59,683 nucleotides of DNA from Polyangia bacterium (GCA_036268875.1 DATATI010000008.1:1-59683), one strand, 5' to 3'; numbered from the stretch's first letter, positions 1-59,683 are shown. A program made the numbers and translations. Notes: generated by a model not told the origin, from the sequence alone.

Positions 1-1
1 A

Positions 2-136
2 ACGCCACCCACGCAAATAGCCGCAGACTTGGCGGACCGATATGGCGTGCCGCTGGCGCAGGTCGCGGCGGACGTGGACCGGCTTTTCGAACAGATGATC
101 GCCCGCGGGATTCTGCGCGTCGCCGTCGATCGATGA
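2..136 (+). CDS. PqqD-like RiPP recognition protein (lasso B1), 3' end only
   Basis: This is the last 44 codons of a gene entering from the left edge, ending in TGA at 134-136. The visible part reads like the C-terminal helices of PqqD-family proteins, with a stretch DLADRYGVPLAQVAADVDRL followed by a short GILR segment. In lasso-peptide clusters this protein (B1) is the RiPP recognition element that binds the precursor leader and delivers it to the B2 protease and the C cyclase. Its stop overlaps the next start codon (ATGA at 133-136), so it is translationally coupled to the kinase gene. The assignment rests on the short C-terminal match and on the five-gene context. The N-terminal half cannot be seen. 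Confidence 0.72.
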   Translation, partial: TPPTQIAADLADRYGVPLAQVAADVDRLFEQMIARGILRVAVDR

Positions 137-1119
137 CGTCCTCAGGTCGCTTCAAGCTCTGCGAGATAACGCCGGGAGGCATTCTTCTCGATCTGTTGGT
201 GGGAAACGTTGTTCAGCTGAACGAAACAGCGACTCTTGTCTGGCAGTTGCATCTGTCGGGCGGTTCTGTCGACGAGATCGCGGCCGCTCTCGTCAATCGC
301 TATGGGATCGAAGCATCGGTCGGAAGAAGGGACGTGACCGCTGCATTGGCGATCGACCAGCTTGCGACGGTGTCCGCCGCGCCACCCGAATTTTCCTATC
401 GACGATCGGAACAGGGATATCTCTTCTCGCGATTAGACCAGGCGCTGTTCTTGGTGGACGAAGGAGGCGAGTCGCTGACCCTGGCGCCTGCCGCACGCCA
501 GGATGCCCAGATGGTGCCTTTTTATTTGCAGGGGATCGCTCCAAAGTTGCTGGCCCTCCGAGGTCACGCTGTTCTGCACGCGTCCGCAGTGGCGATCGGG
601 ACGGCCGCTCTGGCTCTTGCCGGAGCGAGCGGGGCTGGCAAGACGACCACGGCCAGGGCCATGGTACGGGCGGGTGCGTCTGCTGTCTGCGAAGACAAGC
701 TCCTCGTTCGAGTGTCGAATGGCGAAGTCCGTTGTTCACTCGGCGCCGAATCGACGATTGCGCGATGGACGACCAACATGGCCGAACAACTGGCGACCGA
801 TGGTCGAGCATCGTGCCACGGGCTGGATGCCGTCGCCGCTGGACCTGACGTCCACCTGCAAGAGCTCGGATTTTTGGATTCGCTTCGGCGGGGAGCGCCC
901 ACCGCGCGCCATCTTTCGCCGAACAGCGTCGCGGGCGCTGTTCTTCACCACTCCTTTTGGGGGTCGGACGTGGCCGACAAATGGGCCGAGCAGCTGGATG
1001 TCAGCATCGCGATGGGACGAGCCGTCCCTGGATTTGAGATGACGGCGGCGGAAGGAATCCCGGCGCTAGAGGCGGAGGCCCGCTCCTGGGTTGAGCGCGG
1101 TACTTTCAGAGCACCGTAG
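133..1119 (+). CDS. HPr-kinase-like protein with N-terminal PqqD-like domain (lasso tailoring kinase)
   Basis: 328 residues. Residues about 8-80 have the PqqD fold pattern (a GGILLDL...VVQLNETATLVWQL core, then helices around residues 46-78). Residues about 145-310 resemble the C-terminal kinase domain of HPr kinase/phosphorylase, with a P-loop GASGAGKT at 164-171 and an acidic CEDKLL motif near 186-191 where HPr kinases carry catalytic or metal-binding acidic residues. Family members encoded in lasso clusters (such as those for paeninodin and the Thermobacillus precursor) phosphorylate the precursor C-terminus, so a tailoring role is likely. The gene overlaps the upstream B1 fragment by ATGA and the convergent B2 gene by 14 bases. 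The PqqD domain fused to the kinase is notable because a separate B1 is also present; it may let the kinase bind the leader itself. Confidence 0.8.
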   Translation: MTSSGRFKLCEITPGGILLDLLVGNVVQLNETATLVWQLHLSGGSVDEIAAALVNRYGIEASVGRRDVTAALAIDQLATVSAAPPEFSYRRSEQGYLFSRLDQALFLVDEGGESLTLAPAARQDAQMVPFYLQGIAPKLLALRGHAVLHASAVAIGTAALALAGASGAGKTTTARAMVRAGASAVCEDKLLVRVSNGEVRCSLGAESTIARWTTNMAEQLATDGRASCHGLDAVAAGPDVHLQELGFLDSLRRGAPTARHLSPNSVAGAVLHHSFWGSDVADKWAEQLDVSIAMGRAVPGFEMTAAEGIPALEAEARSWVERGTFRAP

Positions 1120-1495
1120 TCGCATCAAACGCGCCGCCGGCCGGCCGGCGATCCGATTCGAGCCAGGCGTGGCCCGACCTAGGACCGCCGCCGGACTTGA
1201 ATCCGGCGAATAGATTCTCGCGCGCGGCCGCGCCGTCTAAACGGATCTCCAGCAGCGCTCGTCGCACGCAGTTGGGACCTCCCGGAACGTACCGATCAAC
1301 GGCGAAGATGAACCTTCGCAGAATCTGCCGAGCGTGGCTCGTGCGTGTCCGCAGCTTGCCGCCCGATCGTCGTGCCCGAGCGACCGCTTGATGCAGGCTG
1401 AGCGTGCGCCGCTGGTACTCGACGATCGGAACCGATCGAATGACCCGGAAAAGATCGGGGAGAAAAGCCAGGAGGGTTAGTCTCCCCTTCGTCAC
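1106..1495 (-). CDS. Lasso-peptide biosynthesis B2 protein, transglutaminase-like leader protease
   Basis: 129 residues from a GTG at 1495, two bases after the precursor stop region (TGA at 1500-1502). An ATG at 1552 would give 148 residues but would lie inside the precursor gene, so I prefer the GTG. The protein matches the B2 family: an N-terminal helical part, then PNCVRRAL with the expected nucleophilic Cys (residue 76) and SGHAWLES with the catalytic His (residue 109). Asp residues lie near the C-terminus. B2 cleaves the leader from the precursor with help from B1. Length is close to the family norm (about 130-150). Its 3' end overlaps the convergent kinase gene by 14 bases. Confidence 0.78.
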   Translation of the reverse strand: MTKGRLTLLAFLPDLFRVIRSVPIVEYQRRTLSLHQAVARARRSGGKLRTRTSHARQILRRFIFAVDRYVPGGPNCVRRALLEIRLDGAAARENLFAGFKSGGGPRSGHAWLESDRRPAGGAFDATTVL

Positions 1496-1499
1496 GATC

Positions 1500-1682
1500 T
1501 CAGCAGTTCGGGTTTCCGGAGAACTGTTGGCCACCCTCACACACGTCGTCAATTGAACCGGTGCCGCCAGCCAGCAACTCGCGAGCGTTACCCAGCGGGG
1601 TGAGCATAGGTGCCTCGTACCGGGGATGATGATCCCCTTGGCTTTTTCGCGGACTCTCGTTATCGGTCAATCCCTCTGGCAT
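1500..1682 (-). CDS. Lasso-peptide precursor (A)
   Basis: 60 residues from ATG at 1682, preceded by GAGGTGG about five bases upstream. An in-frame start at 1730 lies deeper inside the cyclase gene and lacks such a site. The leader carries the lasso signature Y-x2-P-x-L-x3-G (Tyr22, Pro25, Leu27, Gly31), the surface bound by the B1 recognition protein. The usual Thr at the penultimate leader position is Leu37 here. Counting from the signature places the core at Gly39-Cys60, beginning GGTGSIDDVC and ending GNPNC. The Gly1 amine could close a macrolactam on Asp8 (Asp46), or Asp7 (Asp45) as an alternative. Cys10 and Cys22 of the core could form a disulfide. The gene starts inside the 3' end of the cyclase gene (16-base overlap). 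Cleavage site and ring size are inferred, not shown. Confidence 0.8.
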   Translation of the reverse strand: MPEGLTDNESPRKSQGDHHPRYEAPMLTPLGNARELLAGGTGSIDDVCEGGQQFSGNPNC

Positions 1683-3565
1683 GTGGCCACCTCGCGGCAG
1701 GGATTGTAACAAGAAAGCCCGCGAAGCCAAGACTCAAGGCAGGCGAATTTCAAAAGGAGGGTCCAGGGCCCGTCGGACGAGAATGAGGCGGCTTTGTTCA
1801 AGATTATCCGAGCCTCGTTGCGTCGAACGTATGGCGCGCTTAACCAGGGACCCGTTTGAATCATCTTTCGGATGAATGCCTCCTGGCGCTGATCATTGAT
1901 CGCCCAGATCTGGCTGAATGACATTTGATCCACGCGATCATGGAACGCCGGCGGAAGCAGGGGACCCAAAGCATCTCGGCCGGTGCGGCGGAGGTGTCCC
2001 CGAGGCACCCGTTGATCCCATGGGATGGACAGAATGTGCTCGATGAGTCTCACGTCGGCATATGGGGTGCGGACCTCGATGCCTTCCTCGGAGCCATACG
2101 CGATTGCCTTGTTCAGGACCCACGTTACATTCGGTCCATTGAGTCGCGACCATAAGCTGAGCATCGTGTGGGAGGGCCAGGAAGCTGCTCCGTGTTCGAC
2201 CCTGGGAATCGAGGCAGAGTAATGTTCCTCGAGAACGGACCCTAGCCACATTGGGGATTTTCGGTGGCGGCGAAGGACCTGGTGCTTGAGCGAAAAGGCG
2301 GTCGCCGGTGGCAGGGCGCCGAGAGCGATTTCTCCGACGATCTTCAGTGCCCGGGCCAACGGCTTTACCAGTGCCTGCGTCTCGGACAGGATCTCCGACC
2401 AGCGGCCCGCGCGGAACATATCCATGAAAACCCCGTCGGCGTAGAGAAGCTCATCGCCGCCGATTCCTTCCAGAAGAACCCCGGCCCAACGCTCCTTGGC
2501 AATTTCCAGATCGCGCTTTCGCCCTCCTCCGAGGCCTCGCCGCAGACCAGGTTCAGCCAAAGTGGTCGCGGGTGCTTCCGCTTCAGCGACGGAATTCACG
2601 ACGTTCCAGGTGACCCACTCGAACGGCACGCGGCGTGCGACGGCTTCCATGTAGCGGCTGTCATCGCAGGGAAATCCGATCGTGAGGCCCGATGCCATGA
2701 TCAAGGGCGGTCGGCGACCTGGCTCGCGATAGGCCTCTTCGGCGGCCATCAGGATCGTGCTGGAGTCGAATCCGCCGCTGGAATGCGCGATGATCGGGAC
2801 GTCCGACTCCAGGCGATCGCGAACCGCTCGTCGAAACAGCGCCAGGAGCTCGGCGCAGTTCTCCTCGTATGATCGCGCCGGAGTCGCTGCAAGCGGAGGC
2901 ACCCAATAGCGGTCTTCGCGGCAACCGCGTTCGGTGGCAAGGAGGGTATGTCCGGCTGGTAGCAGGCGGACGTCGCGAAAATAGACTTCCCCTGGTCGGC
3001 GCGCCCAGGGGAAAAAAAAGCTCGAGATAGAGGCCGGGTTCACTCGCTCGTAAGGACGGTCCAGAAATGGTAAGAGGCTGATGACCCGGCTCGCGATGAC
3101 AAGCCCGTCCGTGGTCGCCATGTAGTGCATGGGCCTGACCCCTGTCTGATCTCTGGCGGCAAAGAGTTCCCTCGCCTTTTCGTCCCAGACCATGAATGCA
3201 AAGTCGCCCACGAGATGTTTCGGCGCCTGTCGGCCCCAGGCCCGGTAGGCGTGAAAAGCGACTTCGAGGTCGCTGATAGCCGGCCCAGCGTCCAGGTCCA
3301 GGTCGAGAGCGATCGCCAGTTCGGGGCGGTTGTAAAGGCGAACGTCACCGAAGACCAAGAGCTGCTGGTCCTGATCCCAGACCGGGATCGCCCGTTCATC
3401 GCGTCGCACGACGTGCCAGCGCTTGATGGCGGCGCAGCCATGCGCAGACGAGGCGGTTTGCACCCCGTCGCATCGGTCGGTGCGAGCGGCGTCCAGCATC
3501 GCTTCGACTCGTTCCCGGCAGTCTGTCCTGGAAGAAAATGCGAAGGCGGCCGCGAATTCAAACAT
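1667..3565 (-). CDS. Lasso-peptide macrolactam synthetase (asparagine-synthetase-like, C)
   Basis: 632 residues. The N-terminal third has the class II glutamine amidotransferase fold pattern but begins MFEF, without the Cys2 of active glutaminases. The C-terminal part is an asparagine-synthase-like adenylation domain with PP-loop HSSGGFDSS at 261-269. Lasso C proteins use ATP to adenylate the side-chain carboxylate of an Asp or Glu in the core and close the isopeptide ring with the N-terminal amine. It is first in the minus-strand block C-A-B2, with A starting within its last codons. The ATG at 3565 lies in the 3' arm of a perfect inverted repeat (3560-3598), and the only Shine-Dalgarno-like bases (GGAAGG) fall in or near the loop. 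The next in-frame Met (residue 23) would delete the first strands of the fold, so I keep the upstream start. Confidence 0.85.
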   Translation of the reverse strand: MFEFAAAFAFSSRTDCRERVEAMLDAARTDRCDGVQTASSAHGCAAIKRWHVVRRDERAIPVWDQDQQLLVFGDVRLYNRPELAIALDLDLDAGPAISDLEVAFHAYRAWGRQAPKHLVGDFAFMVWDEKARELFAARDQTGVRPMHYMATTDGLVIASRVISLLPFLDRPYERVNPASISSFFFPWARRPGEVYFRDVRLLPAGHTLLATERGCREDRYWVPPLAATPARSYEENCAELLALFRRAVRDRLESDVPIIAHSSGGFDSSTILMAAEEAYREPGRRPPLIMASGLTIGFPCDDSRYMEAVARRVPFEWVTWNVVNSVAEAEAPATTLAEPGLRRGLGGGRKRDLEIAKERWAGVLLEGIGGDELLYADGVFMDMFRAGRWSEILSETQALVKPLARALKIVGEIALGALPPATAFSLKHQVLRRHRKSPMWLGSVLEEHYSASIPRVEHGAASWPSHTMLSLWSRLNGPNVTWVLNKAIAYGSEEGIEVRTPYADVRLIEHILSIPWDQRVPRGHLRRTGRDALGPLLPPAFHDRVDQMSFSQIWAINDQRQEAFIRKMIQTGPWLSAPYVRRNEARIILNKAASFSSDGPWTLLLKFACLESWLRGLSCYNPCREVATCQRD

Positions 3566-3598
3566 CGGTGGCCGCGACCTTCCCGGCCACCGATGTTT
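3560..3598 (-). terminator. 15-bp perfect inverted repeat: probable terminator of the FG-GAP gene, overlapping the cyclase start
   Basis: The arms 3560-3574 and 3584-3598 are perfectly complementary, with a 9-base loop. On the minus strand the hairpin begins 11 bases after the TAA of the large lipoprotein gene and is followed by TTT, like an intrinsic terminator with a short U-tract. The same element holds the cyclase ATG (3563-3565) in its downstream arm and GGAAGG at the loop, so the folded RNA would also hide translation initiation. Terminator, translational switch, or both are possible. Confidence 0.6.
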
Positions 3599-3609
3599 CT
3601 TCGACTGAC

Positions 3610-6600
3610 TTAGTAGAACACGACGACGCGGCCGACGGTGGGTGCGGTCGCCGTCTCGCCGATGGCGAAGTCACCGAATCCATCTCCGTTCAAATCGGGG
3701 AGCACAGTGGTTCCGGCGTAGCCGCCCCACGTACCAGGGACCGACGGCGGCGGAATCTGATTGTTGACCTTGACGACGATCGGGATCACGCCGGTTCCCA
3801 GCGCGGTGGGTCCGATGGTGGACACGTCCAGGTTTCCGGGTGGCAGGCTGGAAATGGCGGTGCCGTTGATGATGTAAAGAGGCCCGGCGTTCGTGACGCC
3901 GGCCTCCGTCAGACCGCCGACGATCAGATCCGGGATCGAATCGTCACCAATGACTGACACGCTGCCGGTGGTTCCCCGGACGCCGCCCCCGAGATTGACC
4001 GCACCGAATGAATTCGAAGCGGCGCTGTCGGTGAGCGTCGTTTTGGCCGCCGAATTTGTGCCGCCGCTGGTGTTGAACGGGCCGCCCAGCGCGGTCCCGA
4101 TGTGGATGTCGATGTGGCTGGCGACGGTCGACGCGATGGTGACGCCGTTCGGGGACCCTCCCAGCGGACCCAGCACGCCCACCGTTCTGGTGTAGTCAGT
4201 GTGAGCAGCGTCGGTGACGACCTGGGAAGCGGTGGTCATCGGCCCGGCGAAAGCGTACGCCGTTCCATTCCCGGTATCGCCGACCATCAGGGTCGAACCG
4301 GCCGCGGCCGAGAAGAACTGACCCAGACCGACCAGGGTCGCGCCAAAGAACGAGTTGGCCGCGGTGCCGTCGATCTCGATGGTGTTGGTGGGCGTCACCT
4401 CCGGGATGGTCAAGGTCGCCGGGAAAGAGCCGCTGCCCTTGATGACCAGCACCGAGCCTTTTTGTCCCGCCCCGCCGGTGAAGCCGGAGAATCCGACGGC
4501 GAAGTCCTCTATGCCGTTTACATCAGCATCAAAGTTACCCAATCGGCTGATCGGTCGTTGAGACAGCTTGCCGGAGAACAGGCTTCCGGCTTGAACCGTG
4601 ATGGTGTATTTCGCGTTCCCTTCGTTCAGCCCGGTCGGCCAGCTGGCGCCGAAATTGGGACTCTTCCGGCTGAAGATCCAGATCGTGTCGCCGCTGGCGG
4701 CATTCGTCACGCTGGAGCTGACCGCGATGTCATCGAGCTTGTCGCCGTCGATGTCGCCGACGTTTGCTACCGCCAATGTCGAGACGGCTCGGGCCCCGAT
4801 TGTAATGGTGGTCGCGTTGGCCAGTGAGTATCCCGCCGCCGTTCCAAAGTAGATCCAGACCGTGTTGCCGCCTCGGCTGCCCACCAAAAGGTCGGAGAGC
4901 TTGTCTTTGGTGAACGTGCCGTCGGGGCTTCCGAAATCACCCGTGTCAACCGTGAACCCCGCGCCTGGCCCGGTCAGGACAGTGGGAAGAAAGTTGGCGG
5001 TCTGAGCGCTGGAAGTCGCCACGATCGGACCACGATTGCCGGCGGCGTCGACCGCTGCCACCGCGAAGAAGTAGCCGAGCTCGATATTCAGATCGGGGAC
5101 GACAATTGCGTCAGCTACGCCAACCGCGTGCGGCATTCCCGTGAACGGGATGTCTTTGGTGACGATCAAAAGCGGGTTGGATTGGTTCGCCGCGGTCTGA
5201 TCGAAGTTCGTGTCGTCGATCTTCACCTTGGCGACGCGGACCTGATAACCCGCCACATTCCTGCCGTGGTCATCCGGCGCGTTCCAGGTGAGCGGGAACG
5301 ACGACTGGCGTCGCTGCTGGTTGGTCTGCATTCCGACCGCGAGGACGGTCACTGCGTCGGGCGGCAACGTATCGACGTTCACCGTCACCGTCCCAACGCC
5401 GATCCCGTGTGCCGGGACGTCGTCGGTGGTCGCCGTGAACGTCACCGCTGGCCCTTCCGGAACGACGTTCGTGGTGATCGCCAGGGTGGCATCACCGTTC
5501 ACGTTCAGCATCGCCGTTCCCAGCGTCGTGGCTCCAATCGAGAACGTGACGTTGGTGCTACCCAGCGCCACGCCGCCCACCGTGACGTGAGCGGTGATTG
5601 AGCCCTGCCAGCCGGCTGTTCCGGTATCGGTGTCATCGATGCAGCCGGTGCCGGTGGAGCCGCTGGCGCAAAGCTGCTGGGTTATCAGTGGCGTCGAGAA
5701 CGACACGGCCGGTGCGCCGCCAACGGTCACGGTGCAAGGTGCCAGCGCCGTCATGTTTCCAGCGGGATCGGTGGCCACTGCCGCCAGGCTGTTCTGGCCT
5801 TGATCGAAGTTGACCGCGGTGAACGTGGCCACACCTCCGACCACGGTGGGATTTGAATGGGTGACGGTCGACGCACCGTTGGTCACCGTCAACGTCACGG
5901 TGGCCGTATCCGAGTTCAAGGCGACGTCGGTCGTGAACGTTCCCACCGCCTGCTGGAAACTGCCGCACAGCGCCCCCGGCGACAGCAAGGAAATGACCGG
6001 CTTCACTGTGTCGACCCAGACATCGAGCGGCGTGCTGCTGCCTGTGGCTGTGGAGAGGTCCGTCAGGTCGACGCGCAGCTCGGTGGCGGCGGTCAAGGCG
6101 CCGCTGGCATTTTCCGTGCTCTCGGGCAGCGTGACGCCCGGGAAATTGGCCACGAAGCCCAGTCCGGCTGGGCATTCATTGGCCCCCGCCGCGACCGTCG
6201 CGACCGCGCTGCCCAGCGTCACCAGCGATGCGTCGCCGGCGTGCCCCACGAACAGCTGAGCCATGCCGCTGCGATCGCTGCAGGCTTTGACGTTCGTCTG
6301 TGCGCCCGTGCCGTTGAGGATGTGCTTGGATGGATCGCTGAACGTTGGCGCATCCGAGACCGGATTGACGATCCGCACGGTCGGCAACGTCGAGGAGCAG
6401 GAGACGCCGGTGATGGTCTTGTTGGTGGTGTTTCCGGCGCCATCGTTCAACGTCACAGAAATATCGAACGGCGCGCCGCCCGGGCAGGTGAAATCCACGC
6501 AGGCATCGGTACCGACCGCGGCGACGGCGGCGCAGTTGGTAGTGCCGGTGATGCAGAAATTGGTGGCGCGCGCGCCCAGCGACGGCGCCAGATTCACGGC

Positions 6601-7719
6601 ATCGGTCGCTGTGGTTTGGCCGCAGACCTTGAACTTGCCGGCCGTCAGATCCGTCGGTCCGAAGAACGCCCCGTTGGCCGGCTTGGAAATGGTCAAATTG
6701 GGCGGTGTCGTATCGACGGTAAACGTGCCCTTCATGGACGACCCGACGACGCCGTTCTTGTCCGTGCACTGGGCGACCACTTCGTACGTTCCGTCAGGAG
6801 CCAGTGTGACGCCGCCAAACATTGCCTTGCCGCTGGTGGCGGTCCCGCTGACGGTGCTGACGGTGGCCGGGCTGGCCGCGTTGTCGATCTTCAGGGCCAC
6901 GGTGCGGCCATCGTCGATGTTGGTCGTCACCTCGAACGCGGTCTGATAGGGCGAGCCGTCCGGGCTGATGCGATCGCCGCCATTGCCGACGGGGATCCCA
7001 TTCAACGTGGCGTGGGCTGGTTTGCTGATCGTGCAGGCCGGAACGTTGCAATTGACGGTGACCTTGGCCTTGGTGGTGGCGTCGGTGCAGGGCACGGTGC
7101 TGGGGAACTGAATCGACAACGACGTGTCCCCCGTCGGCAACTGCACGGCGGAGAACGTGGCCGCGCCGGCGGCGATCTTGGCGGTGGCCACCATGACGTT
7201 GCTGGCGAACAGGCTGACGTCCGTTCCATCGGGCGCGTCGGCCGAATTGATCTTCACGTCGTACTGGAATCCATTGGCGCACAGATCGCCGTCCTTGTCG
7301 TCGGCCGCGGTCAGCGTCGCTTGGTCCAGCGGTTTGACGAACGCGACCATGAAGCAAGCGCGCGCGACTTCGCTGGTGTCTCCCGGCGCGTCGGTGTTGC
7401 CGTCGGCCGGAACGTCGCCAGTTTCCGCGTGATCGGCCGGAACGTCGGCGGTTTCGCTGCGATCGGTCTGGACGTCGCCGGTTTCGCCGGTGTCCGCGCG
7501 GTCGGTGATCACATCGCCGGTCTCGGCGCTGTCTACTTTGGCGTCGGCATCTTTGCTGTCGATCCCCGCGTCGCCGGCGTGTCCGCCGCTGCCTCCGCTT
7601 CCGGAGCCGCCGGTTCCACCGTCAGGCTGCGCTGGCGTGTCGTCGCCGCAGCCGACTGCGAGCACGCCAAAAAGCACCACGAAGGAAATTGAAGCCAGTC
7701 GAAGCCGTCCGGTCACCAT
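3610..7719 (-). CDS. Large secreted lipoprotein with Ig-like, fibronectin III-like and FG-GAP domains
   Basis: 1369 residues from ATG at 7719, which has GGCGGAGG five bases upstream; a start at 7761 would lack this and would extend the signal peptide. A lipoprotein signal peptide ends in AVGC. Next come a Gly/Ser-rich stretch and an acidic Asp/Thr/Glu linker made of about 10-residue repeats. Several Ig-like modules of roughly 90-110 residues occupy bases about 5400-7330. A fibronectin III-like module lies around bases 4990-5370. FG-GAP/integrin-alpha-like repeats, with calcium-loop-like D-x-D/N-x-D-G segments such as DLNGDGFGD, fill the C-terminus. Such proteins sit on the outer membrane surface and bind ligands or matrix; no ligand can be inferred. 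It reads toward the lasso block but is separated from it by the hairpin at 3560-3598. Confidence 0.8.
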   Translation of the reverse strand: MVTGRLRLASISFVVLFGVLAVGCGDDTPAQPDGGTGGSGSGGSGGHAGDAGIDSKDADAKVDSAETGDVITDRADTGETGDVQTDRSETADVPADHAETGDVPADGNTDAPGDTSEVARACFMVAFVKPLDQATLTAADDKDGDLCANGFQYDVKINSADAPDGTDVSLFASNVMVATAKIAAGAATFSAVQLPTGDTSLSIQFPSTVPCTDATTKAKVTVNCNVPACTISKPAHATLNGIPVGNGGDRISPDGSPYQTAFEVTTNIDDGRTVALKIDNAASPATVSTVSGTATSGKAMFGGVTLAPDGTYEVVAQCTDKNGVVGSSMKGTFTVDTTPPNLTISKPANGAFFGPTDLTAGKFKVCGQTTATDAVNLAPSLGARATNFCITGTTNCAAVAAVGTDACVDFTCPGGAPFDISVTLNDGAGNTTNKTITGVSCSSTLPTVRIVNPVSDAPTFSDPSKHILNGTGAQTNVKACSDRSGMAQLFVGHAGDASLVTLGSAVATVAAGANECPAGLGFVANFPGVTLPESTENASGALTAATELRVDLTDLSTATGSSTPLDVWVDTVKPVISLLSPGALCGSFQQAVGTFTTDVALNSDTATVTLTVTNGASTVTHSNPTVVGGVATFTAVNFDQGQNSLAAVATDPAGNMTALAPCTVTVGGAPAVSFSTPLITQQLCASGSTGTGCIDDTDTGTAGWQGSITAHVTVGGVALGSTNVTFSIGATTLGTAMLNVNGDATLAITTNVVPEGPAVTFTATTDDVPAHGIGVGTVTVNVDTLPPDAVTVLAVGMQTNQQRRQSSFPLTWNAPDDHGRNVAGYQVRVAKVKIDDTNFDQTAANQSNPLLIVTKDIPFTGMPHAVGVADAIVVPDLNIELGYFFAVAAVDAAGNRGPIVATSSAQTANFLPTVLTGPGAGFTVDTGDFGSPDGTFTKDKLSDLLVGSRGGNTVWIYFGTAAGYSLANATTITIGARAVSTLAVANVGDIDGDKLDDIAVSSSVTNAASGDTIWIFSRKSPNFGASWPTGLNEGNAKYTITVQAGSLFSGKLSQRPISRLGNFDADVNGIEDFAVGFSGFTGGAGQKGSVLVIKGSGSFPATLTIPEVTPTNTIEIDGTAANSFFGATLVGLGQFFSAAAGSTLMVGDTGNGTAYAFAGPMTTASQVVTDAAHTDYTRTVGVLGPLGGSPNGVTIASTVASHIDIHIGTALGGPFNTSGGTNSAAKTTLTDSAASNSFGAVNLGGGVRGTTGSVSVIGDDSIPDLIVGGLTEAGVTNAGPLYIINGTAISSLPPGNLDVSTIGPTALGTGVIPIVVKVNNQIPPPSVPGTWGGYAGTTVLPDLNGDGFGDFAIGETATAPTVGRVVVFY
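7411..7540 (-). repeat. Short tandem repeat coding an acidic Asp/Thr/Glu linker
   Basis: About four degenerate 30-base units (starts near 7411, 7441, 7471 and 7511; one unit is 9 bases longer) encode versions of the decapeptide SETGDVxTDR. They lie just after the lipobox region of the large lipoprotein and probably form an extended, acidic spacer that lifts the folded domains off the membrane. Unit number may vary between strains. Confidence 0.6.
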
Positions 7720-7789
7720 AGGGCCTCCGCCGAGGGTCTGTAGACGAAAATGATGGGGCATCTTAGAGATTTTTCCGCACCGTGGCTAG

Positions 7790-8587
7790 TTACGACGGTG
7801 CCAGCAGGCCGGGCTCCTTCGCGAAGCGAATAGTGACCTCCGCTACGCTCGCCGGTTTTTCGACGGGCAAGATGTGGCCGGCATCGGGAAATACAATGAC
7901 CGTGTGACCCGGTCCGAGAATTTCTGCGGCTGGTGGCGGCACGATCCGATCGTCCGCGCCGTGCAACCACGCCGTCGGACACGACAACGCTTTCAATCGT
8001 TCGGTCAGATCGCAGGCGGCGATGGCGGCGTAATCGGCCAGCGTCGTCGCCTTCGTCGCGGCGACGCCGGCCGCGGCGAAGGCGCGGCGCAAAGCGGGCT
8101 TTGCCGCTGGCGACAGTCCGTGCTCGGCCAGCCAGGCGGGGAAGCGATCGTAATCGTCTTGGACGACAGCCAGCAGGTCGTGGTGAATCGGCAGCTTCAG
8201 TCCGGCGCCGCACAGGACCAGCGCGGCCACCTTGTCGGGCCAGGCCAGCGCCGCCTCGATGGCCACCAGCGCGCCCATCGAATGCCCGATCAGCACCGAA
8301 CGCCCTAAGCACAGCCCTGCCGCCAGCGCGCCGACGGCGTCGCGATAGCCGGCGATCGACGGCGGCGGCGATCCCATCTCCGCGGCAGGGCTTGGTCCGT
8401 GGCCGGGCAGATCAATGGCCACGGCGCGCGTCGCCCGGCCCAGTCGGGCCAGGGTCATCATCCAGATCGCCGAAGAGGCGCCGGCGCCGTGGATCAGCAG
8501 AGCCGGTAGGCTTTGGTCATGCGCCTCGCCGCGCTCGGAATAGTGAAGGCGGCCGGTGTGCAGCGAGCGAGCGAACGGCACCGTCAC
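7790..8587 (-). CDS. Alpha/beta hydrolase
   Basis: 265 residues with a complete alpha/beta hydrolase pattern: oxyanion-region LIHGAG at 31-36, nucleophile elbow GHSMG with Ser103, a plausible acidic residue in the HGADDRIVP segment, and a C-terminal His in DAGHILPVEKP. The layout is typical of small esterases and C-C hydrolases; the substrate is unknown. It is the last gene of the minus-strand run carD, macro, etfB, etfA, hydrolase, 21 bases after etfA. A 7-bp inverted repeat (7777-7783 / 7795-7801) surrounds its stop codon but has no U-tract in the sense direction, so I do not call it a terminator. Confidence 0.82.
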   Translation of the reverse strand: MTVPFARSLHTGRLHYSERGEAHDQSLPALLIHGAGASSAIWMMTLARLGRATRAVAIDLPGHGPSPAAEMGSPPPSIAGYRDAVGALAAGLCLGRSVLIGHSMGALVAIEAALAWPDKVAALVLCGAGLKLPIHHDLLAVVQDDYDRFPAWLAEHGLSPAAKPALRRAFAAAGVAATKATTLADYAAIAACDLTERLKALSCPTAWLHGADDRIVPPPAAEILGPGHTVIVFPDAGHILPVEKPASVAEVTIRFAKEPGLLAPS

Positions 8588-8608
8588 TCCTGGCGCGGCA
8601 AGCTTCGG

Positions 8609-9576
8609 CTAGCCGCCGGCCTTCAGCTTTTTGATCTCGCTGATCAGCGCCGGAATGGCCGCTTCCCAGGTTGTCACGAGACCATAGTCGGCGACCTGGA
8701 AGATCGGCGCCTCGGGATCCTTGTTGATCGCGACAATGACCTTCGAGCCCTTCATGCCCGCCAGGTGCTGGATCGCGCCCGAGATCGCCACCGCGATGTA
8801 AAGCTGCGGCGCCACCACCTTGCCGGTCTGTCCGACCTGCAGATCGTTCGGGACCATGCCGGCGTCGCAAGCGGCGCGGCTGGCGCCCAAGGCGCCGCCC
8901 AACAGATCCGTCAGCTGCTCCAGCACCTTGAAGTTTTCGCCGGCCTTCATGCCGCGACCGCCGGAGACCACCACCTTGGCTTCGCCGAGATCAGGGCGCG
9001 CGCTTTTGGTGGCGTGCAGCCCGACCACCTCGGCGCCCAGGGCGTCGATGGTGCCCGGCGACGCGTTCTCGACGGCGCCAGCGCTGGCGGAGGCCGCCGC
9101 GGGTGTGAACTCGGTCTGGCGGACGCTGGCGACGATCACGGCGCCGGAAAGCTCGACCTCTTCCAGGGCATTGCCGGCGTACGCGGGCCGGCGAAACCGG
9201 TTCGGTCCCAGCACGGCGGTCACGTCGGACGCCATTCCGGCGCCCAGCAGCGCCGCCGCTCGCGGCAAGAAATCTTTTCCCGTCGAGGTGGCCGTGCCCA
9301 GCAGGGCGCCGGCGCCCGCGCGCTTGACCGCGTCGGCCAGCAATGGCGCGTGCGTCTCGGCCAGCGGCGCGGCCAGCTTGGGATCGTCATAGGCGATCAC
9401 CTTGGCGGCATAACGGGCGGCATCCTGCGCCGCCGCGGCGACACCGGCGCCGATCACCACCGCGGTGACAGTGCCGTTTTGTTGCTTGGCCAGCGCGGCG
9501 CCTGCCGTCAGCGCCGGCAGCGACGCCGAGCGAATGCCCTTCTCGGTGGTCTCGCAGAAGACGACGACACCGGCCA

Positions 9577-9577
<1 letters not shown>
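8609..9577 (-). CDS. etfA: Electron transfer flavoprotein alpha subunit
   Basis: 322 residues, the usual length. The C-terminal FAD domain shows the family signature: VGQTGK at 248-253 and [19 protein letters not shown] at 257-275. With EtfB it forms the heterodimer that carries electrons from acyl-CoA and other flavin dehydrogenases to ETF:quinone oxidoreductase. Its ATG overlaps the etfB stop (ATGA at 9577-9579 on the minus strand), so the two are translationally coupled. No dehydrogenase gene is adjacent, so the electron donors must be encoded elsewhere. Confidence 0.96.
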
Positions 9578-10398
<821 letters not shown>

Positions 10399-10407
10399 GC
10401 CGCCAGG

Positions 10408-10911
10408 TTACCCCACGGCAAGGCGCAACGCCTCTTCCATGCAGAAAAGGATCTCGTCATCGATGTCGATCAAATAGACCGTGGCCGGCTTGGGCTGGCG
10501 GTGCGCGCGCAGCTCGTCGACCATGGCGCGGGCGGCGTCTGCCGGGTCCACGCCGCCGAGGCCCGTGCCCATCCCGGGGATGGCAATGACCTCGAACCCG
10601 TGGCGGGCGGCGGCCAGCAGCGCGGCGCGGGTGGCGCGGCGGACGTTCTCGACGCCGATCTTCGTTCCCGGCTGCTCCATCGTCGGCGCGTGGATGACGT
10701 GTTTGGCCCACAGCTGCCCGCCGTTGGTGACCACGGCTGCTCCGACGGCGATGGGAGCGAGCGACATGGCTTCGCGCTGGACGGTGGGACCGCCTTTGCG
10801 TGACAGGGCCGCTGCCACCCCTCCACCCATGATTCCTAGCGAGTTGGCTGGGTTGACTACCGCGTCCACAGCCATCGCGGTGATGTCGCTTTTGGCGAGA
10901 TGTATCTGCAT
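10408..10911 (-). CDS. Macro domain protein (ADP-ribose or derivative binding/hydrolysis)
   Basis: 167 residues, essentially a single macro domain. The ligand loops are visible: VVNPANSLGIMGGGVAAAL near 18-36 and PGMGTGLGGV near 111-120. Macro domains bind ADP-ribose, and many hydrolyse O-acetyl-ADP-ribose or remove ADP-ribose from proteins or nucleic acids. The NPAN...GGGV arrangement fits an active deacetylase/hydrolase subtype, but that is inference. It lies between carD and etfB on the same strand, 9 bases before etfB, which suggests co-expression with electron-transfer genes; no functional link is obvious. Confidence 0.88.
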   Translation of the reverse strand: MQIHLAKSDITAMAVDAVVNPANSLGIMGGGVAAALSRKGGPTVQREAMSLAPIAVGAAVVTNGGQLWAKHVIHAPTMEQPGTKIGVENVRRATRAALLAAARHGFEVIAIPGMGTGLGGVDPADAARAMVDELRAHRQPKPATVYLIDIDDEILFCMEEALRLAVG

Positions 10912-11050
10912 GTGCAGGACGAGACGGGCCAGCAGATTACCATCTTCTCTCGCTTCGGCGAAGAAAAGTGGCGTGCCCTGTGCGGCGAGGCCCGCAAAAG
11001 CGGTGTGGCGCTGGCGCTCACCGCGAACGCCTCTGCTTGCGGCCGATTGC

Positions 11051-11539
11051 CTAGTTGAACAAACGATCGAGCTCTTGCTCGACCTTGCGCGAATCGGAGG
11101 CGCGCGCCACCGATAGCTCTTGCACGATAAGGCCCCGGGCGGTGTCCAGCATGCGCCGCTCGCCGAATGACAACGGCTTGAGGCCCTTCAGTCGATAAAG
11201 ATCGCGGAAGACCTCGGCCACCTCGAACAGCGAGCCGGACTTGATCTTCTCCATGAACCCGCGATAGCGCCGGTTCCAGGTCTGACGGTCGATGTGGATC
11301 TCCTTGTCGCGGAGGATCTGCATCACCTCTTTGATCTCATCCTGACCGGCGATCGGTCGCAGACCGACCTGCTCGGCTTTGTCGGTGGGGACCAAGATGC
11401 GCAAGCCGTTGTCCATTGCTCGCAGGACGTAGAAGCTTTGGATCTTTCCGAAGATCTCTTTCTTCTCGATCCCGACGATCTCGGCCACACCTTGGGATGG
11501 GTAGACTGCTTTGTCTCCGATTGAGAATTCGGCTGACAC
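11051..11539 (-). CDS. cdnL: CdnL/CarD-family RNA polymerase-binding transcription factor
   Basis: 162 residues from GTG at 11539, which has GGAGG seven bases upstream. This start gives the usual length (about 160-165); upstream starts would add a 33-residue unlike extension. The N-terminal RNAP-interaction domain starts with FSIGDKAVYPSQGVAEI, and the C-terminal helical DNA-binding domain includes WNRRYRGFMEKIKSG. CdnL binds the RNAP beta subunit and stabilises open complexes at promoters such as those of rRNA; it is essential in Myxococcus xanthus. Myxobacteria also have the larger CarD with an HMGA-like tail; no such tail is present here, so CdnL is the better name. A candidate promoter lies at 11685-11714. 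Confidence 0.92.
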   Translation of the reverse strand: MSAEFSIGDKAVYPSQGVAEIVGIEKKEIFGKIQSFYVLRAMDNGLRILVPTDKAEQVGLRPIAGQDEIKEVMQILRDKEIHIDRQTWNRRYRGFMEKIKSGSLFEVAEVFRDLYRLKGLKPLSFGERRMLDTARGLIVQELSVARASDSRKVEQELDRLFN

Positions 11540-11684
11540 GTCCTGTCCTCCTTCACGCACTTCCAAAAATCGCGCAGTCCGCCCCATCACCAACCCGCCG
11601 CTGCCGCGTTGCCCTTCCCCCCAATGACAACGCAACACACGGTAACCGCTGATGAAACATCAAGACAGCCTACGTTGGCCCACA

Positions 11685-11714
11685 ACGGTACTGCTGTCAG
11701 GAGAACTCTGTCAA
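11685..11714 (-). promoter_or_regulatory. Candidate sigma-70 promoter for cdnL
   Basis: On the minus strand TTGACA (11714-11709) is followed by an 18-base spacer and TACCGT (11690-11685). The -35 is perfect and the -10 weak, which would suit an activated promoter. The implied leader is about 140 bases. The gap 11540-11895 holds this element, the palindrome noted separately, and the unseen promoter of the divergent operon at 11896; I see no gene in it. Confidence 0.45.
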
Positions 11715-11719
11715 GACAG
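11708..11719. promoter_or_regulatory. Palindrome CTGTC-AA-GACAG overlapping the cdnL -35, with a second half-site copy
   Basis: CTGTCAAGACAG is a perfect inverted repeat with a 2-base centre lying over the -35 hexamer. The 9-mer TCAAGACAG recurs at 11660-11668, 51 bases away on the same strand, and another CTGTCA lies between them near 11694. This looks like an operator set for a dimeric regulator, possibly one spanning the promoter. The regulator is unknown. Confidence 0.4.
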
Positions 11720-11895
11720 GATTCCGCCTGCGCCGCTCGAAATTTGCGGGAATTTACCGTAGGGCAGCACCTTTACTGGAGAAGGGAAGTCGCGTTGCGA
11801 TTGAGCGGCCGATCGAGTCAACGGTGGTTTACCGCCCAGTGATGCCACGCTTTCGGTTTTCCGCGGCCTGCGCGATCGGCTAATGTCGCTGACCG

Positions 11896-12651
11896 ATGGC
11901 GCGGTATGCCTACGAGGATGCGACCGACCGGGTCAGGCTGCGGGCCGGCTCGGGTGGTGGGTGGATTCGGATGTTCTGGTTCGCGGTCGCCGCAGCGGCG
12001 CTGGGCTTTGCCGGCTATGTGTTCGCGGTGCCCTATCAACGCGTGATGAACGCGCTCGTCCAGCGCACCAGCGAGCTCGGCGAGGCGCGCGTCGCCTCGG
12101 AGGCGGCCGTCGCCGAGCGCGACAAGCTGAAGGCGGACGTGATCCGCCTGGAAGCGGGGGCCAAAGACAAGGAGGCCGCCGACGCCAAAAAGCGTGGCGG
12201 TGCCGACGCGCTGGGCACCTTGTTCAAGGCGTCTTTGGAAGAGCTGGGAGCCGCCGTCTCCGTCGACGCTGGCCACGTGGCGATCAGTTTTCCCGCCGAC
12301 AAGATCATCGACAGCAACGGCATCGACGTGTCCGACGCCGGTCAGACGGCGCTGAAGGTTCTGGCCGGCGCGCTGAAGAAGAATGGCGGCAACGCGCGCG
12401 TCAAGGCCCAGTTCAGCAATACGCCGCCGCCCAAGGATCTGCGTAGTCTGTTCAAGACCGCCGGCGAAATGTCGGCGGTGCGCGCGGCGCGGGTGATGTC
12501 AGTGCTGCACGATGCGGGCATCGCGCCCGAACACCTGGCCACCTTCGGCGAAGCGGACAAGCCCATCGCCCGCCCGCCGGCGCGTGGCAAGAAGGCGCCG
12601 CCGCCGCAACCGCCTCCCGATCGCGTGGACATCGAGATCGATCCGGACTGA
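11896..12651 (+). CDS. Inner-membrane-anchored OmpA/MotB-like protein
   Basis: 251 residues. A short cytoplasmic N-terminus is followed by one transmembrane helix at about 23-46 (MFWFAVAAAALGFAGYVFAV), then a coiled-coil-like segment rich in Ala/Glu/Lys (about 52-105), then a domain at about 115-230 resembling the OmpA/MotB peptidoglycan-binding fold (DVSDAGQTALKVLAGAL, later SAVRAARVMSVLHDAGI). The tail is rich in Pro and Lys. It probably anchors something to the cell wall from the inner membrane. It lies four bases before the barrel gene and is the first gene of the barrel-cytochrome operon, so a structural role in that complex is the simplest guess. No MotA partner is adjacent, so a flagellar stator is unlikely. 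Confidence 0.72.
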   Translation: MARYAYEDATDRVRLRAGSGGGWIRMFWFAVAAAALGFAGYVFAVPYQRVMNALVQRTSELGEARVASEAAVAERDKLKADVIRLEAGAKDKEAADAKKRGGADALGTLFKASLEELGAAVSVDAGHVAISFPADKIIDSNGIDVSDAGQTALKVLAGALKKNGGNARVKAQFSNTPPPKDLRSLFKTAGEMSAVRAARVMSVLHDAGIAPEHLATFGEADKPIARPPARGKKAPPPQPPPDRVDIEIDPD

Positions 12652-12655
12652 CGCC

Positions 12656-14119
12656 GTGGCTGCGCGGCGCCTGGTCCTGGCGGCCCTGGGCCTTGCCGTC
12701 GGCGCGGCGGTGGCGTCGCCGGCGCGGGCCTACGACTTCACCATCGACGTGCAGACCATCGGGCAGGGCTATCAGGTGCGCGGCTACGCGCCGAGCGGCA
12801 GCAACGAACTGCTCACCCGTCGTCGGCTGACCCAGTATTTGAACCTGAACGTCACCGACATCGCGCCCGATCGCTGGCACCCGGACGGCGCCGATCGCAA
12901 CGTCCTCACCGTCGACGTGTCTTTGCGCTTCGACAGCGATTTTGGCGGCTACCTGCTTTCGCGACCCACCGGTCCCGACGAGATCCGCGAGCTCAAACAA
13001 AACCACCTCGACGTCCTTTACGCGTATCTGGCCGGCCGGGATTTTGGGGGGCGAGTTGATTTTCAGCTGGGCCGCCAGATGCATTTCGATCTGGTCGACT
13101 TTTACGCCTTCGACGGCGGCGACGTGACGGTGCGCGTGCACCGGCCGCTGGTGGTCGAGGCCTTCGCCGGCACCGAGGTGCGCGGCGAGCGGCCGTTGTC
13201 GTCGCCGATCTACGAATTGGATGGCACCAGCATCGGGTCACAGGATCCGGCCACGCGCCCCGACCAGAACACGGTGCTGCGCCCGCTGGCCGGCGCCGCA
13301 CTGGCCATCGATGGATGGGCGCCGCTGTCCGCGCGCTTGGCCTACCGGCGCATGTGGTCAGCGACGGCCGACCAGCAACAGGGCGAGCCGTCGACGGGCA
13401 TCAACGACGAGAAGCTGGCCCTGACGGCGAACCTGGCGCTGGGCGGACGCGTGTACGCCTCGCTGGGGCTGCGATACAACATCTTGCTTGGCCTTCTCGA
13501 CGATCAGCAGGCGGCGCTGCAGGTGCGCCTGTCGTCGCGCCAGTCGGTCAGCGCCGAGTACGTCTATCTAGCGCCCACCTTCGACGGGGACTCGATCTGG
13601 AACATCTTCTCGACGGGCGCCTACCGCGATGCCCGCGCGGCGTATGAATTGAACGTGGGCACCGGATTGCGATTGTCGGCTCGGGCCTTCGTCCGCTTCT
13701 TCGAGACCACGCCCGGCGAGATCGTGGGCGGGCAAGACCTGGCCGCCGATGGCCCAAGCGGCCGACGCGCCACTGGTGGCAGCGTGGGCGCGCAGTGGCG
13801 CACCGACCACGGCATGCTGCGCCTGGACGGCTATTACGATGATGGATACGGCGGACGCAAGGCTGGCGGCGATCTGTCGGGGCGTTATCTGGCGCGCTGG
13901 CGCACGCTGGAGCTGGAAGGGCGACTGTCCGGTTGGACGTGGCGCTCCGATCAGCAGCCTGAAACCGATCGGGGCGTGGTGTTCGGCGCGCAGGCCGGCG
14001 GGCGCTTCCTGATCGCCGCTGGCATGCACCTCCATTTGCTGGCCGAGGACAACGTGGGGACGCTTTACCGCGCGCAGTACCGCGGCCTGGCGGTGTTCGA
14101 GCTGGACGTGTCCCTGTGA
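12656..14119 (+). CDS. Predicted outer-membrane beta-barrel protein (porin-like)
   Basis: 487 residues from GTG at 12656, four bases after the previous stop. Starting here gives a clean signal peptide (LVLAALGLAVGAAVASPARA, cleavage near residue 27). An upstream in-frame start at 12512 would run through the preceding gene. The mature part has alternating amphipathic strands with aromatic girdles, few hydrophobic helices and a C-terminal run of strands ending in FELDVSL, all typical of outer-membrane barrels. It abuts a 13-heme cytochrome gene (GTGA overlap at 14116-14119). In metal-reducing bacteria such barrel-cytochrome pairs (MtrB/MtrA, OmbB/OmaB) move electrons through the outer membrane. 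Sequence similarity to those barrels cannot be judged here, so the role is contextual. Confidence 0.65.
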   Translation: MAARRLVLAALGLAVGAAVASPARAYDFTIDVQTIGQGYQVRGYAPSGSNELLTRRRLTQYLNLNVTDIAPDRWHPDGADRNVLTVDVSLRFDSDFGGYLLSRPTGPDEIRELKQNHLDVLYAYLAGRDFGGRVDFQLGRQMHFDLVDFYAFDGGDVTVRVHRPLVVEAFAGTEVRGERPLSSPIYELDGTSIGSQDPATRPDQNTVLRPLAGAALAIDGWAPLSARLAYRRMWSATADQQQGEPSTGINDEKLALTANLALGGRVYASLGLRYNILLGLLDDQQAALQVRLSSRQSVSAEYVYLAPTFDGDSIWNIFSTGAYRDARAAYELNVGTGLRLSARAFVRFFETTPGEIVGGQDLAADGPSGRRATGGSVGAQWRTDHGMLRLDGYYDDGYGGRKAGGDLSGRYLARWRTLELEGRLSGWTWRSDQQPETDRGVVFGAQAGGRFLIAAGMHLHLLAEDNVGTLYRAQYRGLAVFELDVSL

Positions 14120-15402
14120 CGGCGCCAAACAAAATAGTGGGCGTGGCGATCGTCGTGCTGGCCGCGGCGGTCGGTGGTTTTGCGGCGTGGGCCAGTGGGC
14201 CGGTGCAAAAGCCGTCGATGGTCATCTACCCGCCGGCTGAGATCCCCATCGCCTTCGATCACGCGCAGCACGCACGCCTGGGCGTGACCTGCGCGAGTTG
14301 CCATCAGCTGGCGACCTCGTCGACGTCGGCCAGTGACGATCTGCTGCCACCCGAGGCGGCGTGCCGCGACTGCCACAAGATCGATCGCACGCGGCCGGCC
14401 AAGGAGGTGCCGAAGGGGCAGCCCGCGGCGCGCTGCATCGCCTGCCACGTCGGCTGGTCGGGCGCCGACCCGCTGAGCGAGCCGCCGCGTCCGTTGCTGC
14501 CGACGGCGAATCTGAAATTCAACCACAAGCTGCATTTGGCGCGCGGCATGGGCTGCGAGCTTTGCCACGCGAACACAACGATGACCGCGACCGGCGCGGC
14601 GTCAGATCCACCGATGATGGCGCTGTGCCTGGGTTGTCACGACGGCAAGCAAGCCAGCGCGCGCTGCGCCGCCTGTCACCTGACCTTGCCGGACGGGCGG
14701 CTGAAGACGGTCTTTCCGGTTAACGCCAGCGCCGGCGTCGACGGTCCGGGCGTGCGCAAGCTGGCCCCGTCGGGCAGCCTGCGCGGGTTCGACGCCCACA
14801 CCATGGGTTTTCGCAACAACCACAAAGAAGCCGGCCGCGACGAAGGGTACTGTTTGACCTGCCACCGCCGCACCGAATGCGTCGACTGCCACGGCGGGGT
14901 GGTGCGTCCGTTCGACATTCACCCGTCGGACTACGTCACGTTGCACGCGGTGGACGCGCGACGGAACACCCCCGACTGTTCGTCGTGCCACCGCAATCAA
15001 AGCTTCTGCCTGGGTTGCCACCAGCGCAGCGGCGTGGCCTCCGATCCGTCGGGCGGTGTGCCCGGGCGGCAGCCGGCGAATCCGTTCGGCACCGGCACGC
15101 AGGTGAAGCGGTTTCACCCGCCGAACTGGGTCCGCGATTCATCGGGCACCATCATCGCCAGGCCCAGCGCCGCCAGCCACAGCCTGGCGGCCAAACGAAA
15201 CATCAGCGCCTGCGTCTCCTGCCACCGCGAGGAGACCTGCCTTGAATGCCATTCGAACGATCCGACCGGTGGCGCCCATTTCGACCCGCACGGCCCCGCC
15301 TTCGCCGGCTCTCTGCGCTGCCGCTCCCTGGCCAGCCGCAACCAGCGCGCCTGCCTCAAATGCCACGCCCTTGGCGATCCACAGCTGACCTGCAACCGTT
15401 GA
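14116..15402 (+). CDS. Multiheme c-type cytochrome with 13 CxxCH motifs
   Basis: 428 residues from GTG at 14116, overlapping the barrel stop. The N-terminus has an uncleaved or cleavable signal helix (IVGVAIVVLAAAVGGFAAWA). I count 13 heme-binding CxxCH sites, in order CASCH, CRDCH, CIACH, CELCH, CLGCH, CAACH, CLTCH, CVDCH, CSSCH, CLGCH, CVSCH, CLECH and CLKCH. Additional His residues (FDHAQH, FNHKLH) are spaced as expected for bis-His ligation in cytochrome c3/c7-type folds. The protein should be periplasmic or threaded into the adjacent barrel and move electrons between the inner membrane and the outside or an envelope reductase. It is the last gene of the three-gene operon. Electron donor and acceptor are unknown. 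Confidence 0.9.
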   Translation: MTAPNKIVGVAIVVLAAAVGGFAAWASGPVQKPSMVIYPPAEIPIAFDHAQHARLGVTCASCHQLATSSTSASDDLLPPEAACRDCHKIDRTRPAKEVPKGQPAARCIACHVGWSGADPLSEPPRPLLPTANLKFNHKLHLARGMGCELCHANTTMTATGAASDPPMMALCLGCHDGKQASARCAACHLTLPDGRLKTVFPVNASAGVDGPGVRKLAPSGSLRGFDAHTMGFRNNHKEAGRDEGYCLTCHRRTECVDCHGGVVRPFDIHPSDYVTLHAVDARRNTPDCSSCHRNQSFCLGCHQRSGVASDPSGGVPGRQPANPFGTGTQVKRFHPPNWVRDSSGTIIARPSAASHSLAAKRNISACVSCHREETCLECHSNDPTGGAHFDPHGPAFAGSLRCRSLASRNQRACLKCHALGDPQLTCNR

Positions 15403-15421
15403 GGGACTGACTCGCTTCCGT

Positions 15422-16174
15422 TTACGACCCGTGCCAGTAGCGGATCCGGCCAGTGTCGGTATGGACGAATTGAGAGTGCGGGTAAAAGCCGACGCCGCCG
15501 GCGTGCAGCGAGCGCACATAGTGCAGAACGTTCTTCGTGGCCACACCGCGGATGCGAAAGTCGACAGCGTTGCCTTCCATGTGCTGGCTGTGGCGCGCCA
15601 CCTGGTGGCCTTTCTTGCGCAGCATCAGGTTGTACTTAGGCGAGCGGTAACCGGAGACCACCTCGATGCGCTTGGCGGAGAACTTTCCCGCCACGCGCGC
15701 CAGCACGTTCAGCAGGCGTTCGTCCATGTGGGTGGCCTGGTTGGTGTAATGGTCGCGCAAGAAATTGTGAAACCGACTTTCGGTGGAATCACCGGGGAGG
15801 ATCGGCAGCGCTTCGTGCGTCCACACGTTGTAAAGCGTGGTCACCGGTTCGACGCGGTCGCCGGGTCGGCCTTCGGGCGCCTCGGCGGCGGCGCCGCGCC
15901 CTTTGCGGGCCGAATGGCGGTTCGCCACCACCGCGTGCCTGGTCAGATCAGCGTCGCTGGTGTGAAAGTCGGGGCGCAGAGTTTTCTCGCGCAGCCACTC
16001 TTCCTTCTTCGATAGCACGCGCGGCTCGCCGGGAACAAAGTGCTCGGCGCGCGCGGTCACTACGTCGAAAACACCGTCGTCAGAATCGGGTGCGTCGGGC
16101 GTGCTTTCGTCCGCGCCTCCCATCACCGTCGGAGGCTGCTGCGACAAAGCGAAGACCGCGACCACCCAGAGCAC
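15422..16174 (-). CDS. Peptidase M15-like / DUF882 (YcbK/MepK-type) murein endopeptidase
   Basis: 250 residues from GTG at 16174. The C-terminal 120 residues carry the M15_3/DUF882 zinc peptidase pattern: SGYRSPKYN, then HSQHMEGNAVDFR (HxxxxxxxD-type ligands) and FVHTDTGRIRYW with the final metal-binding His. E. coli MepK of this family cuts 3-3 and 4-3 peptidoglycan cross-links. The first residues are a short hydrophobic segment, so export is likely, although the signal peptide is short. A good promoter lies so close (16181-16209) that the message may begin at the GTG itself. An internal ATG at 16123 is the alternative start but would remove the hydrophobic segment. Confidence 0.8.
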   Translation of the reverse strand: MLWVVAVFALSQQPPTVMGGADESTPDAPDSDDGVFDVVTARAEHFVPGEPRVLSKKEEWLREKTLRPDFHTSDADLTRHAVVANRHSARKGRGAAAEAPEGRPGDRVEPVTTLYNVWTHEALPILPGDSTESRFHNFLRDHYTNQATHMDERLLNVLARVAGKFSAKRIEVVSGYRSPKYNLMLRKKGHQVARHSQHMEGNAVDFRIRGVATKNVLHYVRSLHAGGVGFYPHSQFVHTDTGRIRYWHGS

Positions 16175-16180
16175 GATTTA

Positions 16181-16209
16181 AGTATAACCCTCGGCGCAAG
16201 TTATTTGAA
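16181..16209 (-). promoter_or_regulatory. Candidate sigma-70 promoter for the M15-like peptidase, possibly leaderless
   Basis: On the minus strand TTCAAA (16209-16204), a 17-base spacer and TATACT (16186-16181). Six bases then separate the -10 from the GTG at 16174, the usual distance to a transcription start, so the transcript could start at the initiation codon. Confidence 0.5.
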
Positions 16210-16247
16210 TCTTGAGTTCGCCCTCTTTTGCTTCAATGGGGCGACGA

Positions 16248-17123
16248 TCACGCCGGCGCTTTGCGCCCGAGCGCCATCAACTGATTCAAAGAACCAGAGG
16301 TGAACCCCGCCAGGTCCAAGGCCACGAAGGTGAACCCTTGCCGGCGGCCCAGCGCGACGATCGCTTGTCGCACACCTGGGTCAAGGACACGCGGCATGTC
16401 AGGCTGGTCGATCTCCAGACGCGCCACGTCGCCGTGGTACCGCACCCGCAATTGCCGGAAGCCCAGTGCGCGCAACCCATCTTCGAAGCCGTCCACCTGG
16501 CGCAGGCGGTCGGCGGTGATCTCCGTGCCGTAAGGAAAACGCGACGACAGACAAGCGAGCTGCGGCTTGTCCCAGGTGGGCAGGCCCAGGTCACGCGACA
16601 GCTGCCGCACGTCTGCCTTGGTCAACCCGGCTTCGACCAGCGGGTGGCGGGCGCCCCGTTCATCGGCGGCGGTCAACCCGGGGCGGTGATCGCCGAGATC
16701 GTCGAGATTCGTGCCCAGCAGCACCTCGGCCAGGCGCATCGTCTCGGCTTTCGGCTGAGCGATCTCCAGAAGTTCGGCCTTGCAGTGATAGCAACGGTCG
16801 GTCGGGTTGGCGGCGAAGCCCGGCCGTTCCATTTCATTGGATTCGACCAGCTCCAGCCGCGCGCCGATCAGCGTCGCCAGCTCCGCCGCCGCCGCGCGTT
16901 CGCTTTGCGCCATGGTCACGGACACCGTGGTCAGGGCGACGCAACGATCGCCAAGAACGTCGTGCGCCACCCGCAAGAGCAGCGTCGAATCGACGCCCCC
17001 CGAAAAACAGACCAGCGCCGATTGATAGCCGCCGATGATGGCCTGCAGCCGAAGGTGTTTGTCTTCCAGGGTGGCGGCGGCAAGCGGTGTAGAGGTGCCG
17101 GGCGCGTTCGGCATGGCGGTCAT
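16248..17123 (-). CDS. larE: LarE-like ATP-dependent sulfur transferase
   Basis: 291 residues from ATG at 17123, overlapping the thiI stop (ATGA). PP-loop SGGVDS at 41-46 binds ATP. Cys111 and Cys114 (RCYHCK) plus Cys191 (LACLSSRFPYG) form the three-cysteine set of LarE proteins known or proposed to hold a [4Fe-4S] cluster, in contrast to the single sacrificial Cys of Lactobacillus LarE. LarE normally thiolates pyridinium dicarboxylate to make the nickel-pincer cofactor of lactate racemase. No larA, larB or larC is in the window. Here it is coupled to thiI, so another thiolation substrate is conceivable. Confidence 0.88.
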   Translation of the reverse strand: MTAMPNAPGTSTPLAAATLEDKHLRLQAIIGGYQSALVCFSGGVDSTLLLRVAHDVLGDRCVALTTVSVTMAQSERAAAAELATLIGARLELVESNEMERPGFAANPTDRCYHCKAELLEIAQPKAETMRLAEVLLGTNLDDLGDHRPGLTAADERGARHPLVEAGLTKADVRQLSRDLGLPTWDKPQLACLSSRFPYGTEITADRLRQVDGFEDGLRALGFRQLRVRYHGDVARLEIDQPDMPRVLDPGVRQAIVALGRRQGFTFVALDLAGFTSGSLNQLMALGRKAPA

Positions 17124-18310
17124 CCAGTATAAGTCACGCTGGGCGCGGCGACAGAAATCCGCTCGGCGGCGGCGGTGACCGCGGCCACTTCGGCGGCCAT
17201 GTCCAGCTTGGCCTCGGCGCGTTCGACGTCTTGCAGGCGGGCGCGCGTGGCTGGGTGCAACGGCACGAACAGCGAACAGCAATCGTCGAAGGGAAGGATC
17301 GACGTCTCGAAGGTGTCGATGCGGCGGGCCAGGGCGGTGGTCTCGACCTTGTCGAACGTGACCAACGGGCGCAGCACCACCCGGCGGGCAGCGGCGTCGA
17401 TCACCGCCAGGTTTTGCACCGTCTGGCTGGCCACCTGGCCCAGGTTCTCGCCGGTGACCAGCGCCTCGGAGCCGAGAGTGTCACCGACGGCGTCCGCGAT
17501 GCGCATCATCGCGCGGCGATAAAGCACCACCGCCAGCTCGGCGGGGCCGGCGTCGCGCAGCCGCTTCTGCAAGTCGGTGAAGCCGACCACCGTCAGCGTC
17601 CGCACCGCTTGCCAGCGCGCCAGCGTGCGGGCCAGGGTCAGCACCTTGTCCTTGGATTTCTCGCCCACGTACGGCGGCGAATGAAAATACACGGCATCCA
17701 GCAGCAGCCCGCGCTTGGCGGCCAGCCAACCGGCCACCGGCGAATCGATCCCACCCGACAGCAACAGCAGGCCGCGCCCCGCGCTGCCGACCGGCAACCC
17801 GCCCGGCCCGTCGACGGCATCGGCGTAGACGAACGCGCGGTCGGTGCCGATCTCCACGCCGATGGTCAGCACCGGGTGGTGGACATCGACAGCCAGGCCG
17901 GTGGCGGCGACGATCTGGGCGCCCACCAGGCGCGAGACCTCGGGGGAGGGCAGCGGAAACCGTTTGTCTGAGCGACGGCTTTCGACCTTGAAGCTGGCCG
18001 GTCGGGCGCGCGCCGATGCATGTTGCGCTTCAGCGACAGCGGCCCGGCTGATCGCTTCGATGTCCGCCGGAACCACCGTGGCCAACGACAGCGACACCAG
18101 CCCGAACACCCGCCGCACCCGCGCCGCCGCTTCGTCGACCACCGCGTCGTCGACGAACACCACCACGCGCCCGTGCGGCGCCTCCACTCGCACCGACGGC
18201 ACGCCGGCCAGCGCGGCGCGGACGTTGTGCAGCAAGATGCCTTCGAATCGCTTGCGGTTGCCGCTTTTGAGGAAGATCTCGCCGTAGCGGCAAAGGAGGG
18301 CCCGACTCAT
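17120..18310 (-). CDS. thiI: tRNA 4-thiouridine synthase ThiI
   Basis: 396 residues. An N-terminal ferredoxin-like/THUMP region (about 1-165) binds tRNA, and a PP-loop ATPase domain starts with SGGIDSP at 185-191. The DDCCSLFVP segment near residue 345 carries the conserved Cys that takes part in sulfur transfer. There is no C-terminal rhodanese domain, as in many bacteria, so persulfide must come directly from a desulfurase. One is encoded 75 bases upstream on the same strand. ThiI makes s4U8 in tRNA and in some species supports thiazole synthesis. Confidence 0.94.
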   Translation of the reverse strand: MSRALLCRYGEIFLKSGNRKRFEGILLHNVRAALAGVPSVRVEAPHGRVVVFVDDAVVDEAAARVRRVFGLVSLSLATVVPADIEAISRAAVAEAQHASARARPASFKVESRRSDKRFPLPSPEVSRLVGAQIVAATGLAVDVHHPVLTIGVEIGTDRAFVYADAVDGPGGLPVGSAGRGLLLLSGGIDSPVAGWLAAKRGLLLDAVYFHSPPYVGEKSKDKVLTLARTLARWQAVRTLTVVGFTDLQKRLRDAGPAELAVVLYRRAMMRIADAVGDTLGSEALVTGENLGQVASQTVQNLAVIDAAARRVVLRPLVTFDKVETTALARRIDTFETSILPFDDCCSLFVPLHPATRARLQDVERAEAKLDMAAEVAAVTAAAERISVAAPSVTYTG

Positions 18311-18385
18311 CGTGTGCGCTTCTACCGTTCCGGACGCCGCTTGGCCACGGGCAAGTCGAGGCGGTCGGCGTTCGCGTCAGGCAGA

Positions 18386-19564
18386 CTACCGACGCCGTCT
18401 CGCCGTCACCGTCGGTGCCACCTCGGCGATGGCGGCTCGCAGCGCCGCCACCGCGTCGTCGATCTCGGCGGCGGTGGTGTCGCGTGAAAGCGAGAATCGT
18501 AGGACCGCGGTTCGTTCGCCGACGCCGACCGCGCGCAGGACGTGGCTGGGGCCGCGCGTGCGCGACGCGCAGGCCGAGCCGGCGGACGCATACACGCCGC
18601 GCGCTTCCAGCGCGTGCAGCACCGCCTCGGCGGGGAATTCGCCGACGATCATTGAACTGATGTGCGGGGCGCGGGCGGCGCCGCTGACGGTCGGGCGGGC
18701 GCCGGCGATCGCCGCGCTGATTTTTTCTTCCAGGCCATCCCGCAGCGCCGCGATCGCCGCCGGCCCGTCGCCGTCGCGAAACGCCGCCGCGCGCGCCGCC
18801 GCGCGACCGAGGCCCACCCACCCGGGCAGGTTCTCGGTCCCCGAGCGCAGGCCGCGTTCTTGGCGGCCGCCGTCCCACAGCGGCCGCAGGGTGACGCCGG
18901 GGCGGACCCACAATGCACCGGCACCTTTCGGTCCATGAATCTTGTGGCCCGAGATGGCGATGGTGTCGGCGCCCAGGCTGGGCGCGCGAAATGAGACGAA
19001 GCCGAAGGCCTGAACCGCGTCGACGTGCAGGTGTGGGCGGCGTGCGCCCGGACCGCCGGCCGCAGCGGCGCGGGCCAGCGCCGCCGCCACCGCGCGCACC
19101 GGTTGCAACGTGCCGAGCTCGTTGTTGGCCAGCATCAGCGCCACCACCGCGGTGTCGGGGCGCAGCGCCGCCGCGATCGCTTCGACGTCGACGGCCCCGT
19201 TCGACGCCGGTGCGACAGTGGTCAGCGCGAAGCCCTGCGCCACCAGCGCCTCTGCCGTGCGCAGCACCGCCGGGTGTTCGATGGCGCTGACCACCAGATG
19301 CCGCCCGCGCGTCCGACCAGCGGCGCCCAGAACACCGAGCGCGTCCGCCTCGGTGCCGCCGCTGGTGAAGACGATCTCGCAGGCGCTGTCGGCGCCCAGC
19401 GCCTGCGCCACCTGGCTTCGGGCTTCCTCGATGGCCCGCGCCGCCGCCGCGCCCAGCCCGTGCGCCGACGACGGATTGCCGAAATGCTCCCGGGCAGCGG
19501 CGGCCTGCGCGTCCATTACCTCAGCGGTGGGGGCGGTCGAGGCAGCGTTGTCCAGGTAAATCAT
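18386..19564 (-). CDS. Cysteine desulfurase (NifS/IscS-like, PLP-dependent)
   Basis: 392 residues from ATG at 19564 (start MIYLDNAAS, the classic N-terminus). The open frame continues far upstream, but that part antisenses hrcA. Visible motifs: TSGGTEAD for cofactor binding, SGHKIHGPKG with the PLP lysine, and ASAGSACASRTRGPSHVL with the persulfide-forming Cys on the mobile loop. It releases sulfur from cysteine for Fe-S clusters or thiolation. Placement before thiI and larE suggests a dedicated donor for them. No iscU or sufB is adjacent. It is divergent from hrcA, with 66 bases between the start codons. Confidence 0.93.
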   Translation of the reverse strand: MIYLDNAASTAPTAEVMDAQAAAAREHFGNPSSAHGLGAAAARAIEEARSQVAQALGADSACEIVFTSGGTEADALGVLGAAGRTRGRHLVVSAIEHPAVLRTAEALVAQGFALTTVAPASNGAVDVEAIAAALRPDTAVVALMLANNELGTLQPVRAVAAALARAAAAGGPGARRPHLHVDAVQAFGFVSFRAPSLGADTIAISGHKIHGPKGAGALWVRPGVTLRPLWDGGRQERGLRSGTENLPGWVGLGRAAARAAAFRDGDGPAAIAALRDGLEEKISAAIAGARPTVSGAARAPHISSMIVGEFPAEAVLHALEARGVYASAGSACASRTRGPSHVLRAVGVGERTAVLRFSLSRDTTAAEIDDAVAALRAAIAEVAPTVTARRRR

Positions 19565-19630
19565 TGGACAATCATAGCCCGGGGCAGGCGACCCTTGGCC
19601 CGCCGTGCTTTTTTGAGGTACATCGTTAAG

Positions 19631-20653
19631 GTGGACATAGGCGGCCGTGCCAAGAAGATCCTGCACGCGGTCGTGTCGGAGTACCTGGCTACCGGGGAAG
19701 CGGTGGGCTCCCAAACCGTCACCCGGCGGTATGGTCTGGAGGTGTCCGCCGCCACCGTGCGCAACGTGATGGGCGATCTGGAAGAGATCGGCCTGCTTCG
19801 CCACGCCCACACGTCTGGCGGTCGCATCCCCACCGACCGCGGGTTGCGCTATTACGTCGACACCTTGTTGCGCGTGCGCAGCCTCAGCAGCGGTGAAAAA
19901 GAGGAGATCCGCGAACGCTTCACCAGCGGCGCGCCCGACGTCCCGGACATGATGCAACGGACGTCGCGCCTTTTGCGCGAGCTTTCCCACCTGACCGTGG
20001 TCGTGCAGGCCCCGCGCCCCGATACCGACACCATCGACCACGTCGAGTTCGTGCGTCTGCGCGACGAACAGCTGCTGGCGGTGATCGCCTCGTCCAGCGG
20101 CCAGATTCAAAACAAGCTGGTTCCGGTGGACGGGCCGGTCAGCGCCGCCGACCTCGAGCGCATCAATAACTACCTCAACACGCTGGTGGCTGGCCTGACG
20201 CTGGATCAAGTGCGCGCCCGCCTGACCGCCGAGATCGAGAGCGATCGCGCTGCCCACGATCAGTTGATGGCCCGCGCCCTGCAACTGGCCACGGCCGCCG
20301 TCCCGGTGGAAGCGCCGTCGGCGGTGTTCGTCGACGGACAGTCGAATCTGTTGTCCGGCAACACCGACCTTGAACGGGCCAAGGTGCTGCTGCGAACACT
20401 GGAAGAAAAAGATCTGCTGGTGCGCCTGCTGGATCGGACGCTGAGTGCGCCCGGCATCTGCGTCTTCATCGGCGCCGAGGCCAACCTGGCAGATTTGACG
20501 GATATCTCGGTGGTGGCCGCGCCGTATGGCGGCGAAGGCCGCGCTCTCGGCACCATCGGCGTCATCGGCCCATCGCGGATGAACTACTCGCGGGTGATTC
20601 CGCTGGTGGATTTCACCGCCGAGATGATATCCGACGCTCTCACCAAGACCTGA
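19631..20653 (+). CDS. hrcA: Heat-inducible transcription repressor HrcA
   Basis: 340 residues from GTG at 19631, matching the family length; the open frame extends upstream across the divergent desulfurase and is not used. The N-terminal winged helix is clear (AKKILHAVVSEYLATGEAVG, SAATVRNVMGDLEE and HTSGGRIPTDRGLRYYVD). The GAF-like central and C-terminal dimerisation parts end in GTIGVIGPSRMNY. HrcA represses heat-shock operons by binding CIRCE (TTAGCACTC-N9-GAGTGCTAA). No CIRCE is visible in the 66 bases upstream, so autoregulation through that site is not supported. It heads the grpE-dnaK-like-dnaJ run. Confidence 0.95.
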   Translation: MDIGGRAKKILHAVVSEYLATGEAVGSQTVTRRYGLEVSAATVRNVMGDLEEIGLLRHAHTSGGRIPTDRGLRYYVDTLLRVRSLSSGEKEEIRERFTSGAPDVPDMMQRTSRLLRELSHLTVVVQAPRPDTDTIDHVEFVRLRDEQLLAVIASSSGQIQNKLVPVDGPVSAADLERINNYLNTLVAGLTLDQVRARLTAEIESDRAAHDQLMARALQLATAAVPVEAPSAVFVDGQSNLLSGNTDLERAKVLLRTLEEKDLLVRLLDRTLSAPGICVFIGAEANLADLTDISVVAAPYGGEGRALGTIGVIGPSRMNYSRVIPLVDFTAEMISDALTKT

Positions 20654-20709
20654 GACCCGAACCTGCAACCGTGAAACCACCTTGGCCCCGACGGATCCAA
20701 AGACCAATC

Positions 20710-21303
20710 ATGACTGACAACACTTCCTCTACTGGCGGCGCGAACGGCGCTGACGACAAAACCGAAGACGGCGTCGACAACGGCGCCCCCGCTGCCAACA
20801 CGCCCGAAGAAAAGATCGCCGCGCTGACTGCCGAGCGCGACGAGATGAAAGACCGCATGCTGCGCGTCGCGGCCGAGTTCGAGAACTGGAAAAAACGGGC
20901 GCGCAAAGATCAAACCGACGGCGAGGCGCGGGTGCGCGAAGGGGTCCTGAAAGATCTGCTGGACGTCGCCGACAACCTGGATCGCGCGGTGACTGCCCAG
21001 GGCAGCGGCGATGGAAAGGTCGACGCCGCGGCGTTGTTCAAGGGCGTCAACCTGGTGCTGCGTCTTTTCCAGCAGAAGCTGGAACGTTATGACGTCAAGC
21101 CGTTCGAGGCCAAAGGCCAGCCGTTCGATCCGAAGGTGCACGAAGCCATCTCCAAGGTGGCGTCGGCGGACGTCCCGGCCGGTTCGGTGGCCAGCGAGTT
21201 CCAGAAGGGTTATCGCATCGGCGAACGTCTACTGCGCCCGGCGATGGTGGCGGTGTCCACCGGCCCGGCAGGCGGCGCTGCGGAGGAGAAGGGTCAGGCT
21301 TGA
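20710..21303 (+). CDS. grpE: GrpE nucleotide exchange factor
   Basis: 197 residues from ATG at 20710 (MTDNTSS); the earlier in-frame ATG at 20671 would add 13 unlike residues. An acidic, disordered N-terminus is followed by the long helix with FENWKKRARKD and the beta domain containing PFDPKVHEAISKV. The tail ends in QKGYRIGERLLRPAMVAVS, the family signature. It swaps ADP for ATP on DnaK. Its stop overlaps the TTG start of the DnaK-like gene (TTGA). Confidence 0.95.
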   Translation: MTDNTSSTGGANGADDKTEDGVDNGAPAANTPEEKIAALTAERDEMKDRMLRVAAEFENWKKRARKDQTDGEARVREGVLKDLLDVADNLDRAVTAQGSGDGKVDAAALFKGVNLVLRLFQQKLERYDVKPFEAKGQPFDPKVHEAISKVASADVPAGSVASEFQKGYRIGERLLRPAMVAVSTGPAGGAAEEKGQA

Positions 21304-22907
21304 GTCGCGTCTTGGGGCGGGTGCTGGGGATTGATCTGGGGACCACTCAGTCACGCGTGGCGGTCGTCGACGCCGACGGCCCGGTGGTGATTCCGAACGC
21401 CGAGGGCAAGCGGTCCACGCCGGCTGTGGTGGCCTTCCGGGGCCAATCCGCCGACGAGATCTGGGTGGGCGCCAGCGCCGAGCAGCAGGTGCGGACCAAC
21501 CCGCGCAGCACCATCCGGGCGGTCAAGCGCCTCCTCGGCCGCAAGATCGACGACCCCGAAGTGAAGCGCCACCGGCAGGACGTCGCCTACGAAATCATTG
21601 CCGCGAAGAACGGCGATGCGTGCGTGCGCGTGCGCGGACGGCGCTACACACCGGCGGAGATCGTGGCGATGATCTTGCGCGACCTCAAGGCCAGCGCTGA
21701 ACGCGCTCTGGGCGAGCCGGCGACGCACGCGGTGATCAGCGTGCCGTCGTACTTTGATGAGGTGCAACGCCAGGCCACGCGCCAGGCGGCGGCGCTGGCC
21801 GGGCTGGATCTGCTGCGGCTGGTGAACGATCCCAGCGCGGTGGCGTTGGCCTATGGGCGCGACGGCCAGCGCGGGCCGCGCGACGAGGATCGGGTGGCGG
21901 TCTACGATTTCGGCGGCGGCACCTTCGACCTGGCGCTGCTGACGCTGCGCGGGGCCGAAGTGGAGACGCGCGCCGTTTGGGGCGACGGCTTTCTGGGCGG
22001 CGAGGATTTTGATCAGCGCATCGCCACCCATCTGGCCGATCTCTTTCACGGCAAGCACGGCCTGGATCTGCGTCAGGATGAGACGGTCATGCAGCAGTTA
22101 AAACGTCTGGCCGTGACGGCGAAGCACGCGTTGTCGGATGCCGACGCCACCGACGTGAATTTGCCGGTGGCGGTGGGCGGGCGCCCATCGCCGACCCCGC
22201 CGCCTCCGCCCGTGGCGGCGGGCGCCAGCAAGCGGCCACCGCGGCGCCGGCAAGGCACGCCGCACGCGCTGTCCGTCACCCTGACCCGGGCTGAGCTGGA
22301 ATCCCTGACCAAGGATCTCGTCGACCGCACGCTGTTCCCTTGCGAAGCGGCGTTGCAAGACGTCGGGTGGAGGGCCGAAGAGGTGGACGCGGTGATTGTC
22401 TCGGGTGCGCAAGGGCGCATGCCGCGCGTGCGGGGAATGCTGGCCGAGGTGTTCGGCAAGCGGCCCATCGTCCTTGACGACGACGCGGCGGCGGTGGGCG
22501 CGGCGATCATCGGCGAGCGTCTGCGGGCGTCGGGCCCGGAGTCCGGCGTGATCGAGCGGGTGGCGGTGGCCCTGGGCGTGGAGACAGCCGGCGGCGTGTT
22601 CACCCGTTTGTTGCCCAAGAACACGCCGTTGCCGGCGTCGCGGGCCCAGCTTTTCTCGACGGTGGCGGACGACCAAACCCAAATTTTGATTCACGTCGTG
22701 CAAGGCGAGCGCGAGATGGCCGCCGACAACAAGAGCCTCGGTCGTTACCGCATCGGCCCGTTGCCGCGGGCACCGCGCGGGACGCCGCAGATCGCGGTGC
22801 AGGTGTCGATGGACGAAAGCGGCCTGGTGCAGGTGGCGGCCAGCGATGTGCAGACCGGCCAGCGCCAGGACATCTCGGTGGCCGAGCCGATGGGAACGGG
22901 AGGGTAG
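21300..22907 (+). CDS. Short DnaK/Hsp70-like chaperone without the C-terminal lid
   Basis: 535 residues from TTG at 21300 (GGAGAAGG upstream); full DnaK has about 600-640. The actin-like ATPase is intact in outline: GIDLGTTQSRVAVVD at the start, SVPSYFDE, YDFGGGTFDLALL, and VSGAQGRMPRV where canonical DnaK has VGGxTRMP. It contains a Pro/Gly/Arg-rich insertion around residues 300-325 (PSPTPPPPP). A beta-type substrate domain follows (residues about 395-525), and the chain stops near residue 535 without the helical lid. It is thus a divergent Hsp70, encoded with its own grpE and dnaJ. The housekeeping dnaK is probably elsewhere. It may handle a specialised client. Confidence 0.85.
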   Translation: MSRVLGRVLGIDLGTTQSRVAVVDADGPVVIPNAEGKRSTPAVVAFRGQSADEIWVGASAEQQVRTNPRSTIRAVKRLLGRKIDDPEVKRHRQDVAYEIIAAKNGDACVRVRGRRYTPAEIVAMILRDLKASAERALGEPATHAVISVPSYFDEVQRQATRQAAALAGLDLLRLVNDPSAVALAYGRDGQRGPRDEDRVAVYDFGGGTFDLALLTLRGAEVETRAVWGDGFLGGEDFDQRIATHLADLFHGKHGLDLRQDETVMQQLKRLAVTAKHALSDADATDVNLPVAVGGRPSPTPPPPPVAAGASKRPPRRRQGTPHALSVTLTRAELESLTKDLVDRTLFPCEAALQDVGWRAEEVDAVIVSGAQGRMPRVRGMLAEVFGKRPIVLDDDAAAVGAAIIGERLRASGPESGVIERVAVALGVETAGGVFTRLLPKNTPLPASRAQLFSTVADDQTQILIHVVQGEREMAADNKSLGRYRIGPLPRAPRGTPQIAVQVSMDESGLVQVAASDVQTGQRQDISVAEPMGTGG

Positions 22908-22911
22908 TTTC

Positions 22912-24057
22912 CTGACCCGCGATTATTACGAGATCCTGGGCGTCGATCGCCAGTCGTCGGACGGGGAGATCAAGGCCGCGTATCGCAAGCTGGCCTTGAA
23001 GTTCCACCCCGATCGCAACCCGGGCGATCGCCAGGCCGAGGAGCAATTCAAGGAGCTGTCGGTGGCGTATGCCGTGCTGTCCGACGGCGATCAGCGCGCC
23101 CGTTACGATCGCTTCGGGCCGGTCGACGGCCAGGCGCCTTTCGGCATGGCGGCCGACATCGCCAGCGCGACAGAGTTCTTCGACGCCATCTTCGGCGATC
23201 TGTTTGGCCTCGGGCGCAAGCGCACCGCCGCCGGGCGCGACCTGCGCTACACGCTGGAGCTGGACTTTGAAGAGGCGGCGCTGGGCTGCGAGAAGACCAT
23301 CAACTTCGAACGCGCCGAGGACTGCGGCGACTGTCGCGGCAGCGGCGCGGCCGGCGGGGCGGCGGGGCTGATTCGCTGCGAGCGCTGCAACGGCGAAGGA
23401 GTGATCCGCAAGAAGGCGGGCTTTCTGGCCAGCCGGCGCGAGTGCCTGGCCTGCGGCGGCACCGGCGAGGTCCCGCGTGTGCGTTGCAAAACGTGTGAAG
23501 GCGCCGGCCTGGTCGATCGCCAGCGGCAGTACCGGATTCGCATTCCGCCCGGATCGACCGGCGGCACCACCCAGCGCGTGTCGAAGGAAGGCTCGCCCGG
23601 GCGGCGCGGTGGTCCTTCGGGCGATCTGCACATCATCACGCGCGTGCGGCCGCACCCCATCTACAGCCGCGAGGGCGACGTGCTGGCCATCGAGGTGCCG
23701 GTGTCCTTGGTCGAAGCGGCGCTGGGCGCCGAGGTCGACGTGCCGGTGCTGGACGGCGCCGTGCGCATGCGCATCCCGGCCGGGACCCAGTCGGGTTCGG
23801 TGTTTCGACTGCGCGGCAAGGGGTTTCCGCTGGCGGCGGGCACGCCGCGCGGCGACGCCCACGTGCGCGTGGTGGTCGAGACGCCGGTGATGTTGCCAGC
23901 TGAGGCGGCGCGTCTGCTGGAGGCGGTCGGTTCGTTGCTGGCGGACGAGACGCTGCCGCGCCGTCGCGCCTTTCAACAGGCCAGCGCGCGGGCGGTCGCC
24001 GCCACGGTCGACGCTGGCGAAAAAGATCCGCGCCGCGGACGTTCGGAGACCGGGTGA
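22912..24057 (+). CDS. dnaJ: DnaJ co-chaperone (type I), probable CTG start
   Basis: 381 residues if initiated at CTG 22912, five bases after the dnaK-like stop, with GGGAGGG seven bases upstream. No ATG, GTG or TTG lies near this point in frame; the ATG at 22846 would put 22 foreign residues before the canonical TRDYYEILGVD. J domain with HPDRN motif (FHPDRNPGD); a short Gly/Phe region; a zinc-binding domain with four CxxCxGxG-type repeats (CGDCRGSG, CERCNGEG, CLACGGTG, CKTCEGAG); then two C-terminal substrate domains. It stimulates the ATPase of the adjacent Hsp70 and delivers substrates. Confidence 0.92.
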   Translation: MTRDYYEILGVDRQSSDGEIKAAYRKLALKFHPDRNPGDRQAEEQFKELSVAYAVLSDGDQRARYDRFGPVDGQAPFGMAADIASATEFFDAIFGDLFGLGRKRTAAGRDLRYTLELDFEEAALGCEKTINFERAEDCGDCRGSGAAGGAAGLIRCERCNGEGVIRKKAGFLASRRECLACGGTGEVPRVRCKTCEGAGLVDRQRQYRIRIPPGSTGGTTQRVSKEGSPGRRGGPSGDLHIITRVRPHPIYSREGDVLAIEVPVSLVEAALGAEVDVPVLDGAVRMRIPAGTQSGSVFRLRGKGFPLAAGTPRGDAHVRVVVETPVMLPAEAARLLEAVGSLLADETLPRRRAFQQASARAVAATVDAGEKDPRRGRSETG

Positions 24058-25088
24058 GCGCGCCTCGATTGGCGGAAGCCGCTGCGCCCGCGCGTCGAAA
24101 GCCACGCTATCTGCTGCATGTCGGCCTTTTCCTGGCCACATTTCTCACCACCACGGCGGCGGGCGCGTTGTACGTCCACGGCGCGAGCATCCGGCCCATC
24201 GCCGACGGCCTGCCGTACTCGGTGCCGTTGCTGCTGATCTTGGTTTGTCACGAGTTCGGTCACTACTTCGCGGCGCGCGCTCACGGAGTCGAAGCCTCGC
24301 TGCCGTTCTTCATCCCGCTGCCGCCCGGTTTCGGCCTGGGCACCATGGGCGCGGTGATCGGCATGCGCAACGTGACCAGCGACCGGCGCAAGCTGATCGA
24401 CATCGGCGCTGCCGGTCCCCTGTGCGGCCTGATCGTGGCCATTCCAGTGATCTTGTACGGTCTGTCGCTGTCGAAGGTGGCTCCCGCCGTTCCGCACAGC
24501 ATTCAAGAGGGCAATTCGCTGCTGTACGCGTCCTTGAAGTTCATCTCCAAGGGCATGTGGCTGCCCGGCCACGACAAAGACGTCTTCATGCACCCGACCG
24601 CCTGGGCTGGCTGGGCGGGGCTGCTGGTCACGATGATCAATCTTTTACCCATCGGTCAGCTGGATGGCGGGCACATCGCCACCGCCTACTTTGGCAACCG
24701 CTATCGAAAATTTGCCGCCGTCTTGCACCGCTTGTTGCCCTTGATGGCAGTGGGAACTTTTGTCTGGGTGTATCTGACCGTTCGGGCGGAGGCGGGCGCG
24801 CACTGGGATTGGATGGAGGGCGTGGAGATCTCCTTCGGTGGCGCGCTGCCCTGGGTGATTTGGTTTTTGATCGTCGGCGGCGTCGGGCGTCTGGCCGGCG
24901 GCGGCGATCACCCGCCCGTCGACGACAAACCATTGCCGCGCAGCCGGCGCGTCTTGTTCTGGGTGGTGGTGGTGGCCTTCGTCGCCATCTTCATGCCGGT
25001 GCCGTACCGCGAGACCCTGGCCGGCAGCGATTCGGCCGCGCCGCCCGCTGCTTCCGTCGCGCCGGACCCGCCGCCCGCCGCGCCATGA
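24054..25088 (+). CDS. Site-2 protease family intramembrane metalloprotease
   Basis: 344 residues from GTG at 24054, overlapping the dnaJ stop. About six or seven hydrophobic helices. The zinc site is clear: HEFGH at 66-70 and the second motif NLLPIGQLDGG near 197-207, where the Asp is a ligand. The layout resembles the EcsC/AF_0... type S2P enzymes that lack PDZ domains, similar to plant EGY proteases. S2P enzymes cut transmembrane helices of anti-sigma factors or clear signal peptides. Sitting in a heat-shock operon, it may couple membrane proteolysis to stress, but no anti-sigma factor is nearby. The Pro/Ala-rich C-terminus is probably disordered. Confidence 0.88.
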   Translation: MSAPRLAEAAAPARRKPRYLLHVGLFLATFLTTTAAGALYVHGASIRPIADGLPYSVPLLLILVCHEFGHYFAARAHGVEASLPFFIPLPPGFGLGTMGAVIGMRNVTSDRRKLIDIGAAGPLCGLIVAIPVILYGLSLSKVAPAVPHSIQEGNSLLYASLKFISKGMWLPGHDKDVFMHPTAWAGWAGLLVTMINLLPIGQLDGGHIATAYFGNRYRKFAAVLHRLLPLMAVGTFVWVYLTVRAEAGAHWDWMEGVEISFGGALPWVIWFLIVGGVGRLAGGGDHPPVDDKPLPRSRRVLFWVVVVAFVAIFMPVPYRETLAGSDSAAPPAASVAPDPPPAAP

Positions 25089-25597
25089 AGGTCGCCCCGT
25101 TCGACCTTTCGCTGGAAGAGATCCGGCGCAATCTGGAAAGCCTGCGCCGGCCGCTGCGCATCGCCATCTTGCGCGCCCGCAACCCGTTCAACGTCGGCGC
25201 CATCATCCGCGTGGCGCATTCGTTCCTGGTGCGCGAGATCGTCCTCATCGGCACCGAGCCGTATTACCAGCGCGCCTCCATGGGCATGGAGCGTTTCGAA
25301 AATCTGGTCACCATCCCGACCGAGGCGGATTTTCTGGCCCGCGTCCGCGCCCAGGGCGGCAAGTTGGTGGTCTTCGAAAAAGAGTCCGCCAAATCCAACC
25401 TGTGGCAAACCCCGCTGCCCGACGATTGCACCATGGTCTTCGGCAGCGAGGTGGACGGGGTCTCGGGCGCGATCGTCGCTGCGGCCGACCTGGTCGTCGC
25501 CATTCCCATGTATGGCATCAACCATTCGTTCCCCGTCACCGTCGCCGCCGGCATCGCCATGGCCGAGTGGACGCGGCAGCACTACGAAAAGCGCTAG
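25085..25597 (+). CDS. SpoU/TrmH-family RNA 2'-O-methyltransferase
   Basis: 170 residues from ATG at 25085, overlapping the protease stop (ATGA). The SPOUT fold motifs are present: ARNPFNVGAIIRVAHSF (motif 1), FGSEVDGVS (motif 2) and GINHSFPVTVAAGIAMAEW (motif 3, the SAM knot). This compact form lacks an N-terminal RNA-binding extension. It transfers a methyl group to a ribose 2'-OH of tRNA or rRNA; the target nucleotide cannot be told. It is the last gene of the hrcA transcript and converges on the GT87 gene with a 9-base gap. Confidence 0.9.
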   Translation: MKVAPFDLSLEEIRRNLESLRRPLRIAILRARNPFNVGAIIRVAHSFLVREIVLIGTEPYYQRASMGMERFENLVTIPTEADFLARVRAQGGKLVVFEKESAKSNLWQTPLPDDCTMVFGSEVDGVSGAIVAAADLVVAIPMYGINHSFPVTVAAGIAMAEWTRQHYEKR

Positions 25598-25606
25598 GAA
25601 AAGCCC

Positions 25607-27010
25607 TTAAGCCGACGGCAGGTGGCCCGCGGTCCAGCGATTGATGGCCACCAGGGCGCGGGGCCCGGTGCGATCGGCGGACGCGGCGATCATCAAGCCC
25701 AGCAGCAAGAGCGGGCTTATCAGGCGGCCGTACGAGAACGGAAAAAAGTCGAACGTCGGCAGCAAGTATTCCAGCAGGTAAGCCAGGCCGAAGATCGACC
25801 ACTGCCCGACCGACGTCAGCGCCGCCGCCGTCACCAGATACGGCAGCGCCGCGAACACGGCGTGGTGCTCCCAGACCAGCGGCGACATCATCTGCATCAG
25901 CACCAGCGTCGGCGGCAAGGCGTTCAAGAGCAGCGCCTCGGTCGACGGCGCGCCCTCGCCGGTGAAGGTCCGCGCCTGCACCGCGCGAACCGCAGCGGTG
26001 ATGGCCAGCGCCGCGATCAGCGCCTTGCCCACCAAGACCAGCGGCGCGACCAGGCCGTCGCCCGCCGCCAGCAGCAACACCGAGCCACGCACCCACGAAT
26101 CGACCGAGTTGTCGCGGAAGGTGAGGCCGTTGGCCTGATAGACGCTGGCCAGGTTGTGCAGGAAATCGTGGTACGGGCCGACGCCGCTCACCGCCACGGT
26201 GGCCGCGCCGATCGCCGCCAGCCAGACCACGAACCACGCCAACCAGCGCCAATCCCGCGCCAGCAAGATCAATCCCGCCAACAGCACGGGCGACACTTTG
26301 AAGTGCGCGGCCAGCGCCAACGCCAGCGCCGACAGCGCCCGGGCGCGCGGATACGCCAGCAGAAAGATGAAGATCAGGTTCACCACGTGCAGGTTCACCT
26401 GCGTGTAGCCGAGCGAGCGCAGGATCGGCACGTTCGCCACCATGAAAAGAAAGGTCGCCAGTGTCGCCGTCGCTCCGTTCAGAGCGTACCGGCGCAGCGC
26501 CAGCCGCAGCAGAAAATAGAAGGCGCCCAGCGAGAGGACGTTCAGCAGCCAGCACAGATCGAAGACCAGCTTTTCGCCGAGAAAGACAAACGGCCGCAGC
26601 ACAGTGGCCCAAAACGGGGGGTAAAGGTAACGGGCGTGCAGCGGCTCGCCGCGGGCCAGGTTGCGGGCGGCCAGAAAATAATCCTGCACATCACCGTAAA
26701 CGCCGCGCTCGCGCAGAACGTTGAGGTAGAGAAACGCCACGGCAAAAAAACCGATCGCTTCCAGCGCATTGCCCCGGTGCAAGCGCCCGCGCGCCAGCAG
26801 CAGGGCCAAAAGACCGCCCAGGCTCCAGGTCAGCGCCACGGCCAGCAAGGTGACGTTCAGATCGCTGAGCGGCCCGACCCGCAGCAGCTCGGCGGCGCCA
26901 TGCCGGCCTTTGATCGCCACCAGCGCCGCGGCGGTCAGCACGGCCACGGCGGTGGTGGCGCTCCACACCAGCAACGGCTGACGAATCCGTGCACCGGCGG
27001 GGACGGTCAC
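25607..27010 (-). CDS. GT87-like (DUF2029) polyprenyl-phosphate-dependent mannosyltransferase, membrane protein
   Basis: 467 residues from GTG at 27010, with about ten transmembrane helices. Matches the GT87/PimE-like layout: an early luminal loop with DVQDYFLAARNLARGEPLH and RYLYPPFWATVLRPF, where acidic catalytic residues of GT-C enzymes lie, and later WEHHAVFAALPYL. GT87 enzymes add mannose or related sugars from polyprenyl donors on the outer face of the inner membrane. It follows another polytopic protein on the same strand with a 4-base gap, and a polysaccharide lyase gene lies upstream, so cell-envelope glycan assembly is likely. Confidence 0.8.
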   Translation of the reverse strand: MTVPAGARIRQPLLVWSATTAVAVLTAAALVAIKGRHGAAELLRVGPLSDLNVTLLAVALTWSLGGLLALLLARGRLHRGNALEAIGFFAVAFLYLNVLRERGVYGDVQDYFLAARNLARGEPLHARYLYPPFWATVLRPFVFLGEKLVFDLCWLLNVLSLGAFYFLLRLALRRYALNGATATLATFLFMVANVPILRSLGYTQVNLHVVNLIFIFLLAYPRARALSALALALAAHFKVSPVLLAGLILLARDWRWLAWFVVWLAAIGAATVAVSGVGPYHDFLHNLASVYQANGLTFRDNSVDSWVRGSVLLLAAGDGLVAPLVLVGKALIAALAITAAVRAVQARTFTGEGAPSTEALLLNALPPTLVLMQMMSPLVWEHHAVFAALPYLVTAAALTSVGQWSIFGLAYLLEYLLPTFDFFPFSYGRLISPLLLLGLMIAASADRTGPRALVAINRWTAGHLPSA

Positions 27011-27014
27011 ACGG

Positions 27015-28295
27015 TCACGGTCCGGTGGGCGCCGTCGCGTATTGCGCCAGGCTGGTATACGAACGATTGACGTAAGCGAACGCGGTCAGGTTGTTGGCGC
27101 CGGCCAGGATCACCAGCGCCACCACCGCGCCCAGCACCACCGGCCGCAGGCGCGTGAACGTCCCCATCGCCGCCAGCAGCAGCACCAGCGGCACGAAGTG
27201 TGCGGCGTAAAGAAACGTCTCGGTGCCGTAGACGAGATGCACGGCCACCTGCGCCATCAGCGCCACACCCAGCAAAAGGCGCAGCATCAGGTGTTCGCGC
27301 ATGAACAAAGCCGACCCCACGCCGATCCCCAGCACCAAGATCCACAGCAGCGTCGCCGGCACCGCCAGTGGCCCGCCGGAGAACAGCGGCGAGCGTTGCA
27401 CGGACAGCATCAGGCGGTTGGCCCACACCGGATGGTCGATGGCCTGCACCTTGGGCATCACCACGCTGTTCAAGAACACCGCCCGCGCCACCGGCAGCGG
27501 TCCGCCGGTGACCTTGGGCCGCATGTGCTTGGTTTGTTTTTCCACCACGCCGACCGGGTTGCGAAAGAACAGCGTCGCCGTCGGGCACAATTTCTTTTGC
27601 GCGCCGTAAAGGACGCCCACGCAGACCAGCGCGACGGCGGTGACACCGACGATCCTTCTGGGCGATCGGGTGGCCAGTGCACCGCACACGCCGATCAGCC
27701 AGTTGGTGATGGTGCCGGCGACGGTCAGCACACTGGCCAGGACCAATGCCAGGTTCTGCCGCCACGGCTTTTCACCCGGCGCCACCGGCTGCCAGCCGAG
27801 GACCACCATCAGCAATCCCAGCGAGACAGTGAGACCGCTGAAGCTGAAGGTCTCCGGGATGGGAAACCACAGCAGCGTGCCGGCGCTGACCAGCATCAGC
27901 AGCGCGAAGCAGGTGGCGTCCGTGACCAGACAACCGACGAAACGCAGCAGCAGGAAAAAACTGCTCACCGCCAGCCCGGCGAGAATCGACAGAAACAGGC
28001 GCACCGCCGGTAGCGGCGCCAGGCCCATCGCCGCCCGGATGATCGAAACCCCGGCCACCGCCGGCAGAGAGAACAACGGGTGCAAGGCGGTGGTACGCGC
28101 CTCGTCGCTGTGCCGGTCGGTCATGTTGTTGAAGATCCGTCCTGAATCGGCGTCCAGCCAGAAGTCGATCGTGTCTTCTTTTGAGATGTTGTCCGGGACC
28201 TGCACGGCCAGGTGAAAATTCAACCCGCCGGCGATCAGGGCCAGCAAGGCCACGATGATCACGTCGGCGCGCGAGGGGATTTTTGGGGCCTGCAC
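27015..28295 (-). CDS. Polytopic membrane protein, probably GT-C-type
   Basis: 426 residues with about ten or eleven predicted helices. The first extracytoplasmic loop contains an acidic stretch (KEDTIDFWLDADSGRIF), as expected of GT-C glycosyltransferases that use lipid-linked sugars. I do not recognise the family. It stops four bases before the GT87 start, so the pair is coupled and may act on the same glycan. The 116 bases upstream (28296-28411) separate it from the MYXO-CTERM lyase gene; I see no clear promoter there. Confidence 0.65.
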   Translation of the reverse strand: MQAPKIPSRADVIIVALLALIAGGLNFHLAVQVPDNISKEDTIDFWLDADSGRIFNNMTDRHSDEARTTALHPLFSLPAVAGVSIIRAAMGLAPLPAVRLFLSILAGLAVSSFFLLLRFVGCLVTDATCFALLMLVSAGTLLWFPIPETFSFSGLTVSLGLLMVVLGWQPVAPGEKPWRQNLALVLASVLTVAGTITNWLIGVCGALATRSPRRIVGVTAVALVCVGVLYGAQKKLCPTATLFFRNPVGVVEKQTKHMRPKVTGGPLPVARAVFLNSVVMPKVQAIDHPVWANRLMLSVQRSPLFSGGPLAVPATLLWILVLGIGVGSALFMREHLMLRLLLGVALMAQVAVHLVYGTETFLYAAHFVPLVLLLAAMGTFTRLRPVVLGAVVALVILAGANNLTAFAYVNRSYTSLAQYATAPTGP

Positions 28296-28411
28296 CAGTT
28301 CTCTCCGTTCCTCCGGCGACGGCGCGCGAGAGGGGAAAGAACCCGCGCCTGGGCCCGTTTATAACACGGCCCTCCCGACGGGGAAGCGGGCCAGCGCGGA
28401 CCGGGCGCGGA

Positions 28412-31021
28412 TCAGCGCCGCCGGCGGCGCGCCATGACCAAGGCGCCAAGCCCGGCGACCAACAACGAAGATCCCGGCAGGCGGGGCGACGACGAGACCA
28501 CGCACCCGCAGCCGCCGACCAAGGAATTTCCGCCTGTCTCCGCTGGCCCGCTGCCGCCGGTGGAGCCACCATTGCCCGAGCTGTCACCATTGCCCGAACT
28601 GGCACCGTTGCCCGAGCTGCCGGCGGTGCCCGTGCTGCCACCGCCAGTACCGATGGGCGCCACGCCACCTCCGGGCGGCGGTCCGCTGGACGGCACGTCG
28701 GTGTCTTCGGTGGCCTTGCAGCCGTCGGCCACCGTCGACACTTGAAACATCAGCGGGTGTCCGGCGAAGCCCGCGCCGGCCGTGATGCTGACCGCGCACT
28801 GATCGTCGGCGACGGTGGCGGTGACCTGCGACTTGCCGTCGCCATCTTCAGGCGCGTCGAAGACGACGTGGCGGCCCGACGACGCGCCGGGCACGGCGTA
28901 GCTCAAGGTGTCGGCGGCTTTTCCTTCCATTGCGCTGGACGCCACGACATAGCTTTGCTTTGACCCGCGATAGACGGCGGCGCCGACGATGCCGCCGTTG
29001 GCCTTGCCCGGATCGTACGCCGGATCGTTCATCGAGCTGACGGTGGCCTGCGCCTCGGTCGCCCCCAGGCCGTCCAGGACGTGAACGGCTACCGCCCAGG
29101 GTCCCGGCACTTTCAGGAGATATTCGTCGACCGGGATGCGCACGTTGCTGCACGTTCCGTCGAAACAGTTGTCGTCCATCCCCGGCTTTACGATGGAAGG
29201 CGTTGCTCCCGACAGGAACACCGGGTGGATGGCCAGCGTCGAGGTGCCGACGGTCCCGGTCACAGCGGCGCCGTCGATCTTCAGCGTGCCCGCGGTGTTG
29301 GTGTGAAAGCTGACGTACATGTTGTGGGCGGCGTCGGCGGTGTGGACGCGATCGATGACGACGACCTCGCCTTCAGGCAGGAAGACCCATTCGCGGTGGG
29401 CGTAGGGAATGTCGCTGGGCGTGCTGGAGAAAGCGAACGCCTGGGCAAAGTCTCCGCGCGCCGCATAGACGCCGCTGTTTGTGCCGCGGGCCCAGGCAAG
29501 TTCGGCCTTGCTCCACGGCGTCTGGCTGGGCGCGTAGGTGCCTTTCACGGCGGGCGAATCGGCGGTCAGCGCGTTGGTCGGCAGCGTGCTGCGACAGCCA
29601 TACCCCGACGGATCGACGACCAGGTGGTCGCCGCCATGCGTGAAGACAAAGTTCGAGGCGTCAAAGTGATGATGATCCGAGTTCACCTGCGGCGCTGAAT
29701 CGAACGCGCCCCAGAACGCGTCCTGATCCCAACTCGAGCGGACGTACAGCGTCCGCGTCCCGCGCGCCAGGTACCACAACGGCGGCGCTGGCGTCTGCAT
29801 GGCGTAGCTTTGCGGGGCGGTCGTGCGTAGCTCGGCCAGCACGTCGCCGATGTACGGGGTCTTGCTGGCCTTGTCCAGCTTCTGCGCCACCTGCATCGAC
29901 TTGGCCCACGCCGCTGCTTGCTCGCTGGACGGCCCGGCCAGCACCGCCCCGACGATGCCGGAGTTCGGCGGCGCGTAGATGTTGTCACCGTTCTCGAAGT
30001 CGCCGCCGGGCAGATGGCCGTCCAGATGCGGGACTGTGCCGTAGGTGTAACGAAGGATCAGACTGTTGGTCCAGGCGTCCATTTCGGGCAGGACGGCGCC
30101 GTTTTCTTCCATCGCCCGCGTGGCCAGCGCGTATTCGAACACGCTCAGCGGGCCGTACTGCCAGCCCTCGCCCCAGTCGCCGCCCAACATGACGCCGGCG
30201 GCGGTGCCGGCGCCGGTGGTGCCGCCGGCGAGACCCTTTCCGATCAGCAATCCCGCAAAGAGATCGGTGTTGGTCTCGGTCCACAGTCGGTCAGCGTCGG
30301 CGCCGCCTTCACCGCCGAGGGCGATCGCCATCAACGTCTTGCCCAGCACGAAGCCGGCGTTGTAGTTCGAGCCCGCTTCCTCGTGGTGGTAGCCGTACTT
30401 CGTATAGTAGTCGGCCCAGTTCTGCATGCACGTCCGTGTCTGCGCCTTCAACGCGTCCGAAACGCCGGGTGCGCTGAACAGCCAGTCATAAGTCAGCGCG
30501 ACGTACGGTCCGTACCAGCGCATCGGATAGCCGGTGTCGTGGGTGACGGTGATGATCACCTTGGGCGGGCTGCCCGTCATTCCCTTGCTCGCCCAGTCCT
30601 GCCAGTTGGTGTCGACGCCGGCCACGCAGCCAAGCTTGTCGCCCAGGTTCTGATCGTCCTCCAGCGAGGCGGTCCAGTATTTGATCGACTGGGTCAGGTA
30701 CTCGGGCTTCTTCGTCGTCAGGTAGCCGAGGGCGCATTCCATGGCAGCATGGGGCCAGGTGTTGGCGTCGGCGCCGCCGCGGGGCGCGTAGCTCTTGGCG
30801 TTGTCGATGGTGTCTTGGCAACCAGCCACAAGGTTTGCCGCCGCCGTGCCCGCCATCTGCGCGTTCGCAGTGACGGCATCCAGGGTCTTGGCGTTCAGGA
30901 ACAAACGGGGGTGCGAACCAGATGGGGTGGGCGGGACATCGGCGCGCGCGACGCGAACCCCGCCGACCATCGCTGCCGCCACAATGATGAACGCCCAACG
31001 ACCTCGGAAAGAAACCTTCAT
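28412..31021 (-). CDS. Heparinase II/III-like polysaccharide lyase with MYXO-CTERM sorting tail
   Basis: 869 residues from ATG at 31021 (AGGAGG eight bases upstream); the frame is open further upstream but without a good site. Signal peptide ends near VRVARA. An alpha/alpha-barrel lyase-like domain covers about 40-430, and a heparinase II/III-like beta-sandwich follows, with DHHHFDASNFVFTHGGDHL and VVDPSGYG, which carry the conserved His and Asp. A Gly/Ser/Asn-rich linker then leads to a MYXO-CTERM tail: GGCGC, a Pro-containing spacer, a hydrophobic helix and MARRRRR at the end. MYXO-CTERM proteins are cleaved and lipid-linked to the cell surface. Substrate unknown; likely an acidic polysaccharide. 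Confidence 0.82.
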   Translation of the reverse strand: MKVSFRGRWAFIIVAAAMVGGVRVARADVPPTPSGSHPRLFLNAKTLDAVTANAQMAGTAAANLVAGCQDTIDNAKSYAPRGGADANTWPHAAMECALGYLTTKKPEYLTQSIKYWTASLEDDQNLGDKLGCVAGVDTNWQDWASKGMTGSPPKVIITVTHDTGYPMRWYGPYVALTYDWLFSAPGVSDALKAQTRTCMQNWADYYTKYGYHHEEAGSNYNAGFVLGKTLMAIALGGEGGADADRLWTETNTDLFAGLLIGKGLAGGTTGAGTAAGVMLGGDWGEGWQYGPLSVFEYALATRAMEENGAVLPEMDAWTNSLILRYTYGTVPHLDGHLPGGDFENGDNIYAPPNSGIVGAVLAGPSSEQAAAWAKSMQVAQKLDKASKTPYIGDVLAELRTTAPQSYAMQTPAPPLWYLARGTRTLYVRSSWDQDAFWGAFDSAPQVNSDHHHFDASNFVFTHGGDHLVVDPSGYGCRSTLPTNALTADSPAVKGTYAPSQTPWSKAELAWARGTNSGVYAARGDFAQAFAFSSTPSDIPYAHREWVFLPEGEVVVIDRVHTADAAHNMYVSFHTNTAGTLKIDGAAVTGTVGTSTLAIHPVFLSGATPSIVKPGMDDNCFDGTCSNVRIPVDEYLLKVPGPWAVAVHVLDGLGATEAQATVSSMNDPAYDPGKANGGIVGAAVYRGSKQSYVVASSAMEGKAADTLSYAVPGASSGRHVVFDAPEDGDGKSQVTATVADDQCAVSITAGAGFAGHPLMFQVSTVADGCKATEDTDVPSSGPPPGGGVAPIGTGGGSTGTAGSSGNGASSGNGDSSGNGGSTGGSGPAETGGNSLVGGCGCVVSSSPRLPGSSLLVAGLGALVMARRRRR

Positions 31022-31324
31022 GCGGACCGCCTCCTGCTGCGACTGCCCGGAAAAGCCCCGGGCTAGAGTAACTGACACGACTGACTGGGACCAAGCGCCA
31101 AAGTAAAGGCGCCTACCATTTGCGGTATTTGAACATACGGCCGTGGTGCGAGAACAACTGGTGGCCATAGTTGGTAAGTAGCCGTCTCAGGAGCTCTCAG
31201 TTCTCGCTGGCAGCAAGGAACAACACGGATTTCAACTATGCCGAATCCCTGTTTCTGGTCTGCCGTCTACGGTATTGTCGCGCACATGTGGCGGCGTAGG
31301 AATGACTCGGATGGGAGCGTAAGA

Positions 31325-34300
31325 ATGAAGTCATCAAGCGTGATGGGTAACGCTCGATGGGCAAGGAAATTCGCACTCATTTTTTCATCGGCTGCTGCGC
31401 TCATTGGCTGTAGCGGTGAAGACAAGAGAGCCGACTTCGACAGTGCTCACCGTTCGCTATCGACTATCAGCTACACGATGGCCGGCGACGAGCTGCGCAC
31501 GGGCTGGTACTCGGATCAGACGACGCTGGTCCCTGGCATCATCGGAAACGGCGGCTTCGGACAGATCTTCTCGGCGGTGGTCGACGGTCAGGTTTATGCC
31601 CAGCCTCTGGTTTCTGGGAACACTGTACTCATCGTCACCGAGACAAACCACGTCTATGGAATCGACGCCGGCAGCGGCGCGATCAATTGGACGCGGGCCC
31701 TTGGCAATGCCTTCGCCTCGACGGACATCGGCTGTCCCGATCTGGCACCCAGCATCGGCATCAGCGGCACGCCGGTCATCGACCAGGCCACCAATGCCGC
31801 TTACTTTTTCTCCAAGGCGTACGTCAGTGGAACCTCGGGCGCGGTGACCTGGACCGCCCACGCCGTCGATGTGGCCACCGGCAACGAACGCGCCGGTTTT
31901 CCCGTCGCCATCGCTGGCACGGCGGCGAACGATCCCGCGTCGACGTTCACCCCGCGCTCGCAAGCCCAGCGCACCGGTTTGCTGCTGCTCGACGGCGTCG
32001 TCTATGCCGGCTTCGGCAGCCACTGCGATCTGGCGCCGTGGTCTGGTTGGGTGGTCGGCGTTTCCACCGCCGGTGTCCTCAAGACCATGTGGACCACCAG
32101 CATCGGCGGCGGCATCTGGCAGGCTGGATCGGCGCTCGTCTCCGATGGTGACGGGCAGATCTTGTTCGCCACCGGCAATGGCAATTCGTCGTCGGGGACC
32201 ATCCCCGGCAAGACGCCGCCCAAGACGTTGGGCGAGTCGATTGTGCGGCTGACCGTGCAGGCTGACGGAAGCCTCAAGCCGGCCGACTTCTTCTCGCCCT
32301 ACGACGCTCAGGGACTGGACGGCTGGGACGCCGACTTTGGTGCTGGCGGCCCTGTCGGTCTGCCGGCGGGGACCTTCGGCACCACCCAGTATCCGCACCT
32401 GATGGTGGCCGCCGGCAAGGAGGGTTACGTCTACTTGCTCGACCGCGACAACCTGGGCGGCATCGGCAACGGTCCCAGCGCATCGGACGCGGTGGTCAGC
32501 CGTATCGGCCCGAACGGCGGCGTGTGGTCCCGGGCAGCGGTTTGGCCCGGCGACGGCGGCCTGCTGTTCATCCCCACCGCGTCGGGCGGCGGCGACTCGG
32601 TGGGCAGCTCCGGCTTCCTGCGCGTCTATCAATATGGCGTCGACGGCACCGGCAAACCATCGCTGAGTCTGAAGGGCACGTCGTCCGATCGTTTCGGCTA
32701 CACCACCAGCGCGCCCATCGTCACCTCGAACGGAACGCAGTCGGGCACGGCGCTGGTGTGGATCATCTGGGCGCCCGGTTCTGACGGCACCGGCGCGCAG
32801 CTTCGCGCGTACGATCCGCTTCCGGTCAACGGCGTGCCGCAGCTGCGCTTCAGCGCGCCCATCGGCACCTCGGCTAAGTTCGTTCCGCCGGGCGTGGGGG
32901 CCGGTCGTCTCTACATCGGCACGCGCGACGGGCACGTACTCGGCTTCGGAACGCCCACGCCGGCGCCGCTGACCGGCTCGGGCACCGATTTCGGGACCGT
33001 GCTGCTGGGTCAATCGGCGACCGCCACGCTGACCGTGACCGCGACGGCGGCGGTGACAGTCACCAGCGTCAGCAGCGGCAGCGGCGTGTTCGCCGTCCAG
33101 CCGACCGCGCCGGCGCTGCCGGCCGCTTTATCGACGGGCGGCAAGTTGAGCATTCCGATCATCTTCACGCCGACTGTCACCGGTATGGTGGCGGGGACCA
33201 TCTCGCTGGCCACGTCGGGCGGCGCCTTCCCGTTGTCGGTGGCCGGTCGCGGCGTCTCGCCGTTGCCCGCGCTGACCACGACACCGGCGATGCTCAGCTT
33301 GGGTGGCACGCAGCCGGGCGGGCACCTGTCCGGGGCGGTCAGCCTGTCGAACACGGGCGGTACGGCGTTGACCATCAATTCCATCAGCCCGCCGGGCGCG
33401 CCTTTCGGCATCAGCGGAGCGCCGGCAGTGGGTTCGACGCTGGCGTCGGGCGCGCAGGTGATCATGACGGTCACGTTTGATCCGCAGGCGCTGGGCACGT
33501 TCAATGGCACGCTGGCGGTGACGTCGACCGGTGGCAACGTCACCATTCCGTTGACCGGCCTGTGCGCGCCGGCCGGCCACCTGACCATCACCCCACCCAG
33601 CCTGGACTTCGGCACCGTCGGTGTGGGCGCCACCAAAGCCCTGCAGTTCACCATCACCAACGACGGCGGCGGTCCGGTGAACATTCTCAAGTCCAAGCCG
33701 CCCGCCCTGGGCGTGTTCGTCGCTAACTCGGCGCTGGCCGAAGGCACCACGATGGCGGCGGGCGCCTCGTTGACCGAGACCATCACCTATTCGCCGACGC
33801 AAGCCGGGGCGCAGTCGGATTCGTGGACTATCAACGGTGACGACACCGGCGGCCTGCACATGGTCGCCTTCACCGGCGCCGCCGGCGCCGATCTGACAGC
33901 GGTGGGAACGCCGATCGCCCTCATCATGAGCCCCACCGGCGGCAGCAACCATAACCTGTCGGTCATTCACGACGGCATCTTCCCAGCGCAAGGCTCGACC
34001 GACGTCACCGTCGAGTACGACACTTACAACGGCGATTCCGTTCGCGCCGAAGATTGGCTCGGCTATCAGTTTGGCGGCCTGCAGACCTTCGGCGCTGTCA
34101 CGTTCCAGGGCGGCGTGCAGTTCTTCGACGGCGGCTGGTTCGTGTCGATGAAGTTGCAGGTGCGCCAGAACGGCGTCTGGACGGACGTACCCGGCTTGAC
34201 TGTCACGCCGGCCTACCCGGGCAACGACGGCGTCAGCTACCGGACCTTCCAGCTCGGCTTTCCCGCCGTGGTGGGCGACGCCATCCGCGTCGACGGCGTG

Positions 34301-36769
34301 CCGGGCGGCCGCGCGCATTTCATCTCCTGCGGCGAGCTGCGCGTCTACGGCGCCTCCGGGGGAACCGGCGGCGCGCCGCTGCCCCCGGTGGCCAACGCAG
34401 GCGTGCACCAGGCGGTGGCGTCGAGCGCGGCGGTGACCTTGAACGGCACCGGCTCGGTGTCGCCGAGCGGGGCTCCGCTGACCTACGTCTGGACGCAGAC
34501 CGCCGGTCCGACGGTGGCGCTGTCCAGCGCGACGGTGGCGAGCCCGACGTTTGTCGCTCCGAGCGCCCTGACCGCGGCGACCGATCTGACCTTCAGCCTG
34601 ACGGTCAACGACGGCACCAGCAACAGTGCGGCGTCGACGGTGACGGTCAGCGATCTCGGCACCGACGCCACCGCCAGCGCCACCGCCATCGCGCTCATCA
34701 CCAGCCCCACCGGCGGCGGCAACCACAGCCTGGCCGTGATCAGTGACGGCGTCCTTCCGCCGGTCGGCGGCACCGACAGCAGCCAGCAGTACGACACGTA
34801 CACCGGCGATACCGGTCGCACCGAGGATTGGATTGGCTACCAGTTCGCCGCCGCGCAGACCTTCTCGGCGTTGGTGTTCCAGGGCGGCAAGCAGTTCAGC
34901 GACGGCGGCTGGTTCACCAGCGTCAAGGTGCAGGCGCGCCAGGCGGGCGTCTGGAAGGACGTCATCGGCGCGATCTTCACGCCCTCTTACGCCGGCAACG
35001 ACGGCGTCAACTTCAAGTCCTATCAGATCACCTTCCCGGGCCTGAGCGCCGACGCTATCCGCATCGACGGGGCGCCAGGCGGCACCGCGCACTTCGTCTC
35101 TGTCGGAGAGCTGCGCGCTTACGTCGTGGCCAGCGGCACGGGCGGCGGCGGGACCGGTGGCACCGGCGGCGGCACCGGCGGGATGGGCGGAACGATGCCG
35201 CCCCCACCCCCGGTTCCGCCGGTTGCCAGCGCGGCGGCGCCGGTGCAGGTGGCAAGCGGTGCGGTCGTCACCATGGACGGCTCGGCGTCGACCGCCCCCA
35301 GCGGCAAACCGCTGACCTACGCCTGGACGCAGACCGCCGGTCCGGCGGTAACCTTGAGCAGCGCCACCGCCGTGGCGCCGACCTTCACCGCGCCGGTGGT
35401 CACCGGCCCGGCCAGCCTGACCTTCGGCCTCACTGTCAGCGATGGCACGTCAACCAGCGCGGCAGCGACTGCCACGGTGGTCGTGCTCGGCAGCGACATC
35501 ACGGCTGGCGCGACGCCGATCGCGCTTGTCACCGCGCCGGCGGGCGGGAGCAACCACAACCTGGGCGTTATCCAGGACGGCGTCTTCCCGCCGCAGAACT
35601 CGACGGATCTCACGCAGAACTACGACACCTGGACCGGCGATCCGTCACGCACGGAGGATTGGGTCGGCTACCAGTTCGCCTCGGCGCAGACCTTCTCGGC
35701 GCTGCTGTTCGAAAACGGCCAGTTGTTCAGCGACGGTGGTTGGTTCTCGTCGATAAAGGTTCAGGTGCGCCAGTCCGGCGTGTGGACGGACGTCGCGGGT
35801 GCGGCCTTCACCCCGGCCTACGCCGGCAACGACGGCGTGAGCTTCCGCATCTACCGCATCGTCTTCCCGGCCGTCACCGGCGACGCCATTCGCGTGGACG
35901 GCGCGCCCGGCGGCGCTTCAGCCTTCATCTCAGTGGCCGAGCTGCGGGTCTATAACGGCGGAGGCGGCGGCACCGGCGGCACGACGCCACCACCGACGCC
36001 CTCGCCACCGGTCGCGGTGGCTACCGCGCCGGCTATGGCTGCCAGTGGCGCGGCGGTCACGCTGGATGGCTCCGGGTCGACTGCGTCGGCGGGCATGACG
36101 TTGACCTATGCCTGGACCCAAACTGCCGGGCCGGCGGTCACGCTCAGCAGTGCCAGCGTCGCCAAGCCGACGTTCACCGCACCCACGGTCACCACCGCCT
36201 CGAACCTGACTTTCAGTTTGATCGTCAACGACGGCACGCTGCCCAGCGCGGCAGCGACGGCGACCGTACAGGTGGCGGCCACTGTTACCGGCAGCGCGGA
36301 CATCACGGCCAGCGGGCAGATCATCGCGCTTATCACCAAGCCCACCGGCGGTGGCAATCACAATCTCGAGGTCATTCGCGACGGCGTCTTTCCGCCGCTG
36401 AACTCGACCAACAACAGCCAGCAATACGACACGTACACCGGCGACACGAATCGCAAGGAAGACTGGATCGGTTATCAGTACTCGAGCGCGCAGAAGTTTG
36501 CCTCGATCACTTTCCAGGGCGGCGTCATGTTCTTCGACGGCGGCTGGTTCACCTCTTGGAAGCTGCAAGTGCGGCAGGACGGCGTCTGGGTAACGGTTCC
36601 CGGCGTCGTCAGCAGCCCGGCGTACGCCGGCAATGACGGCGTCAGCTACCGCACCTACCAGATGTCGTTCCCACCCATCACCGGCGATGGCATCCGCATC
36701 GACGGCGCGCCCGGCGGGCGTTCGCGCTTTATTTCGGTGGGTGAGATGCGGGTCTTCCGCGCGCCATAA
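31325..36769 (+). CDS. Giant surface lipoprotein: PQQ-like propeller, three ASH-type domains, four repeated sandwich modules
   Basis: 1814 residues from ATG at 31325 (GGGAGCG upstream). Lipoprotein signal ends ALIGC near residue 29. Bases 31470-32960 encode a PQQ/quinoprotein-like beta-propeller (repeats such as HVYGIDAGSGAINW). Bases 32975-33885 encode three ASPM-SPD-2-Hydin-like beta-sandwiches (DFGTVLLGQS, LDFGTVGVGATK). Then come four copies of a roughly 150-residue module, each starting with an SPTGG-NH-L pattern and containing DGGWF, AGNDGV and R-DGAPGG, separated by three PKD-like modules (WTQTAGP). The four modules look like discoidin-type carbohydrate-binding sandwiches. Probably displayed on the outer surface for binding; the ligand is unknown. 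Confidence 0.82.
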   Translation: MKSSSVMGNARWARKFALIFSSAAALIGCSGEDKRADFDSAHRSLSTISYTMAGDELRTGWYSDQTTLVPGIIGNGGFGQIFSAVVDGQVYAQPLVSGNTVLIVTETNHVYGIDAGSGAINWTRALGNAFASTDIGCPDLAPSIGISGTPVIDQATNAAYFFSKAYVSGTSGAVTWTAHAVDVATGNERAGFPVAIAGTAANDPASTFTPRSQAQRTGLLLLDGVVYAGFGSHCDLAPWSGWVVGVSTAGVLKTMWTTSIGGGIWQAGSALVSDGDGQILFATGNGNSSSGTIPGKTPPKTLGESIVRLTVQADGSLKPADFFSPYDAQGLDGWDADFGAGGPVGLPAGTFGTTQYPHLMVAAGKEGYVYLLDRDNLGGIGNGPSASDAVVSRIGPNGGVWSRAAVWPGDGGLLFIPTASGGGDSVGSSGFLRVYQYGVDGTGKPSLSLKGTSSDRFGYTTSAPIVTSNGTQSGTALVWIIWAPGSDGTGAQLRAYDPLPVNGVPQLRFSAPIGTSAKFVPPGVGAGRLYIGTRDGHVLGFGTPTPAPLTGSGTDFGTVLLGQSATATLTVTATAAVTVTSVSSGSGVFAVQPTAPALPAALSTGGKLSIPIIFTPTVTGMVAGTISLATSGGAFPLSVAGRGVSPLPALTTTPAMLSLGGTQPGGHLSGAVSLSNTGGTALTINSISPPGAPFGISGAPAVGSTLASGAQVIMTVTFDPQALGTFNGTLAVTSTGGNVTIPLTGLCAPAGHLTITPPSLDFGTVGVGATKALQFTITNDGGGPVNILKSKPPALGVFVANSALAEGTTMAAGASLTETITYSPTQAGAQSDSWTINGDDTGGLHMVAFTGAAGADLTAVGTPIALIMSPTGGSNHNLSVIHDGIFPAQGSTDVTVEYDTYNGDSVRAEDWLGYQFGGLQTFGAVTFQGGVQFFDGGWFVSMKLQVRQNGVWTDVPGLTVTPAYPGNDGVSYRTFQLGFPAVVGDAIRVDGVPGGRAHFISCGELRVYGASGGTGGAPLPPVANAGVHQAVASSAAVTLNGTGSVSPSGAPLTYVWTQTAGPTVALSSATVASPTFVAPSALTAATDLTFSLTVNDGTSNSAASTVTVSDLGTDATASATAIALITSPTGGGNHSLAVISDGVLPPVGGTDSSQQYDTYTGDTGRTEDWIGYQFAAAQTFSALVFQGGKQFSDGGWFTSVKVQARQAGVWKDVIGAIFTPSYAGNDGVNFKSYQITFPGLSADAIRIDGAPGGTAHFVSVGELRAYVVASGTGGGGTGGTGGGTGGMGGTMPPPPPVPPVASAAAPVQVASGAVVTMDGSASTAPSGKPLTYAWTQTAGPAVTLSSATAVAPTFTAPVVTGPASLTFGLTVSDGTSTSAAATATVVVLGSDITAGATPIALVTAPAGGSNHNLGVIQDGVFPPQNSTDLTQNYDTWTGDPSRTEDWVGYQFASAQTFSALLFENGQLFSDGGWFSSIKVQVRQSGVWTDVAGAAFTPAYAGNDGVSFRIYRIVFPAVTGDAIRVDGAPGGASAFISVAELRVYNGGGGGTGGTTPPPTPSPPVAVATAPAMAASGAAVTLDGSGSTASAGMTLTYAWTQTAGPAVTLSSASVAKPTFTAPTVTTASNLTFSLIVNDGTLPSAAATATVQVAATVTGSADITASGQIIALITKPTGGGNHNLEVIRDGVFPPLNSTNNSQQYDTYTGDTNRKEDWIGYQYSSAQKFASITFQGGVMFFDGGWFTSWKLQVRQDGVWVTVPGVVSSPAYAGNDGVSYRTYQMSFPPITGDGIRIDGAPGGRSRFISVGEMRVFRAP
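33890..36766 (+). repeat. Four tandem copies of a sandwich module plus PKD-like spacers (period about 770-830 bases)
   Basis: The copies run at about 33890-34360, 34660-35130, 35490-35950 and 36290-36766. The conserved GACGG-GG-TGGTTC block (coding DGGWF) occurs near 34127, 34901, 35732 and 36536. PKD-like spacers lie between copies, and Gly/Thr-rich hinges near 35140-35200 and 35955-36000. Copy divergence suggests old duplications rather than recent slippage. Confidence 0.8.
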
Positions 36770-36775
36770 CGGGCA

Positions 36776-36799
36776 GTCGTCGCAGGCCCCGGCGACGGC
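36776..36799. terminator. Bidirectional hairpin between two convergent lipoprotein genes
   Basis: CGTCGC (36778-36783) pairs with GCGACG (36792-36797), with an outer G-C/T-G extension and an 8-base loop. On the plus strand it is followed by a pyrimidine-rich run (ATTTCTTCTTC). It occupies nearly all of the 29-base gap between the convergent stops. Confidence 0.5.
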
Positions 36800-37863
36800 T
36801 ATTTCTTCTTCTTGTTGTTTTGAACCGGCGCCGGCGCGGGCCGGCCCGGGCCGGGCACCGCCGAGCTGGGGGCCGGCCGGGCGCCCATTGCCGAACCGGC
36901 GGCGCCGCCCATCGCGCCCGGTGTGCCGAAATGTGAAGCGCCGCTGGCCGGCGCCGGCGCCCCACGATACGGCACGGCGCCGGTCGCGTTGGGCGAGGCT
37001 CGCCACGTGTTGCCGTTCGCTGTTGCGGGCGCGGGCATCGGCGCCGGCTTTGTTGCGCCGGCGCCACCGCGCCACGCATTTGGTGTCGAGGTCGGCGCCG
37101 GTGCGGCGGCCGGTGCGGCGTTACTGCCGCGCCAAGCGTTCGACGGGGGAGTCGGTGTGCTGGCCGCGGGCGCTGACGCCGGCGCGCCGCCGTGCCGACC
37201 GGTGGCGGGTGCCGCCGCAGGCGCTGGTGCCGGCGGCGACGAGCCGCGCCAGGCATTGTTCGCCGCCGGCGCGGGCGCGGTCGCGGGACCGCCGCGCCAG
37301 CCATTGTTCGCCGGTGCGGGCGCCGTCGCCGGTGGGCCGCCGCGCCAGGCGTTGTTCGCCGCCGGCGCGGGACTGCCGCGCCAGCCGCTATTGTTCGGCG
37401 GCGGCGTCGACGGGACGCCTCGCCAGTTGGACGCCGGCGGTCGGCCGCGCATGCCGCCATATGAATAGTCGTGGTAGCCGCGGTGATCGTCCCAGTAGGC
37501 GCGGTGATAAACCCAGCGGCCGTCCACCATCACATACCGAGGCTGAACGTAGACGTATCCCGCGCGCGGCGGCGACCAAAACCCGTTGATCCAGTACCAG
37601 TCGGCTCCGTTCCAGTCCCAGTATCCGTCGACCCACGAGTAGTCCCACGACGGCTGTGGCGGGCGGTATTCAACGATGGGCGCGGGCGGCGCCATCGTCG
37701 GATAGGCGGTGGTGTATTCGGGCGCCGGCGGAGGTGGGGCCTGCTCGACGACGGGCGATGGGGGCGGGGGAACGTCGTCGACCACCACGGGACGCGCGCG
37801 AACCACACAGCCGGAAGCCAGCGTTGCCACCACGGGAACAGCCAGCCAGAGGGGACGGTGCAT
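36799..37863 (-). CDS. YXWGXW-like lipoprotein with repeated Trp-Arg-Gly segments
   Basis: 354 residues. The signal peptide has lipobox LASGC. Residues about 70-135 are rich in Trp and Tyr with W-x2-GYW and W-x2-GFW repeats (SWVDGYWDWNGADWYW), the pattern of YXWGXW-repeat proteins found next to envelope genes. After that comes a long low-complexity half made of Ala/Pro spacers around some ten copies of N-x-WRG (NNAWRGG, NNGWRGG, SNAWRGS), ending in KKKK. It is probably anchored in the outer membrane and extended. A role in wall, pilus or polysaccharide contact is possible but unproven. Confidence 0.72.
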   Translation of the reverse strand: MHRPLWLAVPVVATLASGCVVRARPVVVDDVPPPPSPVVEQAPPPPAPEYTTAYPTMAPPAPIVEYRPPQPSWDYSWVDGYWDWNGADWYWINGFWSPPRAGYVYVQPRYVMVDGRWVYHRAYWDDHRGYHDYSYGGMRGRPPASNWRGVPSTPPPNNSGWRGSPAPAANNAWRGGPPATAPAPANNGWRGGPATAPAPAANNAWRGSSPPAPAPAAAPATGRHGGAPASAPAASTPTPPSNAWRGSNAAPAAAPAPTSTPNAWRGGAGATKPAPMPAPATANGNTWRASPNATGAVPYRGAPAPASGASHFGTPGAMGGAAGSAMGARPAPSSAVPGPGRPAPAPVQNNKKKK

Positions 37864-37991
37864 GAGGGAACTCCTTTGGTTCTTCGACGAAGAACCGTAC
37901 CCATGAATTCAAAGCCGAGCAAGGAACGCCCCTCCAGCGGACGCGCCGCTTCTTGACCCGCACCCCGGGCGCGTCTAAACAACCGAGAGAC

Positions 37992-38978
37992 ATGGAGACC
38001 GTCTTTTCGGGCATTCAGCCGTCGGGCGAGCTGCACCTGGGAAATTATCTCGGCGCCGTTCGCACCTGGATCGACCTGCAAAGCCGGTTTCGCTGCTACT
38101 ACGCCATCGTCGACTACCACGCCATCACCCAGCCCTACGAACCGGGCGAGATGCAGCGGCGCATCCGTGAGATGGCCATCGATCTGCTGGCTTGCGGGAT
38201 CGATCCCGATCGCGCCACGTTGTTCGTGCAGTCGGCGGTCCCCGAGCACACCGAGCTTGCCTGGGCGCTGGCCGCCGTCACGCCGCACGGCGAGCTCGGC
38301 CGCATGACCCAGTTCAAGGACAAATCGGAACATCACCCTGACAACATCAACGCCGGCATCTTCATGTACCCGGTGTTGCAGGCGGCGGACATCCTGCTTT
38401 ACCGCGCCACCCGCGTTCCCGTCGGCGAGGACCAGCGCCAGCACCTGGAGCTGGCGCGCGAGATCGTGCGTCGGTTCAATGCGCGCTTCGGCGACACCTT
38501 CGCCGAGCCGCAGGCGTTGTTCTCCACCACGCCAAAGATCCTGGGCCTGGACGGCCAGGCGAAAATGTCCAAGAGCCTCGGCAACACCATCAGCCTGCGG
38601 GAAGCCGACGCGCAGATCTGGGACAAGCTGCGCACAGCGGCCACCGACCCGGCGCGCGTGCGTCGTACGGATCCCGGCGATCCCGACAAGTGCAACGTCT
38701 TCACGCTGCACAAATTTTTCTCCGACGCCGCTCAGCAAGAGGTGGTGCGGGTCGGCTGCACCACCGCCGGCATCGGCTGCATCGACTGCAAGAAGATGCT
38801 CTTTGCCGGAATCAAGGACGACATCGGTCGCATCCAGGCCCGCGCCGCCGAGCTGCGCGCCAAGTCGGGCCAGGTCGACGAGATCCTGGCCGCCGGCGCC
38901 GCCCGCGCGCGCGTGCTGGCCAAAGACACCATCGCCGTCGTCCGCGATCGCCTGGGCCTGGGCGCGCCCGCCGCGTGA
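37992..38978 (+). CDS. trpS: Tryptophanyl-tRNA synthetase
   Basis: 328 residues from ATG at 37992, the normal bacterial length; an in-frame TTG at 37953 would add 13 residues with no family support. Class I synthetase motifs: the HIGH-like PSGELHLGNY at 10-19 and AKMSKSLGN near 190-198. It charges tRNA-Trp. The GTG of a small lipoprotein gene overlaps its stop. The 128 bases upstream (37864-37991) separate it from the divergent Trp-rich lipoprotein gene; I see no tryptophan-codon leader or T-box there. Confidence 0.96.
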   Translation: METVFSGIQPSGELHLGNYLGAVRTWIDLQSRFRCYYAIVDYHAITQPYEPGEMQRRIREMAIDLLACGIDPDRATLFVQSAVPEHTELAWALAAVTPHGELGRMTQFKDKSEHHPDNINAGIFMYPVLQAADILLYRATRVPVGEDQRQHLELAREIVRRFNARFGDTFAEPQALFSTTPKILGLDGQAKMSKSLGNTISLREADAQIWDKLRTAATDPARVRRTDPGDPDKCNVFTLHKFFSDAAQQEVVRVGCTTAGIGCIDCKKMLFAGIKDDIGRIQARAAELRAKSGQVDEILAAGAARARVLAKDTIAVVRDRLGLGAPAA

Positions 38979-39382
38979 GAGCGCTGGCCGCTGCCCTCGC
39001 GCTGGCCGTTTTCGCTGGCGGGGCCGCCTGTTCTTCACGCGACGACGGCAGCTCGCCCGAGTCGGCGGTGCAGGCGCTGATCGCCTCGGCGCGGGCCGGC
39101 GATCGCCTGGCGGTCTATCAGCGCCTGGGCCCGCGCACGCGCAGCCGCATCGAAGAACAGCTGGCCAGCACCCGCAAAACCGGCGGCACGCGCATGCTGC
39201 GCCCCGAAGATCTGGTCACCGTCGGCTGGGTCCCGCCCGCCTGGGAGGCCGCCGGCACTCGCCTTTCTCGTCGAGAAAACGACGAAGCCGAGGTCGAGGT
39301 CTACTCCGCCGCCGGCGACCGCCAGACCGTCCACGTCGTGCGCGAGGGCAAGACCTGGCACGTCGAGCTTCCGCTGCGCTGA
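38975..39382 (+). CDS. Small lipoprotein
   Basis: 135 residues from GTG at 38975, overlapping the trpS stop (GTGA). The signal peptide ends in GGAAC, followed by SSRDDGSSPES. The rest has the look of a DUF4878/NTF2-like fold: an early helix with SAVQALIASARAGD, and C-terminal strands with AEVEVYSAAGDRQTVHVVREGKTWHVEL. Function unknown; coupling to trpS may be only positional. Confidence 0.7.
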   Translation: MRALAAALALAVFAGGAACSSRDDGSSPESAVQALIASARAGDRLAVYQRLGPRTRSRIEEQLASTRKTGGTRMLRPEDLVTVGWVPPAWEAAGTRLSRRENDEAEVEVYSAAGDRQTVHVVREGKTWHVELPLR

Positions 39383-39391
39383 ACCTTCGGG

Positions 39392-39892
39392 CTACCGCCG
39401 CTCGCGGACTTCGGTCTGCTCGACCAGTTCCATGTCGGCGTCTTCGAGCTCGATGATCACTTCGCCGAAGTCGGCGAGGCGCATGTTGGGGTCAGTGTCG
39501 CGGAAGCTGTCGCGGCTGCGGGCGCGGCGGTCGCCCACCCGTCGCTCGCGCGGGAAAATCCGGTGGTCGAGGGCGTTGCCGCGGCGGTCGCCGTCGCGGC
39601 GATCGCGGCGCAGGGCCTGGCGGATGCCCTCCAGCGTTTCGGGCATCGGGTCGATGCGGGCGGTGCGGGCGGCGCAGCCGTGGCAGAAGGGCAGGGTGCG
39701 GCGCTGGATCTCCATCAGCTTGAGCTGGTCGCGGCGCTTTTCCCGGCAGATGGTGCACATGGCGCCCCGCCCGACCGGCCGCGATTCCGCCCAGCGGGTG
39801 TAACAGCCCCAGCAGCGACCGCGGCGCAGCTCGACCACGTCGGCCCCGCAGACATTGCAAGGCATGGTCGCCTGTTCGATTTGGACGCTCAT
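39392..39892 (-). CDS. Zinc-ribbon-like protein with four CxxC motifs
   Basis: 166 residues from ATG at 39892; a longer open frame to 40078 would overlap the start of the divergent regulator. Four CxxC pairs (CNVCG, CWGCY, CTIC, CHGC) within the first 70 residues suggest two zinc ribbons. A basic central part has repeated DRR/GDRR patterns, and the C-terminus is acidic (EVIIELEDADMELVEQ). It could bind nucleic acid or a partner protein. I do not recognise the family. It converges on the small lipoprotein gene with a 9-base gap. Confidence 0.62.
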   Translation of the reverse strand: MSVQIEQATMPCNVCGADVVELRRGRCWGCYTRWAESRPVGRGAMCTICREKRRDQLKLMEIQRRTLPFCHGCAARTARIDPMPETLEGIRQALRRDRRDGDRRGNALDHRIFPRERRVGDRRARSRDSFRDTDPNMRLADFGEVIIELEDADMELVEQTEVRERR

Positions 39893-40012
39893 ATCTTCAG
39901 TAAAACGCCAGACGGCGGTGCGAGCAAAAAAAGTGATGGCGCGGGCGGCGGCGCTGGCCACGAAGCCAAGACCGGACCCGCGGCGTGCTAACCTCCGCGT
40001 TCCGCCTCTCGT

Positions 40013-41221
<1,209 letters not shown>

Positions 41222-41241
41222 CCACCACAAGTGGCTTTTTT
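41222..41241 (+). terminator. Possible short terminator after the activator gene
   Basis: CCAC (41222-41225) and GTGG (41231-41234) can pair across a 5-base loop and are followed by C and six T. The stem is short, so the call is weak. The T-run also leads into the -35 of the pil promoter. Confidence 0.3.
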
Positions 41242-41269
41242 GACAGGTGTTTGTGGGGCTGTCTACAAT
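41240..41269 (+). promoter_or_regulatory. Near-consensus sigma-70 promoter of the pil operon
   Basis: TTGACA (41240-41245), an 18-base spacer and TACAAT (41264-41269). A start near 41276 would leave a leader of about 53 bases before pilM. This is the strongest promoter-like sequence in the window and suggests constitutive pil expression. I see no GG-N10-GC sigma-54 site here despite the activator gene next door. Confidence 0.68.
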
Positions 41270-41328
41270 GTAGGTCGATATGAGTCGAAGTAGTTACAGC
41301 GCGTCGAGTCGCACCGGGTAACCCGCCT

Positions 41329-42387
41329 ATGCCCGCCAACTGCATCGGCCTCGACATCGGTTCCAGCTCGATCAAGATCCTGCAGGTCAAGAGGACCAGC
41401 AAAGGGATCCGTCTGCTGGATTTCGGGATCGAGCCGTTGCCGGCGCAGACGATCGTCGACGGCAGCATCATGGACCAAAGCTCGGTCGTCGAGGCGATCC
41501 GAAAGCTGAAGACGACGCTGGGAATCCGCAACAAGCGCGTGGCCACGGCGATCTCCGGGCACTCGGTGATCATCAAGAAGATCCAGCTGCCGCAGATGAC
41601 CGCGGACGAGCTGTCGCAGCAGCTGCCCTTCGAAGCCGAACAGCACATCCCGTTTCGCAAGGACGAGGTCGAGATCGACCATCAGGTGCTGAGCAACAAG
41701 AACGCCAGCGGTCAGATCGATCTGTTGCTGGTGGCGGCGAAGAAGGAAGTGATCGCCGACTACACGCAGGTGATCCGCGAGGCCAAGCTGATCCCGACGG
41801 TGATGGACGTGACCGCCTTCACCGTGCAGAACGCCTTCGAGGCGAACTATGACGCCAACCCGGGCGAGTCCGTGGGCCTCATCAATGTCGGCGCCGCCAT
41901 TTCGAACGTGAACGTGGTGTGCGACGGGACCAGCGTGTTCACCCGCGACGTCACCGTCGGTGGCGGCGCCTTCACCGACGAGATCCAGAAGCGCGCCAGC
42001 ATCGGCTACGACGAGGCCGAGGGGATGAAGATCTCTTTTTGCGAGGCCGCTCCCGGCTCGGCGGGCGTGCCGCCGACGGTGGAAGCGGTGATCAACGAAG
42101 TGGCCGAGGGCATGGCCGGCAAGCTGCAGCGGACCATCGATTTCTATTTGGCCGCCACGGCCGACGCGTCGCTGTCGCGCATTTTCTTGGCGGGCGGATC
42201 GGCGCGGGTGCCGGCGCTGCTGCGCGCGCTGCAGGAAAAGGCGCGGATCCCGGTGGAGATTCTGGATCCGTTCCGCCGCCTGCTGATCGACGAGACGAAG
42301 TTCGACATGGACTTCATCCGCGCCCACGCCGCCGAGGCGACGGTGGGGCTGGGGCTGGCGCTGCGCCGCCCGGGAGACCACGGATGA
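41329..42387 (+). CDS. pilM: Type IV pilus assembly ATPase-like protein PilM
   Basis: 352 residues with the actin/FtsA-like fold of PilM: GLDIGSSSIKILQVKR at the start and SVGLINVGAAISNVNVV in the second nucleotide lobe, then AGGSARVPALLRAL. Cytoplasmic PilM binds the N-terminus of PilN and forms the inner platform of the alignment subcomplex. It opens the pilMNOPQ operon; the stop overlaps the pilN start (ATGA). Confidence 0.95.
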   Translation: MPANCIGLDIGSSSIKILQVKRTSKGIRLLDFGIEPLPAQTIVDGSIMDQSSVVEAIRKLKTTLGIRNKRVATAISGHSVIIKKIQLPQMTADELSQQLPFEAEQHIPFRKDEVEIDHQVLSNKNASGQIDLLLVAAKKEVIADYTQVIREAKLIPTVMDVTAFTVQNAFEANYDANPGESVGLINVGAAISNVNVVCDGTSVFTRDVTVGGGAFTDEIQKRASIGYDEAEGMKISFCEAAPGSAGVPPTVEAVINEVAEGMAGKLQRTIDFYLAATADASLSRIFLAGGSARVPALLRALQEKARIPVEILDPFRRLLIDETKFDMDFIRAHAAEATVGLGLALRRPGDHG

Positions 42388-43025
42388 TTCGCATCAACCT
42401 GCTGGCCGTCAAACGCGCGAAGAAGCGCGACGCCGGCGAGCGGGCGCTGATCTTCATGGGCATGGCCGTGCTGGCCGCGGCCGCCGCCATGGCCTTCGTG
42501 TACGTCGATGCCCAGGGTGAACTGGACGGGATCAAGCGCGCCAACAACGGCGTGCGGTCGGACATCGAACGCCTCAAAGCCGAGCTGGGCGATTACGACA
42601 AGATCAAAAGCCAGCGGCAGGATCTTCTGAAGCAGCAGAAGACCATCCAGGCGCTGCAGGCCGGGCGCACAGGTCCACTGTATCTGATGCGCGAGCTGTC
42701 AGAGATTCTGACCGCCAACAAAGGCCCGACCTTTGATCGGGCCAGCTATGAAGAACGGCTGCGCCGCGATCCCAACATCGGCTTCAACGCCAGCTGGGAC
42801 ACCCGCCGGGTATGGCTGGAAAGCTTTGAAGAGGCGCTGGGCAAGGTGCGCATGAAGGGCGCCGCCAAGTCGAACGAAGACGTCGCCGAATTCCTCAAAC
42901 GCCTGCAGGTGTCGATCTTCTTTACTGACGTCACGCCCGAATCCACCACCCAGGTCTCCGAGGCCGCCGCCAACCCCGGCACCAAGCACGTCACCTTCAA
43001 CCTCAGCGCGAAGGTCGTGTACTAG
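42384..43025 (+). CDS. pilN: Type IV pilus assembly protein PilN
   Basis: 213 residues from ATG at 42384. It begins MIRINLLAVKRAKK, close to the conserved INLLP motif that docks into PilM; a single membrane helix follows (about residues 25-43), then a coiled coil with repeated Lys/Gln/Leu and a periplasmic ferredoxin-like domain. It dimerises with PilO and links the cytoplasmic platform to the secretin. Confidence 0.94.
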   Translation: MIRINLLAVKRAKKRDAGERALIFMGMAVLAAAAAMAFVYVDAQGELDGIKRANNGVRSDIERLKAELGDYDKIKSQRQDLLKQQKTIQALQAGRTGPLYLMRELSEILTANKGPTFDRASYEERLRRDPNIGFNASWDTRRVWLESFEEALGKVRMKGAAKSNEDVAEFLKRLQVSIFFTDVTPESTTQVSEAAANPGTKHVTFNLSAKVVY

Positions 43026-43027
43026 CC

Positions 43028-43642
43028 ATGAACGAAAACATCAGGAAGTTGCTGAAGTTGAAAACGCCGGCGAAAATCGGCGTCACGGCGGCGACCATCC
43101 TGGCGGTGGGGCTGCTTTTCTACCAACTGCTTTACTCGGACGTCGCGGACGACATCAAGAAGGCCAAGGCGCAGCAGAGCGAGCTGCGGGACGAGAAGAC
43201 GTCGTACGACAAGCGAAAAGGGGAATACCTGTCCTACCGCACGGAGCTGACCCAGCTGCAGGACGAACAGCGTGAGCTTTTGAAGGCATTGCCCAAGAAG
43301 GCGGAGATCCCCTCGTTCATCAGCAACATTCAGGAACAGGCCGAGCTGGCGGGGCTGGAGGTGCTGAACATCGACATCGCTCCCGAGGTGGCGCAGGAGC
43401 TGTACGTGAAGATCCCGGTCCGCATGGAGATCCGCGGCACCTACCACCAAGTGGCGAAATTCTTCAAAAACACCAGTGAGCTGCGCAGAATCGTCAATGT
43501 GGAGAATCTTACCCTCACGCCGGAGCGGGGCACTGCTGGCGAGCAGCAGAATGCGCCGACGCGCCTGCGGGCCAAGTTCGTGGCGGCGACGTTCCGCTTT
43601 AAAGAAGCGCCCGACGAAGCCGGGGCAGGGGCAGGCAAATGA
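43028..43642 (+). CDS. pilO: Type IV pilus assembly protein PilO
   Basis: 204 residues. One helix near residues 18-35 (IGVTAATILAVGLLFYQLL), a coiled coil (KAKAQQSELRDEKTSYDKRK), then a ferredoxin-like domain with EIPSFISNIQEQAELAGLEV and YHQVAKFFKNTSEL. Partner of PilN in the inner-membrane alignment complex. Two bases separate it from pilN, and its stop overlaps pilP. Confidence 0.93.
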   Translation: MNENIRKLLKLKTPAKIGVTAATILAVGLLFYQLLYSDVADDIKKAKAQQSELRDEKTSYDKRKGEYLSYRTELTQLQDEQRELLKALPKKAEIPSFISNIQEQAELAGLEVLNIDIAPEVAQELYVKIPVRMEIRGTYHQVAKFFKNTSELRRIVNVENLTLTPERGTAGEQQNAPTRLRAKFVAATFRFKEAPDEAGAGAGK

Positions 43643-44217
43643 CTCCCCGGCGGCGAACAAGCGCGGCGACGGCCGCCTGGCTGGCGGTGGCGCTGGCGGC
43701 GACGGCCCCGTCGCGCGCTGCCGCTCCGGCCGATGCGGGCAGCGGGGCGGCGAAGAAATCGGCGACGGCTGCGAACACCGCGCCGACGCCAACGCCGCTG
43801 GTTGATCCTGCGCAGCGGGCGGCCGCCCTGCGCAAGAAGGTCCTGCGCGACGAGGATTTCGTCGAGAACGAAGAGACCAACCGCGATCCCTTTCATTCGT
43901 ACCTGCGTCTGTTCGCCGACAAGCTGACCATCAAGACGCGCAAGGTGCCGGCCATCTTCGATAAGTACAGCCTGGAAGAGCTGTCGCTCATCGCCGTGGT
44001 CTCGGGCGACGAGACGCCGCGGGCGATGTTCCGCGATCCGCTGGGCCTGGGGCAGACGGTCAAGCAAGGCGACTTCATCGCCAAGTCGGGCGCTCGCGTC
44101 TCGAAGATTCTGTCCGACCGGGTGATCGTCGAGCAGACCGAGACCAACGCCAACGGCGAAGTCCACACCGTCGAAAAAGCCATCCTGGTCAATCCCGAGG
44201 AGCCGTCGTCGCGATGA
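43639..44217 (+). CDS. pilP: Type IV pilus lipoprotein-like PilP
   Basis: 192 residues. The N-terminal signal segment ends in AAAPADAGS; no clear lipobox Cys is seen, unlike many PilP proteins. A flexible Ala/Pro/Thr linker follows, then the beta-sandwich typical of PilP: the stretch YSLEELSLIAVVSGDETPRAMFRDP... and VKQGDFIAKSGARVSKIL. PilP connects PilN/PilO to the periplasmic end of the secretin PilQ. The ATG overlaps both neighbours' codons (ATGA junctions). Confidence 0.9.
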   Translation: MTPRRRTSAATAAWLAVALAATAPSRAAAPADAGSGAAKKSATAANTAPTPTPLVDPAQRAAALRKKVLRDEDFVENEETNRDPFHSYLRLFADKLTIKTRKVPAIFDKYSLEELSLIAVVSGDETPRAMFRDPLGLGQTVKQGDFIAKSGARVSKILSDRVIVEQTETNANGEVHTVEKAILVNPEEPSSR

Positions 44218-45899
44218 AGAACCGGCGGATGTTGCAGACCGTGTCGGGCGGCGCGCTGGCGCTGGCCTTCGCGCTCGGCGGGCCGACCGCGAAGAGCCAG
44301 CAGGCGCCGACTGCGGGCGCGGGCGCGGCGTCGAGCTACGGCGATCTGTCGCCCAGCGCGGGCAGCGGTGCCGGTACGCCGAGCGTGCCGCCGGGCGGCC
44401 TGATGGTGGCGCCCGCGGAGAGCGCGCCGCTTGGGCCGCGGGCCGCGACGACCAACGGCGCCGCGACCGGTTCCAGCGACGGCGCGCAAGCGGGACGTCC
44501 CACGCCCGGCGGCGCCGCCACCGTGACCCCGTCAGCGGCCAGCGGCGGCGCGGTCCCCGCCACCGGCGGCCTGCCACCCGGAATGCATCTCACCAACACC
44601 AAACGGCGCTACACCGGGCGGCGCATCGACCTCGATTTCAAGGGCGCCGACATTCACAACATCCTGCGCCTGCTGGCCGACGTGGGGCAGGTGAACATCG
44701 TGACCTCCGACGACGTCAAGGGCGAGGTCACCATCAAGATGAAAAACGTCCCCTGGGATCAGGCCCTGGACGTCATCTTGCGCGCCAAGCTCTTGGGTCA
44801 AGTGCGAGAGGGCAACCTCATCCGCGTCGCCCCGATGGCAATCTTGGAAAAAGAGCTGGAGCAGGAGATCGCCCGGCAAAAACAGCTCAACGACGTCATG
44901 CCGACGGAGACGCGGCTCATCGCCATCTCTTACGCTGATGCCAAGATCTTGCAGGATCGGGCCAAGGATCTTCTCTCGCCGCGCGGGCGCATCTCCGTCG
45001 ACGATCGCACCAACCAGCTGATCGTGTCGGACGTGGCGCGCAACCTGCAACTGATCGAAGATCTGGTGCGCAACCTGGACACCCAGACGTCGCAGGTGAT
45101 CATCGAGGCGCGCATCGTCGAGGCGAATTCGACGTTCGTGCGCGAGATCGGCGTGCAGTGGGGTGGTTCGGGCTTTCGCGACGCCGCCCACGGCAACCCC
45201 ACCGGCCTGGTGTTTCCCAACAACATTGGCATTTCCGGCGGCGCCACCGACGCCACCACGCCGAAGGCGGGCCTGGCGTCGGCGGCCAGCCCCGACTTTG
45301 CCGTCAACCTGCCGGCCGCCGTCGGCACCGGCAGCGGCGGCGCGCTGGGCCTGATGCTGGGGTCGGTGAACGGTGCCTTCAATTTGAACCTGCGCTTGAC
45401 GGCCCTGGAATCCAGCGGTCAGGTGCGCATCCTGTCGTCGCCGCGCATCTCCACGCTGGACAACGTGGAGGCGTCCATCACCCAGGGCGTGTCGATCCCC
45501 ATCTCCATCGTCAGCGCGCAAGGCATCCAGACCGTCTTCGTGGAGGCCAACCTGGCGCTGGTGGTCAAGCCCCACGTCACCAACGAAGGCACGGTGGTGA
45601 TGAACATCCACGTCACCCGCAACGAGCCCGACTTCGTCAACACCGGCGCCCGCGGCGATCCGACCATCCTGCGCAAGGAAGCGCGCACAGTGATGCTGGT
45701 GCACGACGGCGACACCGCGGTGATCGGCGGCATCTACCAGCGCAATTCGGGCGTCAGCTTCGCCAAGGTGCCATTCTTCGCCGACCTGCCTTTGATCGGA
45801 TTTTTCTTCCGCAACAAGCACGAGAACGACGCCCGCACCGAGTTTCTGGTATTCATCACGCCGCGCATCGCGAACCGGACCCGCGCGCTGCGCCAGTAA
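44214..45899 (+). CDS. pilQ: Type IV pilus secretin PilQ (short form)
   Basis: 561 residues; PilQ proteins are commonly 700-900. Signal peptide, then a Gly/Ala/Pro-rich linker to about residue 130. The STN/N0 domain includes IDLDFKGADIHNILRLLADV, the N1/NHBA-like domain has ISVDDRTNQLIVSDVARNLQ, and the C-terminal secretin domain includes VRILSSPRISTLDNVEASI and ends with VPFFADLPLIGFFFRNK. The N-terminal AMIN domains that attach PilQ to peptidoglycan are not visible. It forms the outer-membrane gate for the pilus. Confidence 0.93.
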   Translation: MKNRRMLQTVSGGALALAFALGGPTAKSQQAPTAGAGAASSYGDLSPSAGSGAGTPSVPPGGLMVAPAESAPLGPRAATTNGAATGSSDGAQAGRPTPGGAATVTPSAASGGAVPATGGLPPGMHLTNTKRRYTGRRIDLDFKGADIHNILRLLADVGQVNIVTSDDVKGEVTIKMKNVPWDQALDVILRAKLLGQVREGNLIRVAPMAILEKELEQEIARQKQLNDVMPTETRLIAISYADAKILQDRAKDLLSPRGRISVDDRTNQLIVSDVARNLQLIEDLVRNLDTQTSQVIIEARIVEANSTFVREIGVQWGGSGFRDAAHGNPTGLVFPNNIGISGGATDATTPKAGLASAASPDFAVNLPAAVGTGSGGALGLMLGSVNGAFNLNLRLTALESSGQVRILSSPRISTLDNVEASITQGVSIPISIVSAQGIQTVFVEANLALVVKPHVTNEGTVVMNIHVTRNEPDFVNTGARGDPTILRKEARTVMLVHDGDTAVIGGIYQRNSGVSFAKVPFFADLPLIGFFFRNKHENDARTEFLVFITPRIANRTRALRQ

Positions 45900-45910
45900 C
45901 ACGGACCAAC

Positions 45911-46465
45911 ATGGCCCAGGCGAAATCAGGGGGCGAGGCGCCGCTTTTCTTGATCGGCTTCATGGCCACGGGGAAGAGCACCGTCGGACGGCTGGTGGCC
46001 GGCCGCAAAGGGTGGGCGTTCGTCGATCTGGATCAGGTGATCGTGGCGGCAGCGGGGCTGCCGGTGGCGGAGATCTTCGCGCGCGAGGGCGAGGTCGGTT
46101 TTCGCCGCCGCGAAGCGGAGGCGGTGCACGAGGCGTGCGCGAAAACGCGCACGGTGATCGCCACCGGCGGTGGGGCCGCCTGCCGCGAGGAAAATCTGCA
46201 GGCGATGCTGGCCGGCGGTCGGGTGGTGGCCCTGTCGGCCACGCCGGCCGAGGTGCTGCGCCGAACTGGGGGCGCGTCGGGGCGCCCACTACTGGACGGC
46301 AAGATCGATCCAGTCGGCGCGGCGGCCGCGTTGCTGGCGGCGCGCGAGCCGTTCTATGCTCGCGCTCACCACACCGTCGACACCGTCGGCAAGTCGCCGA
46401 CCGAAGTGGCCGCGCTGGTCATCGCCGCGCTGGACGGTGACATACTGGGAAACGGCGAAACATGA
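45911..46465 (+). CDS. aroK: Shikimate kinase
   Basis: 184 residues from ATG at 45911. P-loop FMATGKSTVGR near residues 17-27, DLDQVI substrate-binding Asp, the GFRRREAEA shikimate motif and ATGGGAA. It phosphorylates shikimate at the 3-hydroxyl. It follows pilQ by 11 bases and overlaps aroB (ATGA), the common pilQ-aroK-aroB order of Proteobacteria. Confidence 0.95.
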   Translation: MAQAKSGGEAPLFLIGFMATGKSTVGRLVAGRKGWAFVDLDQVIVAAAGLPVAEIFAREGEVGFRRREAEAVHEACAKTRTVIATGGGAACREENLQAMLAGGRVVALSATPAEVLRRTGGASGRPLLDGKIDPVGAAAALLAAREPFYARAHHTVDTVGKSPTEVAALVIAALDGDILGNGET

Positions 46466-47553
46466 GCAGCACCATCGTGGGAGTCGAGCTGGGCGCGCGT
46501 CGGTACGACGTTCACATCGGGACGTTCGCGCCATCGATCGTCGCCGAGACGGTGGCGGCGGCGCTGGGCCCCGACGTCACCGGGGTGGCGGTGCTGGTCG
46601 ACGGGGATCTGGGCCGGCGCTCGCCGCGGGTGGCGCCGCTGGTCGAAGCGCTGCGCCTGCGCCTGCCGCGCGTGCACCGTTACGACCTGCCCGGCGGCGA
46701 GGCCAGCAAGACCCTGGACCAGATCGGCCGCACCACGCAGTGGCTGGCCGAGCATGGGTATGACCGGCGCGCGGCGGTGATCGGCATCGGCGGCGGCGCC
46801 ACCGGTGATCACAGCGGCTTTGCGGCGGCGGTGTACCTGCGCGGCGTGCGCTTCGCTTTGTGCCCCACCACGCTGCTGGCGATGGTCGACGCGTCGGTGG
46901 GCGGCAAGACGGCGGTCGATCTGCCGGCGGGGAAAAATCTGGTGGGCGCGTTTCATCAGCCGCGCGTGGTGATCGCCGATCTGGGATTTCTCGACACGCT
47001 GCCGGCGCGCGAACAGACCGCTGGCCTGGCCGAGGTGGTCAAGTGCGGTTTCATCGCCGATCCGTCGCTGCTGGCCATCTTCGCCGCGCACCCGGGCGGC
47101 AAGCTAGGGCCCGAGGCCATCGCCGCGCTGGTCGCCGGCGCCGTGCGGGTGAAGGCCGAGGTGGTCGCCGAGGACGAACACGAGGGTGGCCGGCGCGCCA
47201 TCTTGAACTTTGGCCACACCATCGGTCACGCGCTGGAAGCCGAGTCGGCGTACGCGCTGTTGCACGGCGAGGCCGTATCACTGGGGATGATCGCCGCCCT
47301 GTCGCTGGGCGAGGCGCGTGGGATCACCCCGCCGGCGGTGGCGATGCTGGCGCGGGCGATGCTGGCGGACGTCGGGTTGCCGGTCGATCTCGAGGGGCGG
47401 GTGACGCCGGCGGTGATGGCCCGGGTGGGCGTCGACAAGAAGCGCGCCGGGAAGAAAGTGCGTTTTGTCCTGTGCGCGGCGGCGGGCGACACGCGCCTGG
47501 TCGACGTCGGTCTGGACGAGCTGACCGCGCATTTTTTGCCCTCGGGCGCCTAG
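46462..47553 (+). CDS. aroB: 3-dehydroquinate synthase
   Basis: 363 residues. NAD-binding and metal motifs are typical: GGEASKTLDQ, GIGGGATGDHSGFAAAVYLRG, PTTLLAMVDASVGGKTAVDL and NFGHTIGHALEAE with zinc ligands. The usual GGGVVGD reads GGGATGD here, a mild change. It converts DAHP to dehydroquinate in aromatic biosynthesis. Confidence 0.95.
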   Translation: MSSTIVGVELGARRYDVHIGTFAPSIVAETVAAALGPDVTGVAVLVDGDLGRRSPRVAPLVEALRLRLPRVHRYDLPGGEASKTLDQIGRTTQWLAEHGYDRRAAVIGIGGGATGDHSGFAAAVYLRGVRFALCPTTLLAMVDASVGGKTAVDLPAGKNLVGAFHQPRVVIADLGFLDTLPAREQTAGLAEVVKCGFIADPSLLAIFAAHPGGKLGPEAIAALVAGAVRVKAEVVAEDEHEGGRRAILNFGHTIGHALEAESAYALLHGEAVSLGMIAALSLGEARGITPPAVAMLARAMLADVGLPVDLEGRVTPAVMARVGVDKKRAGKKVRFVLCAAAGDTRLVDVGLDELTAHFLPSGA

Positions 47554-47576
47554 AGGTCTACGATCAGCGGCGGGCC

Positions 47577-48386
47577 ATGAGACCGCTTTCGCCTCGACGT
47601 TCGTGGAGCAGCCGGCGCCTGGTCGTGTTGCTGCCGTTGCTCGTGGCGGCGGCGGCGACCGCCGGCTGCGTGGACAACGCCGGCTTGATGGTGATCCTGG
47701 GAAACCAGATCCCGATGATGGACGCGGTCACGCACCTCTGCAGCGCCATCGCCGCCGACGGCACGGCGGTGCTGGGGCAAGGCGTGCTGGACCTGGACGT
47801 CGGGACACCGCAGCCGTACGTCGCCTATCCGATCGTGCAGAACCGCCTGCAGGCGCTGGGCATGGCCAGCGGCGTGGAGCCGAATCGGATCATGCTGCAG
47901 GGTTTTCACATCACGCTGATCCCGCCCGCCGGTTTCAATTTCCCGTGGACGGCGGCAGCGCCGAATCACCTGGAGCCGGCGTTCTCGCAGGGCCTGGAAC
48001 CGGGCGCCGAACTCACCGCGCAGATCCAGGCCGTCAGTCAAAACCAGGCCCAAGCGATCCTGGCCCAGTTCGGCCCTGGTGGCCTGAGCCCGTTGCTGAC
48101 CGACGACGTGGTGTTTACGGTCGAGATGCACGCCGTCGGGACGCGCAACGGCGACACCATCGAGTCGGATGTCTTTCGGTTTCCCATCCGCATGTGCGTG
48201 GGCTGCCTGCAGACCGGCTTGACCGACCTGGCCCAGTACAACTATCCGGGCGTTCCGCTCTGCACGGTGGCGCCCAAGCCGAACATCTACAAAGGCAACC
48301 CCTGCAACTTTGCCCAGGACTCCGGCCCGCTGCTGTGCTGCCTCGACGATAGCCAAAAACCGGTGTGTCCGTCGCCAGATCAATGA
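47577..48386 (+). CDS. Cys-rich lipoprotein of unknown function
   Basis: 269 residues from ATG at 47577. The lipoprotein signal ends in ATAGC. The mature part has eight or nine further Cys residues, mostly in pairs near the C-terminus (MCVGCLQ, GNPCNFAQDSG, LLCCLDD), suggesting disulfides. No known domain is recognised. It follows aroB by 23 bases and may be on the same transcript; the pattern fits the large sets of species-specific lipoproteins in Myxococcota. Confidence 0.65.
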   Translation: MRPLSPRRSWSSRRLVVLLPLLVAAAATAGCVDNAGLMVILGNQIPMMDAVTHLCSAIAADGTAVLGQGVLDLDVGTPQPYVAYPIVQNRLQALGMASGVEPNRIMLQGFHITLIPPAGFNFPWTAAAPNHLEPAFSQGLEPGAELTAQIQAVSQNQAQAILAQFGPGGLSPLLTDDVVFTVEMHAVGTRNGDTIESDVFRFPIRMCVGCLQTGLTDLAQYNYPGVPLCTVAPKPNIYKGNPCNFAQDSGPLLCCLDDSQKPVCPSPDQ

Positions 48387-48416
48387 GGGCGGGATGGCTA
48401 GGCCCTCCCACGCGCG

Positions 48417-48731
48417 TCAGCTCACAAATCGATTCGGGTCGGCGGCTTCGGGTTCTTCCAACTTGCCGTAGCGTTCTTCGTAGCGCTTGACGTTCAATTC
48501 CAGTGCGCGCAGCAGGCGCTTGGTGTGGCGCGGTGAGGAGATCACGCGCACCCGTACCCGGGCGCGCGGCGCGGCAGGCTGGATGAAGGCGAAGTCCAGG
48601 AGGAATTCGTTTTCGTTGTGATTGATGAGGACCAGGTTCGCGTAGATGCCCTGGGCGGTGCCCTCGTCGAGGTCAATCTGCACCGGCTGCCCGGCTGGAT
48701 CGCTGCTCGGTGGTTTCGGGGTGTCTGACAT
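48417..48731 (-). CDS. DUF3467 family protein
   Basis: 104 residues from ATG at 48731. The characteristic DUF3467 core is visible: ANLVLINHNENEFLLDFAF then RVRVISSPRHTKRLLRALEL, ending in a helix with RYEERYGKLEE. The family is small and cytosolic with unknown function. The ATG overlaps, on the opposite strand, an in-frame ATG of the ruvX frame (CATG at 48729-48732), so the two genes are divergent with almost no spacer if that ruvX start is used. Confidence 0.82.
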   Translation of the reverse strand: MSDTPKPPSSDPAGQPVQIDLDEGTAQGIYANLVLINHNENEFLLDFAFIQPAAPRARVRVRVISSPRHTKRLLRALELNVKRYEERYGKLEEPEAADPNRFVS

Positions 48732-48753
48732 GAGGCAGGTATACACTAAGGCC

Positions 48754-49197
48754 GTGTCCGGCAGGGTGATCGGCATCGACCTCGGAACGCGACGGATCGG
48801 CGTGGCGGTGACGGATGGATTGAACCTGACCGCGCAGCCGCACGCCACGCTGGCCCGCCACGGCGGCCAGCGCGATCTGGATGCCATCGGCGCGGTGGTG
48901 CAGAAATTCGCTGCCGGGCGCGTGGTGCTGGGCCATCCGCTGGCACCCGACGGTACGGTCGGCAAGGCGGCGAAAAGCGCGCAGGCGTTCGCCCAGCGCC
49001 TGAACGCGGCGCTGGGCATTCCGGTCGAGCTGGTCGACGAAAGCTTCAGCACCGTCGAAGCCGAGGACGTGCTGCTGCGCGCGGATTTGTCGCGCGCCCG
49101 CCGAAAGCAAGTGGTCGATCGGCTGGCCGCTGCGGTTATTCTGCAGCGGTGGCTGGACGCGCGCACGGATCAGGGCGACAACGGACGCAGCAAATGA
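48754..49197 (+). CDS. ruvX: RuvX/YqgF family nuclease (pre-16S rRNA processing / Holliday junction resolvase-like)
   Basis: 147 residues from GTG at 48754, the usual size (about 138-150). An ATG at 48730 is also in frame and would add eight residues. RNase H-like fold: GIDLGTRRIGVAVTD with the first catalytic Asp, GHPLAPDGTVGKAA, and VDESFSTVEAED. E. coli YqgF trims the 16S rRNA 5' end. It overlaps mltG (ATGA), a common arrangement. Confidence 0.9.
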   Translation: MSGRVIGIDLGTRRIGVAVTDGLNLTAQPHATLARHGGQRDLDAIGAVVQKFAAGRVVLGHPLAPDGTVGKAAKSAQAFAQRLNAALGIPVELVDESFSTVEAEDVLLRADLSRARRKQVVDRLAAAVILQRWLDARTDQGDNGRSK

Positions 49198-50312
49198 AGA
49201 CGCCAATGCGGCGGGCGTTCCAAGTTTTTCTGGTGACCACGGTGCTGGGCCTGATCGTGATCGCCTGGGGCGTGCGCATCGCCTGGAAGTACGGCGACAC
49301 GCCCAGCGGACCGGCTTTTGGTCGGGTGGATGTCGACATCCCGAAGGGCGCCACCGCGGTCGACGTGGCGGACCGGCTGGCGGCGGTGGGGCTGATCGCT
49401 CGGCCGGCGATCTTTCGTCTCTATGCCGGCCAGCGTGGCGTGGCCGGGCGGTTCAAGGCCGGGCACTACACATTGAACGCGCCGGCGTCGCCCAAGCAGA
49501 TCCTGGACGCGCTGGTGAAGGGCGTGGCGGACGAGCTGGTCACCGTGACCATCCCCGAAGGCAAGAATCTGGTCGAAATCGCCGACATTCTTGAAGCGGC
49601 CGGCGTCACCTCGAAGCCGGAGTTCATCACCCAGGCCGTCGACGCCAGCTTCGCCGCCAGCCTGGACCTGCCGGGACCGACGGTGGAAGGGTACCTGTTC
49701 CCGGACACCTATCGTTTGCGCCCGCACACGCCGGCCGCCCGGGCGCTGATCTCGATGATTCGCCGCCACCGCCAGGTCTTTGAAGAGCTGCGCGCCAAGC
49801 ACACCAAGGGCGTGATCGATCTGAAAAACACCCTGGGCTTCGACGACTACAAGATCGTCATCCTGGCCTCGATCGTCGAAAAGGAAACCGGCCAGCCGCA
49901 AGAGCGCCCGCGCATCGCCCAGGTGTTCATCAACCGGCTGCGGTTCCCGTCGTTCGTTCCCAAGCTGCTGCAGACCGACCCGACGATCATCTACGGCTGC
50001 ACCATCGGCCTGCCGCGTTCGGCGGCCTGTTTGAAATGGGACGGGCGCATCCGCCGGATTCAGCTGGAAGACCGCGAGAACCCGTTCAACACGTACACCC
50101 ACGAAGGGCTGCCGCCGGGCCCGATCGCCAACCCGGGCAGGGCGGCGCTGGAGGCGGTGATGGCGCCCGACCACACGCCGTTCCTGTACTTCGTTTCGCG
50201 CAACGACGGCACCCACCATTTCTCGAAGACCATCGCCGAGCACGAGGCGGCGGTGGTCAAGTATCAGCGCGGGGGCGTCCCGATGGCGGCGCCGGCACCG
50301 GCGCCGCAGTGA
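49194..50312 (+). CDS. mltG: Endolytic murein transglycosylase MltG
   Basis: 372 residues from ATG at 49194. An N-terminal membrane helix (about 9-28, VFLVTTVLGLIVIAWGV), a LysM-like domain, then the YceG catalytic domain with ILASIVEKETGQPQERP (catalytic Glu) and FNTYTHEGLPPGPIANPG. It cuts nascent glycan strands at the inner membrane and sets their length. Next gene overlaps by GTGA. Confidence 0.93.
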   Translation: MKTPMRRAFQVFLVTTVLGLIVIAWGVRIAWKYGDTPSGPAFGRVDVDIPKGATAVDVADRLAAVGLIARPAIFRLYAGQRGVAGRFKAGHYTLNAPASPKQILDALVKGVADELVTVTIPEGKNLVEIADILEAAGVTSKPEFITQAVDASFAASLDLPGPTVEGYLFPDTYRLRPHTPAARALISMIRRHRQVFEELRAKHTKGVIDLKNTLGFDDYKIVILASIVEKETGQPQERPRIAQVFINRLRFPSFVPKLLQTDPTIIYGCTIGLPRSAACLKWDGRIRRIQLEDRENPFNTYTHEGLPPGPIANPGRAALEAVMAPDHTPFLYFVSRNDGTHHFSKTIAEHEAAVVKYQRGGVPMAAPAPAPQ

Positions 50313-51046
50313 TCATCGTCGTCGATCGGCTGACCAAGATTTTTCGGCCGCCGGGCACCGGGCGCGACCTCCTGCGCGGGCGGCTGTTCGGCAAACCCGT
50401 GACGGCCCTGACGGCGGTTTCGTTCACCGTGCGCGCCGGCGAGATCGTCTGCGTGATGGGGCCGAACGGCGCCGGCAAATCGACGTTGCTGCGCGTGCTG
50501 GGCGGTTTGCTGGCGCCGACCGAGGGCGTCGCCACGGTTGATGGCGTCAGCGCGGCGGACAGCGCGGGCGAGCTGCAGCGACGGGTGTCGTTCGTGGTCG
50601 GCGACGAGCGCAGCTTTCACTGGCCGGTCTCCGGGCGCGAGAACCTGCACTACTTCGCGGCGCTGCACGGGCTGCCGGCGGCGGCGGCGCGCGCGCGGGC
50701 GGGCGAGCTTCTCGAGCGTGTGGGCCTGGGCGCGGTGGCGGATCGCCGGTACCGCGAATATTCGCGGGGCATGCGCCAGCGCCTGGCCATCGCCCGCGGC
50801 TTGCTGGGCACGCCGCGCGTGCTTTTGCTGGACGAGCCGACGCTGGGCCTGGACCCGCGCGGCGCCCGCGACCTGCGCGCGTTCCTGCGCGACGACGCCG
50901 TTCGCGCCAGCGGGCGGACCGCCGTGCTGTGCACGAACGATCCGGGTGAGGCGCGCGCCATGGCCGACCGCGTGCTGTTTCTGGAAGCCGGCCACCTGAA
51001 AGGCGAGAGCGCCCCCGCGCGCATCGAACGGGAGCTGGGCCTGTGA
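50309..51046 (+). CDS. ABC transporter ATP-binding protein
   Basis: 245 residues from GTG at 50309. Walker A GPNGAGKST, a signature-like YSRGMRQRLAIARGL in place of LSGGQ, Walker B VLLLDEPTLGLDP and a switch-like His replaced in the CTNDPGEA region (Asn-Asp rather than His). It belongs to the ABC-2 exporter class (drug, polysaccharide or lipid). The permease gene follows with a GTGA overlap, so the pair forms one exporter. Confidence 0.9.
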   Translation: MIIVVDRLTKIFRPPGTGRDLLRGRLFGKPVTALTAVSFTVRAGEIVCVMGPNGAGKSTLLRVLGGLLAPTEGVATVDGVSAADSAGELQRRVSFVVGDERSFHWPVSGRENLHYFAALHGLPAAAARARAGELLERVGLGAVADRRYREYSRGMRQRLAIARGLLGTPRVLLLDEPTLGLDPRGARDLRAFLRDDAVRASGRTAVLCTNDPGEARAMADRVLFLEAGHLKGESAPARIERELGL

Positions 51047-51915
51047 GCGGCGACGATCCTGGGCCGTCGGCGGCGGCGGCCGCGCCGTTGCCGGGCGGGG
51101 CGGTGTGGTTCGCCCGCGTGCTGTGGGCGTTCACCCGGCGCGAGTTCCTGGCCCGTTCGGGGTACCGGCTATCGTTTCTGCTGCGCGGCCTCAGCTTTGT
51201 GTTCGCCGCCGTGTCGCTGGTTTTTTTCTCGCGCTTCGTGGGCGCGGCAGCGAATCCGCACCTTCTCCCCTATGGCGGCAGCTATCTTGGGTTCACGCTG
51301 ATTGGTTTGGTGGTGGTCGACCTGCAGCAGGTGGGGCTGTCCGAATTGGCGCAGCGGATCCGGTTGTCGCAGTTGATGGGCACCCTGGAGGCGGAGATCG
51401 CCACGCCCGCCCCGGAGTGGATCGTCCTGGGCGTGGCGCCGGTGTACGCGTTCGGGGGGGCGGCGCTGCGGGCGCTGCTGTATCTGGTGGGGGCGGCGCT
51501 TCTGCTTGATGTCCGCTTCGATCACGCCAATGTCGCGTCGGTGGCGGTCGCGGTGCCGCTGGTGCTGGCGGCGTTCGCCGGCATGGGCCTTCTGGCGGCG
51601 GCCGGGACCATGCTGGTGCGCCGGGCGAACCCGGTGGCAGTGGTGCTGGGGACGCTGTCGGTGTTTCTGTCGGGCGTCCTTTACCCGACCACTGTGCTGC
51701 CGTCGTGGTTGCAAGGCGCTGGCAAGCTGCTGCCGCTGACCCACGCCCTGGCCGTCCTGCGCGGCGCCCTGCTGCGCGGGTCAACACCCGCCGAGCTTGG
51801 CTCGTCGCTGGAGGCGCTGGCGGTCTTCGCGGTTGTCCTGGGCTGCCTGGGCGTCGGGCTTTTTGTCATCGCCTTTCGTCGCGCCCGTGTAGACGGCTCG
51901 CTCACACACTTCTAG
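51043..51915 (+). CDS. ABC-2 type permease
   Basis: 290 residues from GTG at 51043. About six membrane helices in the ABC-2 pattern, with an amphipathic N-terminal segment FTRREFLARSGYRLSFLLRG and a late YPTTVLPSWLQ motif before the final helices. Partner of the ATPase encoded just upstream. The exported substrate is unknown. Confidence 0.87.
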   Translation: MSGDDPGPSAAAAAPLPGGAVWFARVLWAFTRREFLARSGYRLSFLLRGLSFVFAAVSLVFFSRFVGAAANPHLLPYGGSYLGFTLIGLVVVDLQQVGLSELAQRIRLSQLMGTLEAEIATPAPEWIVLGVAPVYAFGGAALRALLYLVGAALLLDVRFDHANVASVAVAVPLVLAAFAGMGLLAAAGTMLVRRANPVAVVLGTLSVFLSGVLYPTTVLPSWLQGAGKLLPLTHALAVLRGALLRGSTPAELGSSLEALAVFAVVLGCLGVGLFVIAFRRARVDGSLTHF

Positions 51916-51949
51916 TTCCCACGAAGCGAGCGGAGTGAGAGTTGCGTGT

Positions 51950-52000
51950 TAGTATAAAGACTGGCTGTCGATAACCTCCCCTCCGGCTCTCGGTTCCGAG
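51950..52000 (+). promoter_or_regulatory. Possible prkA promoter and operator
   Basis: In the 112-base gap before prkA, TATAAA (51953-51958) could be a -10, but no good -35 stands at the right distance, so an alternative sigma factor or activator may be needed. A perfect 12-base palindrome CTCGGTTCCGAG-type (51989-52000) lies downstream, and AAAGGAGA sits eight bases before the prkA ATG. Confidence 0.35.
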
Positions 52001-52027
52001 GCTGCTTCGGTCAAAGGAGATCCCCTG

Positions 52028-54112
52028 ATGCTCTCTTCAGATTCCGCTTCGAAGGGTGATACCCCGGCGCTGATCGCCAAGGTGGCGGCGCTGCAGAACC
52101 TCAAAGAGTACGCCGAGCTGAACTGGAACGGCAGCTTCGAGGACTACCTGAATCTGGTGCGCAAGAACCCGGCGGTCACACGCTCGGCGTTCCAGCGCGT
52201 CTACGACATGATCTTGTCGTACGGCCAGGAAGAGTACATCGACAACAAGAAGCGCCTCAGCCGCTATAACTTCTTCAAGGACGAACACCACGGCGGGCGC
52301 GACGCCATCTATGGTCTGGACATCCCGCTGATGCGCCTGGTGTCCGTCCTGCAAAGCGCGGCGCAGCGCTATGGCACCGAGCGGCGGGTGATCTTGCTGC
52401 ACGGCCCGGTCGGCAGCTCGAAGTCGACGATCGCCCGGCTCATCAAGCGCGGCCTGGAAGAATATTCACGGACGCCGGAAGGCGCGCTTTACACCTATGA
52501 ATGGGTGTTGCCGGATCACCTGCACCACGTCGCGGGCGGTCAGGGCGGGTTCAAGTGCCCGATGCACGAGGAGCCCCTGCGCCTGATCCCGGTCGAGTGG
52601 CGTGAGAAGGCCCTGGTCGAGCTCGGCATCAACGTGCCGGGCAAGCAGCCGGTGCTCATCGAGGGCGATCTGGATCCGGCCTGCCGCCTGATCTTCCGCG
52701 AGCTGATGGCCCATTACAAGGGCAGCTGGGCCGACGCGGTCAAGCACATCCGCGTCCGCCGCTTGATCTTGTCGGAGCAGGATCGGGTCGGCATCGGGAC
52801 CTTCCAACCCAAGGACGAAAAGAACCAGGATTCGACCGAGCTGACCGGCGACATCAACTATCGCAAGATCGCCGAGTTTGGTTCGGACAGCGATCCGCGG
52901 GCGTTCAACTTTGACGGCGAGTTCAACATCGCCAATCGCGGCGTCATCGAGTTCATCGAGGTGCTGAAGCTGGACGTGGCCTTCTTGTACGATCTGCTGG
53001 GCGCCTCGCAGGAGCACAAGATCAAGCCGAAGAAGTTCGCCCAGACCGACATCGACGAGGTCATCCTGGGCCACACCAACGAGGCCGAGTACAAGAAGTT
53101 GCTATCGAACGAGTTCATGGAGGCCTTGCGCGACCGCACGGTGAAGATCGACATCCCGTACATCACGCGCGTCTCGGAAGAACAGCGGATCTATGCCAAG
53201 GATTACAACACTGGAAAAATCCGCGGCAAGCACATCGCCCCGCACACGCTGGAGATGGCCGCCACCTGGGCGGTGCTGACCCGCCTGGAGGATCCGAAGA
53301 AGCACCAGCTGACGTTGGTGCAGAAGATGAAGCTGTACGACGGCAAGACGCTGCCCGGTTTCACCCAGGACAACATCAAAGAGCTGCGCAAAGAGGCCAT
53401 GCGCGAGGGCATGGACGGCATCTCCCCCCGTTACATCCAGGACAAGATCTCGAACGCCCTGGTCAGCGACAAGGGCGAGGGCTGCGTGAACCCGTTCATG
53501 GTGATGAACGAGCTCGAGTCAGGGCTGCGCCACCATTCGCTCATCACCAACGACGAACAGCGCCGGCACTTTGGCGTGCTGCTGGGTCTGGTCAAGCAAG
53601 AGTACGAGGACGTCGTGAAGAACGAGGTCCAGCGGGCCATCAGCGCCGACGAGGAAGCCATCGCCAAGCTGTGCGCCAACTATATCGACAACATCAAGGC
53701 GTATACGCAACGCGAGCGGGTGAAGAACAAGTACACCGGCCAGGACGAGGACGCCGACGAGCGGTTGATGCGCTCGATCGAAGAGAAGATCGACATCCCC
53801 GATTCGCGCAAGGACGACTTCCGCCGCGAGATCATGAACTACATCGGCGCGCTGGCCATCGAAGGGCGGCAGTTCGACTTTCGCACCAACGAACGGCTGC
53901 AAAAGGCGCTTGAGCTGAAGCTGTTCGAGGATCAAAAGGATTCGATCAAGCTGACCAGCCTGGTTTCGGCCGTCGTCGATCGCGACACGCAGGAGAAGAT
54001 CGACGTGGTCAAGAACCGGATGATCCGCAACTACGGCTACTGCGAGATCTGTTCGACCGACGTCTTGAACTTCGTGGCCAGCATCTTCGCGAGAGGCGAC
54101 GTCAAGGACTAG
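52028..54112 (+). CDS. prkA: PrkA-type serine protein kinase / AAA+ protein
   Basis: 694 residues, slightly longer than the usual 640-660. Residues 1-100 carry the PrkA N-terminal region; Walker A GPVGSSKS at 126-133 belongs to its AAA-like ATPase domain, and the C-terminal PrkA domain covers about 420-690. Family members (YeaG in E. coli, PrkA in Bacillus) act in nitrogen or carbon starvation and early sporulation; both protein kinase and Lon-like protease activities have been reported. It is the first gene of prkA-orf71-yeaH-spoVR, the conserved stress set. Confidence 0.95.
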
Positions 54113-54123
54113 GAGCGCGGCCA

Positions 54124-54339
54124 ATGGAAAACAGGACGGCTCCCGTGACGGTCGAGATGAACGGCACGGCCGCGCAGCTGCTGGTCAAGCTGATGGCTGA
54201 TCTCGGCACCGATCAGCCGATGGCGGTGCTGACCCGGGCCCTGGGCATGCTGGAACAGGCGCTGGCCGTGCGCGGGCAAGGGCGGCGGTTGGGGGTGTAC
54301 GATCCGCAGAGCGGTCGCTTCATGGACCTGGTGATCTGA
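54124..54339 (+). CDS. Small 71-residue protein between prkA and yeaH, unknown function
   Basis: 71 residues from ATG at 54124 with AGGAG eight bases upstream. A short beta-like start ([13 protein letters not shown]), two helices ([29 protein letters not shown]) and a C-terminal strand pair ([16 protein letters not shown]). The outline recalls ribbon-helix-helix or small adaptor proteins, but no family is recognised. It lies 11 bases after prkA and one base before yeaH, so it is certainly in the operon; a partner or regulator of PrkA or YeaH is plausible. Confidence 0.75.
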
Positions 54340-54340
54340 A

Positions 54341-55450
<1,110 letters not shown>

Positions 55451-55456
55451 GGCGCC

Positions 55457-56950
55457 ATGAAGACGGTCGCCCGCTTGCCCAGTTACCTGGCCGACATCCA
55501 GCGTGAGATCGAAGCGCACGGCCGCGCCTACGGGCTGGATTTCTGGGAGGTCGATTTCGAGATCCTGGACTACAAGCGCATGCAGGAGGTGGCGGCGTTC
55601 GGCGGCTTTCCGGTGCGCTATCCGCACTGGCGGTTCGGGATGGAGTTCGAGCACCTGTCGAAGAGCCATATCTACGGCTTCTCGAAAATCTACGAGATGG
55701 TCATCAACAACAACCCGGCGTACGCCTATCTGCTGGAAGGCAACTCGCTGGTTGATCAGAAGATGGTGATCGCCCACGTGCTGGGGCACGTCGACTTCTT
55801 CAAGAACAACTATTTCTTCTCCAAGACCGACCGCCGGATGATCGACGGCATGGCCAACCACGCCACCCGCGTGCGCCGGCACATGGAACGGCTGGGCATC
55901 GACAAGGTCGAGAGCTTCATCGATTCGTGCTTGTGCCTGGAAAACCTGATCGATCCGATGTCGCCGTTCATCACGCGGCACGCCCCCGAGCGCACCGAGA
56001 AGGAAAAGAAGCAGGACGAGACGCCGGAGATCCCGCGCATCCGCGCCAAGTCGTACATGGACAAGTTCATCAACCCGCCCTCTTACATCGAAGAGCAACG
56101 AAAGAAGATCGAGCGCGAGCGGGACAAACCGAAGAAGCACCCGGAAGAGCCCGAGCGCGACGTGCTGCTGTTTTTGCTGCAGAACGCGCCGCTGGACACC
56201 TGGGAGCGCGACATTTTGGAAATTGTCCGCGACGAGGCCTATTACTTCGCCCCGCAACGCCAGACCAAGGTCCTCAACGAGGGCTGGGCGGCGTACTGGC
56301 ACAGCAAGATCATGACCGAGCGTGCGCTGAAGGCGTCGGAGATCATCGACTACGCCGACCACAACGCCGGCGTGCTGGCCACCGCGCCCGGGCAATGGAA
56401 TCCCTACAAGGTCGGCATCGAGCTGCTTCGCCACGTGGAAGAACGCTGGGACAAGGGCCGCTTTGGCCGCGAGTGGAACGAGTGCCAGAGCCTGGACGAG
56501 CGGCGGACCTGGGATCTGCGGCTCGGCCTGGGCCGCAGGAAGATCTTCGAAGTGCGCAAGCTTTACAACGATGTCACCTTCATCGACGAGTTCTTCACCA
56601 TGGACTTTTGCCAGCAGCACAAGTTCTTCTCGTTCTCGATGAACGAACGGTCGGGGAACTACGAGATCGACTCGCGCGAGTTCCAGAAGATCAAAAACAA
56701 GATCCTCTTCCAGCTCACCAACTTTGGCGATCCGTTCATCCTTGTCGAGGACGCCAACCACGACAACCGCGGCGAGCTTTTGCTGCGCCACCGCCACGAG
56801 GGCATCGACCTGGACGTCGAGCACGCCCGCGCCACGCTGGCGGCGATGGGCCGGGTGTGGCGGCGCCCGGTCAATCTGCTGACCGTCGTCGAGGGCAAGA
56901 TCAAGATGCTCCGCTTCGACGGCAAAGAGCACACGGACAAGACGCTCTGA
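55457..56950 (+). CDS. spoVR: SpoVR family protein (YcgB-like)
   Basis: 497 residues, typical of SpoVR/YcgB. Conserved parts include [41 protein letters not shown] with an H-x3-H-like pair, and [13 protein letters not shown]. Bacillus SpoVR is needed for spore cortex formation. In a myxobacterium-like cell the set prkA-yeaH-spoVR may act in starvation or sporulation. Confidence 0.95.
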
Positions 56951-57048
56951 GGGTGGGGGGGCAAATCCACCTCCACGGCTCGATGTGGCGCGGGCCCTCG
57001 GATGGGCGGCCCCGTCACGGCGATTGTGATCCCCACGGGACGCAGATG

Positions 57049-57075
57049 CACCGCTCGCCGCTATTGTGAGCGGTG
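57049..57075. terminator. Possible hairpin between spoVR and the convergent pseudogene
   Basis: CACCGCTC (57049-57056) pairs perfectly with GAGCGGTG (57068-57075) across an 11-base loop. There is no T-run on either side, so termination here is uncertain. The 142-base gap 56951-57092 holds nothing else I recognise. Confidence 0.3.
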
Positions 57076-57092
57076 ACATCGGTCCGTTCAGC

Positions 57093-57637
57093 CTATAGCT
57101 CGTCGGTGTCGCAGATGAACTTGTTTTGATCGATGCGAATTCCCGCCATTGCGTACTGGAAGGAAGTGTCATTGCTCCCACAGACATGCCCGACGCCGTC
57201 CTGAGTACCGGTGTCAACGAATTCGTCGGTGGCTATGATTGGATTCGGCGGGTAGATGCAGATTAGCAGATTCAGGTCGGCGCGAAGTCACCGCATGATG
57301 GAGCCGAGGGGACATGCGTGCATGCTGTTAAGTTGTGTTCCCGTATCCACAAACGAACTGTCGCCAAAACGACTGTCACCGATCGACTGACACTTGAATT
57401 TGTTTTGATCGAACCGCGCGCCAATCATCACGGATGGCGAACCGTTGACGATCGGGCAACAATGCATGGTGACCGCAGAGACAGTACATTGGGTCCGGTG
57501 TCGTAAAAAGCCGCCCCGGAGAAAAGCGCTTGTTGGGCCACGCCCAGGTCATCCACGGCATCATCGGCGCCGCAACCCACAGCGACTGTGGCCACGGCAA
57601 GTGTCGAAAGGGCAACAAATGCGGTCCGCGTACTCAT
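57093..57637 (-). pseudogene. Decayed lipoprotein gene with Met-His-x-Cys-Pro repeats (frameshift plus in-frame stop)
   Basis: The start is clear: ATG at 57637 with AAGGAG upstream and a lipoprotein signal ending in VAVGC. The original frame stops after 69 codons (57428). Near 57485-57500 the sequence homologous to the rest of the protein moves to another frame. There it gives MHCCPIVNGS, then GARFDQNKFKCQ, FVDTGTQLNSMHACP, an in-frame TGA at 57288-57290, and then ATDEFVDTGTQDGVG and GIRIDQNKFICDTDEL before TAG at 57093-57095. The repeated FVDTGTQ, MHxCP and IDQNKFxC elements on both sides of the lesions show that one gene was interrupted. The 57638-57932 gap is the divergent promoter region; I see no gene in it. 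Confidence 0.7.
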
Positions 57638-57932
57638 GGCGATATCTCCTTGTTTGTCCGTGGTTCCAGGTTTGGATGCGCGCCGTGACTACGGGACAAA
57701 GTACAGCGCAGACAGGCTACTAGCTGCCTCGATCGTTTTTCGTTTCCGACTATTCTCAGCGTAGTGCGGACAGCGCACAGATTGGCCAGAGTCGAGTCCT
57801 GTACGGTCGAATTGCCGGGTCCAAAGGTCTCTCGTAGTTAGGCCGACAAAACGTAGCTGTTGACGTCCTCTGGGACCTGGCCGGCAGGGGCGGCGTGTTC
57901 GGCTCCGCTGTCGAACGCGCTATAGCTGTCCG

Positions 57933-58895
57933 GTGAAGAACAGCGCGATGATCGGGGCTGCGTTCTGGTCGGGGGCCCTTTGGCTGGCCCCAGCGGTTTC
58001 AATGGGGTGCCGGGATCAACAGCCGCTGGCGGCCAGTGTGGAGGCGCTTCACGCTGACATCGTTGATTCGGGCCGGAACCCCCATCAATATTTCGGGATG
58101 CATTGCTGCCCGTCGGGGTTCGGCGTGCGCGGATTCAATGTCAGCAAGAACGATCTGCTGTGCCGCCAGGTAAATCAGCAACACGAAGACTGTTTCGTGG
58201 ACGGACCCACCCGCCGCAGCGGCGCCCATGCCTGCCCACAGGGGACGTACCTGCGCGGCATCGATGCGGGCCACGAAGGGCTGACCTGCTGTTATGACCG
58301 GGAGCGAGGTTTCTCAGAATTGCTGTCCGAGACCACCGATCTTGGCCATCAGGAGTTGGGGATGCACGCCTGCCCGGTACCGGCGGGCGCCGGGGACGCG
58401 TTCATGACGGGGCTTGATCTGCCTGCGAATCGTTACTTGTGCGCCGGCGCGCCGGTGACGCCGTCGCCGATTGTCGCCCCGGTGAACATCACATTGAATC
58501 CAGAATCGGCCAGGACGTTTGGCAATTTCGTTCCCGCGACCCCCCACGCAACCTGGAAGGCGGCCGTTCGCAACTGGCTGTCCCGGCAATTTGATCTCTC
58601 GCCATCGGCCCCGTATTTACGGCCGCCAGTGATCACTGTCGACGCCACCGCGGCGGTCGAGGGAGGGGTAACCCGCCGGTTGATTCACTATTCCGTCTTT
58701 GGTAGATGGAATGCCCATTCCGGCGTATGTGTTCTTCCCACCCGGCTTTTCTTCGGACGGCGTCTTCCCGGGCGCATTGGTGGTGCACGGTCACTTTACG
58801 GAGGCAAAAGAAGGTCTGGGCGTGCAGTGGGACAGCGCCTTGCACGCCATTGGGCTGTACCTGGCGCAGCAAGGTTTTGTCACCTTGGCGCCTGA
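57933..58895 (+). CDS. Cys-repeat lipoprotein; N-terminal half of a frameshifted gene
   Basis: Open for 320 codons from GTG 57933 (ATG at 57948 is the alternative start), with a lipoprotein-like signal ending in VSMGC. Residues about 55-170 hold three copies of a Cys-rich repeat: GMHCCPSGFGVRGFN, AHACPQGTYLRGIDAG and GMHACPVPAGAG, each followed about 18 residues later by another Cys. Meaningful coding stops near residue 255 (RRLIHYSVF). The remaining 65 residues are Arg-rich and overlap the hydrolase frame, as expected after a frameshift at about 58698. Before the shift the protein probably continued into the hydrolase at 58699-59571. The repeat matches the neighbouring divergent pseudogene. 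Confidence 0.6.
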   Translation: MKNSAMIGAAFWSGALWLAPAVSMGCRDQQPLAASVEALHADIVDSGRNPHQYFGMHCCPSGFGVRGFNVSKNDLLCRQVNQQHEDCFVDGPTRRSGAHACPQGTYLRGIDAGHEGLTCCYDRERGFSELLSETTDLGHQELGMHACPVPAGAGDAFMTGLDLPANRYLCAGAPVTPSPIVAPVNITLNPESARTFGNFVPATPHATWKAAVRNWLSRQFDLSPSAPYLRPPVITVDATAAVEGGVTRRLIHYSVFGRWNAHSGVCVLPTRLFFGRRLPGRIGGARSLYGGKRRSGRAVGQRLARHWAVPGAARFCHLGA

Positions 58896-59571
58896 CACCC
58901 GCACATGGGGCAGCTATCTGGTCGCGAATGAAGCAAGCAACGGCCACAATGACGTCGTGGCGGCCGCGCAGTCGGCGGCCGGCGGCAACTTTGGGACGCT
59001 GCCGCAGCAGACGCTGATCGACAACCTGCTCAGCGGCACCGTGCTGGCGAATCAGGCGCAGCTCCGGTCGATCGCGGTGCAGGGCCTGAGCCTGGGATCC
59101 GACCAGGCAATGTGGCTGGCGGCGGTCGACAGCCGGATTGGCGACGCCATCCTGGCCGGCAATTATATTTCGTTCGGATGTCTGAACGATCCCAACTTGA
59201 ATCATTCCTGTCAGACAGTGCCGGGCATGTCGGCGCGGCTGGCCGCGCCAGCCAGCCGGTTGTTGTTGGACGCGGGCGATATCGCCGGCCTGATCGCGCC
59301 ACATCGTCTGTACGCGATGTGGGGCGACGGTGACAGCCAGTTCACGCAAACCATCTTGGGAGCCAGCACCACGTGCGGGCAATCGGCGGCTGACTCTGCA
59401 CGGGCCGTGTATGGCGCCCTGGGTCTGTCTACCGGTTTCGTTGAAGCGCCGATCCACGGAATGGTCCACGAGATCGACACCACGTCGTCATATCAATTCC
59501 TGACTGGTAAGACGCCCGTCGATCAGTTGGATTACGGGACGCAAGTGTCCGTCCGCTGGAGCGCAGTTTGA
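58699..59571 (+). CDS. Alpha/beta hydrolase domain; C-terminal half of a frameshifted gene
   Basis: 290 codons with no convincing ribosome site. The first residues VDGMPIPAYVFFPPGF are what normally follows an RRLIHYSVF-like strand in dienelactone hydrolase/acetyl-xylan-esterase-like proteins, and that strand is present in the other frame just upstream. A single extra or missing base around 58696-58700 explains the split. Nucleophile elbow GLSLGSD near residues 132-138, and a C-terminal IHGMVHEI supplying the His. The fused protein would be a surface lipoprotein esterase with Cys-repeat modules. The 112 bases after its stop (59572-59683) hold nothing I recognise. Confidence 0.65.
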   Translation: MVDGMPIPAYVFFPPGFSSDGVFPGALVVHGHFTEAKEGLGVQWDSALHAIGLYLAQQGFVTLAPDTRTWGSYLVANEASNGHNDVVAAAQSAAGGNFGTLPQQTLIDNLLSGTVLANQAQLRSIAVQGLSLGSDQAMWLAAVDSRIGDAILAGNYISFGCLNDPNLNHSCQTVPGMSARLAAPASRLLLDAGDIAGLIAPHRLYAMWGDGDSQFTQTILGASTTCGQSAADSARAVYGALGLSTGFVEAPIHGMVHEIDTTSSYQFLTGKTPVDQLDYGTQVSVRWSAV

Positions 59572-59683
59572 TTGGCAGGGCGGGCCGGGCGCGGAGCGGC
59601 GAGACTCGCGGGCATGCGTACAAACCGCCTGCTCGCTGCTGACCTGACGCGAAAACACTGGAACGAGAGGAGCGCGGCGCGGG

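Follow-up and report, generated by a model that had tools for sequence, protein, structure and literature searches.

The window analysed in this work, a stretch of 59,683 nucleotides, forms the start of a contig (G000:C8:1) in a 6.15 Mb genome of 95 contigs, and its first 3.6 kb hold a lasso-peptide biosynthetic cluster which, judged by its sequence, is genuine and belongs to a Myxococcota (Polyangia-like) bacterium. The genes follow each other as B1 (truncated where the contig begins), K, and then B2, A and C, with B1-K on the plus strand and C-A-B2 on the minus strand, converging on K (Table 1). Neighbouring genes are tightly packed: the ATG of K overlaps the B1 stop, A begins within the 3′ end of C, and 4 nt separate the A stop from the start of B2. 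An initial annotation had seen five lasso genes together at 2-3565, and each enzyme is indeed backed by family models at that place; this gene set was right, but it had been overlooked that K carries a fused RRE, that the two gene groups converge, and that an FG-GAP gene follows past the stated end.

Table 1. Genes of the lasso cluster and the adjoining lipoprotein gene in the window.
Gene	Product	Position	Strand	Basis
B1	Stand-alone PqqD-like RRE, 5′ end missing at contig edge	2-136	+	PF05402
K	N-terminal RRE (PqqD) fused to HprK-like kinase domain	133-1119	+	PF05402, TIGR04355/TIGR04352 partial
B2	Transglutaminase-like leader peptidase, GTG start at 1495	1106-1495	-	PF13471, NF033537
A	Precursor, 60 aa	1500-1682	-	Sequence and homologues in G011, G002, G239
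C	Lasso cyclase, asparagine synthetase-like	1667-3565	-	NF033535, PF00733
FG	Predicted lipoprotein, 1383 aa, 44 nt upstream of C	3610-7761	-	Pfam, lipobox, recurrence

The partial B1 frame corresponds to the C-terminal half of PqqD (PF05402, 30.3 bits, over the cut-off, profile 32-67), and full-length counterparts are found in two relatives, G011 (L034:956-1432) and G002 (L035:10534-10839). B2 exceeds the cut-offs of both PF13471 (33.8 bits) and NF033537 lasso_biosyn_B2 (34 bits). The best NCBIfam match of C is the lasso cyclase NF033535 (221 bits, E=2.3e-65, under the model's exception-type cut-off), the asparagine synthase model scoring lower (157 bits); PF00733 gives 93 bits, and residue 2 is Phe, the glutaminase Cys of AsnB being absent. 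The enzyme motifs pointed out earlier are all present, i.e., the Cys/His pair of B2 (GGPNC and SGHAW), the P-loop of K and the PP-loop of C (SGGFDS).

The precursor would consist of a leader, MPEGLTDNESPRKSQGDHHPRYEAPMLTPLGNARELLA, and a core, GGTGSIDDVCEGGQQFSGNPNC, the cut between them being predicted from the Y(-17)/P(-14) spacing together with Gly1/Asp8. Its motif, YEAPML...LLA before the cut and GGTGSIDD after it, with the YxxP leader, Gly1 and Asp8, is kept in relatives; the core also has Thr3-Gly4, Ser17 in the tail and a C-terminal Cys, and leader position -2 is Leu, not the usual (non-obligatory) Thr. Because the match to the lasso leader model NF033521 (17.2 bits) lies slightly under the cut-off of 19, the call of A rests mainly on comparison, the position and motif of the precursor being kept in G011, G002 and G239. 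The cluster is more than a product of chance, since A, B2, C and K are arranged alike in an independent genome, G011, the precursor of which is recognisably homologous and the C and K of which are 35% identical to those of the window. This genome was deposited as ‘Myxococcota bacterium’ MAG LS_ISSM_2_bin.42, and further relatives carry the labels Myxococcales or Polyangiaceae, from which we read the class as Polyangia; this bears out the earlier placing of the cluster, with its kinase, in a Myxococcota-like genome. The order FG-C-A-B2><K-B1 is identical in G011 and G002, of the same family and different genera.

K is a fusion protein, residues 17-72 of which form a PqqD domain (PF05402, 42.6 bits), followed by an HprK-like P-loop region that matches TIGR04355 at 40 bits (far below the cut-off of 200) and PF07475 at E=0.01. 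Its motif residues, H149, G164, G167, G169, K170, T171, E187 and D188, match the bsf-type kinase motif H-G-G-G-K-S/T-D/E-D; relative to the essential residues of BsfK, S is replaced by T and D by E, both conservatively. A structural model (pLDDT 74, three sequences) gives a b3a3 winged-helix RRE and then the HprK-like domain; its best solved-structure matches are HprK/P 3tqf and 1kkl, and a further match, of 85 columns, is to the leader complex of the lasso B1 protein TbiB1 (5v1u). Three other fused PqqD-kinase proteins of the class (in G239, G120 and G262) each adjoin lasso genes. None of the 590 pattern matches from a scan of the genome contigs with the K alignment was confirmed. The partial, below cut-off matches to the HprK models, and the occurrence of HprK-like genes at radical-SAM loci too, could mean that K is no peptide kinase and serves, by virtue of its RRE, as an additional chaperone that binds the leader or as a helper dependent on NTP. 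We find this unlikely, given that K retains the positions required by BsfK in the P-loop, the His and the ED motif, and that those HprK homologues of lasso clusters which have been characterised act as kinases; K is a predicted kinase.

The predicted lipoprotein FG, with the lipobox AVGC, combines domains of the Ig-like/fn3 kind with an FG-GAP propeller, resembling that of integrin alpha, at its C-terminus. The FG-GAP, fn3 and Big_13 models of Pfam stay below cut-off in the window copy, FG-GAP passing it in homologues, and the C-terminal structural model is of low confidence (pLDDT 56), so that its matches to integrin alpha propellers serve as support only. A profile from six lasso-adjacent copies was searched over 318 genomes of the class; these seeds having been chosen by position, the counts rest on non-seed loci alone. 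Among 38 such loci, read in order of FG score and not randomly, 31 are RiPP loci. Radical-SAM genes adjoin FG in 23 of them and lasso genes in 8 (L105, at a contig end, being assigned by K/B1 alone, and L096 first met via its K). The other seven have neither, at least two of them (L042, L144) being cut at contig ends; L045, also among these seven, is contig-truncated, yet has PqqD. The seven best non-seed homologues adjoin lasso genes in six cases and radical-SAM genes in one. FG leads C in the window, G011, G002, G239 and G266, diverges from B1 in G222, G223, G224 and G214, and stands within the operon in G210 (B2-FG-B1-C-A-K). Phylogenetic analysis of 40 FG proteins unites 12 lasso-linked copies in a single clade (SH-aLRT 100), whereas that of G026, also lasso-linked, falls outside it on a long branch; the partner chemistry must have changed twice on this tree, the second change depending on that branch. 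The FG matches listed by a phylum-wide search at E<=1e-40 all belong to the class of the window, with none from Bradymonadia among them. A P value of 3e-24 for FG-B2 adjacency was set aside, as it assumes independent genomes and includes seed loci. The genome itself has an FG paralogue (G000:C2:80525-82582; L041:6526-8598), shortened and without adjoining RiPP genes, which shares 77% identity with the window FG in the C-terminal half.

Loci combining radical-SAM genes with an FG-GAP lipoprotein are L043, L044, L112, L114-L117, L126, L128-L138, L140, L141, L143 and L145. Most of these 23 also have PqqD, HprK-like genes and, directly after FG, a small YxxP peptide with a FETLALSC..C-like motif, and the scores of their radical-SAM proteins against GeoRSP/PqqE-type models stay under the cut-offs; these loci apparently constitute an undescribed RiPP family. 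GeoRSP/PqqE-like radical-SAM systems share with the window cluster the PqqD RRE and, in Polyangia, also the YxxP peptide, the HprK-like gene and the FG-GAP lipoprotein, whereas a radical SAM/SPASM maturase replaces B2 and C and the peptide contains Cys in its FETLALSC-like motif.

FG is a recurrent member of the cluster, a linkage well supported by the counts. An FG-GAP protein also borders the bsf cluster, where it was called ‘presumably not involved’ (PMC10368454), and the same judgement could be passed here, FG being an unrelated neighbour and its adjacency coincidental, especially as the paralogue on C2 and seven non-seed homologues (at least two of them contig-cut) show no RiPP genes. Yet the linkage repeats in several families across varied gene orders and orientations, with FG inside the G210 operon and gaps of few nt, and the best non-seed homologues are those beside lasso or radical-SAM genes, which makes coincidence improbable. 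FG is probably a partner protein common to two RiPP chemistries and overlooked so far. In the open-access literature searched, a link of FG-GAP to RiPPs, lasso peptides, radical SAM or PqqD is proposed nowhere, and the main texts of two RRE surveys do not mention kinases. Most likely, FG would be a dedicated partner that binds the mature peptide, carries it or acts as its receptor, at the surface or in the periplasm. More tentatively, it could be the dedicated partner of a Polyangia RRE+HprK RiPP chassis, in which the enzyme forming the ring was swapped, radical SAM for lasso cyclase or the reverse; we offer this as a real possibility that we would not yet bet on. Propeller proteins that bind small maturated subunits provide an analogue for such a pairing, and the FG propeller may likewise hold or display the small peptide, which would then not be a free antibiotic. 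A motif scan of the flanks of FG-lasso clusters, many of them short, found no ABC exporter, whilst one lies near a few FG-less clusters; the idea that FG replaces the exporter was dropped, given these short flanks and a weak ABC match at the FG-bearing L105.

As to the chemistry, the closest characterised case is BsfK of Bradymonas sediminis FA350, which phosphorylates the ring Ser3 of the BsfA core GTSGNEVD; a Thr at this position is accepted too, and the RRE protein BsfB1 speeds up the reaction (PMC10368454). The bsf cluster resembles that of the window in its A, B1, B2, C and K genes, in an aliphatic residue at -2 and the pattern G1-x-[S/T]3-G4-x3-D8 (BsfA has Ile(-2), G1, S3, G4 and D8; PMC10368454), and in the FG-GAP protein next door, a possible homologue of the window FG. 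It differs in that BsfK has no recognisable RRE, whereas the window K has a fused one, and in having D (an ABC exporter) and N (a nucleotidyltransferase), neither of which is seen in the window cluster. Position -2 is Ile in bsf and Leu here; Ile/Val exceptions to Thr(-2) being published (PMC10368454), a missing Thr does not disqualify a lasso cluster, and Leu widens the published pattern. The LPP RiPPs of Bacillota also pair a discrete RRE with an HprK-like kinase that modifies Ser3, but with a signal-peptidase-like protease and no lasso cyclase in the characterised cluster, and LppK does not phosphorylate an S3T variant (PMC13381572).

Comparison of 20 kinase-associated precursors separates fused from stand-alone K. 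Thr(-2) is found in 0/6 of the former and 14/14 of the latter (Fisher 2.6e-5), and [S/T]3-G4 in 5/6 and 2/14, respectively (Fisher 0.007); the fused-K genomes being related, both values overstate independence and describe clustering, not independent events. The 14/14 figure is also slightly flattering, as two stand-alone-K precursors in which Thr(-2) or a clearly defined boundary is missing, G228 (without Thr(-2)) and G266 (with it), were left out of the 20. All fused-K precursors have Leu/Val(-2), and five of the six follow G1-x-[S/T]3-G4-x3-D8, a count that depends on core boundaries set with Gly1/Asp8 in mind and on hand-read precursors in G239, G120 and G262; the exception is G002, with Asp3. 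In G120 and G262 (L092:9291-9452, L093:7362-7901; cores GKSGEEPD... and GKTGAASD...) the spacing from the leader Tyr to Gly1 is one residue shorter. Enrichment of C-terminal Ser in stand-alone-K clusters (3/14) is not significant (Fisher 0.52); stand-alone-K relatives with such an end include G223, G224 and G210.

These patterns bear on where K would act. As BsfA shares the fused-K precursor pattern and BsfK, aided by an RRE, phosphorylates it at Ser3, leader-guided phosphorylation of the ring Thr3 by K is predicted by analogy, at a site three residues from the leader, where a leader-tethered kinase might be expected to act. The initial annotation had instead taken the cluster as paeninodin-type. 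In that type (PadeK, ThcoK, SyanK) the kinase phosphorylates a C-terminal Ser (PMC8498205), and K would then modify the tail, at a C-terminal Ser or a nearby Ser/Thr, and not the ring. The likeness is real, comprising split B1/B2, an HprK-homologous K (PMC8498205) and an asparagine synthetase-like C, and Ser17 in the tail of A and the Ser-ending stand-alone-K relatives could be read in the same sense. Nevertheless, paeninodin kinases require the C-terminal Ser and go with Thr(-2), whereas the core here ends in Cys, preceded by a Leu(-2) leader and accompanied by an RRE-fused K, and none of the six fused-K precursors ends in Ser. Tail phosphorylation is therefore improbable, and the wording ‘otherwise kinase-modified’, also used in the initial annotation, fits the sequences better. 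Ser-ending precursors are seen in the Polyangia lasso clusters L094, L098, L109 and L106, with a stand-alone K in the first three, and the class thus seems to harbour kinase clusters of either kind.

Ring phosphorylation would fit into a proposed pathway. K would bind the leader via its own RRE and phosphorylate Thr3; B1 would next present the leader to B2, which would cut after ...ELLA; and C would link Gly1 to Asp8, closing an 8-residue ring, the two tail Cys perhaps forming a disulfide and FG serving as partner. The monoisotopic neutral masses calculated for the predicted product are 2122.83 as a lasso, 2120.82 with the disulfide and 2202.80 as a phosphorylated lasso. Taken whole, this course of events seems to us reasonably probable. 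Among the points against it is that BsfA with Leu at -2 is less phosphorylated and its cleavage by BsfB2 nearly abolished (PMC10368454), Leu(-2) being nonetheless present here, so the enzymes must differ from those of bsf. That C merely makes asparagine, like common synthetases, and that the small ORF is spurious, a case the initial annotation had itself raised and which the PF00733/GATase_7 architecture of C recalls, is scarcely credible and in practice refuted, since Cys2 is missing, the lasso cyclase model outscores that of asparagine synthase, and B1/B2 and a precursor of conserved position and motif (in G011, G002 and G239) accompany C.

The class of lasso cluster is already known; what is new is the RRE-fused K with Leu(-2) and Thr3, and the most surprising part is the FG-GAP linkage. 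If the interpretation is correct, phosphorylation of the lasso ring extends to Polyangia, by a kinase reading the leader itself, and the rule of a fused RRE, an aliphatic -2 residue and Ser/Thr3-Gly4 could be put to the test on existing clusters. Similarly, a large lipoprotein accompanying both lasso and radical-SAM peptide loci hints at the purpose of orphan peptides, a question usually unanswered. As for the history of the cassette, ETF alpha and CarD genes lie near it in the window (8609-11659, beyond FG) and in G002 (L035:11343-14508, beyond B1); these being opposite sides, the arrangement suggests that the cassette, FG included, was inverted or moved as a unit.
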